Assembly: GCA_001606155.1 (NCBI GenBank)
Contig: LODT01000020.1
Span: forward strand, 124,001 to 188,000
Source of the DNA: Tieghemostelium lacteum
Lineage: Eukaryota > Evosea > Eumycetozoa > Dictyosteliales > Raperosteliaceae
Direction of reading: 5' to 3'
DNA: 64,000 nucleotides
The position numbers were made by a program, and so were the translations under genes. The notes under the pieces are model-generated. The model ran no database searches, was not told the DNA's origin, and saw only the letters and a list, made by a program, of their open reading frames with translations. Each line of letters begins with the position of its first letter. Within the stretch, counting starts at the first letter, position 1. Of the stretch, positions 1 to 64,000 are shown one piece after another.

Positions 1-2
1 TA

Positions 3-116
3 GCAAATACGGCAGTTACTTTTTCCACTTGGATTGATTTTAATAATGATGGTGTTCAAGATTTAATTATATATTTTAATAATCTTAAGAATTATATTTT
101 ATTTGGTGAAATATAA
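3..116 (+). CDS. 3' end of an FG-GAP/VCBS-repeat protein (partial)
   Basis: Only the last 37 codons and the TAA stop (114-116) lie in the window. The tail contains DFNNDGVQDLI, the calcium-binding DxDxDG-type loop of FG-GAP/VCBS blades found in integrin-alpha-like beta-propellers, then a short NYILFGEI ending. The rest of the gene is upstream. The frame is supported by the motif and by stops in the other two frames. It is probably a secreted or membrane-anchored propeller protein, but the family cannot be fixed from this fragment. Confidence 0.6.
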   Translation, partial: ANTAVTFSTWIDFNNDGVQDLIIYFNNLKNYILFGEI

Positions 117-197
117 AAAAAAACAAAAGGAACTTCAAGTTTCTATGAGATTTTCTAATTAACAGGTCAATATCTCAAGTTCTTTACTTTATTTTAT

Positions 198-1108
198 TTA
201 TAAAATGCCTTCTACATCCTTCCAAATGTCATGAGTTTTCACCTTATTTGAAAGTGAATATGTCAGTGAAATTTGGTGCGGTAACATTAAGGAGTGTTCA
301 TTAACAGATTGGTAATAGTTTTTAAATCGATTTGACACTTGATGAATAAAATCAGCATCGGCAAAATAATTGGTGAGAAATTGAAAGCTCTCAAATGGAT
401 ATTCTCTATTGAATAGAATGTAAAAGAAAAACATATTTTCAACTATTGGAGTTCTACATAGTTTCTCTTGTTGTAAAACTAAATTTGGAATTTTAGTGTT
501 TAAAATGGATTCAACTAAATCTTCATAGGTTTTAATATAAAAATCCAACGCATGGACTTTGGTTAAAATTTTGTTATCAATTTGTAACAAACCACTTAGG
601 AGTCCCATTAACCTTGTATCACTGTATACCATTAGATATAGATGTACACAATTACTGTTATCAAACTCCATTCCATCATCAGCCATTAACAATTTTATAA
701 CTTTGTACTTTAGAACTGTCAATAGATGTAACATATCCACAAGAACTCATGTCTCAGTAACATATTTTGCGTGTAAACGGACACACCAAGAGTTGTTAAA
801 CCTGTAAAATGACTTTTAATCAAATTAAAATCTAAAAATGGCTCATCTGAACTTTCCGTAATATCATAGAGTTTCAAAGAAGATTTTCTATCCCAACACT
901 GCAAGATATCATATTTTAACTTCTTTAAAGTGATCATAGGTGCCAGGTGTACATTCTGAGATAGTGGTTGTTTTTGTGTAAAAATCAAATATAGATCTCT
1001 GGTTTGTTAGTTGATACAATAGATGCTATATCTTTACAATTCATTTCGTCTATAGATACTTTAAGACTATCAATGGTGTTTCTACCAAGTAATCCGCAGA
1101 TTGCGTCA
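198..1108 (-). pseudogene. Decayed F-box/LRR-family gene, 5' truncated
   Basis: Three coding blocks in different frames follow each other on the minus strand (about 1108-985, 988-740 and 740-198). Together they read as one leucine-rich protein of the type intact at 7543-9204: GLLGRNTIDSLKVS and FTGLTTLGVSVY look like its repeat units. The frame changes near 985 (after an in-frame TGA) and again near 745. Neither junction has a convincing short intron, so frameshifts are more likely. No F-box-like N-terminus remains; the 5' side ends at oligo-A tracts (1110-1160) beside an inverted-repeat element. An intact gene with unusual introns is possible but less likely. Confidence 0.55.
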
Positions 1109-1171
1109 CAAAAAAAAAAAAACATTTTGTGGGGGCTGCTTTAAAAAAAAAAAAAAAAAAAGTTAAAGATA

Positions 1172-1482
1172 AAGACAGAACTCGAGGGTTTTGAGAAATA
1201 AGTTCTTTTTAAATTGTTGTAAGGAGTTCTCGATAATTATCACATTTTATCTTATATTTATAAATCTCTAAAAATTATTAAATTTTAATTATGGTTTGAA
1301 ACCCAATATATTAAATTAAAAAATTTTAAGAAATTGAGAAAATAAATAAAAATTAACACCCATAAATATATTAAAATTACGCATTAAATTGTTTTTAGAA
1401 TGCACAGTTTTAAATATTTAACAAGAACTTCTTACAGCAATTTACAAAGAACTTATTTCTCAAAACCCTCGAGTTCTGTCTT
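1172..1482. mobile_element. 311-bp MITE-like element with ~60-bp terminal inverted repeats
   Basis: The left end (1172-1233) and the reverse complement of the right end (1421-1482) match over about 57-60 bases with three or four mismatches. Both ends begin AAGACAGAACTCGAGGG. The element is flanked by TA on both sides (1170-1171 and 1483-1484), as expected for a TA target-site duplication of Tc1/mariner-type elements. The interior is AT-rich with no coding capacity, so it would be non-autonomous. It sits between two broken genes. No second copy was noticed in this window. Confidence 0.7.
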
Positions 1483-1511
1483 TATTTTATAAAATAAAAT
1501 ACTTTTTAACC

Positions 1512-2027
1512 TTATTGATTGCAGGTATAGGAAACTGGTATTTTAGAATGTCCAATTGGTTGGATATTACATTGGTTAGTTGGATAGTAGCACCTTGTGT
1601 AGTTGAATAACCACTACATGTATTTTGTGGATAGTTATCATATTGAATAGCATCAGAGCCATTACAACTTGTATACTGATTAACAGTTACAGAATTTGGA
1701 AGTATTAATGCTTCTTTTGTACAATTAATATAGGAATAGCCACCACCACATTGGTTGAATGGAACAGTTACATTAGCGTAGAAATGTTGACATCCAGGAC
1801 CTTTGTAACCAAGGTAAACAACTTCTTTTTTAACGTAATCACAAACTGCAGTATATGTTCCAAAGTCACCTGAAAGGTAAGCACATATCAGATGGTGTAC
1901 CTTGAACCATAACAATTTCATTACCACAATCAGGAGTATCAATCAAATTAACATAATCACCTGATATAACAGTTAATTTTAAACAACTTACTAAAACAAT
2001 AAAAATCAAATAATTATTAATTTTCAT
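1512..2027 (-). pseudogene. Broken gene for a secreted Cys-rich protein
   Basis: A start at 2025-2027 opens a signal peptide (MKINNYLIFIVLVSCLKL) followed by DYVNLIDTPDC, closely matching the intact relative at 6344-7180. The frame shifts near 1875 and again near 1600. The final piece ends YTCNQ and TAA at 1512-1514. The middle retains CDYVKKEVVYLGY and the paired cysteines of the family. The low-complexity Ser/Gly linker of the intact relative is missing, as if deleted. The last ~60 bases closely match the remnant at 7312-7515. Confidence 0.7.
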
Positions 2028-2433
2028 ATTATATGTATACGAATATGTGGGTGTGGGAAGGGTTATGCAAAAATGGTTTTAACGATATTTTTTTTAATTT
2101 TTATATATATTCACATCTTGATATCATATCCCAAGATATTTTAATGATATTTATTTTTTAATCCAAAACTAAAGGTCATTTAGGTATCTTATTTGAAAAA
2201 AAGAAATCTCTTTCAAAAATTCTTTTTATTTATTATTATTTCAAATATGGATTTGGTATTCAATCTCGAGTTTTCAAAAAATAGTAAAGCTGAGGTAATC
2301 AATTAAAAAAATGTTGAGGGAATCAAAGTTATTTTTTAAATGTAATTACAAAGTTGCTGTGCATTTAGGATATTTCTTTAAAGTAAACAAGTTTTTTAAA
2401 AATTCTAATTTTTAGTATAGTTAGATAAAATAC
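2028..2433. other. Intergenic, divergent promoter region
   Basis: AT-rich sequence between the broken minus-strand gene and the first F-box/LRR gene. No coding signal was seen. The last ~60 bases (about 2375-2433) recur almost unchanged upstream of the next gene (about 4353-4411), including a run of T, a run of A and TTTTTAGTATAG. This could be a shared core promoter or simply part of the duplicated unit. Confidence 0.5.
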
Positions 2434-4164
2434 ATGTTACCTATTTATATTTTAATTAGTATTTTTGAATATGCTTGTAATAAAGTACAATCTTTTGATT
2501 TACAAGCTAAATTTATAAATACATTATCTTTAGTGAATAAAGAATTTAGAGATAGAATTGTGCCATCAGTAACAAATATAAAAGCATCTATAGATAATAA
2601 AAAATCTTTGAATTTATATAGCAAAGTTGCAAATAGGACTTCTAGGTTAACACTAAATTTGTACACTGAAGAGGGTGTTATGGATTTTATTCAACATAAA
2701 GATTCACTTTGCCAGTATATAACAGAAATATACACTTATCAAATTACATTATCTTCTAAATATAATAAGATATATAATGGAGTGTATAATAGATTGAGAT
2801 CAATACATATAATGGTTTCAGGGTATTATGGTGGTGAGGTAACAATACCTAATGATTTTCCATTGGTACAGTCTATTGAAAATGTTATTTGTACATTCAA
2901 CCAAATCATTCAACAAACTGATTTAGATAGTTATTTTGATAATCTATTATCAAAACTAACCAATTTAAGGGTGTTGACATTACAATTCTGTACTGAATCC
3001 AAAATGAAATTTGATTTCTCTTCACTGTTATCTTTATCTAAAACTTTAGAGGAATTGACATTGTACAGTGAATACAATAGTACTGATTGCTTTCAATTAT
3101 TTAAAAGCATGTCCAACTTAAAATCATTGTCTTTTACTGGTAATCTAATGGGTATTAGTGATTGGTCATTACCATTTCAATCACTGCTACTCAATAATCA
3201 AAATCTTGAAAATTTATATTTGTCACCATATAGTAAAGTCACTACACTATCCTATCCAATACTCGTTAGTTCTTTGAATTGTAATAATACCCTAAAAATA
3301 CTAAGTGCAAATGGGCTGATGATAGTAGATACTACATCAATACCAATAACCAATAACACCCTCATCAAAATACATATTCAACATGAAGATGTATATTGCG
3401 ATTGGTCTGTAAAATCTAATATCCAATACATTTCTATTCGCTATGATACTCAATCAGAGTTTAATCAATCAATTTCAAACTTTCACACCAATCTAACTGA
3501 TCTAGAACTCGTTAAAATTCACCCACCTGAATTGTTAACTGTTGTATCTACTGTACTAAAACTGAATATGGTAAACCTAACATCACTAACTGTAAAAAAG
3601 AATCTATCAACGGTACAATGGGAAGATGGTGGTAAAGCTTTGGTTGATGCACTTCTAGTAAATAGATATATTAAAGAATTAAAAGTAACTCTGGAAATTA
3701 CAGGTGAACAGTTATCTACACTATTAACAAACCATCATCCATCATTAACATCTCTATCTATACCCAGTTTCAAAGATTTTAGAAATTTCGAATCTGTAAT
3801 AGATACTTTGAAAATGAATAGATATCTAATTAAATTTATATTGATTGACAATTCACCCAAAAATCATACAATGCCACTACCAAAATATCTATTACTAATA
3901 CAATCATTAATTGAAACCAACTACATTCTCTCTTATATCTTTATCCAAGAACCCATTCCAATACCTAATATTGATATATTTGGAGATGAAGATGAAAACA
4001 ATTTGAATTCAGACCCCACCATATCCCATGAAATTACCCCACAACAACTTGAATCATTCTCCCAAACTCTAAAATCCCAATGTTATCATCTAAACACTTT
4101 AAATATCGCACAAAGACATAGTGAACTTAGAAAACTAATTCAACAGTATTGTATAGAAGTTTAA
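2434..4164 (+). CDS. F-box-like/leucine-rich repeat protein, copy 1
   Basis: Intronless gene for 576 aa. The N-terminus (LPIYILISIFEYA, then SLVNKEFRDRIVPSV about 35 residues on) has the spacing of a degenerate F-box: LP..IL..IF followed by a helix with a conserved 'NK.F' stretch. The rest is leucine/isoleucine-rich with irregular repeats such as LTNLRVLTLQF, LEELTLYSE and LKSLSFTGN, resembling the many dictyostelid F-box/FNIP/LRR genes. An acidic DEDENN stretch precedes the C-terminus. If the F-box is functional it would join an SCF ubiquitin ligase through Skp1 and recruit substrates with the repeats; this is inferred. The adjacent copy at 4412 is its tandem duplicate. Confidence 0.75.
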   Translation: MLPIYILISIFEYACNKVQSFDLQAKFINTLSLVNKEFRDRIVPSVTNIKASIDNKKSLNLYSKVANRTSRLTLNLYTEEGVMDFIQHKDSLCQYITEIYTYQITLSSKYNKIYNGVYNRLRSIHIMVSGYYGGEVTIPNDFPLVQSIENVICTFNQIIQQTDLDSYFDNLLSKLTNLRVLTLQFCTESKMKFDFSSLLSLSKTLEELTLYSEYNSTDCFQLFKSMSNLKSLSFTGNLMGISDWSLPFQSLLLNNQNLENLYLSPYSKVTTLSYPILVSSLNCNNTLKILSANGLMIVDTTSIPITNNTLIKIHIQHEDVYCDWSVKSNIQYISIRYDTQSEFNQSISNFHTNLTDLELVKIHPPELLTVVSTVLKLNMVNLTSLTVKKNLSTVQWEDGGKALVDALLVNRYIKELKVTLEITGEQLSTLLTNHHPSLTSLSIPSFKDFRNFESVIDTLKMNRYLIKFILIDNSPKNHTMPLPKYLLLIQSLIETNYILSYIFIQEPIPIPNIDIFGDEDENNLNSDPTISHEITPQQLESFSQTLKSQCYHLNTLNIAQRHSELRKLIQQYCIEV

Positions 4165-4411
4165 AGTTAATCACAATAAATACTTAAACTAAAGGTTTAT
4201 GAATCTTCTAAATTTTTATAAGAGTTTTCTCATCATGGTTCGAAAATATCTCTTAAAAATGTGTAGGTAATGAAAAATCAAAAAGAAAGCTTAAATAGAA
4301 TGATTTTCTTCACCCAATAAAGAAAAATAAAGTCATTGATTCATTCAAAATATTACTTTAAAATAAACAAGTTTTTTAAAAATCTAATTTTTAGTATAGT
4401 TTAGATAAAAG

Positions 4412-6169
4412 ATGTTACCTATTTATATTTTAATTAGTATTTTTAAATCTGCTTGTAATAAAGTACAATCTTTTGATTTACAAGTTAAATTTATAAATAC
4501 ATTATCTCTAGTGAATAAAGAATTTAGAGATAGAATTGTGCCATCAGTAACAAATATAAAAGCATCTATAAATTATAAAAAATCTTTGACTTTATATAGC
4601 AAAGTTGCAAATAGGACCTCTAGGCTAACACTTAATTTGTACACTGAAGAAGGTGTTATGGATTTTATTCAACATAAAGATTCACTTTGCCAGTATATAA
4701 CAGAAATATACACTTATCAAATTACATTATCTTCTAAATATAATAAGATATATAATGGAGTGTATAATAGATTGAAATCAATATATATAATGGTTTCAGG
4801 ATATTGTGGTGAGGCAAAAATACCTAATGATTTTCCATTGGTACAGTCTATTGAAAATGTAACTTGTACATTCAACCAAATCATTCAACAAACTGATTTA
4901 GATAGTTATTTTGATAATCTATTATCAAAACTAACCAATTTAAGGGTGTTGACATTACAATTCAGTACTGAATCCAAAATTAAATTTGATTTCTCTTCAC
5001 TGTTATCTTTATCTAAAACTTTAGAGGAATTGTCATTGTACAGTGAAATCAATAGTAATGATTGCATTCAATTATTTACAAGCATGTCCAACTTAAAATC
5101 ATTGTCTTTTACTGGTATTCTAATGGGTACTTATGATTGGTCACATCTATTTCAATCACTGTTACTCCATAACCAAAATCTTGAAAATTTATATTTGTCA
5201 ACATATAGTCTATTCGCTAAACTATCATATCCTATACTCGTTAGTTCTTTGAATTGTAATAAAACTCTAAAAATACTAAATACAAATGGACTGACGATTG
5301 TGGATACTACATCAATACCAATAACCAATAACACCCTCATCAAAATACATAATCAACTTGAAGAAAAAGTATATATTGATTGGTCTGTAAAATCTAATAT
5401 CCAATACATTTCCATTCCTCATAATTATACTCATCCAGAGTTTATTCAATCAATTTCAAACTTTCACACCAATCTAACTGATCTGGAAATCATTAAAATT
5501 CACCCACCTGAATTGTTAACTGTTGTATCTACTGTACTAAAACTGAATATGGTAAACCTAACATCACTAACTGTAAAAAAGAATCTATCAACTGTACAAT
5601 GGGAAGATGGTGGTAAAGCTTTGGTTGATGCACTTCTAGTAAATAGATATATTAAAGAACTAAAAGTAACTCTGGAAATTACAGGTGAACAGTTATCTAC
5701 ACTATTAACAAACCATCATCCATCATTAACATCTCTATCTATAACCAGTTTCAAAGATTTTAGAAATTTCGAATCTGTAATAGATGCTTTGAAAATGAAT
5801 AGATATCTAATTAAATTTATATTGATTGACAATCCATTTGACAATTCACCCAAGAATCATTTAATGAAACTACCAAAATATCTATCACTAATACAATCAT
5901 TAATTGAAACCAACTACATTCTCTCTTATATCTTTATCCAAGAACCCATTCCAAAAGCTGATATTGAAATATTTGGAGATGAAGATGAAAACAATTTGAA
6001 TTCAGACCCCACCATATCCCATGAAATTACCCCACAACAACTTGAATCGTTCTCCCAAACTCTAAAATCCCAATGTTATCATCTAAACACTTTAAATATC
6101 GCACAAAGACATAGTGAACTTAGAAAACTAATACAACAGTATTGTATAGAAGTTTATAGTGATTCATAA
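4412..6169 (+). CDS. F-box-like/leucine-rich repeat protein, copy 2
   Basis: Intronless gene for 585 aa, tandem paralogue of the gene at 2434. The first ~190 residues and the last ~250 are nearly the same in both, while the central repeats (about residues 200-350) differ more. Copy 2 carries small insertions: an extra block around DNPFDNSPKN, and a tail extended by YSDS because the stop has moved. The start is fixed by MLPIYILISIF and by the matching upstream sequence. Both copies look intact, so both may be expressed. Diversification in the presumed substrate-binding repeats would fit an expanding receptor-like ligase family. Confidence 0.75.
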   Translation: MLPIYILISIFKSACNKVQSFDLQVKFINTLSLVNKEFRDRIVPSVTNIKASINYKKSLTLYSKVANRTSRLTLNLYTEEGVMDFIQHKDSLCQYITEIYTYQITLSSKYNKIYNGVYNRLKSIYIMVSGYCGEAKIPNDFPLVQSIENVTCTFNQIIQQTDLDSYFDNLLSKLTNLRVLTLQFSTESKIKFDFSSLLSLSKTLEELSLYSEINSNDCIQLFTSMSNLKSLSFTGILMGTYDWSHLFQSLLLHNQNLENLYLSTYSLFAKLSYPILVSSLNCNKTLKILNTNGLTIVDTTSIPITNNTLIKIHNQLEEKVYIDWSVKSNIQYISIPHNYTHPEFIQSISNFHTNLTDLEIIKIHPPELLTVVSTVLKLNMVNLTSLTVKKNLSTVQWEDGGKALVDALLVNRYIKELKVTLEITGEQLSTLLTNHHPSLTSLSITSFKDFRNFESVIDALKMNRYLIKFILIDNPFDNSPKNHLMKLPKYLSLIQSLIETNYILSYIFIQEPIPKADIEIFGDEDENNLNSDPTISHEITPQQLESFSQTLKSQCYHLNTLNIAQRHSELRKLIQQYCIEVYSDS

Positions 6170-6343
6170 TAAATACTTAAACCAAAGTTTGCATTCTATA
6201 ATTTTCTAAGAGTTTTCTCATGGTGGGTTTTCACCAAAATATCTCATAAAAATCGCTAGGAATGAAAAATCATTCAGTTTAATCGTCGAAATCATAAAAA
6301 AAAACTCTTATTTGATTGTTATTTTGACAAGACAAGAGTAAAG

Positions 6344-7180
6344 ATGATGAAATTCAACAGTTTATTAGCATTAATTATTTTAGGATTTTCAATAGCCTCT
6401 GCTGACTATGTAAATTTAATTATTACACCAAATTGCGAAGAGAATGTATCTATGGTTCAAGGTATTCCAGAAGGTCAATGTATGGGTGAATATGAGGTAT
6501 TCTGTGACTATGCCAACAGCCAAGTTGTATTTGTACAATACTCTGAAAGTGAATGTAGAAAATTCATTGAAAATAAGACTATTCCATTTGAAAGCTGCAG
6601 TGTAACTTCTGAGGAATTCTTTAGTTACAGTTGTTCCCAATCACCAATTACTCAGTTACCAAATGGTGTTGCATCAGTTACTGTAACTGAATTTGACAGT
6701 TGTTCATCTAAAGCTGAAATGATCCAATATAACACCTATCCAGTTGACCAATGCTCAGGTTTTGAAGGAACATATTTCAATTTCACATGTAATGCTACTT
6801 CTGTAACTGAAGTCTCATACTCTTACAATAATCCAACTGGATCCACTTCCTCATCAGCTTCTTCCACAGGATCAAGTTTCACAGGTAGTGTCTCAGGTAC
6901 TGGTGCCACATCAGGTTTAACTGGTAGTTGGGGTGATGTTGAAATTAAACAAATTAAACCAGAACAATTTAGCAGTGGAATCAGTAGTAGCACAAGTCAA
7001 AGTGGTTACTCAATGTCTGGTGAATCTGGTAGTTCATTCTCAGGTAGCTCAATGTCAGGATCCTCTGGAAACACACTATCCTGTAATGCTTTCAGTTACC
7101 ACTCAACTAAAGTTTATCCAACCAATACCTGTATTAAAAAAGCTATTGGTGTTGCTTTATCTTTTAGTTGTAACCATTAA
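6344..7180 (+). CDS. Secreted Cys-rich protein with Ser/Gly-rich linker
   Basis: 278 aa, intronless. An N-terminal signal peptide (about residues 1-20, MMKFNSLLALIILGFSIASA) leads into DYVNLI. A Cys-rich region of about 150 residues carries several NxT/S sites. It is followed by a low-complexity linker of Ser, Gly and Thr (about 165-245), and a short C-terminal Cys module ending LSFSCNH. The layout suggests an extracellular or spore/stalk-matrix protein with two globular parts; no catalytic motif is visible. Either of two adjacent ATGs could start it. It is the only intact member here of a family with broken relatives at 1512-2027 and 7312-7515. I do not recognise the family by name. Confidence 0.75.
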   Translation: MMKFNSLLALIILGFSIASADYVNLIITPNCEENVSMVQGIPEGQCMGEYEVFCDYANSQVVFVQYSESECRKFIENKTIPFESCSVTSEEFFSYSCSQSPITQLPNGVASVTVTEFDSCSSKAEMIQYNTYPVDQCSGFEGTYFNFTCNATSVTEVSYSYNNPTGSTSSSASSTGSSFTGSVSGTGATSGLTGSWGDVEIKQIKPEQFSSGISSSTSQSGYSMSGESGSSFSGSSMSGSSGNTLSCNAFSYHSTKVYPTNTCIKKAIGVALSFSCNH

Positions 7181-7311
7181 ATAATAAAAAACGTTATATT
7201 GATTATTTTATAATTTAATTAAATTGAATCAATTTTTTTTTTTATGTTCATACTATATTCTAGAACTGTGGTTATATGATAAAAAAGAAAAAGGTCTTTA
7301 ATATATTTAGT

Positions 7312-7515
7312 TTATGGATTGCATGTATAGGAAATTGGTATTTTAGAATGTCCAATTGGTTGGATATTACATTGGTTTTGGTAGTAATAAGTGAATTGAA
7401 GGTCTGTGCAATGTGGAACTGATCCTGATGTTCCAGATTGTGCACCAGTGTTAAAAGCAGTTTGAGAACTACCATATTTATGTTTTGATCTTATAAAATA
7501 TCTAAAGGTTACACA
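7312..7515 (-). pseudogene. 3' remnant of a secreted Cys-rich protein gene
   Basis: The minus strand keeps an open stretch ending YYYQNQCNIQPIGHSKIP, then ISYTCNP and TAA at 7312-7314. The same C-terminal module ends the broken gene at 1512 (CNIQPIGHSKIPVSYTCNQ). Upstream is a short Ser/Gly/Gln piece like the family linker. The signal peptide and N-terminal domain are absent: an unrelated gene's 3' end lies 28 bp further on. This is a truncated copy. Confidence 0.6.
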
Positions 7516-7542
7516 TCACTTTTCCAAATTAATTACTATTTA

Positions 7543-9204
7543 TTATATGTAATATTTGCAAAATGTCATTCCATTACAGTATAGATTGGTTGGTAGAATT
7601 GGATTTGGTGTATTTCTGATATATGATTTTATATTATCTTCAAAACCATCCATTAGATGTATTTTCCTTTCAACGCAACTGAAACAAAAAGAGATTAATG
7701 ATTTGTTTTGGTTGAGAATCTTAAAAAAGATTTCTGAACATGGAAGACCAAGCTTCACATTCAGATTCAATTCCTGAATGGATGTGTTCTGACAAATTGC
7801 ATCAATTTCATTCTCATAAAGATGATTATCAGTAAATATTATATAGAGGCTGTGTATATTTAATGGTAACTTGTTAAGTAGGTATAATTGATCCCGTTCA
7901 TTTGTTGATGAAAATGAAAGTTCTATGAGAGATTCTGGAAATGAAGCAACCAGAATTTTTGTGTCACTTTCTTCAATATCCTCTACCTTTAGTTCTAATC
8001 TATCTAATTTCTTTAATTTTTGTAATGCCTGAATTATATTACTAAAATTTTCTTTTGTGATACCAGTTTCTAGTGATTTTAGATTTTCATAATGGAAATT
8101 GGATAGAGAAAAAATGTGGTCATACTGTATCCTTTGGATTCCAGATTTACAAATCCACTGATTTAGTACATCTTGTAGGGTGTATTCCTGAGGTGACTCA
8201 CCTGCGACTTGTAATTCCTCCAAATTGTTATTTAGAATTGAACAATTCATATTCGTTGGAACGGTACCAGTTGGACGAATACTCAGGAATGTTAGGGTTT
8301 TGTTTCTGTTCAATAGATTAGCAACTGATTGATAAGTCTCACCAAGAGAACCATACAAGTTTACAGATACCAGATTTTTATGTTCAATTAGTGCCTCTGA
8401 AATTATTGGTTCAGTTTGGGCGCCTGTAAGAGACAGATAAAGATGTTTCAATACTGGGTTATATTTGAGTAATTTTTCAATTTCAGATGGTTCCATATCA
8501 CCGCTTATATCAAATGTCTCTAGTGTCTCTGAAATTACTAGATCCATATGATTTGATATATTGTTGGGCGATATTAAGAGAGATGGTGTAAAAAATAGCT
8601 CTGTAATTTCATATTTTCTAATGATATCATGTAATTCACTATATGAAATCTCACTATTTTCAGATGGTGAATTTATATTCAAACACAATAACTTTTTAGA
8701 ATGTTTTGGTTTGTTGAAAAATCTGTGTTGTATCACTGACATTTCTTCAATTGTTTTCAATATAGTTTTGTGTGTTATTTTTTGTTCTTGTAATTGAATA
8801 AATATTGTATCAGTAGATAGTTCATCAAGATACATATTAATCTTTGGACATGAATTTTCATCTGTATAACCATTCCAGTAATTGATAATTGATTGAGTGT
8901 CTTGATGATCTATAAGTCTCAATTCAGAAATCATCTTGAACTGAATACCTCTCTTTAATAGATACTTTAGATATTGTACATCATTTATCTCTATAATATC
9001 TAGTGATTCACTACCACGGTAAGCTTTTTCGTTGTTGTATAATGACACCTCATCATATCGTAACTTTGTGACCAATGAAAACCATCCTTTACAAACTACA
9101 GAAAATTTACCAATAAACAGTCTATAAATATCTATAGAGGACACTGCAATAAAAGATTGTAAACAATATTGTAATATGTTATAAATGATATAATTTGGGA
9201 ACAT
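7543..9204 (-). CDS. F-box-like/leucine-rich repeat protein
   Basis: Intronless, 553 aa. The N-terminus (MFPNYIIYNILQYCLQSF, then GKFSVVCKGWFSLVT) has the F-box layout: P..I...IL..C followed by the V.K.W helix. From about residue 100 on, the protein is made of irregular leucine-rich units such as LIELSFSS and LNIHSLYIIF. It is related in design to the genes at 2434, 4412 and 43120 but is not a close copy. The likely role is a substrate adaptor of an SCF ubiquitin ligase, inferred from the layout. The first ATG, at 9202-9204, is used because the F-box begins right after it. Confidence 0.7.
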   Translation of the reverse strand: MFPNYIIYNILQYCLQSFIAVSSIDIYRLFIGKFSVVCKGWFSLVTKLRYDEVSLYNNEKAYRGSESLDIIEINDVQYLKYLLKRGIQFKMISELRLIDHQDTQSIINYWNGYTDENSCPKINMYLDELSTDTIFIQLQEQKITHKTILKTIEEMSVIQHRFFNKPKHSKKLLCLNINSPSENSEISYSELHDIIRKYEITELFFTPSLLISPNNISNHMDLVISETLETFDISGDMEPSEIEKLLKYNPVLKHLYLSLTGAQTEPIISEALIEHKNLVSVNLYGSLGETYQSVANLLNRNKTLTFLSIRPTGTVPTNMNCSILNNNLEELQVAGESPQEYTLQDVLNQWICKSGIQRIQYDHIFSLSNFHYENLKSLETGITKENFSNIIQALQKLKKLDRLELKVEDIEESDTKILVASFPESLIELSFSSTNERDQLYLLNKLPLNIHSLYIIFTDNHLYENEIDAICQNTSIQELNLNVKLGLPCSEIFFKILNQNKSLISFCFSCVERKIHLMDGFEDNIKSYIRNTPNPILPTNLYCNGMTFCKYYI

Positions 9205-9609
9205 TAAGATTTAGAACATAATAAAAAAAATAAAAATATAAAATTTAATTTATTCTAGACAAAATTTTATTCGTCTTTATATTTTAAATAAAAATGATGT
9301 AAAAAAATTATTTAAAAACTAAAAAGTGGATTAGATCTCAATGTATGTGATTTTGAATATCATCATCGAGAAGGTAATCGATACCATAGTACTGAGTGGT
9401 TTGTGGAGTAATTTCAGAAGGATAATATCCTCATTTTAAAGTGTAGTGTCATGAATAGTAAAATTTTAAGTTCTTTCAAATGAAAAACCCGGTTGTGTCT
9501 AATTCTTTTTTTTATAGATAATCTACAATACCATATTAAATATTGTAAAAAAAATGTGAATTTAGTTTTATTATTTTGCATTATTATTATTGATCTGTGT
9601 TTTTTTAAT
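9205..9609. other. Intergenic with a short coding relic
   Basis: Mostly AT-rich and unassigned. On the minus strand, about 9427-9338 reads GYYPSEITPQTTQYYGIDYL followed by an acidic tail and TGA at 9338-9340. That looks like a protein C-terminus and has more GC than its surroundings. I could not link it to a start, to an upstream exon or to a known family. It may be a terminal exon or a relic. Confidence 0.3.
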
Positions 9610-10982
9610 TTATATTATTACATCACCTTCTTCCACATTTAATAAATTATGTTCCTCATCTTTAATCTTTTTAGAATCTGGCGATATTAGAGGTAAAATA
9701 AAAGTCTCTTTGGTGTCTGTTATTACATCTGATGAAATACTCTTGACATTAGTAAAGAAGTTCATAATCACCGGTTTAATATTTGTAGAGGGATTACTGA
9801 AAAACTTCTTTGTATTCCTATTATATAAAAATGGTACCTTGTTAGGGTCTCTATATTCATGATATGTAAAGAATTTATGATGAAACATTGATATTATTAA
9901 CATTTCTATACATGTAATACTATATTTAAATAAAATAATAAGAAGTTAGTGATTATGATATACAGTTATAGAAACCAAACATAACATACAAATCTTGATA
10001 ATATGTTGATATATAGGTGACTGACCAATCACCAATTGGTGTTATAATATTAATTTGTACTAATAATGAAATTGCAATACCTTGCCAAAATGAAAAGAAA
10101 ATCTAAATAGGTAATTAGGTTTGATGTTAATATATTGGTGGTTGTTATTGATGAAGGGGTATAACCTACAATTGATTTGATACATAGGAACTTTCCTAAT
10201 GGTTTAAAAGGTTTTAGATCATCTTTCATCGCTTGATAATAGAGAACTAGAAAATAAAGACTTAAAGAGACTGATATATTTTCAACAATAGTTAACCACA
10301 TGTAACCTTTTGTTGGAGTGAATTGCCCCTCACCATACTTTCCAACAGTTTCCAAAACTAAAGATATAATTGATACTATTGGTTTTACGAAAACAAATTG
10401 TAATACATATCTCTTACAATTCTGTAAAAATCCTCTGCCCAGTTTAATCTTGGGCAGACAATGTAGAGGAAATGGATGTGACATTGGTTCCTTTGAATGT
10501 AAAAGTTCTACAATGTCATGTTCTTTTTCTATAACTGCTACAATTAAATTAAAGAAACAATACAAAACATATGCTTCATAGGTATCTCTAATTACATCCA
10601 AATATAAACTTATACTGATAAATCTTAATGATAACCAACTATCAACAGAATAGATCTATTAAGTACATAGTGTTAGCATTTATAAACTCTATACCTCTAT
10701 ATCCTATATCTATAATACACATACTGGTACCATAAATAATATTCTGACAATATATTTCTGTAAATCTGGATTTGTGTAATTTCTTAAATGTTTATATATT
10801 AGATAAAAAGATAAAATGATTGCAACTAATGCACAACCTCCTGCGACTATCCACAAAGTTCTGTTATTATTGTTAGTATTAGTATTCAAATTTTACCAGG
10901 CTGTTAAATATAAGATAAAGTTTTGTTTCAAAACATACAAAAAAACTGGTGGATAGTCTGTATCTTTCATTATTTCTACCAT
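9610..10982 (-). CDS. TMEM184-family seven-TM protein (DUF300/OST-alpha-like)
   Basis: Five predicted exons: 10982-10939, 10860-10725, 10655-10170, 10102-9990 and 9919-9610, joined in phase through introns of 67-78 bp (several with GTATGT donors). The product is 362 aa. Family landmarks in order: YKHLRNYTNPDLQKYIVRIL, MVPIYSVDSWLSLRF, DVIRDTYEAYVLYCFFNL, KPLGKFLCIKSI, FFSFWQGIAISLL and DFITCIEMLIISMFHHKFF. These match the organic-solute-transporter-alpha/TMEM184 family of multi-pass membrane proteins. Substrate and partner are unknown for the amoebal members. The 44-nt first exon is the least certain: without that intron an in-frame TAA would cut the N-terminus off. Confidence 0.88.
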
Positions 10983-12317
10983 CTCTTTCAAATTTCAATT
11001 AATAAAAAGAAATCTAAATCGATACTTCAAAACTAATTATTTTTCTAGAAATCAAAGAAAATTGAAATTTTGTACTATACAAAAAAAAAAAAATTATTTT
11101 TAGTATGATGAACTAAATTATACAAAATCAGAAAAAATTACGAGTTATGCTTTTTTATACCAAAAAAATACAATAAAACTGGTAATATTATATATCTTGG
11201 TCTCTTTGTGTTCATAGCTTGTTTTAGATTGAAATTTTGGTACAACTATTGAATAGGTATTGGATTGTGATTCATTCTAGTGGACTTTATTTATTTTAAA
11301 GATTAAAGCAAATAATGGAAACTAATAATTTTTTGTTTTAATTTATTGATCAATATTCATTTATTCTTTGTTATTTGTTTGTTGAAATTTATAATTCCAT
11401 TTTTTCCTCTCTTTCTACATCCTCTTCACATGGCAAGTTGAGGGTAAGAGTTTTGTTTACCATTGATCTCTGTTTTTTCTGCTAGGCAGTATTAAGAAAG
11501 TCTTTTTCTCAATTCATTGTCATAGAAAAATTGATTAAATTTTGAATTTGATGATATGAGGTAATGATTGTTGGTATTATGTGCCCATAGTTTGTGAAAT
11601 GATACTGATGGCATCAAAATAGGGTTATTACATTTAAATAAATCTGACTCTATATGTGGTGATTTCTTTAACTTATCAAGATTTGATACAATTATTTAAA
11701 TTATTGTTTGATGTGTTGTACTGTTACCTTGTGGCATCATTGGCCTTTGAAAGGTGGAATATAGACACCACTACTTCTCTCATTTAACAATGCAGTTTTA
11801 ATCTTATATTCAATTTCTTTTTCTTTCTCCGAAATGGGTATATTTTTAACTTCATTCGAAACCTCTGAAGTCTCAATGGGCATTGGTGGTGATCTATCTC
11901 TTTTTTTATATATTTTTGTTTATCTTTCTTTTTTTGTATCTCTGTCTCTTGAATTAGATGAAGATGACATAGGGTGTTTCAACTTTTTGATGACCCATTT
12001 TTGGTAAAACTTTTCAAATATCAAATTTGGTTATAAAACATGAATGACAAAAAGAATTTTATGCAAATATTGGTATGAGTTAAATAAAGATAAACATTCT
12101 TGTACCTATAGTTTAATATGTTATATAAATTGAATGGTATGGTCAATTCATTGTCATAGAAAAATTTCTATGGAAAAATGTTAGGTTGTATGGATTTTGG
12201 TGTTGGGATGGTTCCATATCTAAAAGATTTACTTTTTTATAAAGTGAATGATTTGGAAAGATAAAATTCTGTTATCACTTGAACTACTATTTGTGTGGAT
12301 AAACTTTGGTATTGAGG
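10983..12317. other. Gene-poor stretch with coding relics and a direct repeat
   Basis: No intact gene seen in 1.3 kb. Several minus-strand stretches look formerly coding. One is the YIPPF-containing block at 11738-11970 (listed separately). Another, about 11690-11495, reads HKLWAHNTNNHYLISSNSKF, then FYDNELRKRLS. A third, near 12165, again reads FFYDNEL. A 24-base direct repeat, TCAATTCATTGTCATAGAAA plus AATT, occurs at about 11510 and 12143 and encodes this FYDNEL motif. This points to a decayed duplicated gene. Confidence 0.45.
11738..11970 (-). pseudogene. Possible CWC22-like N-terminal relic
   Basis: An ATG at 11968-11970 opens MSSSSNSRDRDTKKER and hits a stop. After a frame change the sequence continues RDRSPPMPIETSEVSN, then KEIEYKIKTALLNERSSGVY and IPPF, ending at TGA (11738-11740). 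Charged RD/RS-rich starts followed by G.YIPP(F/A)K are typical of the spliceosomal factor CWC22 just before its NIC domain. No NIC domain follows. The match rests on one short motif, so the identity is tentative; a decayed copy of another RS-type splicing protein would fit too. Confidence 0.35.
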
Positions 12318-13013
12318 TTATCCATTACTACCAACAATTCTATCTCTGACATCTGGATTAGATTTAGTTGGTTTAACAATAGAGAAAATAATAGTGATTA
12401 CAATGGCAATGACAATAAGTAGAATTAAACCTAAAATCAATTTATCGGTTGCCATCTTTCTTGCAAAAACTCTTATTTGTCTCTGTGCCAATTTTAGATT
12501 GGAATCTACTTCGTTCAGACCCTTGTCGATTCTGGTGAGCTGTTCATCTTGTACTTTCATTTCTTCGAGTATTTGAGTACCTATATTATTTGTATCTATG
12601 ACTTGTTTCAACGCATTTTCAGTTCTGGAGATATCTTCTTTTTGTATTTTTGTTGCTAAAGACATAGTATCTTGGTACTCTTTTTGCATGGTAGATTCAC
12701 CTTGTGGTGTACCATTACCTCCATTCTCTGACTGTTTTTCTGACCAATTCAAATCATTTTCTAGTTTTTTAATCTGTTCCTCCATTTCATTGGTCTTAGT
12801 TTGAAAAGGTAGATGGTCAGTTTTTGGTAGAGATCTAAACTCTACTCTATAACTATTTTTAACATCACGAGCTCTCTTTATTCTATTTTGTATTAAATCT
12901 ACTTTTGATCTATCGTATCCCTTTTTATTCTTTGTCAATTCTCTGATACTGTTACCAATCTCTACAACTAGACTATTAAACTCCTCTTCATATTCTGCCA
13001 ATGTATCACCCAT
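12318..13013 (-). CDS. Qb-SNARE, NPSN-like
   Basis: 231 aa, no intron. The first ~110 residues are helical (Vti1/NPSN-type N-terminal bundle). Residues about 130-195 form a coiled-coil SNARE motif (EDISRTENALKQVIDTNN through LNEVDSNLKLAQRQ). A single hydrophobic anchor (about 202-222, LILGLILLIVIAIVITIIF) is followed by a short luminal tail. ARKMATDKLI before the anchor and DVRDRI after it recall plant NPSN11-type SNAREs, which keep TDK(x)I and (N/D)IRD at the same places. It would drive membrane fusion at the plasma membrane, endosome or phagosome within a four-helix complex. A Vti1-type Qb-SNARE is the main alternative. Confidence 0.8.
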   Translation of the reverse strand: MGDTLAEYEEEFNSLVVEIGNSIRELTKNKKGYDRSKVDLIQNRIKRARDVKNSYRVEFRSLPKTDHLPFQTKTNEMEEQIKKLENDLNWSEKQSENGGNGTPQGESTMQKEYQDTMSLATKIQKEDISRTENALKQVIDTNNIGTQILEEMKVQDEQLTRIDKGLNEVDSNLKLAQRQIRVFARKMATDKLILGLILLIVIAIVITIIFSIVKPTKSNPDVRDRIVGSNG

Positions 13014-13427
13014 TCTTATCTACTTGTTTTATATACTTTCAATATCAATTTGAATGATGAAAGTTTTAAAAAATATGACCAACTGAAATTACAATGATAC
13101 CCACTATAATATCTGATCCTCTATTAAATTTTATACACTATGTTTATTTATATTAAATTAAAAAAGAACATGTGGTTATCTTTTTTTTTATATAAAATGT
13201 AAATAATTATTATACGCCAGGTGGTTCATTTCTTGAAAAAATAATCAAAGAAATCAATCTATGAAAAAACCTTCAAAAATTTAATTAAGAGATATTGAAA
13301 ACCATCTAGTTTTGTCACCCACAATTATTTTAAATACTAAATCATTCTTTTTCAGGTTGATATCAAAATGAAATGATTCCTCCTTTTTCAAATAAAAATT
13401 TTATTTAAAAATAGTATAAATGTACAC
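13014..13427. other. Intergenic, nothing recognised
   Basis: AT-rich sequence between the SNARE start and the 3' end of the first CLU/LRR gene. It should hold the SNARE promoter (minus strand) and the 3' UTR of the CLU/LRR gene. No coding, RNA or repeat signal was seen. Confidence 0.4.
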
Positions 13428-16400
13428 TTAAATTTTATAGGTATGTGGTTGAGTAAAAACATTTTTTCCTTCAAAAATTTTGAGATTAGATAAAGATCTA
13501 CTGAGGTTATCAATGGAATCCTTAGTGAAATCACAATTGGTAAGTGATAGATGTTCAAGAGTCGACACTTGATAATCAATGAGAGAAGTAGTGATTTTAT
13601 CAGATACCAAAGGTAAATGATCCAAAGATAATTTTTCAAATTTAACATTTTGCAGTAAGAGACATATGGAATTATCACTAATCTCTTTACTGTAGGAAAT
13701 GGAGAGATGTGTGAGTTTTTCAAAATGAGGCATAAGATTCAGTATGGTTATATCAGTGACGCACGGTGTCTTATTCAGTGTCATACATTCAATAGTTTTA
13801 AAATGGTGATAGAGGTTTTCAAATGTTGCATCACTAATGTATTTGTTGGCACTTATGGTTAAAGACTTTAGATCGTGACATTGTTCAAATATTATCTGAA
13901 AAAAACTGTGAAATATAGGGTCTTCAGGGTAATTGACATCTGATATACCTAGTGATTCTAGTTTACTCAAATGTCCAATGGCATCTGCAATCTCTTTGGT
14001 AAACGTCAACTTACGGATAGACAATGACCGCAATTGCAAAGAGTTCAAGAAAAAGTTTCGAATGACATAGTTGCCAAATAGAGATTCGGCATTCTGAAGA
14101 ATTTCAAAATTGTCAATTTGAATAACTTGCATTAGATATTTTGGTAGAACCTTGTGAATTATTGATTTTGGCGGTGTGTTACTCAACAGATAGTTGAGTG
14201 TTAGTAATTGATGTACTTTACGTTTCTGGAATGATTGTGGTTGTTTATCAATTACAGTCTCTGTGAGTTTAGTTGTAATTGGTAGTGATAGATATATATA
14301 CTCGTCTATACAATTAGGGTCTTGATCCAAGGCCAGTTCTAATTGTTCTCTACAGACTTTTAATTCGTTTATAAACTGGTCAAAATGGTTGGAATGGAAG
14401 AGATAGATAGTGGCTAAATGTAAATGATACAGTGCCATTAATCCAAGGATTGATGGTCGTATTTGTTCTTCTTTACTTATACTCCATCCATGTAGAATTA
14501 CACCAATAATGAGTAAACGTGTTACATTCATAGTATCATTAATAAGTGACACTTTAATATGGAAAGATACCAAGAGCTTCTGAATTACTTTTAGAGATGA
14601 TGGCATTTGTCTTACAGCTTCAAAAAGTACGTCTTTACTTCTGTTTATCCATCTCTCCAACTCCAAATGGTTGGTATCCTGAGATCTAGTTAATTTCTTG
14701 GTGTGATGTAATAAATGTGACCCATGTGCAAAATCAATGATATAAGGGTATTTTACAGTAGAACCTACCAATTCAATATCTTGTATACCTAGTATGTAAT
14801 CATTACTAGCCAAGAACTGGTTCATGGATGAATCTGCGATTTTTATATTCAACATTCTGTTCAATCTTAATAAAACCACTTTTAGATCGATACCTTGTCT
14901 AAGGTCATATTTTGGATTGGAGTCAGTTTCAGACAAACATCTAGGAAAGACTGTTAATGCAATTTGCTTGAAAGAACCTTTAGCGGTACTAGACCAAAAT
15001 GCAATTTGCTCAGGTTGTTGTTTGAGAATCAAAGAAAAGGCTTCGGCAATCAATAGTTTATAAGGTTCTTCTGATGGTCTTCTGGTGATATCCATAATAC
15101 GTCTGAGTTTATATCTAATGATTCTTTTCATTACTCTTGCAACAACCTCTGACATGCACAATTCTTTCAGTGATCGGATAGTTAATTGACTTGCAATTAC
15201 ACCAAGATATCTAGTATTGATACCAAGTGCTCTCATTGTATTTATAAGTTCTAAGACTTCAAATACCTTATGTGTACTAGGACTATAATCAATCTCCTCT
15301 GAGGCATTTAGTGTGTCAACAGCCAATTTAATCAATTCAGTGTGTAGTAGTTTAGTAGCTCTAACTACATCTCTATTCAATCCTTCTTCAAATAGAGATG
15401 TTTGCCATCCTGAAAATGCATCACTACTTAATGGTTCTTTAGATTTCTTTACCAATTCTGGTCGTAGCATTTGATAGAATATCTCTCTTCCAATAGTTTC
15501 TTTCTGGTTCTGAAATACCAATGGATATTCAGGTGGAAATATTCTTGCAAAATCAATCATATAATATCTTCCATCAGTTCCTTTATGTACTTCAATATCA
15601 CCAGGACCATATATAAATGTCTGAGATAATCCAACTGTATGTCCTCTAAGATTCAATATCTTTGATATTCTCTCCATCTCTTGTGAAATCAAAGGATCTG
15701 AATTATGTACTGTTTTACCAGCATCACAAGATCCATAAACAATGGTAGTCTTGTCAATTGGTAATTGTGATATTGCTAATAGTCTATATCCTCTATAATC
15801 AATAATAGCCATCAAAGGAAATCTAATTAAACCACAATTTGAAGCTTCCATAAAATGATTCAAACCTTTAATTTCATGATTTGCTGATTTCTGAGCAAAT
15901 CCATCAGCTCTCTTGTTATCACCATACATCCAAACACCTTCTCTAATCTCTGTATCTATTACAAATTTAAACATTATATCCTGTATTTTGAATTTCAAAC
16001 CACCAGCAACACCTCCAATATCCACAGGTTTAATCGTTTTCTTCTCTACAGGTAAATACAGCTCTGATATTATAATTTTACCAAATGTATCAGCACAATA
16101 CACAAAATCATTAGCAATCGTTGCTAATTTCTTTGATCTCTCTTCAGATTCATCCATATCTAATATCTGTTGAAACAGTTCATTCCAATGTGTAATCTCC
16201 TCTAAATTATCATTCTAGTATTAATATATGTATACCCCTATAGTCTATCTAAACCTAAACCTAAAACTAAAACTTACTAGATAAATCAGAATCTTCTATA
16301 TTCTTTAATCCACAAACGAATAAATCACTCCAAGAATTCTCTTGTTCTTCCTCTGATATAAAAGGTGCATTTCCATCAGTCTCTAATGAATAAATATTTC

Positions 16401-16566
16401 TAACATTCTCTGTTTCCGATTCGGAATTTGAAGTGGAATATACAATTGTATGAGGATTATATCCTGACGATGTACTGGCACCTGAACTCGTCGTATGCTC
16501 ACTACCAGTTGGGTTATAAGGATCTTGACTCTCTGGTGATGAGTAACTGATACCATATAGATCCAT
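13428..16566 (-). CDS. CLU-like domain/leucine-rich repeat protein A
   Basis: Two exons, 16566-16278 and 16201-13428, joined across a 76-bp intron (GTAAGT donor, phase 1); 1020 aa. Order: a Ser/Thr/Asn-rich disordered start (MDLYGISYSSPESQ), a WSDLF helix, a CLU-like domain (GGVAGGLKFKIQD, AIIDYRGYRLL, TTIVYGSCDAG, GTDGRYYMIDFARIFPPE), a helical middle, and C-terminal cysteine-containing leucine-rich repeats such as LEKLTHLSISYSKEISD. In the clustered-mitochondria protein CluA the CLU domain acts in mitochondrial distribution and mRNA binding; here it is fused to a ligand-binding-type repeat. Function unknown. Paralogues lie at 16737 and 23959. Confidence 0.8.
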
Positions 16567-16736
16567 TACTAATCAGTTTAGTTATTGTTATAAATATTGG
16601 ATTTAAAAAAAAAAAAAAAATAATTAAAATTTTTAAGTTTTTTTAATTTATAAAACTCAAAATTTTATAGTTCTTTTACAGCGAAAAAAAACCTGGGGTG
16701 ATAGATTATTAAATAGGAAGATTTTTGTAAATAAAT

Positions 16737-19700
16737 TTATTCAAATGCGGTAGTATTGAATTGTTCGATGGAAATTGTTTCTAGAGTCCTCAGATTGAAA
16801 ATTTTATAGGTATGGGGAGTAGAAATTTTAACACGATCGTAAATTTTGAGATTGGATAGTTTGTTGGCTATATTTTCAGTGGCATTAGTTGTGAAACCTA
16901 TGCAATTAGTTAGAGTTAAATCAGAGATGTTTGGGTGGCAGTCAATGATAACTTGACATATTTGATCAGTTATTAAGGTTAGGTGATCAACGTGAAGGGT
17001 TTCTAGAGTTTTGGAGATGGTACGTAAGAGAAGGGTCATGGCAGTGTCAGTATACTCTTTACTGTTGTTGAGTGAAAGTGATTGAAGATTGGTTAAATGT
17101 GGTGCAATATTGGTTAGAGTTACGTCAGTTAGAAGAGGAAGTTTACTGAGTTCTAGGTATTTGAGTCTTGAAAAATGGTGATGGAGACCTTCGAATGTAT
17201 GGTCATTTACCAGTTTGTTTGAGGTTATGGATAATGATGATATTAGTGGACAACCTTGGAAAATGGAGGAGAAGAATAGGTGGAGTGATGGATCGGTATC
17301 TTCAGGTTTATGTGAAGGAGGTGAGATATCAGAGACACTTAAAATTCTTAGATTGGAGAGTTTAGCAAGACTTTCTCTTACTAGAGAACTGATGGTAAGT
17401 TTTTGAATGGAAAGTGATTCTAATTGATTTTGGAAATTTTGGAAAAACTTGGAAATTTGTTTGCAGTCGAATAAGGATTCGGCATGAGGTAGAATCTCAA
17501 AATTATCTATTTGTTTGATTTGGTTGAGATACTTTTGAATGGGTTTTTGGAGGGATGGACTGGAGTTTAACATATATACAAGGGTGAGTAGGTTATGTAC
17601 TTTTCTCTTTTGATAGGATTCGTGTCGGACTGGAACTACACTATGTTGACTGGTGAACAAAGGTAGTGTTTCAAGTATATATTCATCTAGACAATTTGGA
17701 TCTTTCTCCAGAGCTACTTCTAAGAGTTTCTTAGCGTCTACCAACTCTTCTTTAAACTCTCTGTCAAGGTCAGAATGAAAGAGGTATATAGTAGCTAATT
17801 GTAAATGAATAAGACCAATAAGAGATGCTATATCAGGATGAGACCTCATCTCATTAGAAACACTCATTTGGTGCATTACGACACCTACTATAAGTATCCT
17901 AGTCGCTTTCATATGGTCATTGGTAATGGAGACCTTTACATGACTAGCTTGAAGAAGTTTTAATAAAACCTTAAAAGATCTAGGCATCTGTCTAATTGCT
18001 TCATTTAGAATCTCACCAGTATTTGAAATCCATCTATCAACTTCCAAAGGATTAGGAGTACTTGAAGATCTGAGTATATCTTTAGTATGCGTCAGAAGCT
18101 GTGACCCATGTGAGTAATCAACTATACAACTGTACTTTACAGTGGATCCTACATCAACTATATCCTGTATACCAAGAACATAGTCATTCGACTCTAAAAA
18201 CTGGTTAAGAGACGATTCGTTTATATTTATATTCAAAAACTTTCTTAGACGTAATATAACCACTTTTACATCTATACACTGTCTGAGATCATATTCAGCA
18301 TTCATATCAGATTGCGATAGACATCGTGGATACACTTGTAATGCTATGTGCTTAAAAGAACCTTTTTCCATACTCGACCAAAACTCTATTTGTTCAGGCT
18401 CCTGTTTGAGTATCATTGCAAAAACCTCATCAATCAAAACCTTATAAGGCTCTTCAGAAGGTCTTCTAGTGATATCCATTATTCTTCTAAGTTTAGATCT
18501 GATAATTCTTTTCCAAACTCTTCCAACAACTTCAGAAAGTAATAGCTCTCTAATTGACTTATTTGTAATCTGACTTGCCAAAGACCCTATATATCTATTA
18601 TTTATACCCATGGAATGAAATATATTTAAAATCTTCATAATTTCAAATACCTTGTGTCTACTAGGTGAATAATCAGTCTCTGGTTTCATATTAATATTAT
18701 GAATAATGGTAGGAATCATTTCATTATGCAATATATTAGTGGCTCTTACAACATCTCTATTCAATCCTTCTTCAAATAGAGATGTTTGCCATCCTGAAAA
18801 TGCATCACTACTCAAAGGAGTATCACATTTTGCCACTAATTCAGGTCGTAACATTTGATAGAATATCTCTCTTCCTATTGTATCTTTTTGGTTTTGATAA
18901 ACCAATGGATATTCAGGTGGAAATATTCTTGCAAAATCAATCATATAATATCTTCCATCAGTTCCTTTATGTACTTCAATATCACCAGGACCATATATAA
19001 ATGTCTGAGTTAATCCAACTGTATGTCCTCTAAGATTCAATATCTTTGATATTCTCTCCATCTCTTGTGAAATCAAAGGATCTGAATTATGTACTGTCTT
19101 ACCAGCATCACAAGATCCATAAACAATGGTAGTCTTGTCAATTGGTAATTGTGATATTGCTAATAATCTATATCCTCTATAATCAATAATAGCCATCAAA
19201 GGAAATCTTATCAAACCTCCATTTGAAATCTCCATAAAATGATTCAAACCTTTAATTTCATGATTTGCTGATTTCTGAGCAAATCCATCAGCTCTCTTGT
19301 TATCACCATACATCCAAACACCTTCTCTAATCTCTGTATCTATTACAAATTTAAAAATTATATCCTGTATTTTGAATTTCAAACCACCAGCAACACCTCC
19401 AATATTCACAGGTTTAATCGTCTTCTGCTCTAAAGGTGAATGTAATTCCGATATTATAATTTTACCAAAAGTATCAGCACAGTACACAAAATCATTAGCA
19501 ATCGTTGCTAATTTCTTTGATCTCTCATCAGATTCTTCTAAATCCAAAATCTTTTGAAAAAGTTCATTCCAATGCGTAATCTCTCTTGATAAATCTGTAT
19601 CTTCAATATTCTTTAGACCTCTAACAAAAAGGTCACTCCAAGCCTCTTCCTGTTCTTCCTGAGTTGTAAAATGAACATTTCCGTCATGTTCAAGTGAATA

Positions 19701-19865
19701 AATGTTATTTAATTTACGTTCAGATTCAGAATTGGAAGAATATACAACTGCATTAGGATTATAAGATGATGAACCTGAACTACCTGAACTCGTCGATTTT
19801 TCACTACCTGAAGGATGATATGGATCAACTTCCTGTGATGTGTATCCTACACCATATGGATCCAT
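16737..19865 (-). CDS. CLU-like domain/leucine-rich repeat protein B (intronless)
   Basis: 1042 aa in a single exon. Disordered Ser-rich N-terminus about 1-55, WSDLF helix about 77-90, CLU-like domain about 150-375 (DYRGYRLL near 229, VYGSCDAG near 249, GTDGRYYMIDFARIFPPE near 301), helical region to about 760, leucine-rich repeats about 790-1010. A and C carry an intron immediately after the DSDLS/DSDLT codons; here the same place reads DTDLSREITHWNEL without interruption, so the intron was lost precisely or never gained. The C-terminal repeats differ from A and C far more than the CLU domain does. Its 3' end is 170 bp from the start of A, so the three are separately promoted. Confidence 0.8.
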   Translation of the reverse strand: MDPYGVGYTSQEVDPYHPSGSEKSTSSGSSGSSSYNPNAVVYSSNSESERKLNNIYSLEHDGNVHFTTQEEQEEAWSDLFVRGLKNIEDTDLSREITHWNELFQKILDLEESDERSKKLATIANDFVYCADTFGKIIISELHSPLEQKTIKPVNIGGVAGGLKFKIQDIIFKFVIDTEIREGVWMYGDNKRADGFAQKSANHEIKGLNHFMEISNGGLIRFPLMAIIDYRGYRLLAISQLPIDKTTIVYGSCDAGKTVHNSDPLISQEMERISKILNLRGHTVGLTQTFIYGPGDIEVHKGTDGRYYMIDFARIFPPEYPLVYQNQKDTIGREIFYQMLRPELVAKCDTPLSSDAFSGWQTSLFEEGLNRDVVRATNILHNEMIPTIIHNINMKPETDYSPSRHKVFEIMKILNIFHSMGINNRYIGSLASQITNKSIRELLLSEVVGRVWKRIIRSKLRRIMDITRRPSEEPYKVLIDEVFAMILKQEPEQIEFWSSMEKGSFKHIALQVYPRCLSQSDMNAEYDLRQCIDVKVVILRLRKFLNININESSLNQFLESNDYVLGIQDIVDVGSTVKYSCIVDYSHGSQLLTHTKDILRSSSTPNPLEVDRWISNTGEILNEAIRQMPRSFKVLLKLLQASHVKVSITNDHMKATRILIVGVVMHQMSVSNEMRSHPDIASLIGLIHLQLATIYLFHSDLDREFKEELVDAKKLLEVALEKDPNCLDEYILETLPLFTSQHSVVPVRHESYQKRKVHNLLTLVYMLNSSPSLQKPIQKYLNQIKQIDNFEILPHAESLFDCKQISKFFQNFQNQLESLSIQKLTISSLVRESLAKLSNLRILSVSDISPPSHKPEDTDPSLHLFFSSIFQGCPLISSLSITSNKLVNDHTFEGLHHHFSRLKYLELSKLPLLTDVTLTNIAPHLTNLQSLSLNNSKEYTDTAMTLLLRTISKTLETLHVDHLTLITDQICQVIIDCHPNISDLTLTNCIGFTTNATENIANKLSNLKIYDRVKISTPHTYKIFNLRTLETISIEQFNTTAFE

Positions 19866-20499
19866 TTTTTGTAAATTTTATGTTATAATTTGTTGTTTTA
19901 CAATTTTACACTTAACTGTGTGAGTGTGTGTTATATATTAAAATGTAGATGTTAACAGATTGAAACAATAAATTAAAAAAAAATTAAAAAATTTTTAAAA
20001 AAGGTGTCTTTTCAAATTTTCAATAAAAAATAATCATTATGTCCTCATCTAAACTTAAAAATTCACTTTCAGTATTTGGAGCTAATCTATATTTTTAAAT
20101 AAAAAAAAAAAAAATATATTGTGAGAAATCATTAATCTTTTAAATTAATTATTACTATATCCAATTTCCTTTCCACACTCCCACATTTTGAAACTTTACA
20201 ATCTAGATATTTTTTTTAAAATATGTAGTTGTGTAAAAGGTGAAATATAGGGGTTAATATGGATATTTCCACAATGATATTTTAAAAAATAAAAAAGTTT
20301 TTATAACAATGAATATCATTGTACTATCTAAAGAAACAATTGATAACAACTTACATTGACCCCCATCCCCCATATTATTATGATGATGCTTCCCGATATA
20401 AAACATAACTATTTAAAGCATTTTCAAATAAAATCAATTCATTATCATAAAATTATTTATTTATTTATTCTAAAAATAGAAATATTCTAGAAACGGGAA
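19866..20499. other. Divergent promoter region between CLU/LRR B and the permease
   Basis: AT-rich. Near the permease side is a GC-rich patch, ACCCCCATCCCCCATA (about 20358-20373), the only such patch in the stretch. A TATA-like GATATAAAACATA follows at about 20394-20406, roughly 95 bp before the permease ATG. C/G-rich boxes are known binding sites of developmental factors such as GBF in D. discoideum; whether this is one is inference. No coding signal was seen. Confidence 0.45.
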
Positions 20500-22068
20500 A
20501 TGACAAGATGTACTCTTGCAAATAGTTACCAAAATTTCCTCAGATTGTGTGGTGTAATTTGGAAATTAGTGGTAAATTATTTCCCCAAATACACACTAAA
20601 TCCTCAAAGTGACCCTCAAAGTGTTGTAGGTCCCACTGAAAGACTACCAATATCATCAACAACTGGTATTGCTCTACAACATGTTTTAGCAATGTTTGGT
20701 AGTACTGTAGTAGGCCCACTTCTCATGGGGTTCAGTCCTAACACTGCCTTGTTATTCTCAGGTATTGGAACTCTTATATTCTATGTATGCACAGGAGGTA
20801 AAGTACCTTCCTATGTAGGTTCCTCATTTGCCTTTATAGGAGTTGTGAATTCTGCAACTGGGTTTGTGTATGTCCCAGGTGGTCCAGGGAACCAACATAT
20901 AGGTCTGGCAAGTGGAGGTATACTCATATGCGGTGTATGCTACCTTGCAATCGCCATTGTTGTGATGCTTGTAGGATCTCGTTGGCTAGAGGTCCTTATG
21001 CCTCCTGTTGTAACTGGAGCTGTTGTAATTACAATAGGACTTAGTCTTTCAGGATCCGCAATCATACAAGCATCAACAACAGGTTTTGATGCATGGATGG
21101 CACTACTAACCGTTGTTATAGTATGTTTAGTAACTACCTATGCTCCAGGTCCTCTAAGAAGACTTCCAGTCCTAATCGGAGGTCTAACATCATACCTTGT
21201 ATACTTATTCTTTGGACTTGGTGGTATAGGTCCAGGTATAGATTTCTCACTTCTTAGTAATTCTAAATGGATTGGAATACCCCCAACTGCCAGACCTGTC
21301 TTTGACGGTTCTGCAATTACCTTGATAGCACCTGTTGCCATCATCCTAGCAGCTGAGAATATCGGACATATAAAAGCAGTAGGTGCTATGACTGAAAGTA
21401 GTTTAGATAAGTTTCTAGGTAGAGCATTTCTCGGTGACTCTCTAGCAACCATTCTTGCAGCTTCTTTTGGTAGTATAGGTACCACAACCTATGCTGAGAA
21501 CATAGGTGTAATGAGTATCACTAGAATATTCTCAACATTGACATTTGTAATTGCAGCTTTTGTTGCTATTATTTTAGGTATTCTACCAATTTTCGGAGCA
21601 TTTATTCAAACTATACCACCAGGTGTTTTTGGTGGTTTGTCAGTGGTTCTATTTGGTATTGTAGGTATAACAGGTATAAGAATGTGGATTGGAAATCAAA
21701 TTGATTTTCAAAAGTCACGTAATCTACTGACTGCTGGTGTTACCATTGTCGTTGGTATTGGTATGGCAGGTGGACATGTAGTCCAATGGGGTGTTGTTAA
21801 ATTTGATGGTATTGGGTGTGCAACTCTTACTGCTATTGTACTCTATCAACTGTTACGAGATGATTGGGGTGAGATGCTAACTAAACTCTGGAACAAAATA
21901 ACAAAAAAGAATACAACTTCTGATAAAATCTCTACAAATGATACCATTACACCTAATCCATTTGATGATAATACCAGTATTGAACCATTAGAAGTACCAT
22001 CAACTATAGTAGGTGATGAAAATAATCAAAATTCATCTTCTGTAGTATGTCTAGAAACCCATTTTTAA
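20500..22068 (+). CDS. Nucleobase:cation symporter-2 (NCS2), RutG/uracil-permease-like
   Basis: 522 aa, intronless, with 12-14 hydrophobic segments. A 40-residue cytoplasmic start leads to ERLPISSTTGIALQHVLAMF, GPLLMGFSPNTALLFSGIGT and GGKVPSYVGSSFAFIGVV. Later comes the signature LAAENIGHIKAVGAMT, where the Glu and the N.GH...AV stretch belong to the substrate site, then TTYAENIGVMSITRI. The C-terminal 60 residues are polar and probably cytosolic. These blocks follow bacterial RutG/UraA/PyrP pyrimidine permeases very closely, more so than eukaryotic ascorbate/purine NCS2 members. Likely role: uptake of uracil or related pyrimidines, plausibly from digested bacteria. Substrate is not proven by sequence. 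Confidence 0.9.
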   Translation: MTRCTLANSYQNFLRLCGVIWKLVVNYFPKYTLNPQSDPQSVVGPTERLPISSTTGIALQHVLAMFGSTVVGPLLMGFSPNTALLFSGIGTLIFYVCTGGKVPSYVGSSFAFIGVVNSATGFVYVPGGPGNQHIGLASGGILICGVCYLAIAIVVMLVGSRWLEVLMPPVVTGAVVITIGLSLSGSAIIQASTTGFDAWMALLTVVIVCLVTTYAPGPLRRLPVLIGGLTSYLVYLFFGLGGIGPGIDFSLLSNSKWIGIPPTARPVFDGSAITLIAPVAIILAAENIGHIKAVGAMTESSLDKFLGRAFLGDSLATILAASFGSIGTTTYAENIGVMSITRIFSTLTFVIAAFVAIILGILPIFGAFIQTIPPGVFGGLSVVLFGIVGITGIRMWIGNQIDFQKSRNLLTAGVTIVVGIGMAGGHVVQWGVVKFDGIGCATLTAIVLYQLLRDDWGEMLTKLWNKITKKNTTSDKISTNDTITPNPFDDNTSIEPLEVPSTIVGDENNQNSSSVVCLETHF

Positions 22069-22699
22069 AAATACAACTATCTGATTATACCTATAAATTT
22101 ACATAAAACTAACTAATCAAAAAAAAAAAATAAAACAATCAAAAGACATTTATTTTTTTTATAATCCATAATATTTATTGATCTCTTTACAGTAGATGTT
22201 TATCTTTATTTAATCAATGATCATCTTTGAATATACTCTTTTTGTCATTCATGTTTTATAAACTAACTTGATAATATATTTAATTATTTGTCAAGATTAC
22301 CAAAAGTGGGTGTTTATGAGACAATATATTTTTTTTATTTATTTCGTGAAAACCATGAAACCAAATACAAATAATATTAATAAAATAACTTCAGTCAATA
22401 AAATTATTATCTATTTGAAGATCTAACCTCTGGTGGATATAAAAAATAAAGATAAAATATAATTATATTATTCGTTAAAAAAAAGGTTCCTTTCTAAAAT
22501 ATTAAATTCTTTAAAATCGTTTTATATTATAAAGACAACTTGTAAATAATGGTTAAAGAATATTAAAAAAGTGATATTTTAATTTATTTATTATTTAATC
22601 ATAATAGTTGTTTAAAATATAAAAATAATGGGAATGGGATTAATTGAACCAATATGGAGTGTAATCAATTATTGTCGATTTAATCTAAATGTTGATGAT
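22069..22699. other. Intergenic between convergent genes
   Basis: Very AT-rich sequence between two 3' ends. It holds both 3' UTRs, with AATAAA-like signals, and runs of A and T. No gene, repeat or RNA signal was recognised. Confidence 0.4.
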
Positions 22700-23350
22700 T
22701 TAGAGTAAATGTACAGTGTTTGGTAATTGGATGTTATGGAATTTAGCATGAGCTAATTTGAAAACATTTGCAGTTTGACATTCAACTGGTAATTCAAATA
22801 ATTGTGGGTTTACTTTGTTGGTGTAATCAAAGTAGTTGGCAATTGCAAAACCATCAAGACCATTGTTAGCAGTGAGAGTTGAAACAACAGCACAATCTTC
22901 ACCATCATAGAGAGCTTGAACAGTGGTATCAGCTTCGGTATCAGTGAATTGAATGACATCGACTTTATATTTACCTAATCTGACTTTTGGTAATTGAGTA
23001 AAGTTGGTTGGTAAACTACTTGGTACTGGGTAAGACAATGGCATTTCAGAACATGTTCCATTTGATAAAACATATTGAGTGTTATTAGCACCAAAGGCAT
23101 AGAGTTGACCATAGTAGAGGTTACCACCATCAATAATCTCATAAGAAATTGACATTTGTTGATTCTTGTAATCAATTGCAATACCACAACTTTCAGTAAA
23201 AGATAATTGATATCCAGGTGCTACATTTACATTATTTGCAACCATACCAATCACAGCAGAGAATCCATTTTTTTCTTTTTTGTAACAATGTTTGGCACTG
23301 ACCATAGCAACAACTACGAACATACACATTAAAGTAGTTAAAAATCTCAT
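22700..23350 (-). CDS. Ependymin-like secreted glycoprotein
   Basis: 216 aa. Signal peptide about 1-19 (MRFLTTLMCMFVVVAMVSA). The mature part has five or six cysteines and several N-glycosylation sites (NNT, NGT, NFT). The middle runs GGNLYYGQLYAFGANNTQY, and the C-terminal third runs EDCAVVSTL, then ANYFDYTNKVNPQLFELPVEC. The spacing Cys-x-(P/V)V-S...NY(Y/F)...P..F..P..C matches the end of ependymin-related proteins, small secreted beta-proteins thought to bind lipids or calcium. Overall similarity is modest, so the family call is probable rather than certain. Start chosen at the signal peptide. Confidence 0.6.
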   Translation of the reverse strand: MRFLTTLMCMFVVVAMVSAKHCYKKEKNGFSAVIGMVANNVNVAPGYQLSFTESCGIAIDYKNQQMSISYEIIDGGNLYYGQLYAFGANNTQYVLSNGTCSEMPLSYPVPSSLPTNFTQLPKVRLGKYKVDVIQFTDTEADTTVQALYDGEDCAVVSTLTANNGLDGFAIANYFDYTNKVNPQLFELPVECQTANVFKLAHAKFHNIQLPNTVHLL

Positions 23351-23958
23351 TTTTTGATTATTGTTTATCTATAAATTATCGGAATAGATCGAATTAATTC
23401 TTATTATTATTATTATTTGTTATTCAATTGAATGATTTAAAAAGATAAAATTTTGAAGTATTTATAGTAATTTTTTTTACTTGAACATACCAATACATCA
23501 TAGTTCCTTTTACGTCATTAGTAAAAATACCAGGACACCAGGTCAATATTTTCACGTCATTTACAAAATTTTAAAAGATTTTTTTAGGTCCTTAATTTCC
23601 AAAACCAAAAACCTAAGACCAAAGGTTTTTTACCAGAGATAAAATTTAAAAATTTTCCCGAATCGATTTCGATTTCCATTAAATTCATTGTAACCAGTAA
23701 TAAAATTTTATTTTCGAAATTCTGGTACTAGAATAGATTCTTTTTCCTAAATTCCTAAAATACATTCATTGAAGAATACTCCCAGTTGTGTTTAAATAAA
23801 ATTAAAGGATTTGGTGTGAATCATGTTGAAAGTTCATTGGCATTTTATTATAAATGTGTGATACTTGATTGTAGTGATATTACATACAAATTCTATTAAA
23901 AGAAAAGAAAATAGCACTGGGTGTTAGTTATATATGTCTGGAAGTTTTAAGTGACTTT
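23351..23958. other. Intergenic, short hairpin only
   Basis: AT-rich region with the promoter of the ependymin-like gene and the 3' side of CLU/LRR C. The only structure noticed is an 8-bp inverted repeat, AAAAACCT (23607-23614) against AGGTTTTT (23623-23630), with an 8-base loop. No coding signal was found. Confidence 0.35.
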
Positions 23959-26900
23959 TTAATATATTGGAGTTACATGCTTATAGGTGTGAGGCTGCTT
24001 AAATGATGGTCTATCAAAGTGTTTTAGATTTGTTAGGTTGATTGCAATTTTATCTATAGTTTCTTTTGTGAAACCTGGACAGTTGGTGAGTACTAGCTTT
24101 TCTAAGGAGGTTTGGTATTCTACTAGATATTCTCCAACTTTATCGGTAAGACTAGAAAGGTTATCTAGGTTTAATTTAAGTAGTAATCTACAGGTTTTTA
24201 AAAGTACACCAACAGCATTATCTGTAAACTCTTTAGTGTTGGTAAGAGTAAGACTACTGAGATTGGATAGATGTGGTGCAAGTTTTAAGAGAGTTTCGTC
24301 AGTTACCATTGGAAGTTTACTGAGTTCCAAACAAGTTAGTTGTTGGAAATACTTGTGTAGACCTTCAAATGTTACATCACTTATAAACTTGTTACTGATA
24401 ATCGTCAGATTTTTTAGCTGTTTACAGTTATGGAAAATGTTAAGGAAGAATGAGTTAAAGGTTGGATCATCAGGGAACACAATTTCAGAGATACCTAGTG
24501 ATACTAACTGACTTAGATCGGAAAAGGTGTCAGTTGTCATTTGTGTTATAGTAGTCTTTCGGATGGAGAGTGCCCGCAGTCTATTTCTAAAGTGAAGGAA
24601 AAACTTTTGAAGGAATTTACAATTGAAGAAGGCTTCGGCATGTGGAAGAATCTCAAAGTTATCAATTTGGATAATCTGGTTGAGATATTTATCCATTGGT
24701 TTATGAATTATTGATTCCTTGTCAGTGTTGACTAGTAAATAGACTAGAGTGAGAAGTTGGTGTACTTTACGTTTCTGATAAGATTCCTGTTGTTTATCAA
24801 GTACTGATGCGACCAAGGTGCTAGACATTGGTATAGTGTGATTAATGTAATCGTCTAGGCAATTTGGGTCTTCTTTAAGAGCAATTTCCAATTGAGTTCT
24901 ACAAGTGTTTAATTCATTTTGGAAATCTTCATAGAGATTAGAGTGAAAGAGGTAAATGGTTGCTAAATGTAAGTGGCAGAGTGCTACTAATCCTAGAATA
25001 GATGCTTTGTTTTGTAGTTTTGGTTCTACATTCCATCCATGCATTGTTACTGCTATAATTAGAAGTCTGGTGGCTTTTAAAGGGTCACTGGTTACAGAAG
25101 CTTTAACGTGAAAGGTAGCAATAAAATTCAATATAACACTGTATACTGCTGGCATTTGTCTTACGGCTTCGTGTAGAACTATTTTAGAGTTGGTTACCCA
25201 TCTTTCAACTTCCAATGGATTGGAGTTTTGTGATTTTGTAATTTCTTTGGTGTGTTTCAGTAACTGAGAACCTTGTGTGAAATCAATTAGATATGGATAT
25301 TTAACTGTTGATCCTACTACTTCTATATCCTGTATACCAAGTATATAGTCATCCAGTGACAAGAATTGTCTGAATGAGGAATTGTAGAATTTAATATTCA
25401 TCATTTTAGATAATCTTAGAATAATCAGTTTTACATCTACACTCTGTCTGAGATCATATTTAGGATTCATATCAGATTCAGATAGACATCGAGGAAATAC
25501 CTGAAGTGCTATATATTTGAATGATCCTCTTTCCATACTGGACCAAAACTCAACTTGATCTGGGTCCTGTTTGAGCAATTGTTCACATACATCTGCAATT
25601 AATTCCTTGTATGGTTCTTCTGATGGTCTTCTAGTGATATCCATAATACGTCTGAGCTTAGATCTGATAATTCTTTTCCAAACTCTTGCAACTACATCAG
25701 ATAATACAAGTTCTTTAATTGACTTGTTTTTAGATTGACTAGCAATCACACCAAGATATCTGTAATTGATACCCATAGATCTTAAAATCAATATAATCTC
25801 ACAAGTCTCGTAGACCTTGTGAGTACTAGGTGAGAAGTCAATCTCTGGTTTGGCATTTATAACCTGTAATGCATAGTTTATCAATTCAGTATGAAGTTTC
25901 TTAGTTGCAACTACAACATCTCTATTTAAACCTTCTTCAAATAGTGATGTTTGCCATCCTGAAAATGCATCACTACTTAATGGTTCTTTAGATTTCTTTA
26001 CCAATTCTGGTCGTAGCATTTGATAGAATATCTCTCTTCCAATAGTTTCTTTCTGGTTCTGAAATACCAATGGATATTCAGGTGGAAATATTCTTGCAAA
26101 ATCAATCATATAATATCTTCCATCATAACCTTTATGTACTTCAATATCACCAGGACCATAAACAAAAGTTTGAGTTAATCCAACTGTGTGTCCTCTAAGA
26201 TTCAATATCTTTGCAACTCTTTCCATCTCCTTATTAATCAAAGGATCTGAATTATGTACTGTTTTACCAGCATCACAAGATCCATAAACAATGGTAGTCT
26301 TGTCAATTGGTAATTGTGATATTGCTAATAGTCTATATCCTCTATAATCAATAATAGCCATCAATGGAAATCTAATTAAACCACAATTTGAAATCTCCAT
26401 AAAATGATTCAAACCTTTAATTTCATGATTTGCTGATTTCTGAGCAAAACCATCAGCTCTCTTATCGTCACCATACATCCAAACACCTTCTCTAATCTCT
26501 GTATCTATTACAAATTTAAACATTATATCCTGTATTTTGAATTTCAAACCTCCAGCAACACCTCCAATATCCACAGGTTTAATCGTTTTCTTATCTACAG
26601 GTAAATACAGCTCTGATATTATAATTTTACCAAATGTATCAGCACAATACACAAAATCATTAGCAATCGTTGCTAACTTCTTTGACTTTTCCTCTGATTC
26701 CTCCATATCCAATATCTGTTGATACATTTCATTCCAATGTGCAATCTCCTCTAATACCCATTTCAAAATTAATATAAGTATATTTACGTTACTTCAATTT
26801 TCTAACTTTCTACCTACTTGTTAAATCAGAATCTTCTATATTCTTTAAACCACAAACAAATAAATCACTCCAAGAATTCTCTTGTTCAGCTGCTGAAACA

Positions 26901-27094
26901 AAATGACCATCATGATCTAAAGAGTAAATATTTTTTCCTGAATCGTGATCTTCACCCTCAATTGAAGAGGATGAGTACACAATTGCATTAGGGTTATAAG
27001 AGGAACTTGATGAAGCTGTAGATTTTTCACTTCCTGAAGGATTATAAAATTCGTTTTCAGGTGTAGAAATTCCGTATCCACCATAGGGATCCAT
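23959..27094 (-). CDS. CLU-like domain/leucine-rich repeat protein C
   Basis: Two exons, 27094-26818 and 26750-23959, across a 67-bp intron in exactly the position and phase of gene A; 1022 aa. The N-terminus MDPYGGYGISTPEN is Ser-rich and disordered, then WSDLF, a CLU-like domain (GGVAGGLKFKIQD, AIIDYRGYRLL, VYGSCDAG, DGRYYMIDFARIFPPE with a YDGR variant), a helical region, and leucine-rich repeats ending FDRPSFKQPHTYKH. Its CLU block is nearly identical to that of A even at silent sites, while the N-terminus and repeats are clearly different. Function unknown; the constant domain plus variable repeat layout suggests recognition of diverse partners. Confidence 0.8.
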
Positions 27095-28081
27095 TGTATT
27101 TGTATACTATAATAATATAATTTTAATTAGGTCCGAAGTGAACTTTATAAAATAAAAAAAAAAAAAAAAAAAAGATTCAGATTTGGACCCTAGAAGATTT
27201 ATTTAATTCTTTTATTTTAATTTATTTGAAAACGATTAATTAGTTCTAAAATGCCGAATTTTACCTCTTTTTCAATTATATTTTTAATTTATCAATCAAA
27301 TAAGTAGTAATTTAATATAAAAATTCCTAGAAGATTTTTAAGAGTGATTTCTTCATCTAAATCAAAAAATGCCAAGTCAATGTCCATTCGTAATTGGTAA
27401 TTACTTGATTAAACACTTGTCAACTCTTTAGAGGTTCGAAATCCATTCTCATTTTGAGGATAGTTAAATCTATTATACAATAGTTGTAATTATATATTTC
27501 ATAGGAATAATTTTACTTTAAATTAACTTTTGTTAGTGAATATTTCAATTTAATATATATTTAAAATAAAATTTTAATTACTTTAAATAGTGTGTTATTG
27601 GAGAGACATATTAATAAAATACTATTGCCAATTAATACTAAATAATATCTGAAAAAGTAAATTCTAAATTATACTTGTAAAAAACTAATCTAATTCAACA
27701 CCACTATAAAATTATAATTCAAAAAAACATCATAAAACCAAAATTTTCATAATTAAATACCACATTAGAATTTTTAAGTTGATTTATGTATAATGAGAAA
27801 TAAAAAATCTACCTGATATTAGATATTTGTTTTAATTTTAATACTATATTATCATCCATTGCAATAGCCCAGGTAGGTGTCAAATAATTTGCTTGGAAGG
27901 TATTTGATCCGATTAAACTATAAATTCATCCTTTTATAGAGTAAATTTATTTGCTGGGCCATGTATAAATAGTGTGTAATTTACACAATCCAGTTTCTAT
28001 TTATAAATAATGTATTTCATTTAACTCAATTTCGAAATTAATATTTAAGTAATTTTTTTAGTTTTTATTTTAATTTTTAGA
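27095..28081. other. Intergenic with one exon-like island
   Basis: About 1 kb of AT-rich sequence between divergently transcribed genes. A less AT-rich minus-strand island (about 27930-27812) reads IGSNTFQANYLTPTWAIAMD and on for about 12 more residues, flanked by a TATAG acceptor-like and a GTAGAT donor-like site. I could not connect it to other exons. The rest shows no signal. Confidence 0.3.
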
Positions 28082-29287
28082 ATGAAGTTGGAGAGTGTGA
28101 GTTCTAAAATTGAAATAGACTATGAATTAAATGTATTAGCAATTGGACCACTTTTTAAAAGTAAAGAGAAACATTTATTAGTTGGTACTACAGATGGTAC
28201 TATTAAAGTATATCTACACAATAAATTAGTAGAAGTATTAGAGACTAAAGGTAGTTCAATTCTGACATTGGAACTATGTGATAGTACAAACTTTGGTGAT
28301 ATTGATATCATATCTGGTGACTCACATGGAAATGTTGTAATATTTTCAAATCATCAGATATTGTATAGAGATACAATCAATGGTCCTATATCATCAATTA
28401 TTACGCATGTTACTTCAAGTAAGCCATTGTTGGGTGTTAATAATAAAAGGTTGAGGTATGGTACTAATTGTGATTTAACAGACAATGATTTTAATATAGT
28501 TGTAGGAGATAGATTGGGGCAGGTAACTAGTATAAAACCACACCAAAATGTACAATGGAAATTTAAAGTACCTACACTTTCACAGACATTAGATACTCTA
28601 AAGATGTCACAGTTAAAAGAAAATGAAAGTTTGGGTATATGTATGGTTATAACAGAACAAAAATCACAAACAGTAAAAGATATGGTATCTATAGTCAATT
28701 CAGTAGACCAATTCGATAACTCATTTAATTATATAATAATATCAGAGAATCACAATGTCATTCATTTGATTGACCAAGGTCGTAAGCTGGCTAGTATATC
28801 TCCACCCTCCCCTGTAAATACCATGTGTAAAGGTTACTTTGACAGTAGATACAAAAACAGCATTCAAGTATTACTAGGATGTGAAAATGGTTTCATTTAT
28901 ATACTTCATGATTTTAAATTGGATGTATATTGTCAAGTTGGTTATCCTATCACCATCTTAAAAACTCTATCTCTAACCAAACCTAACAAAAATACCACAA
29001 CGCCCACCCTTGATCATGTTATATGTACAGGTGACTTTAATTCACTAAAAATCTATTCGAATAGAAATGTAAGTTTAAAAAAAACCCATTCATAAAACCC
29101 ATTTTTAAAAAACTAACTTTGAAAAAAAAATATCTTTATTTCGGGAAAATAGTTAATTTGCGATCACATATTAGAGGATTGGGTCAGTACATTGGCAATT
29201 GGTGATATTGAAAACTCTGGAGAATCTCTAATTGTTATAGGAAAATTAAATAATACCATTGAGTTTCTAAAACCGGTAGAATACTGA
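28082..29287 (+). CDS. WD40/FG-GAP-like beta-propeller protein
   Basis: Two exons, 28082-29068 and 29153-29287, with an 84-bp GTAAGT intron read in phase 0; 373 aa. Short blade-like units recur: HLLVGTTDGTIKVYL, DIISGDSHGNVVIF, FNIVVGDRLGQVTSI, VLLGCENGFIYIL, and in exon 2 LAIGDIENSGESLIVIGKL. The (V/I)xGDxxGxVxxx pattern is that of a single seven-bladed propeller without clear WD dipeptides. ITFG2, the propeller subunit of the KICSTOR complex that restrains TORC1, has this design and is a possible match, but no diagnostic motif fixes it. No signal peptide, so probably cytosolic. Confidence 0.65.
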
Positions 29288-29512
29288 TTTTGATGAAAGC
29301 CGAATTCATATTTGTAAAAATTTGTATAAACTGAAATCGATCGATCAACTTTTCAGATTTGATTGAATTTTTTTTTTTTTTACTTTGTGTTTGAAAATTT
29401 TTTTTGAAAATTTATTGTGTATTTATAGAAATTGTGTTATTATACAAACAGGTTCAGTCCATAGATAATTATAACTATAATTAAATAACACATTCCTACC
29501 AAAATCAAAACC

Positions 29513-30868
29513 ATGGATAGTTTTGGTTCATTTGGACTCTGTGAAGAGGCTTTAGATTATTTTGTAGAAGTTGAATTACCAGATCTCTCAACAAAAAAAT
29601 TCCAATTCTTTCCCAGACATACAGTTGATAAAATTAAAGTACTTGTCATTCCCTCCTTCTTTTCTATCTTTATTACCCACCCACCCTCCTTTTTCTTTTT
29701 CTTTTTCTCTCTCCATCTGTAAAAATATGAATACTCCTTAATTATAACCAATTTAATATATTGGTCATAGCATCAATCCATTCACCAATTGGATCAGATC
29801 TTAATTTAGACAATCAAAAACACCACAAAAATAGACAAAAACAATATCTATAAATATCATATAGATTTTTTATATTTATACATATAAGTGCAAAACAGAT
29901 AACTTCTTAAAGACACTCTCACCATAAATTAGTTCAAACACCATTCCAAAAAAAAATAACAAATTTATAACACCCCACTAACACTATTTAATTTTTATCA
30001 ACATATAGAGTAAAATTATAGGTGATTCACCACAACTTTCAAAAACCTCACCTTCAGACTATTTTTTATGTACAACTGATAATGAGAGAATTGAGATTGA
30101 TTTTGTCAGATTTATAGTTTCACACCCAAAAATTACAGAGATCCTTGAAAAGGAACCTTTGGTTAAAGTAAAATTGGTCAACAAACAGACCTTTCAGAAT
30201 ACAGTAGGAAGCAGTACCCTCTACCAAAACAATCAATCATCAACATCATCATCACTGAATTTACAAAAAGAGAAAATGTTTGTATTAAAAAGAGAAATTG
30301 CATTGAGTTGTACCAGTGTATTTTATGATAAACCCACCCCTACCTCTTCCACACTACATTATTTCTATTTTAATGTTGATATGAATAATTATCAACAGCA
30401 AACACACTCTATAACCCATTTTCGTAATTTTAGAAACCCATTAACCACAATTCCTCATTATGATAAAAATTACAATGTGTATAAATTCACTGCACTTTTG
30501 ATGATTTATTTAGAATTCACCCACACCTATACACCCAAAACAGTTTGTCTGTTCAAATTTTTAAAAATACTTTTGCAATTGTATATGTTGAGCGTTTGTT
30601 TGTTCTAAATAGCAACTAGACTTTATGATCTATCCCTATTGATAGAACCCACAAAAATTTTCAACTACAACAGAAGCAGGTATATAATTTCAAAAACTTA
30701 AAAAAGTAGCAACAAACAAGTAAAACAAAGCAATAACACAATGGGGGTTTATTTTATACTTTTTTTATAATTACATAGAGTGGTGTGTATGTCATTTTTA
30801 AAAAATCTTTTAACACTGGCACTAGAGCTCACCCCTACACACCCCCTCACTCACTCTCAGTTTTTTAA
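29513..30868 (+). CDS. Ubiquitin-fold/FERM-like protein, 3' structure unresolved
   Basis: Exon 1 (29513-29638) encodes a start plus VEVELPDLSTKKFQFFPRHT, a ubiquitin-like beta-hairpin as in FERM F0/F1 lobes. It joins in phase to an exon beginning at 30009 (SKIIGDSPQLSKTSPSDYFL, then IEIDFVRFIVSHPKITEILE) across a 370-bp intron. A later exon at 30613-30679 (TRLYDLSLLIEPTKIFNYN) and one from 30781 (GVYVIFKK, possible stop 30866-30868) continue the theme. The 3' donor of exon 2 is not resolved between about 30310 and 30420. The protein may end here or run on into the RapGAP gene downstream. Function not established. Confidence 0.5.
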
Positions 30869-31306
30869 TAATATATCATTATTTTTGGTTGATAGCTTGT
30901 TGAAATCACTTTTAAAAATTATATTTTTATACATTTTTCAACCTATAGGTTTAATAAGTTTGTTTGTTTGTTTTTTAAAATTTAATATTAAATTTTAATA
31001 ATATTATTTCTCAGTGTGTTAAGTTTTATATTTTTAATTTCATTTTAGATACTCCTTTTGTTGTTTGAAGATTAATCCTCCTCTTCTACTAAATTTATTA
31101 ATCTCCTCCTATATATATTTTTGTGATCTTGGAAAGAAAAAAACAATATATTTAATTTTAATATTAATAATAATAATAATATCATTACTTTATTTATTTA
31201 TTTATTTATTATAATAATCTACCCAATCAAATTAATTTCATTATATTAATATTATTATAATTCTATTTTTTAATCCCAAATCTTTAAAATTAATAATTAT
31301 TATAAA
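30869..31306. other. AT-rich stretch upstream of the RapGAP gene
   Basis: Extremely AT-rich with no convincing coding signal. A TTTTAG acceptor-like site near 31048 is followed by a very short open stretch (DTPFVV then stop), which might be a terminal exon of the preceding gene. The final 100 bases look like a normal dictyostelid promoter/5' UTR. Confidence 0.35.
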
Positions 31307-33788
31307 ATGTTAATATTTACACCTAAACCTCCAACAACAACTCCAAATAAAAATAAATTACCTCCCAAATCAACATCTACATCCAATCTATTTAATCTAT
31401 CATCTCCAACATTAACAACAACTACTACACCATCTCCAATTAAACCTCTACCTAAACCACCTAATTACAACCCTCAATATGGTACTTCACCACCATCCCT
31501 ACCTTCTTCTCCTTCTCCTTCACCTTCAACATCAACTCCAATATCACCAATTAAACCACTTTCAACATCTGCATCAAATCCTTCTACAACCTCATCATCA
31601 TCTATAACCAAACCAAAACCATTCTTACGATCATTTACCTATGGTAATTTTAAAACATTGAATGTAAATCATTTGAATAATAATAATATAAATATATCAA
31701 AATCTACTTCAACATCTGCTAATACAACACCAACAAAATCCAATACATTTTCACCACCTTCTAAATCCAAACCTCCAACACCTAACAGAATAACACCAAG
31801 TATTAGTATAATAGATTTAAAAAATAATTTAGAAAAGTCACCACTGATTAATAGAATTGCCAGTGGAGGAAGACCAAATTCACCATTGTCATCACCAGAA
31901 ATGAAACCAAAAAAATACAAAGAACCAAAAGATAGTTCAACACCAAAAAAAGAAAAGAAAAAAGATAAAAACGGAGAGGATTCATTCCTAAAAGTAAGTA
32001 ATGGAGCTGATCAGATACCAGCTCTAGAGTTTACTCAAAAAGACGGCAAAGAGAGATTATCAATGTCCAATGGCGCTTCAGTGCCCGTTGCATCGATATC
32101 TGAGAAATCAACATCTGAGAAACCATCTGGATCACCATTAAAATCATTTTTAAATTCACTAAATGATAAAAAGAAATCATTTACCAAATCGAAGCAATTG
32201 TCTACCGATGACATACATTACGCAACTCTAAGAGGTTCACAAACTTTGCATAGACCAAAGACACAAGAATATATGCTACCTTCCATCTCATTGAACCATT
32301 CCAAAGAAGAAGAGATTCCATCAAGTGTATCTCTAACTGAACAATTACCACCACAAATACAATACGAATACATTCAAGACAATAGTTTGATACAGGAATC
32401 TAAAGGTTTCATAATAGAATCTCTAAGAAAAGTAATTGGAGGTTCATCTCAACCAAAAGATCCTCAAAAATATGAACTTGATAATTTGATAACTGATGAT
32501 AATTGGTATTGTAAATATTTTTCGGATAATGGTATGTTATATTTAAATGTACACTTTATAATAATATAATATAATATACTTATTTAATTTTTATTTTATT
32601 TAGAACATTGGAACTATATAGGTGAAGATGATAAAATTGGTACATTTATAGTATCAGTAACTAAAGATATTGCATCAAATATTGTATTACCAGAAACTAA
32701 TAGCCAACTATCAAATCTAAATGTAAAGGGTACAATATCAAGACATGGTAGTTTTCTATCAACAAGTGGTGGAATTCCAATGAGTGATAAAAAAGTAGTT
32801 TTTAAAGCACTATTGAGAACTAAAAATGTTTGTATTCATATGTTTAATCCTATTATATTTAGAAATATTAATACTAATTTTATAAATTTAATTTATAAAA
32901 TGAACAGAAAGATACATGTAAAATAGTATCTGTAAAAGGTCTAAGTGGAAGCTTTTTCAATAGTTCCAATAAGCCACCTATTAAAGATATTATTCAAGAT
33001 GGATTCTCAAATGGTGTCAGTTGTAAAAATATAAAGAATATAAAGAATCAAGAGATTGTAAAGAATCTATTGAATTTTGAACAGAATCAGAGAATTAAAA
33101 GTTTTAAATTTGGAGTACTATATTGTGGTCCCAATCAAACTGAAGAAGATGACATGTTTTCAAATGAACATGGAAGTGCACAATTTAACCAGTTTTTGGA
33201 TTTCCTAGGTCAACGTGTACCATTAATGGGATGGTCATCTTACAGAGGTGGTTTGGATGTAAAGTCCAATTCAACTGGTACACATTCAATCTATGATAAA
33301 TACAAAGGTTTTGAAGTGATGTTCCATGTTTCAACCTTGTTACCACACTCCAATGTAGATAAACAACAAGTAGACAAGAAAAGACACATTGGTAATGATA
33401 TTGTTGTAATTATATTTAAAGAAGGTGATCAGTTATTCGATCCAAAAGTAATGAGATCTGATTTTAATCGTATGTAATTCTCTCCAACTAACATAGCTAT
33501 AACTTTTAACTAACCATTACCTATTATGTAGATGTTTTTATTGTTGTTCAACCAGAAAAGAATGGTACTTATAAAGTATCTGTAGGTTATAAAGATGGTA
33601 CTCCAATGTCACAACCATCACTAGAATATCCATCCATTTGGAATAGATCACAAGAATTTAAAGAATTCCTCTATACCAAATTAATCAACTCCGAATGTTC
33701 TTCCTATTTGGCACCTAGTTTTAAACTTAAAATTCAAAGAACTAGATTAGCCTTACTAAAAGAAATAAGTAGTACTTTTACTGAATAA
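31307..33788 (+). CDS. Rap GTPase-activating protein (RapGAP domain)
   Basis: Four exons: 31307-32531, 32604-32827, 32908-33469 and 33532-33788, with introns of 62-80 bp; 755 aa. The first ~260 residues are a Pro/Ser/Thr-rich disordered linker. The RapGAP domain fills exons 2-4: GVLYCGPNQTEEDDMFSNEH, FLDFLGQRVPLMGWSSYRGG, then KRHIGNDIVVIIFKEGD, which carries the catalytic 'Asn thumb' as in Rap1GAP/SIPA1. The end is ECSSYLAPSFKLKIQRTRLA. It should speed GTP hydrolysis on Rap1, which in Dictyostelium controls adhesion and myosin at the leading edge. The ATG follows an in-frame stop, but fusion to the upstream ubiquitin-fold gene cannot be ruled out. Confidence 0.9.
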
Positions 33789-33954
33789 AAATGAAATCGA
33801 TCATTATCTTCCCTATCTTCAACAATATCAATTATTGTTGAAAAAACAATTATTTAGAGTAATTTATCTGTATTATAATGTAGTGTGTATTTACATTTGC
33901 TTTTTCTTCATAGTTTAACATTATAAAACTTTACAGTGTATATATATTGAATAT

Positions 33955-34307
33955 TTAAATATCTGATTTTACAAAAAACCATTTACCCATATATCCAACA
34001 GCAACTAATTGTTGATTATTTTCAGCTCCAAAGTCGTTTAGAAAAGCCAATGAAAACAAATAATAATTTTTAATTGTAAAAGCATTCAATGAAACTGCAC
34101 CTTTTGCTATCATTCCCTGTGTTGAAGTTATCAGTTAATAATCTTATAAAAAACATTCTAAATTACACTAAAATTAATACATACAGCAATAAATCCACTT
34201 TTTGTTTGAACATGATTATATAGTTGAGCTTTAAATATTTCTCTATCTACTGGATTTGTAATAAAACTAAGTGCTCCCAATATAACAAAGAAAGGCAGTG
34301 ATTTCAT
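33955..34307 (-). CDS. Small secreted protein, DUF4359-like
   Basis: Two exons, 34307-34185 and 34116-33955, with a 68-bp GTATGT intron in phase 0; 94 aa. A hydrophobic start (MKSLPFFVILGALSF) is followed at once by ITNPVDREIFKAQL, then KSGFIAGMIAKGAV, KNYYLFSLAFLNDFG and LVAVGYMGKWF. A signal-anchor plus (I/T)NP...(Y/F).....L start, and a 'YYLFS...Vg..G.W' end, recall short DUF4359-type proteins. The start is set at the ATG giving the signal peptide; an earlier in-frame one would add a poor leader. Role unknown. Confidence 0.6.
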
Positions 34308-34560
34308 TTTTCTAAAAATATGTAAATAATAAAAAAAAAAAATCAAAATTTTTATTGAAATTAATATAGGTAAATGAAATTTCATTGAAATAATAATAAT
34401 ATAAAAATTATTATTTCTAATTCATAGATTATAATGATTGGTAGATTGATATTAAAATTGATTATTTTTTTTTTAAAAAATTTTTTTATTTAACCACTAT
34501 ATTCCACCAATATCTCACTAATCTCACTTAATTATCAAAGATACTGTTACTCAGAGATAA

Positions 34561-35745
34561 ATGCAAAAAAATAGAGTTAATTTGAAACATTTAAGCACAC
34601 CTTGTGTATTGGTAGATAAAGATGTAGTAAAAAATAATTGTAAGAGAATGATTGATAGAGCAATTGAATTGGGTGTTAATATAAGACCACATATGAAAAC
34701 ACACAAGACATTAGAGATTGGACAATTTCAAGTATCAGGATTAGATTACAGTAGAGTTATTGTATCTACTCTCTCAGAGGCTGAGTTCTTTTCAAGTCAA
34801 TTTAAAGACATTCTCTATGCCATTCCAATATCACCAAATAAACTGACACATGCACTTTTTATACACTCAAAGATTGATGATCTGCATCTAATGATTGATC
34901 ACAGAGACCACATAGATCATTTGGTAGAACATTTGAAAAATAGTGGAGATAATAGTAATCTAAAGAAATATTGGTCTGTATTCTTGAAGATTGATTGTGG
35001 CTATCATAGAGCTGGTTGCCAACCTGATAGTCCTGATACCATTGAGTTAGTGGATTATATTACCAAAGGTAGATACTCTCATTATTTTAAATTCCAAGGA
35101 ATCTATACACACAGTGGACATTCCTATAAATGTCAAACTCCAAAGGAAATTGAACAAATTGCCATTTCAGAGGCAACTGTTGCTGGTAATTTTGGAAAGA
35201 TTTTAAAACAACTTGGATACCCATGTCCTACTGTGAGCATAGGTTCAACACCAGTTTGTTCCCATTTACCACAAAATCTCAAGGAATTGGGTGTCACTGA
35301 AATTCATCCTGGAAACTATGTATTCTATGACCTTATGGGCATGGAATTGGGTAATTGTAAACTCTCTGATGTAGGAGTTAGTGTACTTGCAACTGTAATC
35401 TCAGTATATCCAGACAGAAATGAACTACTTTTAGATTCAGGAAGTTTGGCATTATCAAGTGACCCAGGTTGTACACATCTCATTAATAGAACAACTCCAA
35501 ATTTTGGTATTTTTGCAGATGATCCTAATCTTCGTTTAGTTGCGGTCACACAAGAGATTGGTAAAGTTCAATCAACCAATCAATCACCAATTCCATTTGA
35601 AAAATATCCAATTGGAAGTCGTGTTAAAATTATTCCAAATCACAGTTGTCTAACTGCAGCCATGTTTTCAAATTATCATGTTATCTCATCAAAAGATAAC
35701 TATGAAATTACAACAGAAACTTTTGTTCCAAATAAACATTGGTAA
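34561..35745 (+). CDS. dsd: D-serine dehydratase, eukaryotic type (DSD)
   Basis: 394 aa, intronless. It has the N-terminal alanine-racemase-type TIM barrel: LSTPCVLVDKDVVKNNCKRM, then IRPHMKTHKT, where the first Lys (about residue 46) is the expected PLP Schiff-base lysine. FLKIDCGYHRAGC and GIYTHSGHSY follow. The C-terminal beta domain ends with SRVKIIPNHSCLTAAMF, whose His and Cys bind zinc in yeast Dsd1/vertebrate DSD. It breaks D-serine to pyruvate and ammonia; in D. discoideum the enzyme affects the timing of development through D-serine levels. The related D-threonine aldolase family is the main alternative; the HSC motif and length fit DSD. Confidence 0.88.
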   Translation: MQKNRVNLKHLSTPCVLVDKDVVKNNCKRMIDRAIELGVNIRPHMKTHKTLEIGQFQVSGLDYSRVIVSTLSEAEFFSSQFKDILYAIPISPNKLTHALFIHSKIDDLHLMIDHRDHIDHLVEHLKNSGDNSNLKKYWSVFLKIDCGYHRAGCQPDSPDTIELVDYITKGRYSHYFKFQGIYTHSGHSYKCQTPKEIEQIAISEATVAGNFGKILKQLGYPCPTVSIGSTPVCSHLPQNLKELGVTEIHPGNYVFYDLMGMELGNCKLSDVGVSVLATVISVYPDRNELLLDSGSLALSSDPGCTHLINRTTPNFGIFADDPNLRLVAVTQEIGKVQSTNQSPIPFEKYPIGSRVKIIPNHSCLTAAMFSNYHVISSKDNYEITTETFVPNKHW

Positions 35746-35825
35746 TAAACCCCCTCACCAAAACCCACTAATCAAAAATTAAAAATAAATGTAAATAATT
35801 GACACCAAGATATTTTATTATAATT

Positions 35826-37265
35826 TCAGTGTTGTAGGGGTAAGTCATAATCTTGGAAACAAAAATTATAATAGGCAAAGTAGAATAGACCATGACCAAC
35901 AAAAAGCATACATTTGATGAATAAGACATAAGCTTTCTTATTGGTGAGATTGAATGCTCCTTCTAATAGAATGCAAATACCACAACCAACTAAATTTAAA
36001 GTAGACCATGGTACGCAAATATTCTTGGTTATAACAGATACAATGAGTTCATGAAAGATACCAGAGAAGACCATAGTAAAGAACATTAAAACACTGGTTT
36101 TTAATTTAAATCTATCCTTTAAATCTACCAAAGTGTGTCTGTATAGCCATGAGTGAACTGGTTTAGACCAACCTTGAAGAATGTTCTTACAATTGGTTGC
36201 TTCCCAATAGTTATCATAAAATGATAGACGATCTTTGAATCCTGTTAAATCTGCAAATAGTGAGAATACGCAATGGTAGAGTAGATAGTAAAGTAATTGG
36301 AATGTAATTTCAGCTGGTATTAGAATCTTTAGGAAAGACCATATACTAGGTTGATTCTTGAAAAGTTCTGGAAATATATATTCACAGTGAATATAGTGAA
36401 GTACTGCAACGATTGCCAATGAGACATACAACTCTTTTAGTAGTGATATAACTCTACTCGTAAATGTTTGGCTGTGTTGATCCTCTAATTCTCTTAATGC
36501 TGAATATTGGTCGTAAATTAAAGTTGGTGAAGCCATATATAGTAAATAGTCTCCAAAGTATCTCAATAGGGATTGATTCTTAATTTTCAATTCTTGAAAA
36601 CCTTCAGTTACAGGAACTTTCAATAGAGCATGATAATTAAATACCATAAAATAACTATGTGTCTTCCAAGATGTAATAATCATTTCCATCATTAAGAACA
36701 GCATGGTGCCAATTGGAAACTCTCTTCTACGAAATACAAATAAAAATGTATACATTACTAACCATACCTGAATTACACTGTACAATACAATCAATGTATT
36801 TCTAGATATCTTTTTGTAATGAAATAGATAACAATTTACAACCACCATCTCAGCTATCAGGTTTATAACCTAAAAATATTTTTCCATTAGTATTTAATTT
36901 ATACCCAAACAACAAAATATATCCCAACCTACAATTACATCATAAACTAATTGAAATGGATTAACAAATATATCAGCAAGAGTTGTCATATGAGTTGAGA
37001 ATTTAAAGATTCCATGATTCTTGTCATCTACTAGAATATACAAGAGTAGTACAGTGAATATTAATATTCTGTTGGAATGTATAAATTTATGAACTGAGTT
37101 TTTGGTACTTGGTAAATCCAAATAGGCTTTAGATAGACTGTATTCTCTTGAATATAATTTTGGTTTAATTTTTATTGGTTCATCTTGAGGGATCTTATTG
37201 GATTTTTCATTTACATTTGAATTATTATCTTTTTTTCTTTTATATGTTGTAGTTGTTTTTATCAT
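35826..37265 (-). CDS. Sterol/diacylglycerol O-acyltransferase (MBOAT, ACAT/DGAT1 type)
   Basis: Exons 37265-36905 and 36853-35826, with a 51-bp intron inferred from phase; 462 aa. A basic cytosolic start is followed by eight or nine TM segments. Motifs: FYDNYWEATNCKNILQGWSK, then PVHSWLYRHT, the FYxxWW-like ER signature of ACAT/DGAT1, and SGIFHELIVSV with the catalytic MBOAT His. The first signature has YWEA instead of the usual DWWN, as in some diverged sterol acyltransferases. It should esterify sterols or diacylglycerol at the ER and feed lipid droplets. ATG 37263-37265 is preferred over an upstream one because the longer leader is poorly supported. Confidence 0.85.
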
Positions 37266-37682
37266 TTTAGTTAAGATAACAAGTTTATATAGTATAAACA
37301 AATAAATACAAAAGTGAGAAGAAGAAATTGGAAAAGAAAAGCAATCAACAAGCTAAAGTGGTGGAAAATTTTTAGTGTGAGTGGTAAATACACATTTTGT
37401 AAGTGTGGGGATTTGGGGTAAAATTTTAAAAAAAAAAACTTTATTTACAAATTAACTTATCAAGACTTATCTAGATTTTTATATTAAATTTACCAATGAG
37501 CATTTTTTACAATGTTTAGAATAAAAAATGATATTAATATAGTTTTAACTGAAATGGAGGGAGAGGGGAGTTATTTTTACAATTAATTTCTTTTATTTAG
37601 TTGTTGTTGTTATTTTTAAATAAATTTTATAAAATGAGGAGGAACATATTGGTTTTTAATTGGTTTTTTTTTTGTAAAATGT
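37266..37682. other. Intergenic, 3' of calmodulin and 5' of the acyltransferase
   Basis: AT-rich stretch with one purine-rich patch (GGAGGGAGAGGGGAG, about 37556-37570) that stands out from the background. It may belong to either the acyltransferase promoter or the calmodulin 3' UTR. No coding signal found. Confidence 0.35.
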
Positions 37683-38398
37683 TTACTCTGTTTAAACAAT
37701 GAAATTAGTTAGTTATTATGAATCTTTTGATTTGAGAGGGTTTGTGAAATTACTTACTGGAAATCATCATTTTAACAAATTCATCATAATTAATTTGACC
37801 ATCACCATCCAAATCAGCTTCTCTAATCATATCATCAACATCTTCATTTGATAATTTCTCACCAAGACTGGTCATAACGTGTCTGAGTTCAGCAGCAGAG
37901 ATGAAACCGTTACCATCTTTGTCAAATACTTTGAAGGCTTCACGAATTTCCTCTTCAGTGTCATTGTCTTGCATCTTTCTTGACATCATTCTAATAAATT
38001 CATTAAAGTCAATGGTACCATTTCCATTTTGATCGACTTCATTAATCATATCATGAATTTCAGCTTCAGTTGGATTTTGACCAAGTGATCTCATAACTGT
38101 ACCAAGTTCCTAAAATTTAATATTAAACATACACAAATTACATTAATATCAAAAAAATTAATATCTAATCAAATATTGAATATATTTTAAAAACTAAAAG
38201 ATCTCTACCTTTGAAGTAATACAACCATCACCATCTTTATCAAATAATGAGAAGGCTTCTTTGAATTCGGCTAATTGTTCTTCAGTTAATTGTTCTTGAG
38301 TTGACTATGGTAGAGAAAGATTTGGTATTAGTATTCAAATGAATAAAGTCCATACTTCTATTTGATTGAATTTTATAAAATCCTATATATCATACCAT
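37683..38398 (-). CDS. calA: Calmodulin
   Basis: Exons: ATG alone (38398-38396), 38304-38209, 38109-37758 and a 5-nt terminal exon (37687-37683) giving 151 aa; if the last intron is not removed, the stop is at 37750 and the protein has 152 aa. Four intact EF-hand loops: [36 protein letters not shown] and [12 protein letters not shown], each with a 12-residue loop and a Glu at position 12. The linker [20 protein letters not shown] is the calmodulin central helix. It is the main calcium sensor, activating kinases, calcineurin and myosins. Variants against D. discoideum CalA are mostly in EF-hand 2. The ATG-only exon is typical of calmodulin genes. Confidence 0.93.
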
Positions 38399-38691
38399 TT
38401 CAGAGGTGTTTATTATAAATATAAAAAAAAAAAAAAAAAATCTTTTTTGGCTTTCAAAAAAAAAAATCTTTTATTTCAATTTTATTTTACTAATAAACAT
38501 TACATTTTTTTGTAACAGTTATAAAACATACGCAACATCTCTTTACCTTTATGTATGCCTATAGTTGTGTATCATTCTAAGATCTAGATTTAAACTTAAA
38601 TTCTTAAATTACATTAAACTCGATTTACTTGTATTCATTGCAAAAGATTTTTTTTTTTTATTTTATCATTAATTAATTAATTTTTCAAATA

Positions 38692-40146
38692 ATGATCAAA
38701 ACAATTTCCATTTTTAAAAATGTATTAAATAAGCAATTGTTTTCAAAATCATCTTTATTCACTTTACAATATAATTATAGTAATCCAAATCGATATTTTA
38801 GTTCTTCTAGTATTGGTGTTTTAAATGAAAAATTAAATTCATTGAATAATAACTCTGATAAAGATACAAAGATTGAATTCTATCAAAACTATTTTAAAAA
38901 CCAAAAAGAACTATCAAAGACACAAAAATTGAATAAAAAAGATTTAATTGCATATAGTAAATCCTATTGTACATTATTGACAGACTCTCTCAATGATAGA
39001 AATAATAAACATTTCACAGCTGCAGAAGAGTTCTGTCAATGGCTTCTACAAGAATGTAAAGATGAAAACCCTCAAGATCTCGCAGAAATCAACTATGCAC
39101 TTGGTTTCACATCTTATAGACTCTCTAGAGATTTTAATGTGGTACAGAGTTACTTTCTAAATGCTCTAATGATGGGTAACAATGATGACAATAGAATGTA
39201 TATTATATTGAGTGCTCTTGCTGATCTTAATAGAACTAGACACAATCCAAAAGAATCTATAAAGTATTATGAAATGATTGCTACATTGACAAGAAGATAT
39301 ATCGATAGTAATAAAGGTGCTACTGAGAAGGATTTGAAAAGTGCAATGGAAGCAGAGACTGAAGCTAGGGTTTACAAGTGTGTAGGTAAGAGAGATATTG
39401 GGGAGGAGAATGAAGCTATAGAGGAATTAAAGGAGATTGCAAAGGAGTATCCCGAGAATGCCTTAGTTCAGTATTTTTTGGGAGAGACATACTATAGAAT
39501 GCAACTTTTTGAAAATGCATATCCTTATGTATTGAAGGCTACTGAATTGTATGGTAAAATAGATACACAAGACTATGATGTATTATTTAAAAAATATTTG
39601 TCATTATGTATAGGATCTCAATTGCATTTTTGTTGTAGAAAGTATAAAGAGGCTTATTATATGGTTCAACAAGCAATTGATATGCACAATATTTTGAAAG
39701 AGAAATCATTAGAAGTGGGTGAAGAATTTAATAGTAACGCAGCTATATATTCAAGTTCTAAAAGAGCTGTAGATTATCTCAATTTTATTGAACAGAGGGG
39801 TAAAAGGTATTCTTTAAGAACTAATGAAATGATATCCAAGGCTGACTTGGGAATAAGTAAAATTGGTATTGTGAAAATCCAAACTATTTCAGAACTAGAA
39901 AGTCGTCTTCAAATGCTACTAAAAATTGTCTCTAATAGAAATACTGATAGAGATAATATCATGCAAAAATATATAAAGACTAATAGCATTGAAATTTGCA
40001 ATATTATGCAAAATCTAATTCAAAATACCTTGGCATCTGTAAAAACATTGGATCAGAATGATAGAGAAGCTGACAGCTTTGAACATCTATCCAAAATAAC
40101 TGAAATTATTCTAGAGAGAACCTGTTTCTTTTTTAAAATTAAATAA
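38692..40146 (+). CDS. Mitochondrial TPR-repeat protein, unknown role
   Basis: 484 aa, intronless. The N-terminus (MIKTISIFKNVLNKQLFSKS and on to about residue 45) is rich in Lys, Ser, Phe and Asn and lacks acidic residues, as expected of a mitochondrial targeting sequence. After it come helical repeats with TPR character: DLAEINYALGFTSYRLSRDF, SALADLNRTRHNPKESIKYY and ALVQYFLGETYYRMQLFENA. The C-terminal third is helical without obvious repeats. It is probably a matrix or inner-membrane assembly factor; I do not recognise an orthologue. Confidence 0.7.
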   Translation: MIKTISIFKNVLNKQLFSKSSLFTLQYNYSNPNRYFSSSSIGVLNEKLNSLNNNSDKDTKIEFYQNYFKNQKELSKTQKLNKKDLIAYSKSYCTLLTDSLNDRNNKHFTAAEEFCQWLLQECKDENPQDLAEINYALGFTSYRLSRDFNVVQSYFLNALMMGNNDDNRMYIILSALADLNRTRHNPKESIKYYEMIATLTRRYIDSNKGATEKDLKSAMEAETEARVYKCVGKRDIGEENEAIEELKEIAKEYPENALVQYFLGETYYRMQLFENAYPYVLKATELYGKIDTQDYDVLFKKYLSLCIGSQLHFCCRKYKEAYYMVQQAIDMHNILKEKSLEVGEEFNSNAAIYSSSKRAVDYLNFIEQRGKRYSLRTNEMISKADLGISKIGIVKIQTISELESRLQMLLKIVSNRNTDRDNIMQKYIKTNSIEICNIMQNLIQNTLASVKTLDQNDREADSFEHLSKITEIILERTCFFFKIK

Positions 40147-40316
40147 AACAATAGTTTAGTTTTTTTAAATTGTACTTTGTAGATAATGGGTCTATGATAT
40201 TTTTAATTATTTGTTTAAAAATAACTAAGAAAAACTAATATTCTTAGAAATAAAAAAAAATTTTTTTTTTAACTTGCACACAAACATGACATTTTTCATT
40301 ATTGTATATTATTAAC

Positions 40317-41082
40317 ATGTCCATCAGTTCTCAAACTATTCATTCATATAAATCTCATTCTAATCCAATTTTAAAGAAGAACATATTAAACTCAAATATT
40401 AATATGAATAATTTTAAGAAATTGACATTAACTTCTACAACATCTACTACCCCTGCTGTTGTTCAACCTCCAATCCCCAATAACACAGATAATAATAGTA
40501 ATGAAAGTAGTCCACCACAACCACCAAGTACATTGGCACCAACAGTAACACCAGTAGTACAATCATCACCAACTAAACCACCAATTCAAAAATTATCTTT
40601 AAAAATTAAACCACAAGCCCCAACTCAAAACTCACAGATTCAAACATCTACCAATGCAAATGATACAACAGCTATTACACATTCACCACCAAAAGATCAG
40701 AAACAGTCTACACCACCAGAACCTCAAAAATTAGAAACAACAAAAGATTTAGATAACCCTGATTTAGTTGTTTATCATGATATAAATTCTGTGGATACAA
40801 AAAATGATAATAATTCAATTATTATGATTGCACCATTACCTCCTCCGCAAACTATGGGTTCAGTTGATAATGTAGTTCAACAAGATCCTATACAATTACC
40901 CTCAGTCCAACTTCCACAACCAGTTCAACTACCTACCACCCCTCCTGTTCAAGTTCAACAAAATATTCCACAACAGCAAGCAGTTCAACAACCACCACCA
41001 TCAGTGCAGCAACCATCTATTCCTCCTCCTCCTCCTGTTCAAGTTCAACAAAATATTCCACAACAACCAGTTCAGCAACAGC

Positions 41083-41129
<47 letters not shown>

Positions 41130-42815
41130 CCAATTACACAAGTTATTCAACCGGTCCAACCAATTGTTGATCAAATGATTCAATTACCACCAATACAACA
41201 AACAAATAATAGTAGTGAAATTAGTTTTTTAAAAGAACAGAATGATTTGTTAAGATCAAAATTGGAAGAATTGGCCGAAGTCACTAAAAAGAATATAAAT
41301 GAGAATCCAATGAGAAAGGAGCTAGAAGAACTAAAACAATTAGTTTTATTAAGTAAAGTAGTTGCAGATAAACCAACAGTAAATAATGTAAATAGTAATA
41401 ATAATACAAAACCAATGCAAATAATAGATGACTCTAATCTAGATAATCATCATGTAAAAATATCCAACTTGAAATTTCAATTAAATAACAGTAAGACAGC
41501 ACAACCATCTGCACCACAAAAGATAAATTATAGAATGGTTGGTGTTAAAGATAAGAGACCTGCAACAACATCCTCATCTTCAACTGCTACTAATGCTGGT
41601 GATGCAACTAAGAAATTGAAAACTACAACCAGTAATGGTACATCTAACCATGATGATAAGAAGATTATTGTACTTGCAAACAACAATAATCTAACTAGTT
41701 TTCCAAGTTTTGATTCTATTGAATCTATTGATTCATCGCCTTCTGAGGCTTCTGATTTGAAAAAGACTGCCAATTTACCTTTGAGTGCCAGTCATATTGC
41801 TAATCATCAAACTACTGGTCATGCCCCAGTATACGATTTGGAATATTATAAAAATCTTTCAACTGTACTAAAGAATAGATTAAATCAAGTGAAAAGAGCT
41901 TTCAATGGTGATTATGAAAATACTGCAAAGAATCAGCAATTGAAAGATGACATTTCTTCTGTTATCAAGAGTGAGATGTTTAATCTTCAACAACAGTTAT
42001 TAAACAAACAAACCACTACTTCTCATAACAATCCAAAGATTAACACTACCAATAACAATAATAATACAGACGAAAAGCAAAAACTACTAAATGAAATTGA
42101 ACGATTAAATAAGATGTTAAATGGTGAATCATCAAAAATGAAGGAAATGGAGGCTACGAATGTCTCTATAAGTGCTCAACTAAAGAAAATCGAACAAGAT
42201 AATGTAATGTTAGTTGATGAAAAGAAACAAATTCAAGAGGAGAAAGAAAAGATTACATTGGATCTAAGTAACCAAATCAAGTCAGTAAAGGATGAATTTG
42301 AAATTTTCAAATTACAAATTGAAATATTCACTAAAAAAGAGAGAGCCGACCACGAGAAGGAAATTGATGAACACACTAAAAAGATAGTTAGATTACATAA
42401 ATCACTCACCAATCAAAAGACTAAAGAACAAGAACTACGAGCTGAATTGACAATTTGGAAAACATCAGTAAAGAAGATATTGTCAAGTAGCCATGGTGAC
42501 CAAGAAGAGGAATTAGAGAAACTAGTAAACAGAAAAAATGATGATGCTAGTTTTCTATTGGAGCTTCGTGACGACGAAGATGAATTAATGGTTGATAATG
42601 AAATGGTAGATCCTAGCCAAACTCCTTCTCAAAAGAATAATAACCATCACCATGATAATCAAGCTTTATTAGTTATCAATAATCCTGTCAGTACAATGAC
42701 TCAAAATCCACTTGATATCACAGCATCCAATAATATAATGTGGAATAGTACTGCTCCAACTGGTGGTGATTTAAAGCAATACTTAGATTCTCAGACTATT
42801 AATCCAGATCAATAA
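40317..42815 (+). CDS. Gln/Pro/Asn-rich coiled-coil protein
   Basis: 832 aa from the ATG at 40317. The N-terminal half is disordered: Pro/Thr/Gln-rich repeats including two copies of PPVQVQQNIPQQ and a pure glutamine run (41073-41129). The C-terminal half has long charged helices (KEQNDLLRSKLEELAEVTKK; later LLNEIERLNKMLNGESSKMK to about residue 735) that should form coiled coils. No catalytic or DNA-binding motif is seen, and there is no signal peptide or TM. It may be a transcriptional or RNA-granule scaffold; this is only inference from composition. Confidence 0.7.
41073..41129 (+). repeat. CAA/CAG run encoding poly-glutamine
   Basis: Nineteen consecutive glutamine codons, one CAG and one more near the start and otherwise CAA, inside the coiled-coil protein at 40317-42815. 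Nearly all-CAA composition suggests slippage growth. The antisense reads as poly-leucine and is not a gene. Confidence 0.9.
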
Positions 42816-43119
42816 AAAATGTAAATATTTATCCTATTTATGTGTATTTCCTTAATGTACAATCTTCAATTTTTTTATTAAAATAAAATGATTCATTTAC
42901 TTTAAAATTTCAATTGAATATTAAATTATATTAATGTAAAGAGATTTCGAATCTAATATTCTTCATTTTCTCCAAAGTATCTCTAAGGTGAAAATTTTGA
43001 CCATCTTTCCAATTGTGAAAATACTTTGATCTCAGATCACTGTCATTTTAGGTTTTAAGAATATAATTCATTTTGTTGATAAGATTTGTAAGAAAATATA
43101 AATATATTTGTCTGCAACT

Positions 43120-44667
43120 CTAATACCATTCTATCAAATATTTATTTATTAGGTTTCGAATAGGAGGTTCAATTTGAGGTCTACTACATTGAATCACTTG
43201 CTTAATAGTTGTATTGTGTGATAGAGTATCATCAAGTTCTTTTTCTATGTTGGTTTCATAGGTGTAATCAAATGGTAATAAAACAGTTTCCAATGTATGG
43301 TTTTGTTTAAGAATTTCACATAGGATAGGATAAGAATTGTAAGTTTCATTTGGAATATTTATAGCTGGTGTAAGTAATTTCTTTAGATGGGTATTAAACT
43401 TGATAGCGGTGATTAGATCTGTTATGGAATAATTGTTTTCAATAATACCATACACTGTAATTTCTCTGAGTTTAGGGTAGTTTTCTTTTAATAATAGAAT
43501 TAAATCAGCACAATAAAAATGGTTGGACATGAATTTAATTATATTAGGGCATGTAGTTTCTATTAGTTGTTTTAATTCTTTAAAATAAATAAAGTAGTCT
43601 CTTGAATGTCTCTCTGGTTTAAATTTCAAAGTTTTCAAGTTGGGTAGAATATCGGTATTCTTTAATATATATCCCTTGTTTTCAGTAATGGTTATGAATT
43701 CCAATTGAGATTTATCTTTCCAAATATTAAAAAATGATAATTCAGTATTGTGTTGTGTGAATCTTATCGGTTGGAAATAGAATTTCTTAATTGATTGATT
43801 ATTGATTGTAGAGTTGAAAACATTTTGAGGTGATTCTGCTTCAAGATCACCCAATTTTAATTTAACATCAGTACAATGAATGGAATTTAAAAGTCTTAGA
43901 ATATCTGTAAATTCCATTTCTTGATAATTTTCCAATTTAAATTTCTTGAGATTTGGTAGATTTTGATGAGTTAGGGATTCTACAACCTGTTTAATTGGTA
44001 TATTACTATTATTGAATTCTAAAATCTCTAATAGAGGTGAATGAGTTAAAAGTAATTCAATAAGATTACTATCACTTGATATATTGGTTTCACACAATTT
44101 TAGTTTCCTTAGTCTTATGGTAATTGGAGGCGATTCTATAGGTTCTGGTGATAGTTCTAGATTTTGATTATATAAAGTTAAACTTGTAAACAATCTCCAT
44201 GAATCCCATTTTTCCAAATAATTCCTTTTAGAGCTACCTACTTCCAATGACACATCATATTGTATAAGTTCATCAATTGCATCTTCGTCAAAGGTGTCTA
44301 ACCAACTACTAAATACCCTTATTTTCTTTAAATTTGGATATGCTCCGAATAGAAGTGCTTGACTATTTGTCACTTCAAGTGATTGTACATCATCCTCATA
44401 TTCATCAAAAGTCTTCATATCAAAAGCCATTGATACACCATTTACTTTATGGCCTATATTATACTTTCTACATAAATATAAAACACCACTACAATCGTAA
44501 ACACTAAGATCCTTATATTTAAATTGAACCTGTAGTTTTGGTAATATCTCTTTATTCCATTTTTTCGAAATTTGATTAAACTTTTTAATTGTTGGTAACA
44601 ATAATCTTATATGACAATTAAATAGATTTTGTAGTATCTTTATAATCACAATGTTTGGTTGGCTCAT
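43120..44667 (-). CDS. F-box-like/leucine-rich repeat protein
   Basis: 515 aa from the ATG at 44665-44667. The first 45 residues (MSQPNIVIIKILQNLFNCHI, then LPTIKKFNQISKKWNKEI) have F-box spacing with the final conserved W. The remainder is leucine-rich with irregular repeats, for example LRKLKLCETNISSDSNLIEL, LEILEFNNSNIPIKQVVESL and LREITVYGII. It belongs to the same broad group as the genes at 2434, 4412 and 7543 but is only distantly similar. A presumed SCF substrate adaptor. Isolated among housekeeping genes. Confidence 0.65.
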   Translation of the reverse strand: MSQPNIVIIKILQNLFNCHIRLLLPTIKKFNQISKKWNKEILPKLQVQFKYKDLSVYDCSGVLYLCRKYNIGHKVNGVSMAFDMKTFDEYEDDVQSLEVTNSQALLFGAYPNLKKIRVFSSWLDTFDEDAIDELIQYDVSLEVGSSKRNYLEKWDSWRLFTSLTLYNQNLELSPEPIESPPITIRLRKLKLCETNISSDSNLIELLLTHSPLLEILEFNNSNIPIKQVVESLTHQNLPNLKKFKLENYQEMEFTDILRLLNSIHCTDVKLKLGDLEAESPQNVFNSTINNQSIKKFYFQPIRFTQHNTELSFFNIWKDKSQLEFITITENKGYILKNTDILPNLKTLKFKPERHSRDYFIYFKELKQLIETTCPNIIKFMSNHFYCADLILLLKENYPKLREITVYGIIENNYSITDLITAIKFNTHLKKLLTPAINIPNETYNSYPILCEILKQNHTLETVLLPFDYTYETNIEKELDDTLSHNTTIKQVIQCSRPQIEPPIRNLINKYLIEWY

Positions 44668-44941
44668 TATATTTAAAAAAAAATACAAAAAAGTAATTCG
44701 TTGTTTATAAATATAATCTTATTTTCCGACCTTGTAAATAAATATCCACTTTTAAAATCATGATTCAATTGAATAATGAAATAAAAAAAATATCCTGGTA
44801 GAAAAATTTTAATAATAAAATAAATAATATATATTTATATTACAATAATGTAATATATACAAAATTTCTTTGGTTTCAATTATTTTTTATATTTGTTGTT
44901 ATGGTTAATTTTCTAATAATTGAGTTTGGTTGGGTAGGTGT

Positions 44942-45484
44942 TTAGGCAGTAGCACCGCTGATGAGGATACCAACGATTGTACCAGCGTAGTCACCAGAAG
45001 CTTGGTATGAACCAGAGTTGAAGGAAGAGATCATATCTTCAAAGTCAGAGGTAATATCTTGACGGTGGGTGAAGATGTTGAGGGCCTCTTTTAAGATGAC
45101 TTCAATGATACCTGCAGAGCCTGAGGCTAATTCTTCAGCAATTGATTTAATTTCATCAATGAATTCAGTGGCACCACAAATTTGCAAGACAGTTGGGATT
45201 TGTTGTAAAGCCAAACCAAAGTCTTCGATACCTTGACCTACTAAACTTGCAGATTTCTTTTTGAGACCAGTTTGGATTAATTGGTAGGAGAGTGAGAATT
45301 CATCAAAAGTGGTACCAGCTTGGGCAACACATTGTGAGGCATTACCGTTCAAGGTAACTTCCAAACCATCGGCAAAACCAATGATAAAATCGGCAATATC
45401 AGCAACTGCGTTGTCTTTTGGTGAGGCTGCGAAAGCTGAAGTTGCAATTAAAGCTAATACTAACAAAGTAGCAACAAATTTCAT
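44942..45484 (-). CDS. Small secreted helical protein
   Basis: 180 aa. Clear signal peptide (MKFVATLLVLALIATSAFA) and a mature, mostly helical chain with two cysteines (ASQCVAQAG and LQICGATE) probably bridged. Tail: DYAGTIVGILISGATA. It has no repeats or enzyme motif. The codon choice is less AT-biased than its neighbours (many GGT, ACC, CTC and GTC codons), a sign of high expression. It resembles secreted proteins that are abundant in protists, but I cannot name a family. Confidence 0.65.
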   Translation of the reverse strand: MKFVATLLVLALIATSAFAASPKDNAVADIADFIIGFADGLEVTLNGNASQCVAQAGTTFDEFSLSYQLIQTGLKKKSASLVGQGIEDFGLALQQIPTVLQICGATEFIDEIKSIAEELASGSAGIIEVILKEALNIFTHRQDITSDFEDMISSFNSGSYQASGDYAGTIVGILISGATA

Positions 45485-45896
45485 TTTTGTATTTATATGA
45501 ATTCGATTAATTTACAAATATAAAAGAGTTTTTTTTTTTTTGATTTGAGTGCAAATTTTAAAAAAGTGTGTTGATCAAACGTTGTTGCCATTATAAAAAA
45601 TTTTTATATGAAGGAAAAGTTGTAGAAAAAATCATGCCAAAATAACAAGATTTCAATACCAAAATCCCAATTAATATCTTCCGGATTAATTTAGTATTTC
45701 GCCATTGTATTTGCATAATTCCGAAAGTGAACTACAACAAGTAATACACAATTTATATTATTGTAAATATGCACCAAAGTAATAATTACAATAACACATA
45801 ATCTTTTTTTGCTCCACTCTGGGGAACCACACAAATTCCATATCAATACTTTTTAAAAAATTTTTTTGAGAAGATCACTTATTATAAATAAAAAGA
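45485..45896. other. Divergent promoter region
   Basis: Between the secreted-protein start (minus strand) and the deaminase start (plus strand). On the minus strand a TATA-like TTTTATATTTG follows a run of 13 A at about 45532-45544, within 60 bp of the ATG. This is the AT-tract plus TATA layout of dictyostelid core promoters. Nothing else recognised. Confidence 0.45.
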
Positions 45897-46691
45897 ATGA
45901 GATTAGTTATTAAAGATAACAGCGAACAGGCAGCTGAGTTTATAAGTCAACTCATTAAAAATAGAATATTAGAACACCAAAAACAATCATCCACAAGGAA
46001 GTTTGTTATGGGGTTACCAACTGGCTCCTCACCACTGCCAATCTACAAAAGATTGATAAAAATGGTTAAAGACGGTGAACTTTCCTTTAAAGACATTGTT
46101 ACATTTAATATGGATGAATATGTAGGTCTTGACCATGACCATCCATTCAGTTACCATTATTTCATGTGGGAGAACTTCTTTAAACACATTGATATTCAGA
46201 AAGAAAATGTACACATACTCGATGGAAAAGCCAGTGATCATCAGTTGGAATGTAAAGTCTATGAAGAAAAGATATTGAAATTTGGTGGAATTGATTTGTT
46301 CCTTGGTGGAATGGGTGTAGATGGTCATATAGCATTTAATGAACCTGGTTCTTCATTAGCTTCAAGAACTAGATTAAAAACATTAACTAAAGATACAATT
46401 ATTGTAAATTCAAGATTCTTTGAAAATATATCACAGGTGCCTACTCAAGCATTGACAGTTGGTGTTGGTACAGTTATGGATGCTCGTGAAGTTGTTCTCA
46501 TTGTAACTGGTCACAGTAAAGCAACTGCACTTTACAAAACCATTGAAGAAGGTGTATCCCATATGTGGACTGCATCAGCCATACAATATCATAAAAAAGC
46601 CATTATAGTCTGTGACGAAGATGCCACTGATGAACTCAAAGTCAAAACTGTCAAATATTTCAAACAGGTTGAACAAGATAACCAATTCTAA
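45897..46691 (+). CDS. gnpda1: Glucosamine-6-phosphate deaminase
   Basis: 264 aa, intronless, the usual length. Motifs: [20 protein letters not shown] (phosphate-binding loop), [20 protein letters not shown] (catalytic Asp), [20 protein letters not shown] (active-site Asp-Gly-His and the Glu), and a C-terminal [12 protein letters not shown]. It converts glucosamine-6-phosphate and water to fructose-6-phosphate and ammonia in the cytosol, letting the cell use amino sugars, for example from bacterial peptidoglycan. The C-terminus is slightly shorter than human GNPDA1. High confidence. Confidence 0.95.
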
Positions 46692-46737
46692 AATAAATAT
46701 AAAGTTCCCACACACTACACAATTCTAAACCTACCTG

Positions 46738-47205
46738 CTATTTATTATAAGTTTCTCTTTCAAAAGGTGACAATTGAGTAGGATTAAATTGGTCAGCGCC
46801 CTTCAATTTCCTATCATCCAATTTCTTCATTAAACCTTCTCTCCTCTTCAATTCAGTCTTTGCAAACATTTCTAAAAATTCATCTGATAAAACATATTGT
46901 ACATTTTCAACTTCTTCCTCTTCTTCATCTTCATAATATTCATCATCTTGGTAGTATTCTTCTTCTTCTTCTTCTTCTCCTATTTCTTCATTTTGTTCAT
47001 ATTGTTGAGGATATTGTTGTGGATAGTATTGGTAATATTGATTTAAATGGTTAAACTCATTATTATCATAAGGATAAGTGGGATTGCGATATGAAGGATG
47101 ATCTCTTAGAAAAAAAGGATGTGTAATAATAGTATTATGATTTTTATTAATCATATGATAGAATTCATTAGGAATTGGAATTCCATGGTTTGAATGGTAA
47201 TTCAT
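46738..47205 (-). CDS. Small acidic Tyr/Asn/Glu-rich protein
   Basis: 155 aa from the ATG at 47203-47205. N-terminal half rich in His, Asn, Pro, Tyr and Gln (YYQYYPQQYPQQYEQ), followed by a strongly acidic run of Glu, Asp and Tyr, then a helical C-terminus (YVLSDEFLEMFAKTELKRRE, then FNPTQLSPFERETYN) that looks like the conserved, folded part. No signal peptide. Its 3' end is 46 bp from that of the deaminase, so the two are convergent. I do not recognise the family. Confidence 0.6.
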   Translation of the reverse strand: MNYHSNHGIPIPNEFYHMINKNHNTIITHPFFLRDHPSYRNPTYPYDNNEFNHLNQYYQYYPQQYPQQYEQNEEIGEEEEEEEYYQDDEYYEDEEEEEVENVQYVLSDEFLEMFAKTELKRREGLMKKLDDRKLKGADQFNPTQLSPFERETYNK

Positions 47206-47412
47206 TGATTTTTTCAAGTTAATTCAAACAATAATGTTGAATGAAAATTTTAAAAAAGCGATAAAATTTGGATTTTTTTGGAATGGGTGGTGGGTTATTG
47301 TAAAAATAATGATTTTCAAAAAAATAAAAAAAAATTTTTTTTATTATCTCTTGATCTTTCATATTTTTTTCATTTGTATATATTTTTGTAATTTTAGATT
47401 TTTAATCAAACC

Positions 47413-49324
47413 ATGTCAACTTCATTAAGTAAATTTCAACGAAAATAAATTATAAATTTGGTATATCAATAATATTCCAAATTTAGTAAATTATATATAT
47501 ACTAACATAACTGTGTTGTGAACATATAAAAACAATATATAAATAGAGAATATAATTGCACCAACTCCAGTTGTTACCAGAGGTAAATCAGTATTTGTAA
47601 ATGGAGATCCAAAAGGAAACAATCTATTGTATGCATCAGGTAATGCTATTATTATTAGAAATATGAGAGATGCCACTCAAGCAGATATGTACTATGAACA
47701 TCCAGCCCAAACCACAGTTGCCAAATATGCACAATCTGGTAATTATATTGCCTCTGGTGATGTACAAGGTAACTTGAGAATTTGGGATACCATCAACAAA
47801 GAACACCCATTGAAGATCACATTAAAAGTACTTTCAGGTCCAATTCTAGATATTGCATGGACATCTGATAATGGTCGTTTAATTGTTGTTGGTGATGGTA
47901 AAGAGAGATTTGGTGCTGCAATTCTCTGGGATTCCGGTTCAAGTTGTGGTGAGATTACAGGTCACTCAAAATTGATTCTCAGTTGTGATGTTAAGTCATC
48001 TAGACCATTCAGAGCTGCTACCGGTGCTGAAGATTTCCAAATCAATTGGTTTGAAGGTCCACCATTCAAATTCAACAAGAATCTCCAAGGTGAACATCAA
48101 CGTTTTGTCAATTGTGTTAGATTCTCACCAGATGGTAACAAATTAGTTACTGTAGGTTCAGACAAGAGAGGTGTTGTCTTTGATGGAAAAACTGGTGATA
48201 AACTAGTTGAGTTACAAGCTGACTCTGCTCACACTGGTGGTATCTATTGTGTATCTTGGTCTAATGATAACCAAAGATTCCTTACAGCCTCCGCTGATAA
48301 GACTTGCAAAGTTTGGGACTCTACAAGCGGTATGTGTCTTAAGACCTTCACCTTTGGTCAAGACACCAATGACCAACAACTCGGTTGTCTATGGCAAGGA
48401 GACCACTTAATCTCCATCAATTTGAATGGTGAGATTTCATACCTCGATATGAACAACCCTGCCAAACCAGACAGAGTCATTAAAGGTCACAACAAGCTCA
48501 TTTCAACCATTGCCTACGACAACCAATCCAAGACCTTATTCTCAGCATCCTACGATGCATCTCTCCTCCAATGGGACCTTACCACCGGTATTGCCACTAG
48601 TTTCACTGGTGATGCACACAAGAACCAAATTACTTCCATCAAGATTCGTGGTGACGATATCATTACATGTGCCATGGATGACAGTGTTAAAGTATCTAAA
48701 ATCTCAACTAGAACCTATGGTCCATCCATTGGTATTGACAGTCCAGCTCAAGCCGTTGCCTTCTGTGGTGATGTCATCGTTGCTGTCTCTATGAAATCCA
48801 TCTATGTCATTAAAAATGGTAAAATTGTATCTACAACTGCTGCTGCTTGGGAACCAACCTCAGTAGCCATCAACAAACAAGAAGTCACCGTCGGTGGTAA
48901 AGACAACAAAATCCACGTTTTCAATCTCTCTGGTGACTCTCTAACCGCTGCTGGAACTCTTGACAATCATCGTGGCCAAATTTCAGATCTCCAATATTCT
49001 CCATGTGGACGTTATCTAGCTTCTGCTGATTCAAACAGAGAAATCCTTGTTTGGGAAGGTAAAAACGTTAAATGTAACGGTTGGGTACATCACAGTGCCC
49101 GTGTTAATGCTATTGCATTCACAGCTGATTCTAAACACTTGGTATCTGCTGGTTTAGATGGTCAAATCTTTTTCTGGGATGTTGAAAACAAAGCTACCTC
49201 TCCACTCCAAATTAAAAATGCTCATCCAGGTGGTGTCAATGATACTTTGTTTATTGCTGAAAAAACTATTGCTTCATGTGGTAATGATGGTGCTATTAAA
49301 TTCTGGGATGTTGTTTTCCGTTAA
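47413..49324 (+). CDS. aip1: Actin-interacting protein 1 (WDR1)
   Basis: Two exons: a 16-nt first exon (47413-47428, MSTSL plus one base) and 47547-49324, joined over a 118-bp intron to give [20 protein letters not shown]; 597 aa. Two seven-bladed WD40 propellers follow, with blades such as [55 protein letters not shown] and [11 protein letters not shown] at the end. Aip1 works with cofilin to sever and cap actin filaments. The high use of C-ending codons fits strong expression. Confidence 0.95.
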
Positions 49325-49498
49325 ATAAATTATATTTACAAATAACTCAACACTACAAAAACTCTAAATTAATAAACTCTTAAAAAATATTTAAAACACT
49401 CTCTACTCAATTATTTATTTGAATAATAATAAATTCAATGAATATAAACATTATGTTATTTATTTTATCATTGTTAAAGTGAATGTTGTTGTGTTGGT

Positions 49499-50189
49499 TT
49501 ACTCTCTGAAATATCTTCCAAAAATAGCACCAATAATGGAACCTGCCAAAGAAAAGAATGTTGAAACTACCAATAAATACCAAGTTGTAGATGGACCATT
49601 TTCCCAACCACCATTGTCTTGTTTGAATTTCTCAAATAAGTCTGCACATGGAGAGGTATGAATGAAGTAGATGTTATCATTTTTACAATCTTTTCTCAAT
49701 GCATCTGGCATATCCAAAACCACCAATAAAGCAACAGCACAGAATACAGTTGCAAATAATGGTCCTAATTTAAGAATCCATGACATGGCCTTAACTTTTG
49801 AAAACAAACCAATGGTATTCAATACAATTAATATCATAGATACAGTGGCCAATCCCCAACTCATAGCTGCAAATGCCAATGAGGCTCTTAAAGCAGTTTG
49901 AGCTTTGGTACCTGATGTAATATCATTTTCCCATTGTTCTTTACCATCAATTTCTAATTTTACCTTATTAAATTTTAAATATACAGTCTCTTGTGGTTCA
50001 ATTTCTTTACTATCTCCAAGTTTATAAGTATAAGCTAAAAATAGAATTTTAGTGTTGACATTTAAACCATAGGACAATTTGATGTTGAATTATATAAATA
50101 TACATACTTGTAAATGAAGCTGTTAATAATACCCACGATACTAATAAGAATCCTAAAGTTACAATACCAGAGATTTTATAGTTAACCAT
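49499..50189 (-). CDS. Four-TM membrane protein
   Basis: Exons 50189-50108 and 50034-49499, with a 73-bp GTATGT intron in phase 1; 205 aa. Residues about 8-27 (ISGIVTLGFLLVSWVLLTAS) form TM1, followed by a loop of about 60 residues with KLGDSKEIEPQETVYLKF. Three more TMs lie at about 85-107, 116-138 and 180-202. An extracellular loop before TM4 has two cysteines (DCKNDN and PCADLF). This layout, a long first loop and four TMs, is like claudin/stargazin/SUR7-type proteins, but no family signature is clear. Probably plasma membrane or endosome. Confidence 0.65.
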
Positions 50190-50455
50190 TTTATCAAATT
50201 TCGTATTTCGAAAGATTTTCTTTCTCTAGAAAAAATTCTTTTATAATCCTGTAACCCAAATTTTCCAAGTTCCGTAATTTTTTTTCAAGAAATTTTCTTT
50301 TTAGATATCTAAAGATTGAAATTATTTGTACAAGTTTTAAAAACTAATTAATTATTATGATTAATGTTTTTTTATAACAACAATGTTTGATTACTTCACA
50401 CTTGTTTTACAAAAATTATTTGTAATTTTTTTTTTTTTAATTTTTATTATTGAAC

Positions 50456-52219
50456 ATGATGATGAATTTAAGGTTATCCAATTCCATTTTTAAAACTGGT
50501 AGTAAATTATTTAGTTTCAGATCTGAACCAGTACAGATTTTTAAGAGATATTATAGTAAAAGTAATGGTGATTTACCACCTAGAGAATCTGATCAATTTG
50601 ATGTTGTAATTGTGGGTGGTGGACCATCAGGTTTATCAGCAGCAATTAAATTAAAACAGTTATCAGCAGAGGCAGGAAAAGATATCAGAGTTTGTGTTGT
50701 AGAAAAGGGTGCTGAAATAGGTAGTCATATTCTTTCAGGTGCTGTATTGCAACCTACTGCTTTGAATGAATTGATCCCTGATTGGAAAGAAAAAGGTGCA
50801 CCTTTAAATACACCAGTAACCACTGATAAATTTGTATTCCTTACAGAGAAAATGTCATTACGTCTACCAACACCTAGACTAATGCATAATGATGGAAATT
50901 ATATAATCAGTTTGAGTAACTTTGTAAAATGGTTAGGTACTCAAGCTGAGGAGTTAGGTGTTGAGTTGTATCCTGGGTTTCCAGCTTCTGAGGTTCTATA
51001 TGATGAGAATGGTGCAGTTCGTGGTATTGCAACTCAGGATATGGGTATTGGTAAAGATGGTAAACCAACAGGAAACTACACTAGAGGTATGGAATTAGAG
51101 GGTAAAGTAACTCTTTTTGCAGAGGGTTGTAGAGGATCTTTGACCAAGACACTCTTTGAGAAGTTTAAACTCAGAGAAGAATGCGAACCTCAGACTTTTG
51201 GGTTAGGAATTAAGGAACTCTGGCAATTAGCTCCAGAAAAACATCAATTAGGTCTTGTAACTCACACCCTTGGTTATCCATTGGACATGAATACAATGGG
51301 TGGATCATTTATATATCATCTAGAAAACAATCAGATGGCCATTGGGTTGGTTGTTGGATTGGACTATTCAAATCCTTACTTAAACCCCTATCAAGAATTT
51401 CAAAAACTAAAATTACACCCAATGGTTAAGGACATGTTAGAAGGTGCAACTTGTCTAAGTTATGGTGCTAGAGCTATTAATGAAGGTGGTCTACAAGCAG
51501 TTCCAAAATTGATTTTCCCAGGTGGTGCTTTGATTGGTTGTACTGCTGGTTTTGTGAATGTACCTAAAATTAAAGGAACTCATAATGCAATGAAAACAGG
51601 TATGATTGCTGCTGAGAATATTTTCAAGAAGCTGACTACAGAAGAAGAGCAACAAAAGGCAATTCTTTTGGAAGATTATCCAAAAGATCTAAAGAACTCT
51701 TGGGTTTGGTCCGATTTGACAGAGGTTAAAAATATCAGACCTGCTCTACACTGGGGTTTCATTCCAGGTATGATATATGGTGCCTTGGAAATGTACTTAT
51801 TCAGAGGTAAAATGCCATGGACTCTACCAATTGGTAAACCTGATAATAAGGCATTGAAGCCAGCTAAAGAATGTGAAAAGATAGAATACAAGAAACCAGA
51901 TGGCGTATTTACATTTGATCTTATGACTTCTGTAATGAGATCTGGTACTAACCATGAAGAGAACCAACCTGCTCATTTGAAACTTCGTGATGCATTGGTT
52001 GCTGAAAAGGTTAATTTAGATATATATGATGGACCTGAAGGTAGATTCTGTCCAGCTGGTGTCTATGAATGGATTGACGGTCCAAATGACAAAAAGAAAC
52101 TACAAATCAATGCTCAAAACTGCTTGCATTGTAAGACTTGTGATATCAAAGATCCAACTCAAAATATTGATTATACAGTTCCAGAAGGTGGTGGTGGTCC
52201 AAATTATAACGGAATGTAA
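50456..52219 (+). CDS. etfdh: Electron transfer flavoprotein-ubiquinone oxidoreductase
   Basis: 587 aa from the ATG at 50456. Mitochondrial presequence ([19 protein letters not shown]), then the FAD-binding [19 protein letters not shown]. The family body includes [18 protein letters not shown] and [20 protein letters not shown]. The C-terminal 4Fe-4S domain has CPAGVYEW, then [17 protein letters not shown] with its four cysteines. It ends [12 protein letters not shown] as usual. It moves electrons from ETF (fatty-acid and amino-acid oxidation) to ubiquinone in the inner membrane. All key residues present. Confidence 0.96.
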
Positions 52220-52310
52220 TTCATCCTTTAAATATTAATATTTTATAAACAAAACAGATATAATACACATTTTCAAAATATATTTTTTTAATCAAATAAA
52301 GATAGTATAA

Positions 52311-52979
52311 TTAAATATTTATTACCATTGTCAGGATAATTACTAATATGATAATAAAGATATAGAATGGTTTTAAAATATTTGAAGGACTTGCTGCAAC
52401 AACTCCAAAACCACATGTATCAGAAAATGGTATAACTCTTGGTTGAATACAATTAGAACAATCTTCATCGGTACAAGAGCTAATGGTTGTAGATTGTGAA
52501 TTTTCTGAACATCTTACTAAAGTATAATTGCTAACTGAATGTTTTAAACAAGTTCCTGATTTAATATTGGTTACTTGTGCTTGTGTGCAATTTGAAAAAG
52601 TTTGCATTTGATAAACACAATAATCTGGACGAATAAAAGTATAGTTATCTGAATCTGAATGAATAATGATACGTAGACTTTGAAAACCTGGATATTCATT
52701 TAATTCCATATTCTTACAATGTCTATCCTTTAGTTTCATTAGAATTTCACCAACTGGGCCACTGCTAATTTGACAGAATGGATTATCATGAGCATAATAA
52801 ACTCTGTATTTTGAACCATATTTTACTGGATAATATATAGCGCAATCTGTACTGCTTACTATACCTTCAACATCACCATTACAATCTTTTTCTGTATACA
52901 AGTAGAAAAATAATTCTAAAGAATTTGATAATTGAATTGAAATACCAACTAGTATTAATAGCAATATAGTAAACTTCAT
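52311..52979 (-). CDS. Secreted/membrane-anchored Cys-rich protein
   Basis: 222 aa. Signal peptide (MKFTILLLILVGISIQLSNS), about 170 extracellular residues with a dozen cysteines and N-glycosylation sites (NYT, NCT), and a C-terminal hydrophobic segment (PFYIFIIILVIILTMVINI) serving as a TM or GPI-attachment signal. Cysteines cluster toward the end (SSCTDEDCSNCIQ). The type is common at the dictyostelid cell surface. No recognisable fold. Confidence 0.7.
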   Translation of the reverse strand: MKFTILLLILVGISIQLSNSLELFFYLYTEKDCNGDVEGIVSSTDCAIYYPVKYGSKYRVYYAHDNPFCQISSGPVGEILMKLKDRHCKNMELNEYPGFQSLRIIIHSDSDNYTFIRPDYCVYQMQTFSNCTQAQVTNIKSGTCLKHSVSNYTLVRCSENSQSTTISSCTDEDCSNCIQPRVIPFSDTCGFGVVAASPSNILKPFYIFIIILVIILTMVINI

Positions 52980-53263
52980 TAATTCAAACTTTAAACTTTT
53001 AAGTAAAATAATTTAAAAGTAAAAGTTTAAATATTTAGTTTTTCTAAATAGTGTTAAACTAAATTTACTTGATTTAGAAAAAATAAAAAAAAAGTGAATG
53101 TTGTTATTTGATTTTTTTTAAAATACATTTTACTTTATTGAATTATATTTTGTTTATATCAATTTATTATTTTATTGAATGATTCATATAATTTATACTC
53201 TCTTGGATTCAATATTTTATTGGTTTGAAATTCTTTCATTTAATATTTGTTTGTTAATTTTGA

Positions 53264-55047
53264 TTAAATTTGGGGTATTGGGATTGGTAAGGTAGATTGA
53301 TAATTATTTGACGTTGAAATTGTGTTATTACTTTCATTGGTTCCCAAACTACTGATACAACCATTGATTTCAAAATGTTTTAATATTGTTGAATTGGTTA
53401 GCGTATCTCGGTCAGAGTTTCTTGAGGATTTGAATTTCAATTTGATATTTGTTAATATATTAATCAAATTGTTGATACCAAATATATAGCCATCATCATC
53501 GGTTGATTCTTGTACATCAGAATATGGGATGGCATGTGCAAAGTCAATCATTTTGACATCATTTCTAATAGTGGTATTGGTAGCACCACCATGTAATAGG
53601 AGATCTGGAGATGAACATCTAGAGATATCAGAATCAGAGTCAAATTCACTGTTTCCAGCACTGGATGAAAAATCATCAGTAAAACTATTATCAATATTAG
53701 ATTTACAGTTGAATTCATCCATTAATTCTTCCAATTCAGAAAAATCAGCACCATTTGTACAATTGGCAGAATGTCCACTATTAAGTATAGTATCTGATCC
53801 ACTACTAGACGACAATGAAGAGGAATGACTACTACTCTCACTGCTACTACTACTAGGTGAATCTCTGGCATTTGATGAACTAATAATTAATTTACTTTCC
53901 ATATCAATAATATTGTCATTATTAACTATAGACTCATTCTCTGATTCATATACAATCAATAAACTACTACTATAAATTTTAAATGGAAATGGTTCATCGG
54001 AATTTGATAAAATTTCTAAAGATTAAACAAAAAAGAAATATGGTTAACAATTGGAACTTAAAGATATTTCAAATTTCATAGTTTTTGTGTAGATATTTTT
54101 TTTCTAACATCACAAGAATTAAAAACCCAAATTTGAAAAAAAAAAAATTAAAAATGGGTGAAGTGTTGTGTTGAAAGGAAAAATGAGAGTGGTGTGTGTT
54201 GTTTAAATGAGGAAATGGGTGATTTTTAAAAATTGAAATACATACTATGAATTTGAGACAACTTTTCAATAATATTATTTAATAAATGTATTCTGTGATG
54301 TCTTTGATGAGATTGAAGTGAAAAGAAATGATATAAAAGGTCTTCTAAAGTCTCTGGATTCAAAGATCTTCCATAGAATCTATCAAAAACAATATATCCA
54401 AAGTTTTCTTTATACAATTTCATTCCACAGACTCTGGCACCGAGGGATGTTGAGGTTGTACTTGAGCATACCGCACCTCTTTGACGAGTTCCTATTTTAA
54501 TATCAACTATACATGGTTTTTTATAATTTACAGTGATATCTTCCAATATGATATAGTTCTTTTTGGTCCCAATTTTGTGTTTGGAAGATGGTTTCTTTTT
54601 TTTCAGTTTACTACTATCTGAACTTGATGGTGATGAAAATGTAATTATATTTTCATTATTATTATTATTATTCTTTATACTGTTGCTATTATTACTACTA
54701 CTATTGCTATTGCTGTTATTCTTAATGCTATTATTGCTGTTATTACTGATATCGGTAGTGTAGAGAGTTTTTAGAACTTCAGTGTGACCATAGAATCTAG
54801 GTACAAAAGGTGACAACAAAAAATTATGAAATATTTTATAGTTGCTCAAATATTGATAGAATTGAAGCTCTCTATTTATTAATGGTTTAAGTATTTTCTT
54901 TTCAATACTGAGGATGGTGGAATGTCCTCCTACTTGGTGACTGTACTGGTTCATTGACCTCTGACCACTCTGAGTTGATTCATTCTCTGTACATGTTGAT
55001 AATGCATTGTTTAAACTCTCTATATTGTCTATAAAAAATTGAAACAT
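53264..55047 (-). CDS. Inositol polyphosphate kinase (IPK/IP6K family)
   Basis: Exons 55047-54246 and 54015-53264 joined in phase across a 230-bp GTATGT intron; 517 aa. The N-terminal lobe contains NQYSHQVGGHSTILSIEK, then PLINRELQFYQYL and PCIVDIKIGTRQRG, the PxxxDxKxG signature that binds inositol phosphate. Between lobes there is an Asn/Ser insert, and the second exon carries a long Ser-rich linker before DVKMIDFAHAIPYSD (the DFAHA metal-binding motif). It makes higher inositol phosphates or pyrophosphates from InsP3-InsP6. Whether IPMK or IP6K cannot be set from motifs alone; FPFKIYSSSLLIVYE after the splice is IP6K-like. Confidence 0.88.
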
Positions 55048-55633
55048 GTCACTACTAAAATATATATAAATTAATAATATAAATGGGTGGAGTAATAAAT
55101 AAAGAAGTGTAGAACTTAGATAAATTTGTAAAAATGAATTTGAAAAAAAAAAAAAAGTTTTAAAATTAAAAATTTAATATAAAAATTGTCACTTCATAAA
55201 AAAAATACTTTCAGATTTCTTTTAACAAAGTAATGTTTGGTTACAGTATTGCATAATGTTGATTTTTTTTTGTTTTGTTTTTTGGAGGGATCAAAAATTA
55301 AAGTTTTCTAAATTGATTGTCCTAATACACAAACTAATCAAGATATTACTAATTTAATCGATATACCCCAAATTTAAAAAAAATATATTATACACAACAC
55401 TAAAAAAATATATTTAAAAGCACCCCCTTACTATATTTATCATTTTTAAAATAAATATGAAATTTCAAATAAACACTTAAAGCAAATTTAAATGAAATCT
55501 ATCCCTGGCAAGAATATCTTTACCAAATCTCTAACTATTTTTAAAGCACGAATTAACTAACTCTGAGAAGTTATTAAAGGAACTCTTTTTAGAGTTAATA
55601 TGAATTTTATGTGCATAAAAATATTATACTTAC
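55048..55633. other. Intergenic, nothing recognised
   Basis: Very AT-rich with A- and T-runs, holding the inositol kinase promoter on its left side. No coding, RNA or repeat signal was seen. Confidence 0.4.
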
Positions 55634-56189
55634 TTATGGTATTTGAAGTTGATAGGTTTCATTTTCTTCTAAATTTGAATCCATTTCGACCATTACACCA
55701 GTTGAGTTCTGAACCAATCTATCATCAGTTACAGTTTTGGGATTATATCCAAATGTCATCAAAATCAAACTTCTAACTTTTTTTGGTTGAAATTCTATTG
55801 TTTTCTTGCTTGTTGTAAATATTCCTTTAATTGAGATCTGAACTCTTTTGCTCTCATTAAGATATTCAAATCTTTAAGATAAAATTCTAATAAATCTGGA
55901 TTGGGAAGAAGATACTATTTTCCTATGTCAAGGTGTACTTCATCATTATCTAATTTCTGATGATGAGAGGTGCTGGAAAATCAATAATATTTAACAAGGA
56001 TTTAAAATTTCCATTGTTTATATCTAATTGTGTGATAGTTTTGTTGTTGATGATATCTTGCTCAAAATATTGAATTTTAAACTTTTTTATAGTTGGATGT
56101 TCGAGTTTAAGTACATCTCTATAGAACTCAGGATCTCCATAATGTATAATTAGAGGTCTCAATGTATTATTAGACTTTAAACTTTTCAT
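55634..56189 (-). pseudogene. Fragmentary F-box/LRR gene
   Basis: Minus-strand coding pieces in several frames: 56189-55950 (SLKSNNTLRPLIIHYGDPEF, then TIKKFKIQYFEQDIINNKTI), a piece near 55950-55910, one near 55915-55800 (LEFYLKDLNILMRAKEFRSQ), and an end piece 55870-55634 (SLILMTFGYNPKTVTDDRLV, then METNLE-like acidic tail). The first piece has the leucine/asparagine-rich LRR look of this window's F-box genes, and the third also fits their C-termini. No F-box remains. The final piece may instead be a separate exon of another gene, since it overlaps the third in a different frame. Confidence 0.45.
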
Positions 56190-56285
56190 GAATAGTTGAT
56201 CCTCTTTTGATTGCCATAGATGCTATGTGTGAAGCAGATTTTGTTGAAATAATTTTCAAAAATTTTTCTTGTTTAGATTTCAAAC

Positions 56286-57062
56286 ATGGCAGACAAGATT
56301 TATTTGACTTTTAAAGATAGTCAACTGTATGATTCAGATATTAGAATATTGGAATCATCAGGTTCATGGTTAAATGATGCAATTATATCATTTTATTTAG
56401 AATATCTGACCTCAGAATACCTGAGTAAAGATGGCTCAAATAAGACTGTGAAACAGTTGAACAATAGCAATGTACTTTTAAGTCAACCATCAGCAATGTT
56501 TATGTTAAATTTTATAGATGATAGCAATGAGATTCTAGAGTTATTTAAACCATTGAAATTCACAGAACAACAGTTGATATTCATACCATTGAATAATAAT
56601 AGTGATCCTACTAGAGTTGCTGGTGGTTCACATTGGTCACTTTTAGTATATGTAAAGAATTTAAATAGATTTCTCTATTATGATTCAATGAATGGTAACA
56701 ATCTATCAGATTCCAAAAGACTAGCTTCTAAATTAGCATTTTTACAAAATCCAAAAGATCTTAGAAGTAAGTGCTTTTGTTTGTGTTTGAATATGTGTGT
56801 AAGTAATTACTAAACCTAAACTCTCAAAATAGATTTAGTTGAAATTAAAAAAACACCACAACAAAAGAATGGATATGATTGTGGTGTCTATGTTTGTTGT
56901 CTCATTGAATACATTTTAAAAAGTATAAAAAGTAAAGACACAGTAGACCTATTAAGTAACATTGATTTTGAAAATGAAATTTTAAACAATATAACACCAC
57001 TCTATGTAAGCGAAAAAAGAAAAGAACTTTTGTCAATTATAAAATCATTGACAAATAAATAG
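56286..57062 (+). CDS. Deneddylase, SENP8/NEDP1-type Ulp1 cysteine protease
   Basis: Exons 56286-56766 and 56833-57062 (66-bp GTAAGT intron); 236 aa. C48-family core: WLNDAIISFYLEYL substrate helix, HWSLL with catalytic His116, YYDSMNG with Asp133, PQQKNGYDCGVYVCC with the oxyanion Gln and Cys177. The short size and SLL..YD.M spacing match SENP8/Den1, which removes NEDD8 from cullins and other proteins, rather than the larger SUMO proteases. It would act in the same system as the SCF ligases to which the F-box-like genes presumably belong. Confidence 0.9.
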
Positions 57063-57154
57063 ATTCTCACATCAACCCATTTAAGCATATTGTACATATA
57101 AATATATACCATTAAGAAATGCTCTATTCTCATTATTGAATTGAATATATATAC

Positions 57155-58880
57155 ATGATTAGAAGATATTTTATATTACTTATAGTTATTACAATTATCT
57201 CAACTCTTTTGTTTCTGTATAGTTGTGGTACTACTGCAAATAATCAATCTCAAAATAGAGTTTATAAGTACTTTGTAGTACCCACTGAACCTATTCAAAA
57301 TGTTAATATCACCTATGATTATAATATACCAAGATATATAAAATCAAAAAACACCAACAGAAATATTAGTGCTTCTAGTAATATCACTATTACATCTAAG
57401 AATTATATTAATTGGATAAAGAATATAGAATGTAGTAATGGTGGTATAGGATTTCAAAATGGACAATGTATATGTACATACCCATACACTGGTAAACATT
57501 GTCAATTGATAGATGATATCTATAATAATGATAAATGTTTAGAATGGGATAAAATGTCGGATATAAAACTATCCATTTACCAAAACGAAAACAAACAGTT
57601 CAAATTTAATCAAACTGAATGTAACCATTCTCCAATTGGAGTTTGTTGTTCAGGTAAATATCGTACTTTGAATAGTCATCTGCTATTTCTAGATTCTCAG
57701 AATGTTACCACTGGATTACAAAGGATACTTTCATTATATGGTCCTTGGGATTCCAATGACAAGGAACTGTTATCATCATATCTACTTCAGTCTGAAAATT
57801 CAATTTCACTAAAATTTAGTAAAAATGATGATTCACCAACCCTTCCCAAATCTACAGATTCTAAAACTAGAACTAATTTGGCATTTGTCATTCTCCTTCA
57901 CAATTTCACATTGGAATCATTCCAACAACTATTTCAAATAATATATAGACCCAAACATTATTATGTCATTCATAGTAAGTTTCTTTATCCTATAATTTCA
58001 TTTTACAATATTAATATATTTAACTTCAAGTTGACAAAAATAATTATAATTCTGAATCTAATCAACAGTTGTATGAGTATATAAAGTTGATAAAGAATCC
58101 ATATGATAATATAATAGTGTTGGATAATAGTATAAGTGGTGCATGGGGATCAATTTCACTAGTCTATGCTGAATTGATTTCATTTACTAAACTGTTGGAG
58201 ATGCTCGAAATTAGGAAATTAAAATATCCAAATACTTATCAACAGTGGAATCATGTTATTAATCTTTCAATAAATGATTTTCCAACACAACCACTAATCA
58301 ATTTAGAAAAGTTTCTATCTGATCCTACTAATATTAATAGAAATTTCCTTCATGAGGATATTGATAAAGGTATCTATAGATATGATGTATGTAGCTCTAC
58401 TATTGTTAAATTCTAATTTAGTTTTACTAATTATGTAAAATGTAGAGGAACTGGTTAGAGTGTAATAAGACAATGTTGTATTTAGACTCCAAAGACAAGT
58501 GTGGTGATTTTAGTGGTTTGTTAAAATTTATAAATAAGAGTGAATTTCGTGAGGGTTCACAATGGCATTTTCTTACGTATAAGTATGCTAGATATCTAGT
58601 TTCCAATTTGTATCCCATTGAAAGACTAATGTCTTTGAAATTCACATTGATACCCGATGAACTGTATTTTCAAGTCTCTAAATCTAAAAGTACTGATATA
58701 TCAGATCAATCTTGGGATAACTATAACTATAGATACGTTCCATGGAACAATAAGAATTTTGAAGTTCAATGGAATGAATTAATTGACTATCCCTACACCC
58801 ATTTCTTTACTAGAAAAGTTTATTCCACTGAACTGAAACAAAAAATAATTGATAAACTTTTAAATAAAAATGTATCTTAA
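57155..58880 (+). CDS. GT14-family glycosyltransferase with an EGF-like module
   Basis: Three exons (57155-57974, 58031-58386, 58446-58880) with introns of 56 and 59 bp; 536 aa. Type II Golgi layout: short cytosolic MIRRYF, TM about 5-25, then a stem containing a single EGF-like unit (CSNGGIGFQNGQCICTYPYT, then GKHC). The catalytic part reads LAFVILLHN, then YYVIHIDKN, WGSISLVYAE, WNHVINLSINDFPTQPL and GSQWHFLTYKYARYLV, as in core-2/I-branching GlcNAc transferases and xylosyltransferases. It builds branched or glycosaminoglycan-like glycans in the Golgi; donor sugar not determined. HIDKN and INLSxNDFP are conserved. Confidence 0.88.
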
Positions 58881-58940
58881 TTCTATCTACATCTATACTA
58901 TATTACTATATCTTATCTATATCTATATATTGGTGTGATT

Positions 58941-59638
58941 TTATTCTCTTGTAGATAAAACAATTAAAGTTAAAACTACAATCATTAAGATTTTCAAATT
59001 TGGATAATCATGCATAACAATAGTAATCATTCCAACATATGGTAGATATCCTCCAACTCTTCCAATAATATGATCTCTAGTAAGCCATCTTTGATCTTTG
59101 TTGTATAATGATCTGTCATCTACAGTATTATTATCACCTTTAGTCAAAATTAAATAATCACCTGCCGCACTAGTTTACACAAATATATAGATATTATTAG
59201 AATTCTACTATTATCTTTTCATTACTACAATGTCTGTTTTTTTTTGTAAATTTACTTTTCATGTACATTTAATACTCTATGAACAATAGGTATTTCCTTT
59301 CCTTCAATTTTAAATACAACAATTTCACCAGATCTTAATGGTGATTTTTCATCATAATCAAGATATAAAAGGTCACCTCTATCAAATGCTGGTCTCATAC
59401 TACCAGAAAGTACGACTACAATTGGACTTTCACTACCACTGAATATAATTAAAAACTTCCATATCATCAATGCTGTTGAAACTATAAGTCCTAAATTTAC
59501 AATTTGTTGTGCAACCTAAAAATTCAACTCTATATCAGCTACATTTGTTCTTTTAGCCTATATTCAAAATCTAGTTATACAAACTTGATATTTTGGAATT
59601 CCATTAAATGGATTTAATTTTGATACTAAATCATTCAT
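58941..59638 (-). CDS. spcs4/sec11: Signal peptidase complex catalytic subunit SEC11
   Basis: Three exons (59638-59585, 59515-59256, 59169-58941) with introns of 69 and 86 bp; 180 aa. TM about 28-46, then [16 protein letters not shown] with nucleophile Ser57, [20 protein letters not shown] with His97 (eukaryotic enzymes use His for the bacterial Lys), and ILTKGDNN with Asp117. C-terminal hydrophobic stretch about 155-175. It cuts signal peptides in the ER lumen as part of the signal peptidase complex. 3' end is 60 bp from that of the GT14 gene, convergent. Confidence 0.95.
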
Positions 59639-59731
59639 TTTGAGTCAAAGGTGTGAAGTTGAAAAAACAAAATAAAAAAAAACTTTTTAGTTGTTTAAAG
59701 GATGACGATTGAATTAATTAGTTTTTTATTT

Positions 59732-60809
59732 TTAATAAACCCAAGCAGGAACATAGTCAACATCTATTGGGGTGTCTAGAGGGAATCCCACAAGGGGAGT
59801 TTGTGTAATTTCAAATGTGGACATATCAAATGTATAAATAGTTGGAGTGTCATGATAAGACAATGCAGTTATAAATACCAGATATTGATTATCATCAGTT
59901 ACCCAGAAATAGGAATAATAGTGACCATCACTAGTTTCAGTTTGATAAATTTGTTTTAGTAGACCACTCTCAGTGTCTAAAAGATAAATTACAAAAGTAG
60001 TGTTTTTAGGATTAACGTAATAGTCACCTACAACAAACAATTGTCCACCACCACCATATACCAAATAGGTATTCATAAAAAATTGTTCAAAATTTAAAAC
60101 TTGAATGGGTGGTAGCAGCTCTTTACTGTTGAGACTGTAGGAAAACAATGTAAAGTTTCCAGTAAGACCATCCTTGTTGAATAAATAGTAAATCTTATTC
60201 TCAGGGTCATAGGCACCAACAGCACCATCAGTGTCATCTGTTATATTTACTAAATAGGATTTTTTAGGATTATTGAAATTGTAGATATTAATAACAGCAT
60301 ATACCACAATACCACCAAGTTGTGTTGAGCCATACAATGCAGAGTTATCCTCAACATCAAATCCAAAACTATTTTGAGTAGGCACATATGCATATACATT
60401 AGTATTCACTAACTTTGAAACATTTACTAAATGACCTTCTGGTGATATACAATAAAGTCCCACCATTGAATCTTGTGGACTAAATGATGTACCAACTGCA
60501 TAAAACTAATCATATTTCCTTTAATTTTAGTATTGAATGTATTTGGTTAATTACCTCTTAGTATAAGTATAACCTTACATTTCCTTCTGAATCCGTTTTT
60601 GCAATATAATCTAGTGAATAGAAACTTATTGATGTCAAGTTGGCAATGGGATGGGTGTTGATTAGACTGCCATTAGTTATTGAAAATGTTGATAGTGCAT
60701 AACTCTTTAATTTAATATTTTTATAGAAAACTGTGAAAAGAGTTGGAGGACTACACTGAATATAATTGAAGATAAAAGTTAAAGCTGTAATACACAAGAA
60801 TAATTTCAT
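59732..60809 (-). CDS. Secreted propeller-like protein, tandem copy 1
   Basis: Exons 60809-60579 and 60505-59732, with a 73-bp intron right after TDSEGN in phase 0; 334 aa from the ATG giving the best signal peptide (MKLFLCITALTFIFNYIQC). The chain reads as blades: YCISPEGHLVNVSKLV, GAYDPENKIYYLFNKDGLTG, LYLLDTESGLLKQIYQT and YTFDMSTFEITQTPLVGFP. Short (L/V)Y.FD...G.L units every ~45 residues suggest a secreted beta-propeller. The gene at 61015 is its closest relative, with the same intron position. Role unknown; extracellular or lysosomal. Confidence 0.75.
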
Positions 60810-61014
60810 TTTCAAAATGACGGTATGGAATAAAAAATCAGTGTTTTTCATTAATTTTTTTGATTAGATATTTCTAAATATCTATTTCTGATGTCACTTT
60901 ATGTTTCAAGAAAAGAAAACTGTATTGAAAATTACAAAGTCATAACATTGAAGGATGTATTTGGTCATATATGATTTGATTCGCGAATAAATTTTATTTT
61001 TGAGAATATTACTT

Positions 61015-62087
61015 TTAGTATACCCAACCATCAAGAATATTCACATACCATGTATTTACACCGAAACCTGTAAATATAGTTTCAGTATATGATAATTTTT
61101 GCAAATTCACTGTGATTACACTTGGTTGTACTGTATCTATAACACCTTGAACTACCAGTACTAGATAGTCACCATTTTGCCAATAAAATTGGTAGTACTC
61201 TGAATCTGTAGATGCAGTTTCAAAGACTTGTTTCAAAAGACCATTTTCAAAATCCAGTGTTGAAATGGTGTAATTCATATTCATAAATCCATCATTTGCA
61301 CACACAAACAATTGATTAGCTGCATAGATCATATAGGTATTTGTAAAATCATTATTCATATTTAAAATTGGTAGAGGACCTGTAAGTGTCTGCGAAACTA
61401 GATTATAAGTATACAATGACATATTCTTATCACTATCTAAATTTAGAATATAATAGTTTTTTCCAACTGGATCGTATGCACCTGCTGGTGGTTGAGTTTT
61501 AGCATATGCAATATTAGATAGAAACATTTCATCATTATTGAAATCAAATATGTACAATGTTGCCCATCCATTAATTTGTAGTACAGCCAATACTACATTA
61601 TCTTCAGGGTCATATTGTATATTATTCATTTGACCATCAGTATAAATTATATCTAATGGAATAGAACTAGAGGTATTAACCACATTACCTAATGGTGATA
61701 TACAATATATTAAAACTTCAGTTGATTTAAAACTATCATATTGTCCTAGAATATAATACTTTATAGTTGTGAATTTTAAAATGTTAGATATATAGATATA
61801 AATGTTAGATCTATAGATATGTAAATATATCTTTATATTAAAATTTAAAACAAACTAACATTTCCTTCAGAATCAGTATGTAAAATGGTATCAAAATACA
61901 AATTAACTTGATTTATGCCAACAACTTGATTGCTACTAATAAAAGTACCTTTAACAATATCAAAGTTTGATAATTGAACTTTGTTATTGGTTACATTTTG
62001 AAAAACTACACTTAATGTGGTAGGTTGAGAGGTTACTGCTGATATAGAAACAAATATGCACATAAATAAAGCAAAGATGGTGCACAT
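61015..62087 (-). CDS. Secreted propeller-like protein, tandem copy 2
   Basis: Exons 62087-61860 and 61758-61015, with a 101-bp intron after the same TDSEGN codons as copy 1; 323 aa. Signal peptide MCTIFALFMCIFVSISAV. Equivalent motifs: YCISPLGNVVNTSSSIP, GAYDPVGKNYYILNLDSD, TLDFENGLLKQVFET and VNLQKLSYTETIFTGFG. Overall layout the same but sequence identity is moderate, so the duplication is older than that of the F-box pair. Same inferred role. Independent promoter, 205 bp from copy 1. Confidence 0.75.
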
Positions 62088-62566
62088 GTTTGATTAAAAT
62101 ATGAATTAAAAATTTAAACATGTTTTTATTTTTAAACAAAAACTTTCTCATTTCATCAAGATATGTCATACCTCGGCTTGGGAGAGGTTTTTTGGAATTT
62201 GAGCAGAAAAAATATCTTTAAGATGGAATAGTTCAAAAAAAATTTTTTAATCTTATCTAATAAAGGAGGAGAAAGGAATGAGAATAGAACTATTCTCTGA
62301 AGATTTATTTTTCGGTTTGAATTATTTACATTACAATTTAAATGTTCTGTATAATTTTGAAGATGGGGATTATGATAATGATTATGATGATGTGTAAGTG
62401 GGTTTTTCCGATATTCGCATATATTGGAATATGAAATAAATAAATAAGATTTAAATATCTTTGAGTTTGGTTTCTATTTAATAAAACATTTTGGGGGTTT
62501 TGTGTGCGAGTTGTTTAGGTGAATAAATTAATTTTCCTGAACTAGGTTATTTAAATAATTATAAAA
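62088..62566. other. Intergenic, promoter of propeller copy 2 and 3' of the next gene
   Basis: AT-rich with a few GC-richer patches (CATACCTCGGCTTGGGAG, about 62168-62185). Part of the stretch can be read in short frames, but nothing resembles a conserved protein. No RNA or repeat signal was recognised. Confidence 0.4.
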
Positions 62567-62745
62567 CTAAATTTGTAAATTTAAATTATTAGAATATTTT
62601 AAAAATATTAGAATTAATATATTATTATAATGAGAACATACATTTGGTTTAGAAGATAAATTTGTATCTGGTACTTTATATTTTAAATTGGAATTCATTA
62701 TTGATATAGAAGGTGTTGATGAATATAATGATTTAAAACTACTAC

Positions 62746-62784
<39 letters not shown>

Positions 62785-63946
62785 TATTACTATTACTATT
62801 TATATTATTTTCGGTTGGGTTTTTAATATTATTTTTTTGTAAATCGAATTGTTTTTTAGAAAGATCTTGTTGATAGGTTTGTAATTTTTGATCCCACATT
62901 TCCAAATCTTCTTGTAATTTTAAAAGTCTTTGAATTTCCATTAGTTGTTGTTGTTTTTGGTAATCTAGAATTTGTTGAGTTCTTTCAACTTTTAATTGTT
63001 CCTCTTGTTGAACCAATTTTCTCTCTCTCAATTCAACCTCTTTTTGTGTATATATTTCTTTTTCAACCTCGTGCTCTAAAAGAAATAATAATGATTCACA
63101 CGATGGTGTAATAGTACTATTATTTGTATTTTGTATTTGATTTTGAATTTTACTTTTCAGACTATTATTAATATTTGAAATTTGTTGATTTTGTTGTTGA
63201 TGATGATCAATAATTGGTGTAGTAGAAGAAGGTGAAGTTGAAAAGTCAATAGTAGTTGGAGATGGAATTGGAGATGATGATGATGATGAATTTTGATATT
63301 TTCTTTTCCCAGTATAGGCAATTGAAGGTGACTTATTTAAGATTCCAGAGAGACTTGTTACAGATGGTAATGGACTACTGTTATTAGTTTCCATATCTTC
63401 AGAACTTACAACCAAAGGTGAACTAATACCACTAACTGGACTACTACTTATACTATTAAATGAAGATGGTAATGGACTATTATTACTACTGCTTCCCAAT
63501 GTTGGTACAATGGCATTAGATGACATTGGTGACAGTGATCTAGTTGGTGTGGACATTGGTGAATCTGGTGGAGAATCCATTAAACTTGTTGGACCAGGCA
63601 ATGGAGAACTTATCAAATTATTCAATTTAAATTTCTTATTTGGTTGATTATCAGTATTTATAATAATTGGTTGTGTATTTAAATTATTATTACTATTATT
63701 CATATTGATATTTTTTGAGATATTTGAATTATTTGAGATATAAAAAGCTTTGCATTCGTTACAGCCAACAGTGAATCTATCCTGAACTGGTGGATGGGAA
63801 TCTGGAGGATGAGATATCCTACCTTCACAATTCTCTGGACATGCTTGGTGTCGCTTATGATGAAATCCACATGATACTCTTCTTCTATTGGATCTCTTAT
63901 CCTTACTGGACTGTACTGGCGATGGAGTTTGTTGTGATTGATACAT
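62567..63946 (-). CDS. Cys/His-motif, Ser/Asn-rich coiled-coil protein
   Basis: 459 aa. The N-terminus is basic (KDKRSNRRRVSCGFHHKRHQ) and holds a cluster of Cys and His: CGFHHKRHQACPENCEG, then a Pro-rich spacer, then VGCNECKAFY, plausibly one or two bound zincs. The middle is Ser/Pro/Asn-rich and disordered. About residues 285-370 are a strong coiled coil (EKEIYTQKEVELRERKLVQQ and following). A poly-asparagine run lies near 62743-62815. A nuclear scaffold or transcription-associated protein is likely; I do not know the family. The C-terminal ~25 residues (HYNNILILIFLKYS) are odd and may be intron read-through. Confidence 0.6.
62743..62815 (-). repeat. ATT/ACT-type run encoding poly-asparagine
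   Basis: On the minus strand this reads as a chain of AAT codons with a few AGT (Asn/Ser) inside the coiled-coil protein at 62567-63946. Simple trinucleotide repeats of this type are common in dictyostelid proteins. The plus strand reads as poly-leucine and is not a gene. Confidence 0.85.
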
Positions 63947-64000
63947 TATTTTTATTTAATTGTATATTATATAGTGATTTTAAATTATTGGGGTGATTGG

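What the first reader, a model, noticed from the sequence alone, without database searches (positions are those of the whole stretch)
13428..27094. Array of three CLU-like domain + leucine-rich repeat proteins
Three ~1,020-1,040-aa genes share an unusual order: disordered Ser-rich start, WSDLF helix, CLU-like domain (DYRGYRLL, VYGSCDAG, GTDGRYYMIDFARIFPPE), helical middle, C-terminal LRRs. The CLU domain is known mostly from the mitochondrial-clustering protein CluA; pairing it with a variable recognition repeat resembles the layout of intracellular sensors (constant signalling domain plus diversifying LRRs). Seen: motifs, layout, tandem arrangement. Inferred: sensor-like role.
Basis: partly seen in the sequence, partly recalled or inferred. 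Interest (0 to 1): 0.75.

Follow-up and report, generated by a model that had tools for sequence, protein, structure and literature searches.

The report
Amoeba CLU proteins with leucine-rich repeats
A social-amoeba genome carries a cluster of large proteins that join the conserved CLU domain to a faster-diverging leucine-rich-repeat arm; they look like one branch of an expanded family of adaptor proteins rather than proven immune-type sensors.

Summary
In detail: three genes (1020, 1042, 1022 aa) with a real CLU domain (Pfam E about 1e-62), the CLU-middle domain, a TPR-like helical region and F-box-type LRRs. They are part of 19 CLU loci in the genome: one CluA orthologue and 18 others, some with SH2 (CldA type), TPR or other ends. 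A fourth array member lies 38 kb beyond the third, outside the window, inverted. 'Constant CLU, variable LRR' is real but partly recombinational: silent sites are homogenised in the CLU block (86-95% identical codons among the three genes) and diverged elsewhere (48-51%). LRR concave-face positions are not significantly more variable than other polar LRR positions, so diversifying selection, the basis of 'sensor', is not supported by the paralogues. Best reading, inferred: an adaptor family in which a CLU-TPR core docks a shared partner and the LRR picks a client. An unexpected lead: the CLU model's weak fold matches are mostly kinase-like, and 18 of 18 non-CluA loci keep a lysine that CluA lacks; sequence profiles do not support kinship. 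Cross-species copy number could not be tested.

The parts
13428..16566 (-). g1, CLU-TPR-like-LRR gene, 1020 aa; exons 16566-16278 and 16201-13428 (intron 16277-16202, GT...AG)
   Evidence: ORF, sequence, gene model
15528..16187 (-). g1 CLU domain (PF13236)
   Evidence: Pfam E 1.9e-62
13470..14120 (-). g1 LRR region
   Evidence: aligned to the modelled LRR of g2
16737..19865 (-). g2, CLU-TPR-like-LRR gene, 1042 aa, single exon (the intron present in g1 and g3 is absent)
   Evidence: ORF, gene model
18912..19571 (-). g2 CLU domain (PF13236)
   Evidence: Pfam E 6.2e-62; AF2 models
17526..18770 (-). g2 helical middle: CLU-middle (PF12807) followed by TPR-like helices
   Evidence: Pfam E 8e-7; AF2; Foldseek match to T. 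gondii CGP
16836..17513 (-). g2 LRR region, F-box type
   Evidence: AF2; phmmer to FBXL2 E 3.2e-8; Foldseek
18816..19568 (-). block homogenised between paralogues (g2 residues about 100-350; g1 15432-16184; g3 25981-26733)
   Evidence: silent-site analysis; coordinates
23959..27094 (-). g3, CLU-TPR-like-LRR gene, 1022 aa; exons 27094-26818 and 26750-23959 (intron 26817-26751)
   Evidence: ORF, sequence, gene model
26077..26736 (-). g3 CLU domain (PF13236)
   Evidence: Pfam E 4.3e-62
24013..24669 (-). g3 LRR region
   Evidence: aligned to the modelled LRR of g2

Best explanation
The genes belong to a family of CLU-based intracellular adaptor or scaffold proteins in this amoeba. The CLU, CLU-middle and TPR-like core is the shared part and most likely docks a constant partner or holds the protein in a complex. 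The C-terminal F-box-type LRR arm most likely binds a client protein specific to each paralogue. Other loci carry other modules behind the same core: SH2 (CldA type), TPR, and, across a presumed intron, LRR plus a ubiquitin-conjugating domain or TPR plus LRR plus villin headpiece. Shown here: domain content, family size, varied C-termini, homogenised CLU block. Inferred: docking by the core, client choice by the LRR, and any signalling output.
For: 19 CLU loci in the genome (24 matches merged by place) with different C-termini: CluA with CLU_N and TPR, CLU+SH2 in one frame, CLU followed by LRR and UQ_con (E 2.2e-28) and CLU followed by TPR, LRR and VHP. In D. discoideum the CLU+SH2 protein CldA binds the LRR+SH2 protein LrrB, and mutants of either under-express cinB and abcG10 (PMC3085826: abstract and passages). 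The first whole-chain structural match is T. gondii CGP (9ya0_EA, E 8.8e-9, 1004 columns; chain name), a core subunit of a ring complex with a Clu central domain and a TPR-like domain (PMC12819142, passages). The three window frames are open, and CLU is under purifying selection (dN/dS 0.08-0.23 over the 9 within-group pairs).
Against: No partner, location or phenotype is known to me for any CLU-LRR protein. TM-scores to CGP are low (0.34 and 0.27, rmsd 17.1), so at most the order of domains is matched, not their packing. The CldA null does not show the late defects of the LrrB null, so even that pair is not one tight unit. Adaptor is a broad word that fits most repeat proteins.
Confidence: 0.5

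Rival explanations
1. Intracellular sensors: the LRRs recognise microbial or self ligands and diversify, and the constant CLU domain signals.
For: Layout of a constant core plus LRR; Foldseek also lists NOD2, NLRC4 and NLRP3; tandem array with LRRs at 41-48% identity against CLU at 89-94%; in h1-h3 concave positions differ in 0.433 of pairs against 0.342 for all other LRR positions (not tested for significance against that set).
Against: The NLR matches come with F-box, SKP2 and RanGAP LRRs, so they reflect the LRR. Concave positions are not significantly more variable than other polar ones; LRR dN/dS about 0.3 in the two pairs with dS below 2; no STAND, TIR or CARD domain listed; CLU sameness is partly homogenisation.
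Confidence: 0.15
2. Ubiquitin substrate receptors: the F-box-type LRR picks substrates and the CLU core recruits ubiquitination machinery.
For: The LRR is closest to FBXL2, FBXL17 and SKP2; at one CLU locus (L026) LRR and UQ_con share one open frame directly behind the CLU frame.
Against: No F-box listed at E up to 10 in 3 of 3 window proteins; UQ_con found at 1 of 19 loci (main open frames only); such LRRs also occur in non-ligases such as RanGAP.
Confidence: 0.15
3. CluA-like mRNA or mitochondrial factors: paralogues of CluA that regulate mitochondrial protein synthesis or mitochondrial placement, with an LRR added.
For: They share CLU and PF12807 with CluA.
Against: CLU_N and Pfam TPRs are not listed in 3 of 3; a separate CluA orthologue exists (L009) on a very long branch away from the other 18 (its place is unsure for that reason).
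Confidence: 0.1
4. Atypical kinase or other nucleotide-binding enzyme: CLU is a divergent protein-kinase-like fold and this branch is catalytic.
For: By title, 50 of 50 listed PDB rows for the CLU-only model are kinase-like (1229 had E up to 10) and 24 of 50 listed viral rows are named kinases (584 had E up to 10). Gly-rich GGxxGGxK(F/Y) in 17 of 19 loci (in an 18th it is split by a presumed intron), FKF-type Lys in 18 of 18 non-CluA loci, Glu in a following helix (16 of the 17 rows that reach it; the exception is CluA) and two Asp in 19 of 19 rows.
Against: Best PDB E 6.2e-3, query TM up to 0.33; no match at E 0.001 or better in either library; the first four viral rows are not named kinases. 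hhalign with small alignments of the genome's Pkinase, IPK and PIP5K gives probability under 1%, lower than an unrelated control region (8.7%). PDB is rich in kinases; no Asp at the usual catalytic-loop spacing (recalled motif); no residue-level superposition was available.
Confidence: 0.1

Closest known systems
CluA / CLUH / Clueless (CLU_N-CLU-eIF3_p135-TPR)
   Same: CLU and CLU-middle domains
   Different: No CLU_N or Pfam TPR listed; F-box-type LRR at the end; Gly-rich loop, Lys and Glu conserved here but absent in this genome's CluA
CldA of Dictyostelium (CLU+SH2), partner of LrrB (LRR+SH2)
   Same: CLU core outside CluA, in a social amoeba; a CLU+SH2 gene is also in this genome (L017)
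   Different: CldA type ends in SH2, the window genes end in LRR
Toxoplasma CGP and PCR10 (Clu central domain + TPR-like, preconoidal ring)
   Same: First whole-chain fold match and the same order of CLU and TPR-like parts
   Different: Much longer chains (4,956 and 2,322 aa); a ring component of apicomplexan parasites; no LRR is mentioned for them in the passages seen
F-box/LRR proteins (FBXL2, FBXL17, SKP2)
   Same: LRR type
   Different: No F-box listed
NLR receptors (NOD2, NLRC4, NLRP3)
   Same: Constant core followed by C-terminal LRR
   Different: No NACHT or NB-ARC ATPase, no death-fold domain listed

Membership tests
CLU domain family (PF13236) | CLU domain above the curated cut-off | tested here: met
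   209.8-211.5 bits against 24, 3 of 3
CluA orthologues | CLU_N (PF15044) at the N-terminus | tested here: not met
   Not listed at E up to 10 (g2 whole; g1 and g3 main exon only); present in L009 at E 7.3e-16
CluA orthologues | C-terminal TPR repeats | tested here: not met
   No Pfam TPR listed in 3 of 3; helical, TPR-like region in the AF2 model
CluA orthologues | Mitochondrial clustering when lost; mRNA binding | not testable with these tools
   Needs experiment
NLR / STAND receptors | NACHT or NB-ARC ATPase | tested here: not met
   Not listed at E up to 10
NLR / STAND receptors | C-terminal LRR | tested here: met
NLR-like sensors | Diversifying selection on the LRR binding face | tested here: inconclusive
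   No signal among paralogues: concave against other polar positions p = 0.86, 0.46 and 0.45; orthologues could not be tested
FBXL substrate receptors | F-box | tested here: not met
   Not listed at E up to 10
FBXL substrate receptors | F-box-type LRR | tested here: met
   phmmer of g2 E 3.2e-8; profile of A1 E 9.1e-29 (A1 also holds LRRs of other loci)
Protein-kinase-like fold | Kinase-like topology | tested here: inconclusive
   Consistent but weak Foldseek matches; no sequence-profile support
Protein-kinase-like fold | Nucleotide binding or phosphotransfer | not testable with these tools
   Needs experiment

The most novel reading that the evidence does not exclude
The CLU domain is a divergent protein-kinase-like fold. 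This genome's CluA lacks the glycine loop, the lysine and the glutamate, while the other amoeba CLU proteins keep them, so CLU-LRR proteins would be nucleotide-binding atypical kinases or switches whose LRR arms choose clients. The CLU 'engine' is kept uniform across the cluster by gene conversion while the LRR arms drift apart.
Probability: 0.15. Interest if true: 0.85.

Novelty: new variant of a known kind. Interest (0 to 1): 0.5.

Why it matters
CLU proteins are best known as mitochondrial and mRNA regulators (CluA, CLUH, Clueless), and what the CLU domain itself does is unclear. Eighteen further CLU loci in one amoeba, with LRR, SH2, TPR and other ends, show the CLU core used as a general module. 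If the kinase-like fold is right, it gives the CLU domain a testable biochemical hypothesis; I saw none such among the papers listed. The homogenised-core pattern also warns that 'constant domain plus variable repeat' in tandem arrays can come partly from conversion and need not mean immune-type selection.

Tried and rejected
Internal repeat: profile comparison of CLU with the middle region gave E 0.0038 but probability 8.7%, resting on a DI...IDF stretch; the motif search found it in 10 of 19 loci, mainly this subgroup, so it was dropped.

IPK kinship: only nine columns align to the genome's inositol-polyphosphate kinases, probability 0.9% (3 sequences); dropped as a family claim.

Hidden partial copies: a protein search of the genome with g2 gave 31 matches (44 of 46 candidates scored); 30 fall on the known CLU loci and 1 is an LRR-only match on C29, so no decayed array members were found.

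A regular-expression count of LRR units finds only 2, 2 and 3 units in g1, g2 and g3; the model was used for them instead. NCBIfam gave nothing useful (0, 0 and 1 chance-level match). Paper searches that added nothing; PMC12262889 was searched for kinase, AlphaFold, Clu domain and TPR and gave only two reference-list passages.

NLR and inflammasome matches were not taken as kinship because F-box, RanGAP and other LRRs rank among them.

Cross-species copy number, orthologue selection tests and expression could not be tested: no other dictyostelid genome is held, and look-ups in supplementary files are capped at zero (not tried).

Full report
What is there. The window is part of a 23.33 Mb, 43-contig genome. 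Its size fits Dictyostelium (now Tieghemostelium) lacteum, reported at 23.4 Mb in 54 contigs (PMC4931340, passages), but the species was not proved. Three minus-strand genes occupy the stated coordinates: g1 (1020 aa), g2 (1042 aa) and g3 (1022 aa). g1 and g3 have one intron just before the CLU domain; g2 lacks it cleanly, its frame running straight through. Splice sites rest on GT-AG and homology, not RNA.

Domains. CLU scores E 1.9e-62, 6.2e-62 and 4.3e-62, and PF12807 (CLU-middle, eIF3_p135) is above cut-off in 3 of 3. LRRs are below Pfam cut-off in all three, but g2 matches FBXL2 at E 3.2e-8. An AlphaFold2 model of g2 built on 20 sequences from this genome (mean pLDDT 79, pTM 0.74) gives a disordered start, CLU, a long helical region and a C-terminal LRR ladder; residues 315-337 at the end of CLU are below pLDDT 50. 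Of 984 PDB matches with E up to 10 (36 at E 0.001 or better; 50 listed), the first is T. gondii CGP over 1004 columns, followed mainly by F-box LRR proteins and NLRs. CGP and PCR10 'contain a Clu central domain and a TPR-like domain' and are in the core of the preconoidal P2 ring (PMC12819142, passages). With the profile of A1 both chains match (PCR10 E 1.6e-10, CGP E 7.4e-5) over a stretch that by position is about the CLU-middle region (inferred; that alignment was not printed). With the CLU-only profile no PDB chain matches at E up to 10.

Family. 24 CLU matches merge into 19 loci. One is a CluA orthologue with CLU_N, CLU, PF12807 and TPR (L009). One is CLU+SH2 in a single frame (L017). At L026 a CLU frame is followed, after one stop codon in the same reading frame, by a frame with LRR and a ubiquitin-conjugating domain; at L025 likewise by TPR, LRR and villin headpiece. 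That the stop lies in an intron and each is one gene is inference, helped at L025 by PF12807 lying in the second frame. LRRs are well supported in 10 of 19 loci (g1-g4, h1-h3, C11, C18:749k, C30:1290k), borderline in 1 (L026) and weak in 1 (L023); 5 show TPR or SH2 without a detected LRR (L009, L017, L018, L019, L020) and 2 show only CLU and PF12807 (L011, L022) (main open frames only). In a tree of the CLU region the four C17 genes group together (99/96), next to C30:1290k (94/92), with h1-h3 (100/99) as sister group. Five of 16 inner branches are open, five are starred, and CluA and C31 have very long branches (ten rows were roughly joined).

Constant block, variable arm. Amino-acid identity among g1-g4 is 89-94% in CLU, 55-66% in the N-terminus and 41-48% in the LRR. 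Against the unlinked h group it is 73% in CLU and 27% in the LRR (means of 12 pairs), so CLU really is more constrained. Silent sites tell a second story. dS in CLU is 0.13, 0.16 and 0.29 among g1-g3 and 0.41-0.45 with g4, while in the LRR it is saturated or 1.65 and above in 6 of 6 pairs. Among codons for the same amino acid, 86-95% are identical in residues 140-350 for g1-g3 pairs and 48-51% in residues 360-1020 (Fisher p 4e-16 to 2e-30); g4 pairs give 78-80% and 44-49%; unlinked g-h pairs give 55-64% and 41-51% (12 pairs, all higher in CLU, p 3e-5 to 0.057). So some silent constraint or bias exists in CLU anyway. The longest run of shared silent sites beats shuffles for g1-g2 (p 0.014, residues 263-318), g1-g3 (p 0.003, 317-351) and h1-h2 (p 0.0008, 293-354); g2-g4 is marginal and lies outside CLU (p 0.05), and five pairs are not significant (g1-g4, g2-g3, g3-g4, h1-h3, h2-h3); no correction for nine tests was made. 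With all variable codons g1-g2 and g1-g3 reach p 0.0002, g2-g3 0.009 and g2-g4 0.04, the run of g2-g3 again lying outside CLU. I read this as gene conversion among linked copies in and around CLU, best shown for g1-g2, g1-g3 and h1-h2, not separately shown for g4. Since conversion needs sequence identity, protein constraint on CLU may itself keep the block convertible; it need not be selected for.

Is the LRR diversifying? The 21 concave-face positions, placed by me on seven strands of the model, differ in 0.587 of g pairs against 0.646 for other polar LRR positions (p 0.86), 0.433 against 0.418 in h1-h3 (p 0.46) and 0.736 against 0.702 over all seven (p 0.45). The two LRR pairs with dS below 2 give dN/dS 0.33 and 0.29; the others are too saturated to trust. 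These are paralogue tests and cannot exclude positive selection between species or at a few sites.

Fold of CLU. A CLU-only model (pLDDT 78.5, pTM 0.77, 19 sequences) finds no PDB match at E 0.001, but by title all 50 listed rows (of 1229 with E up to 10) are kinases or kinase-like folds (protein kinases, OspG, APH, HipA; the last recalled as kinase-like), best E 6.2e-3, Foldseek probability 0.96. In the viral library (584 with E up to 10) 24 of 50 listed rows are named kinases, 14 have no name, 5 are uncharacterised and 7 are other; the first named kinase is rank 5. In the sequence, a glycine-rich GGxxGGxK(F/Y), an FKF-type lysine, a helix glutamate and two invariant aspartates follow in the kinase order; the kinase motifs are recalled and the equivalence is inference. 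The lysine is in 18 of 18 non-CluA loci; CluA has Ser there and Asp for the Glu. Against this, hhalign with small alignments of the genome's Pkinase (8 rows), IPK (3) and PIP5K (5) gives probability under 1%, while the unrelated middle region gives 8.7%, and PDB is full of kinases. I treat it as a lead. Two text searches showed no paper linking CLUH or the CLU domain with a kinase fold: the 20 rows listed of 313 have no CLUH or CLU domain at all, so lower rows were not seen, and the 2 rows are unrelated by title.

Function. In D. discoideum, CldA (CLU+SH2) binds LrrB (LRR+SH2, 14-3-3 site); binding depends on the LrrB SH2 domain and rises with pervanadate, and cinB and abcG10 fall in both mutants, although the CldA null lacks the late defects of the LrrB null (PMC3085826, abstract and passages). 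In T. brucei FLAM3, a flagellum attachment zone protein, has an N-terminal CLU domain (PMC4541047, passages). With CGP this shows CLU proteins outside the CluA role in adaptor and structural settings. The CLU-LRR genes join in one chain the two module types that meet as separate proteins in CldA-LrrB. The adaptor model follows from this; no step of it was tested here.

Novelty. Text searches in the held library gave one paper with CLU domain, Dictyostelium and leucine-rich repeat and four with CLU domain and Dictyostelium. Of those four I saw abstract and passages of one, passages of one and the listing of two; none of what I saw describes CLU-LRR proteins. None of the ten places shown from the multicellularity-genes paper concerns CLU domains. 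Database annotations of other dictyostelids were not available. I rate it a new variant of a known kind.

Noticed in passing
window 16737-19865: g2 lacks, cleanly and in frame, the intron that g1, g3, the fourth C17 gene and the three h genes have just before CLU: a precise intron loss inside a tandem array, as expected from recombination with a cDNA.
   Followed up: partly
L026:1194-8807 (G000:C33): A CLU frame followed, after one in-frame stop (presumed intron), by LRRs and a ubiquitin-conjugating domain (UQ_con E 2.2e-28) and a possible zinc-finger end (Torus below cut-off).
   Followed up: partly
L025:1628-7489 (G000:C18): A CLU frame followed, after one in-frame stop (presumed intron), by PF12807, TPR, many LRRs and a C-terminal villin headpiece (E 3.6e-10).
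   Followed up: partly
L012 (G000:C17, from 189425, just past the window's right end): Fourth C17 member of the same CLU-LRR group, on the opposite strand, 38 kb beyond g3.
   Followed up: yes
window 28049-29095: Open frame with weak similarity to BBS7 and BBS2 beta-propellers (E 1.1e-5 and 8e-4, both below cut-off), odd in an amoeba group recalled to lack cilia; may be another propeller protein.
   Followed up: no
window 22700-23368: Ependymin-domain protein of the amoebozoan type (E 8.2e-37) lying between g2 and g3.
   Followed up: no
window 20491-22068: Xanthine/uracil-type permease (E 6.9e-78) on the plus strand between array members g2 and g3.
   Followed up: no
window 12318-13019: Vti1-like v-SNARE (V-SNARE E 3.2e-7) next to g1.
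   Followed up: no
L014 (G000:C4:468500-478499): Tandem pair h1-h2 shows conversion-like silent identity also outside CLU (residues about 400-600 and 850-1000), unlike the window cluster.
   Followed up: partly
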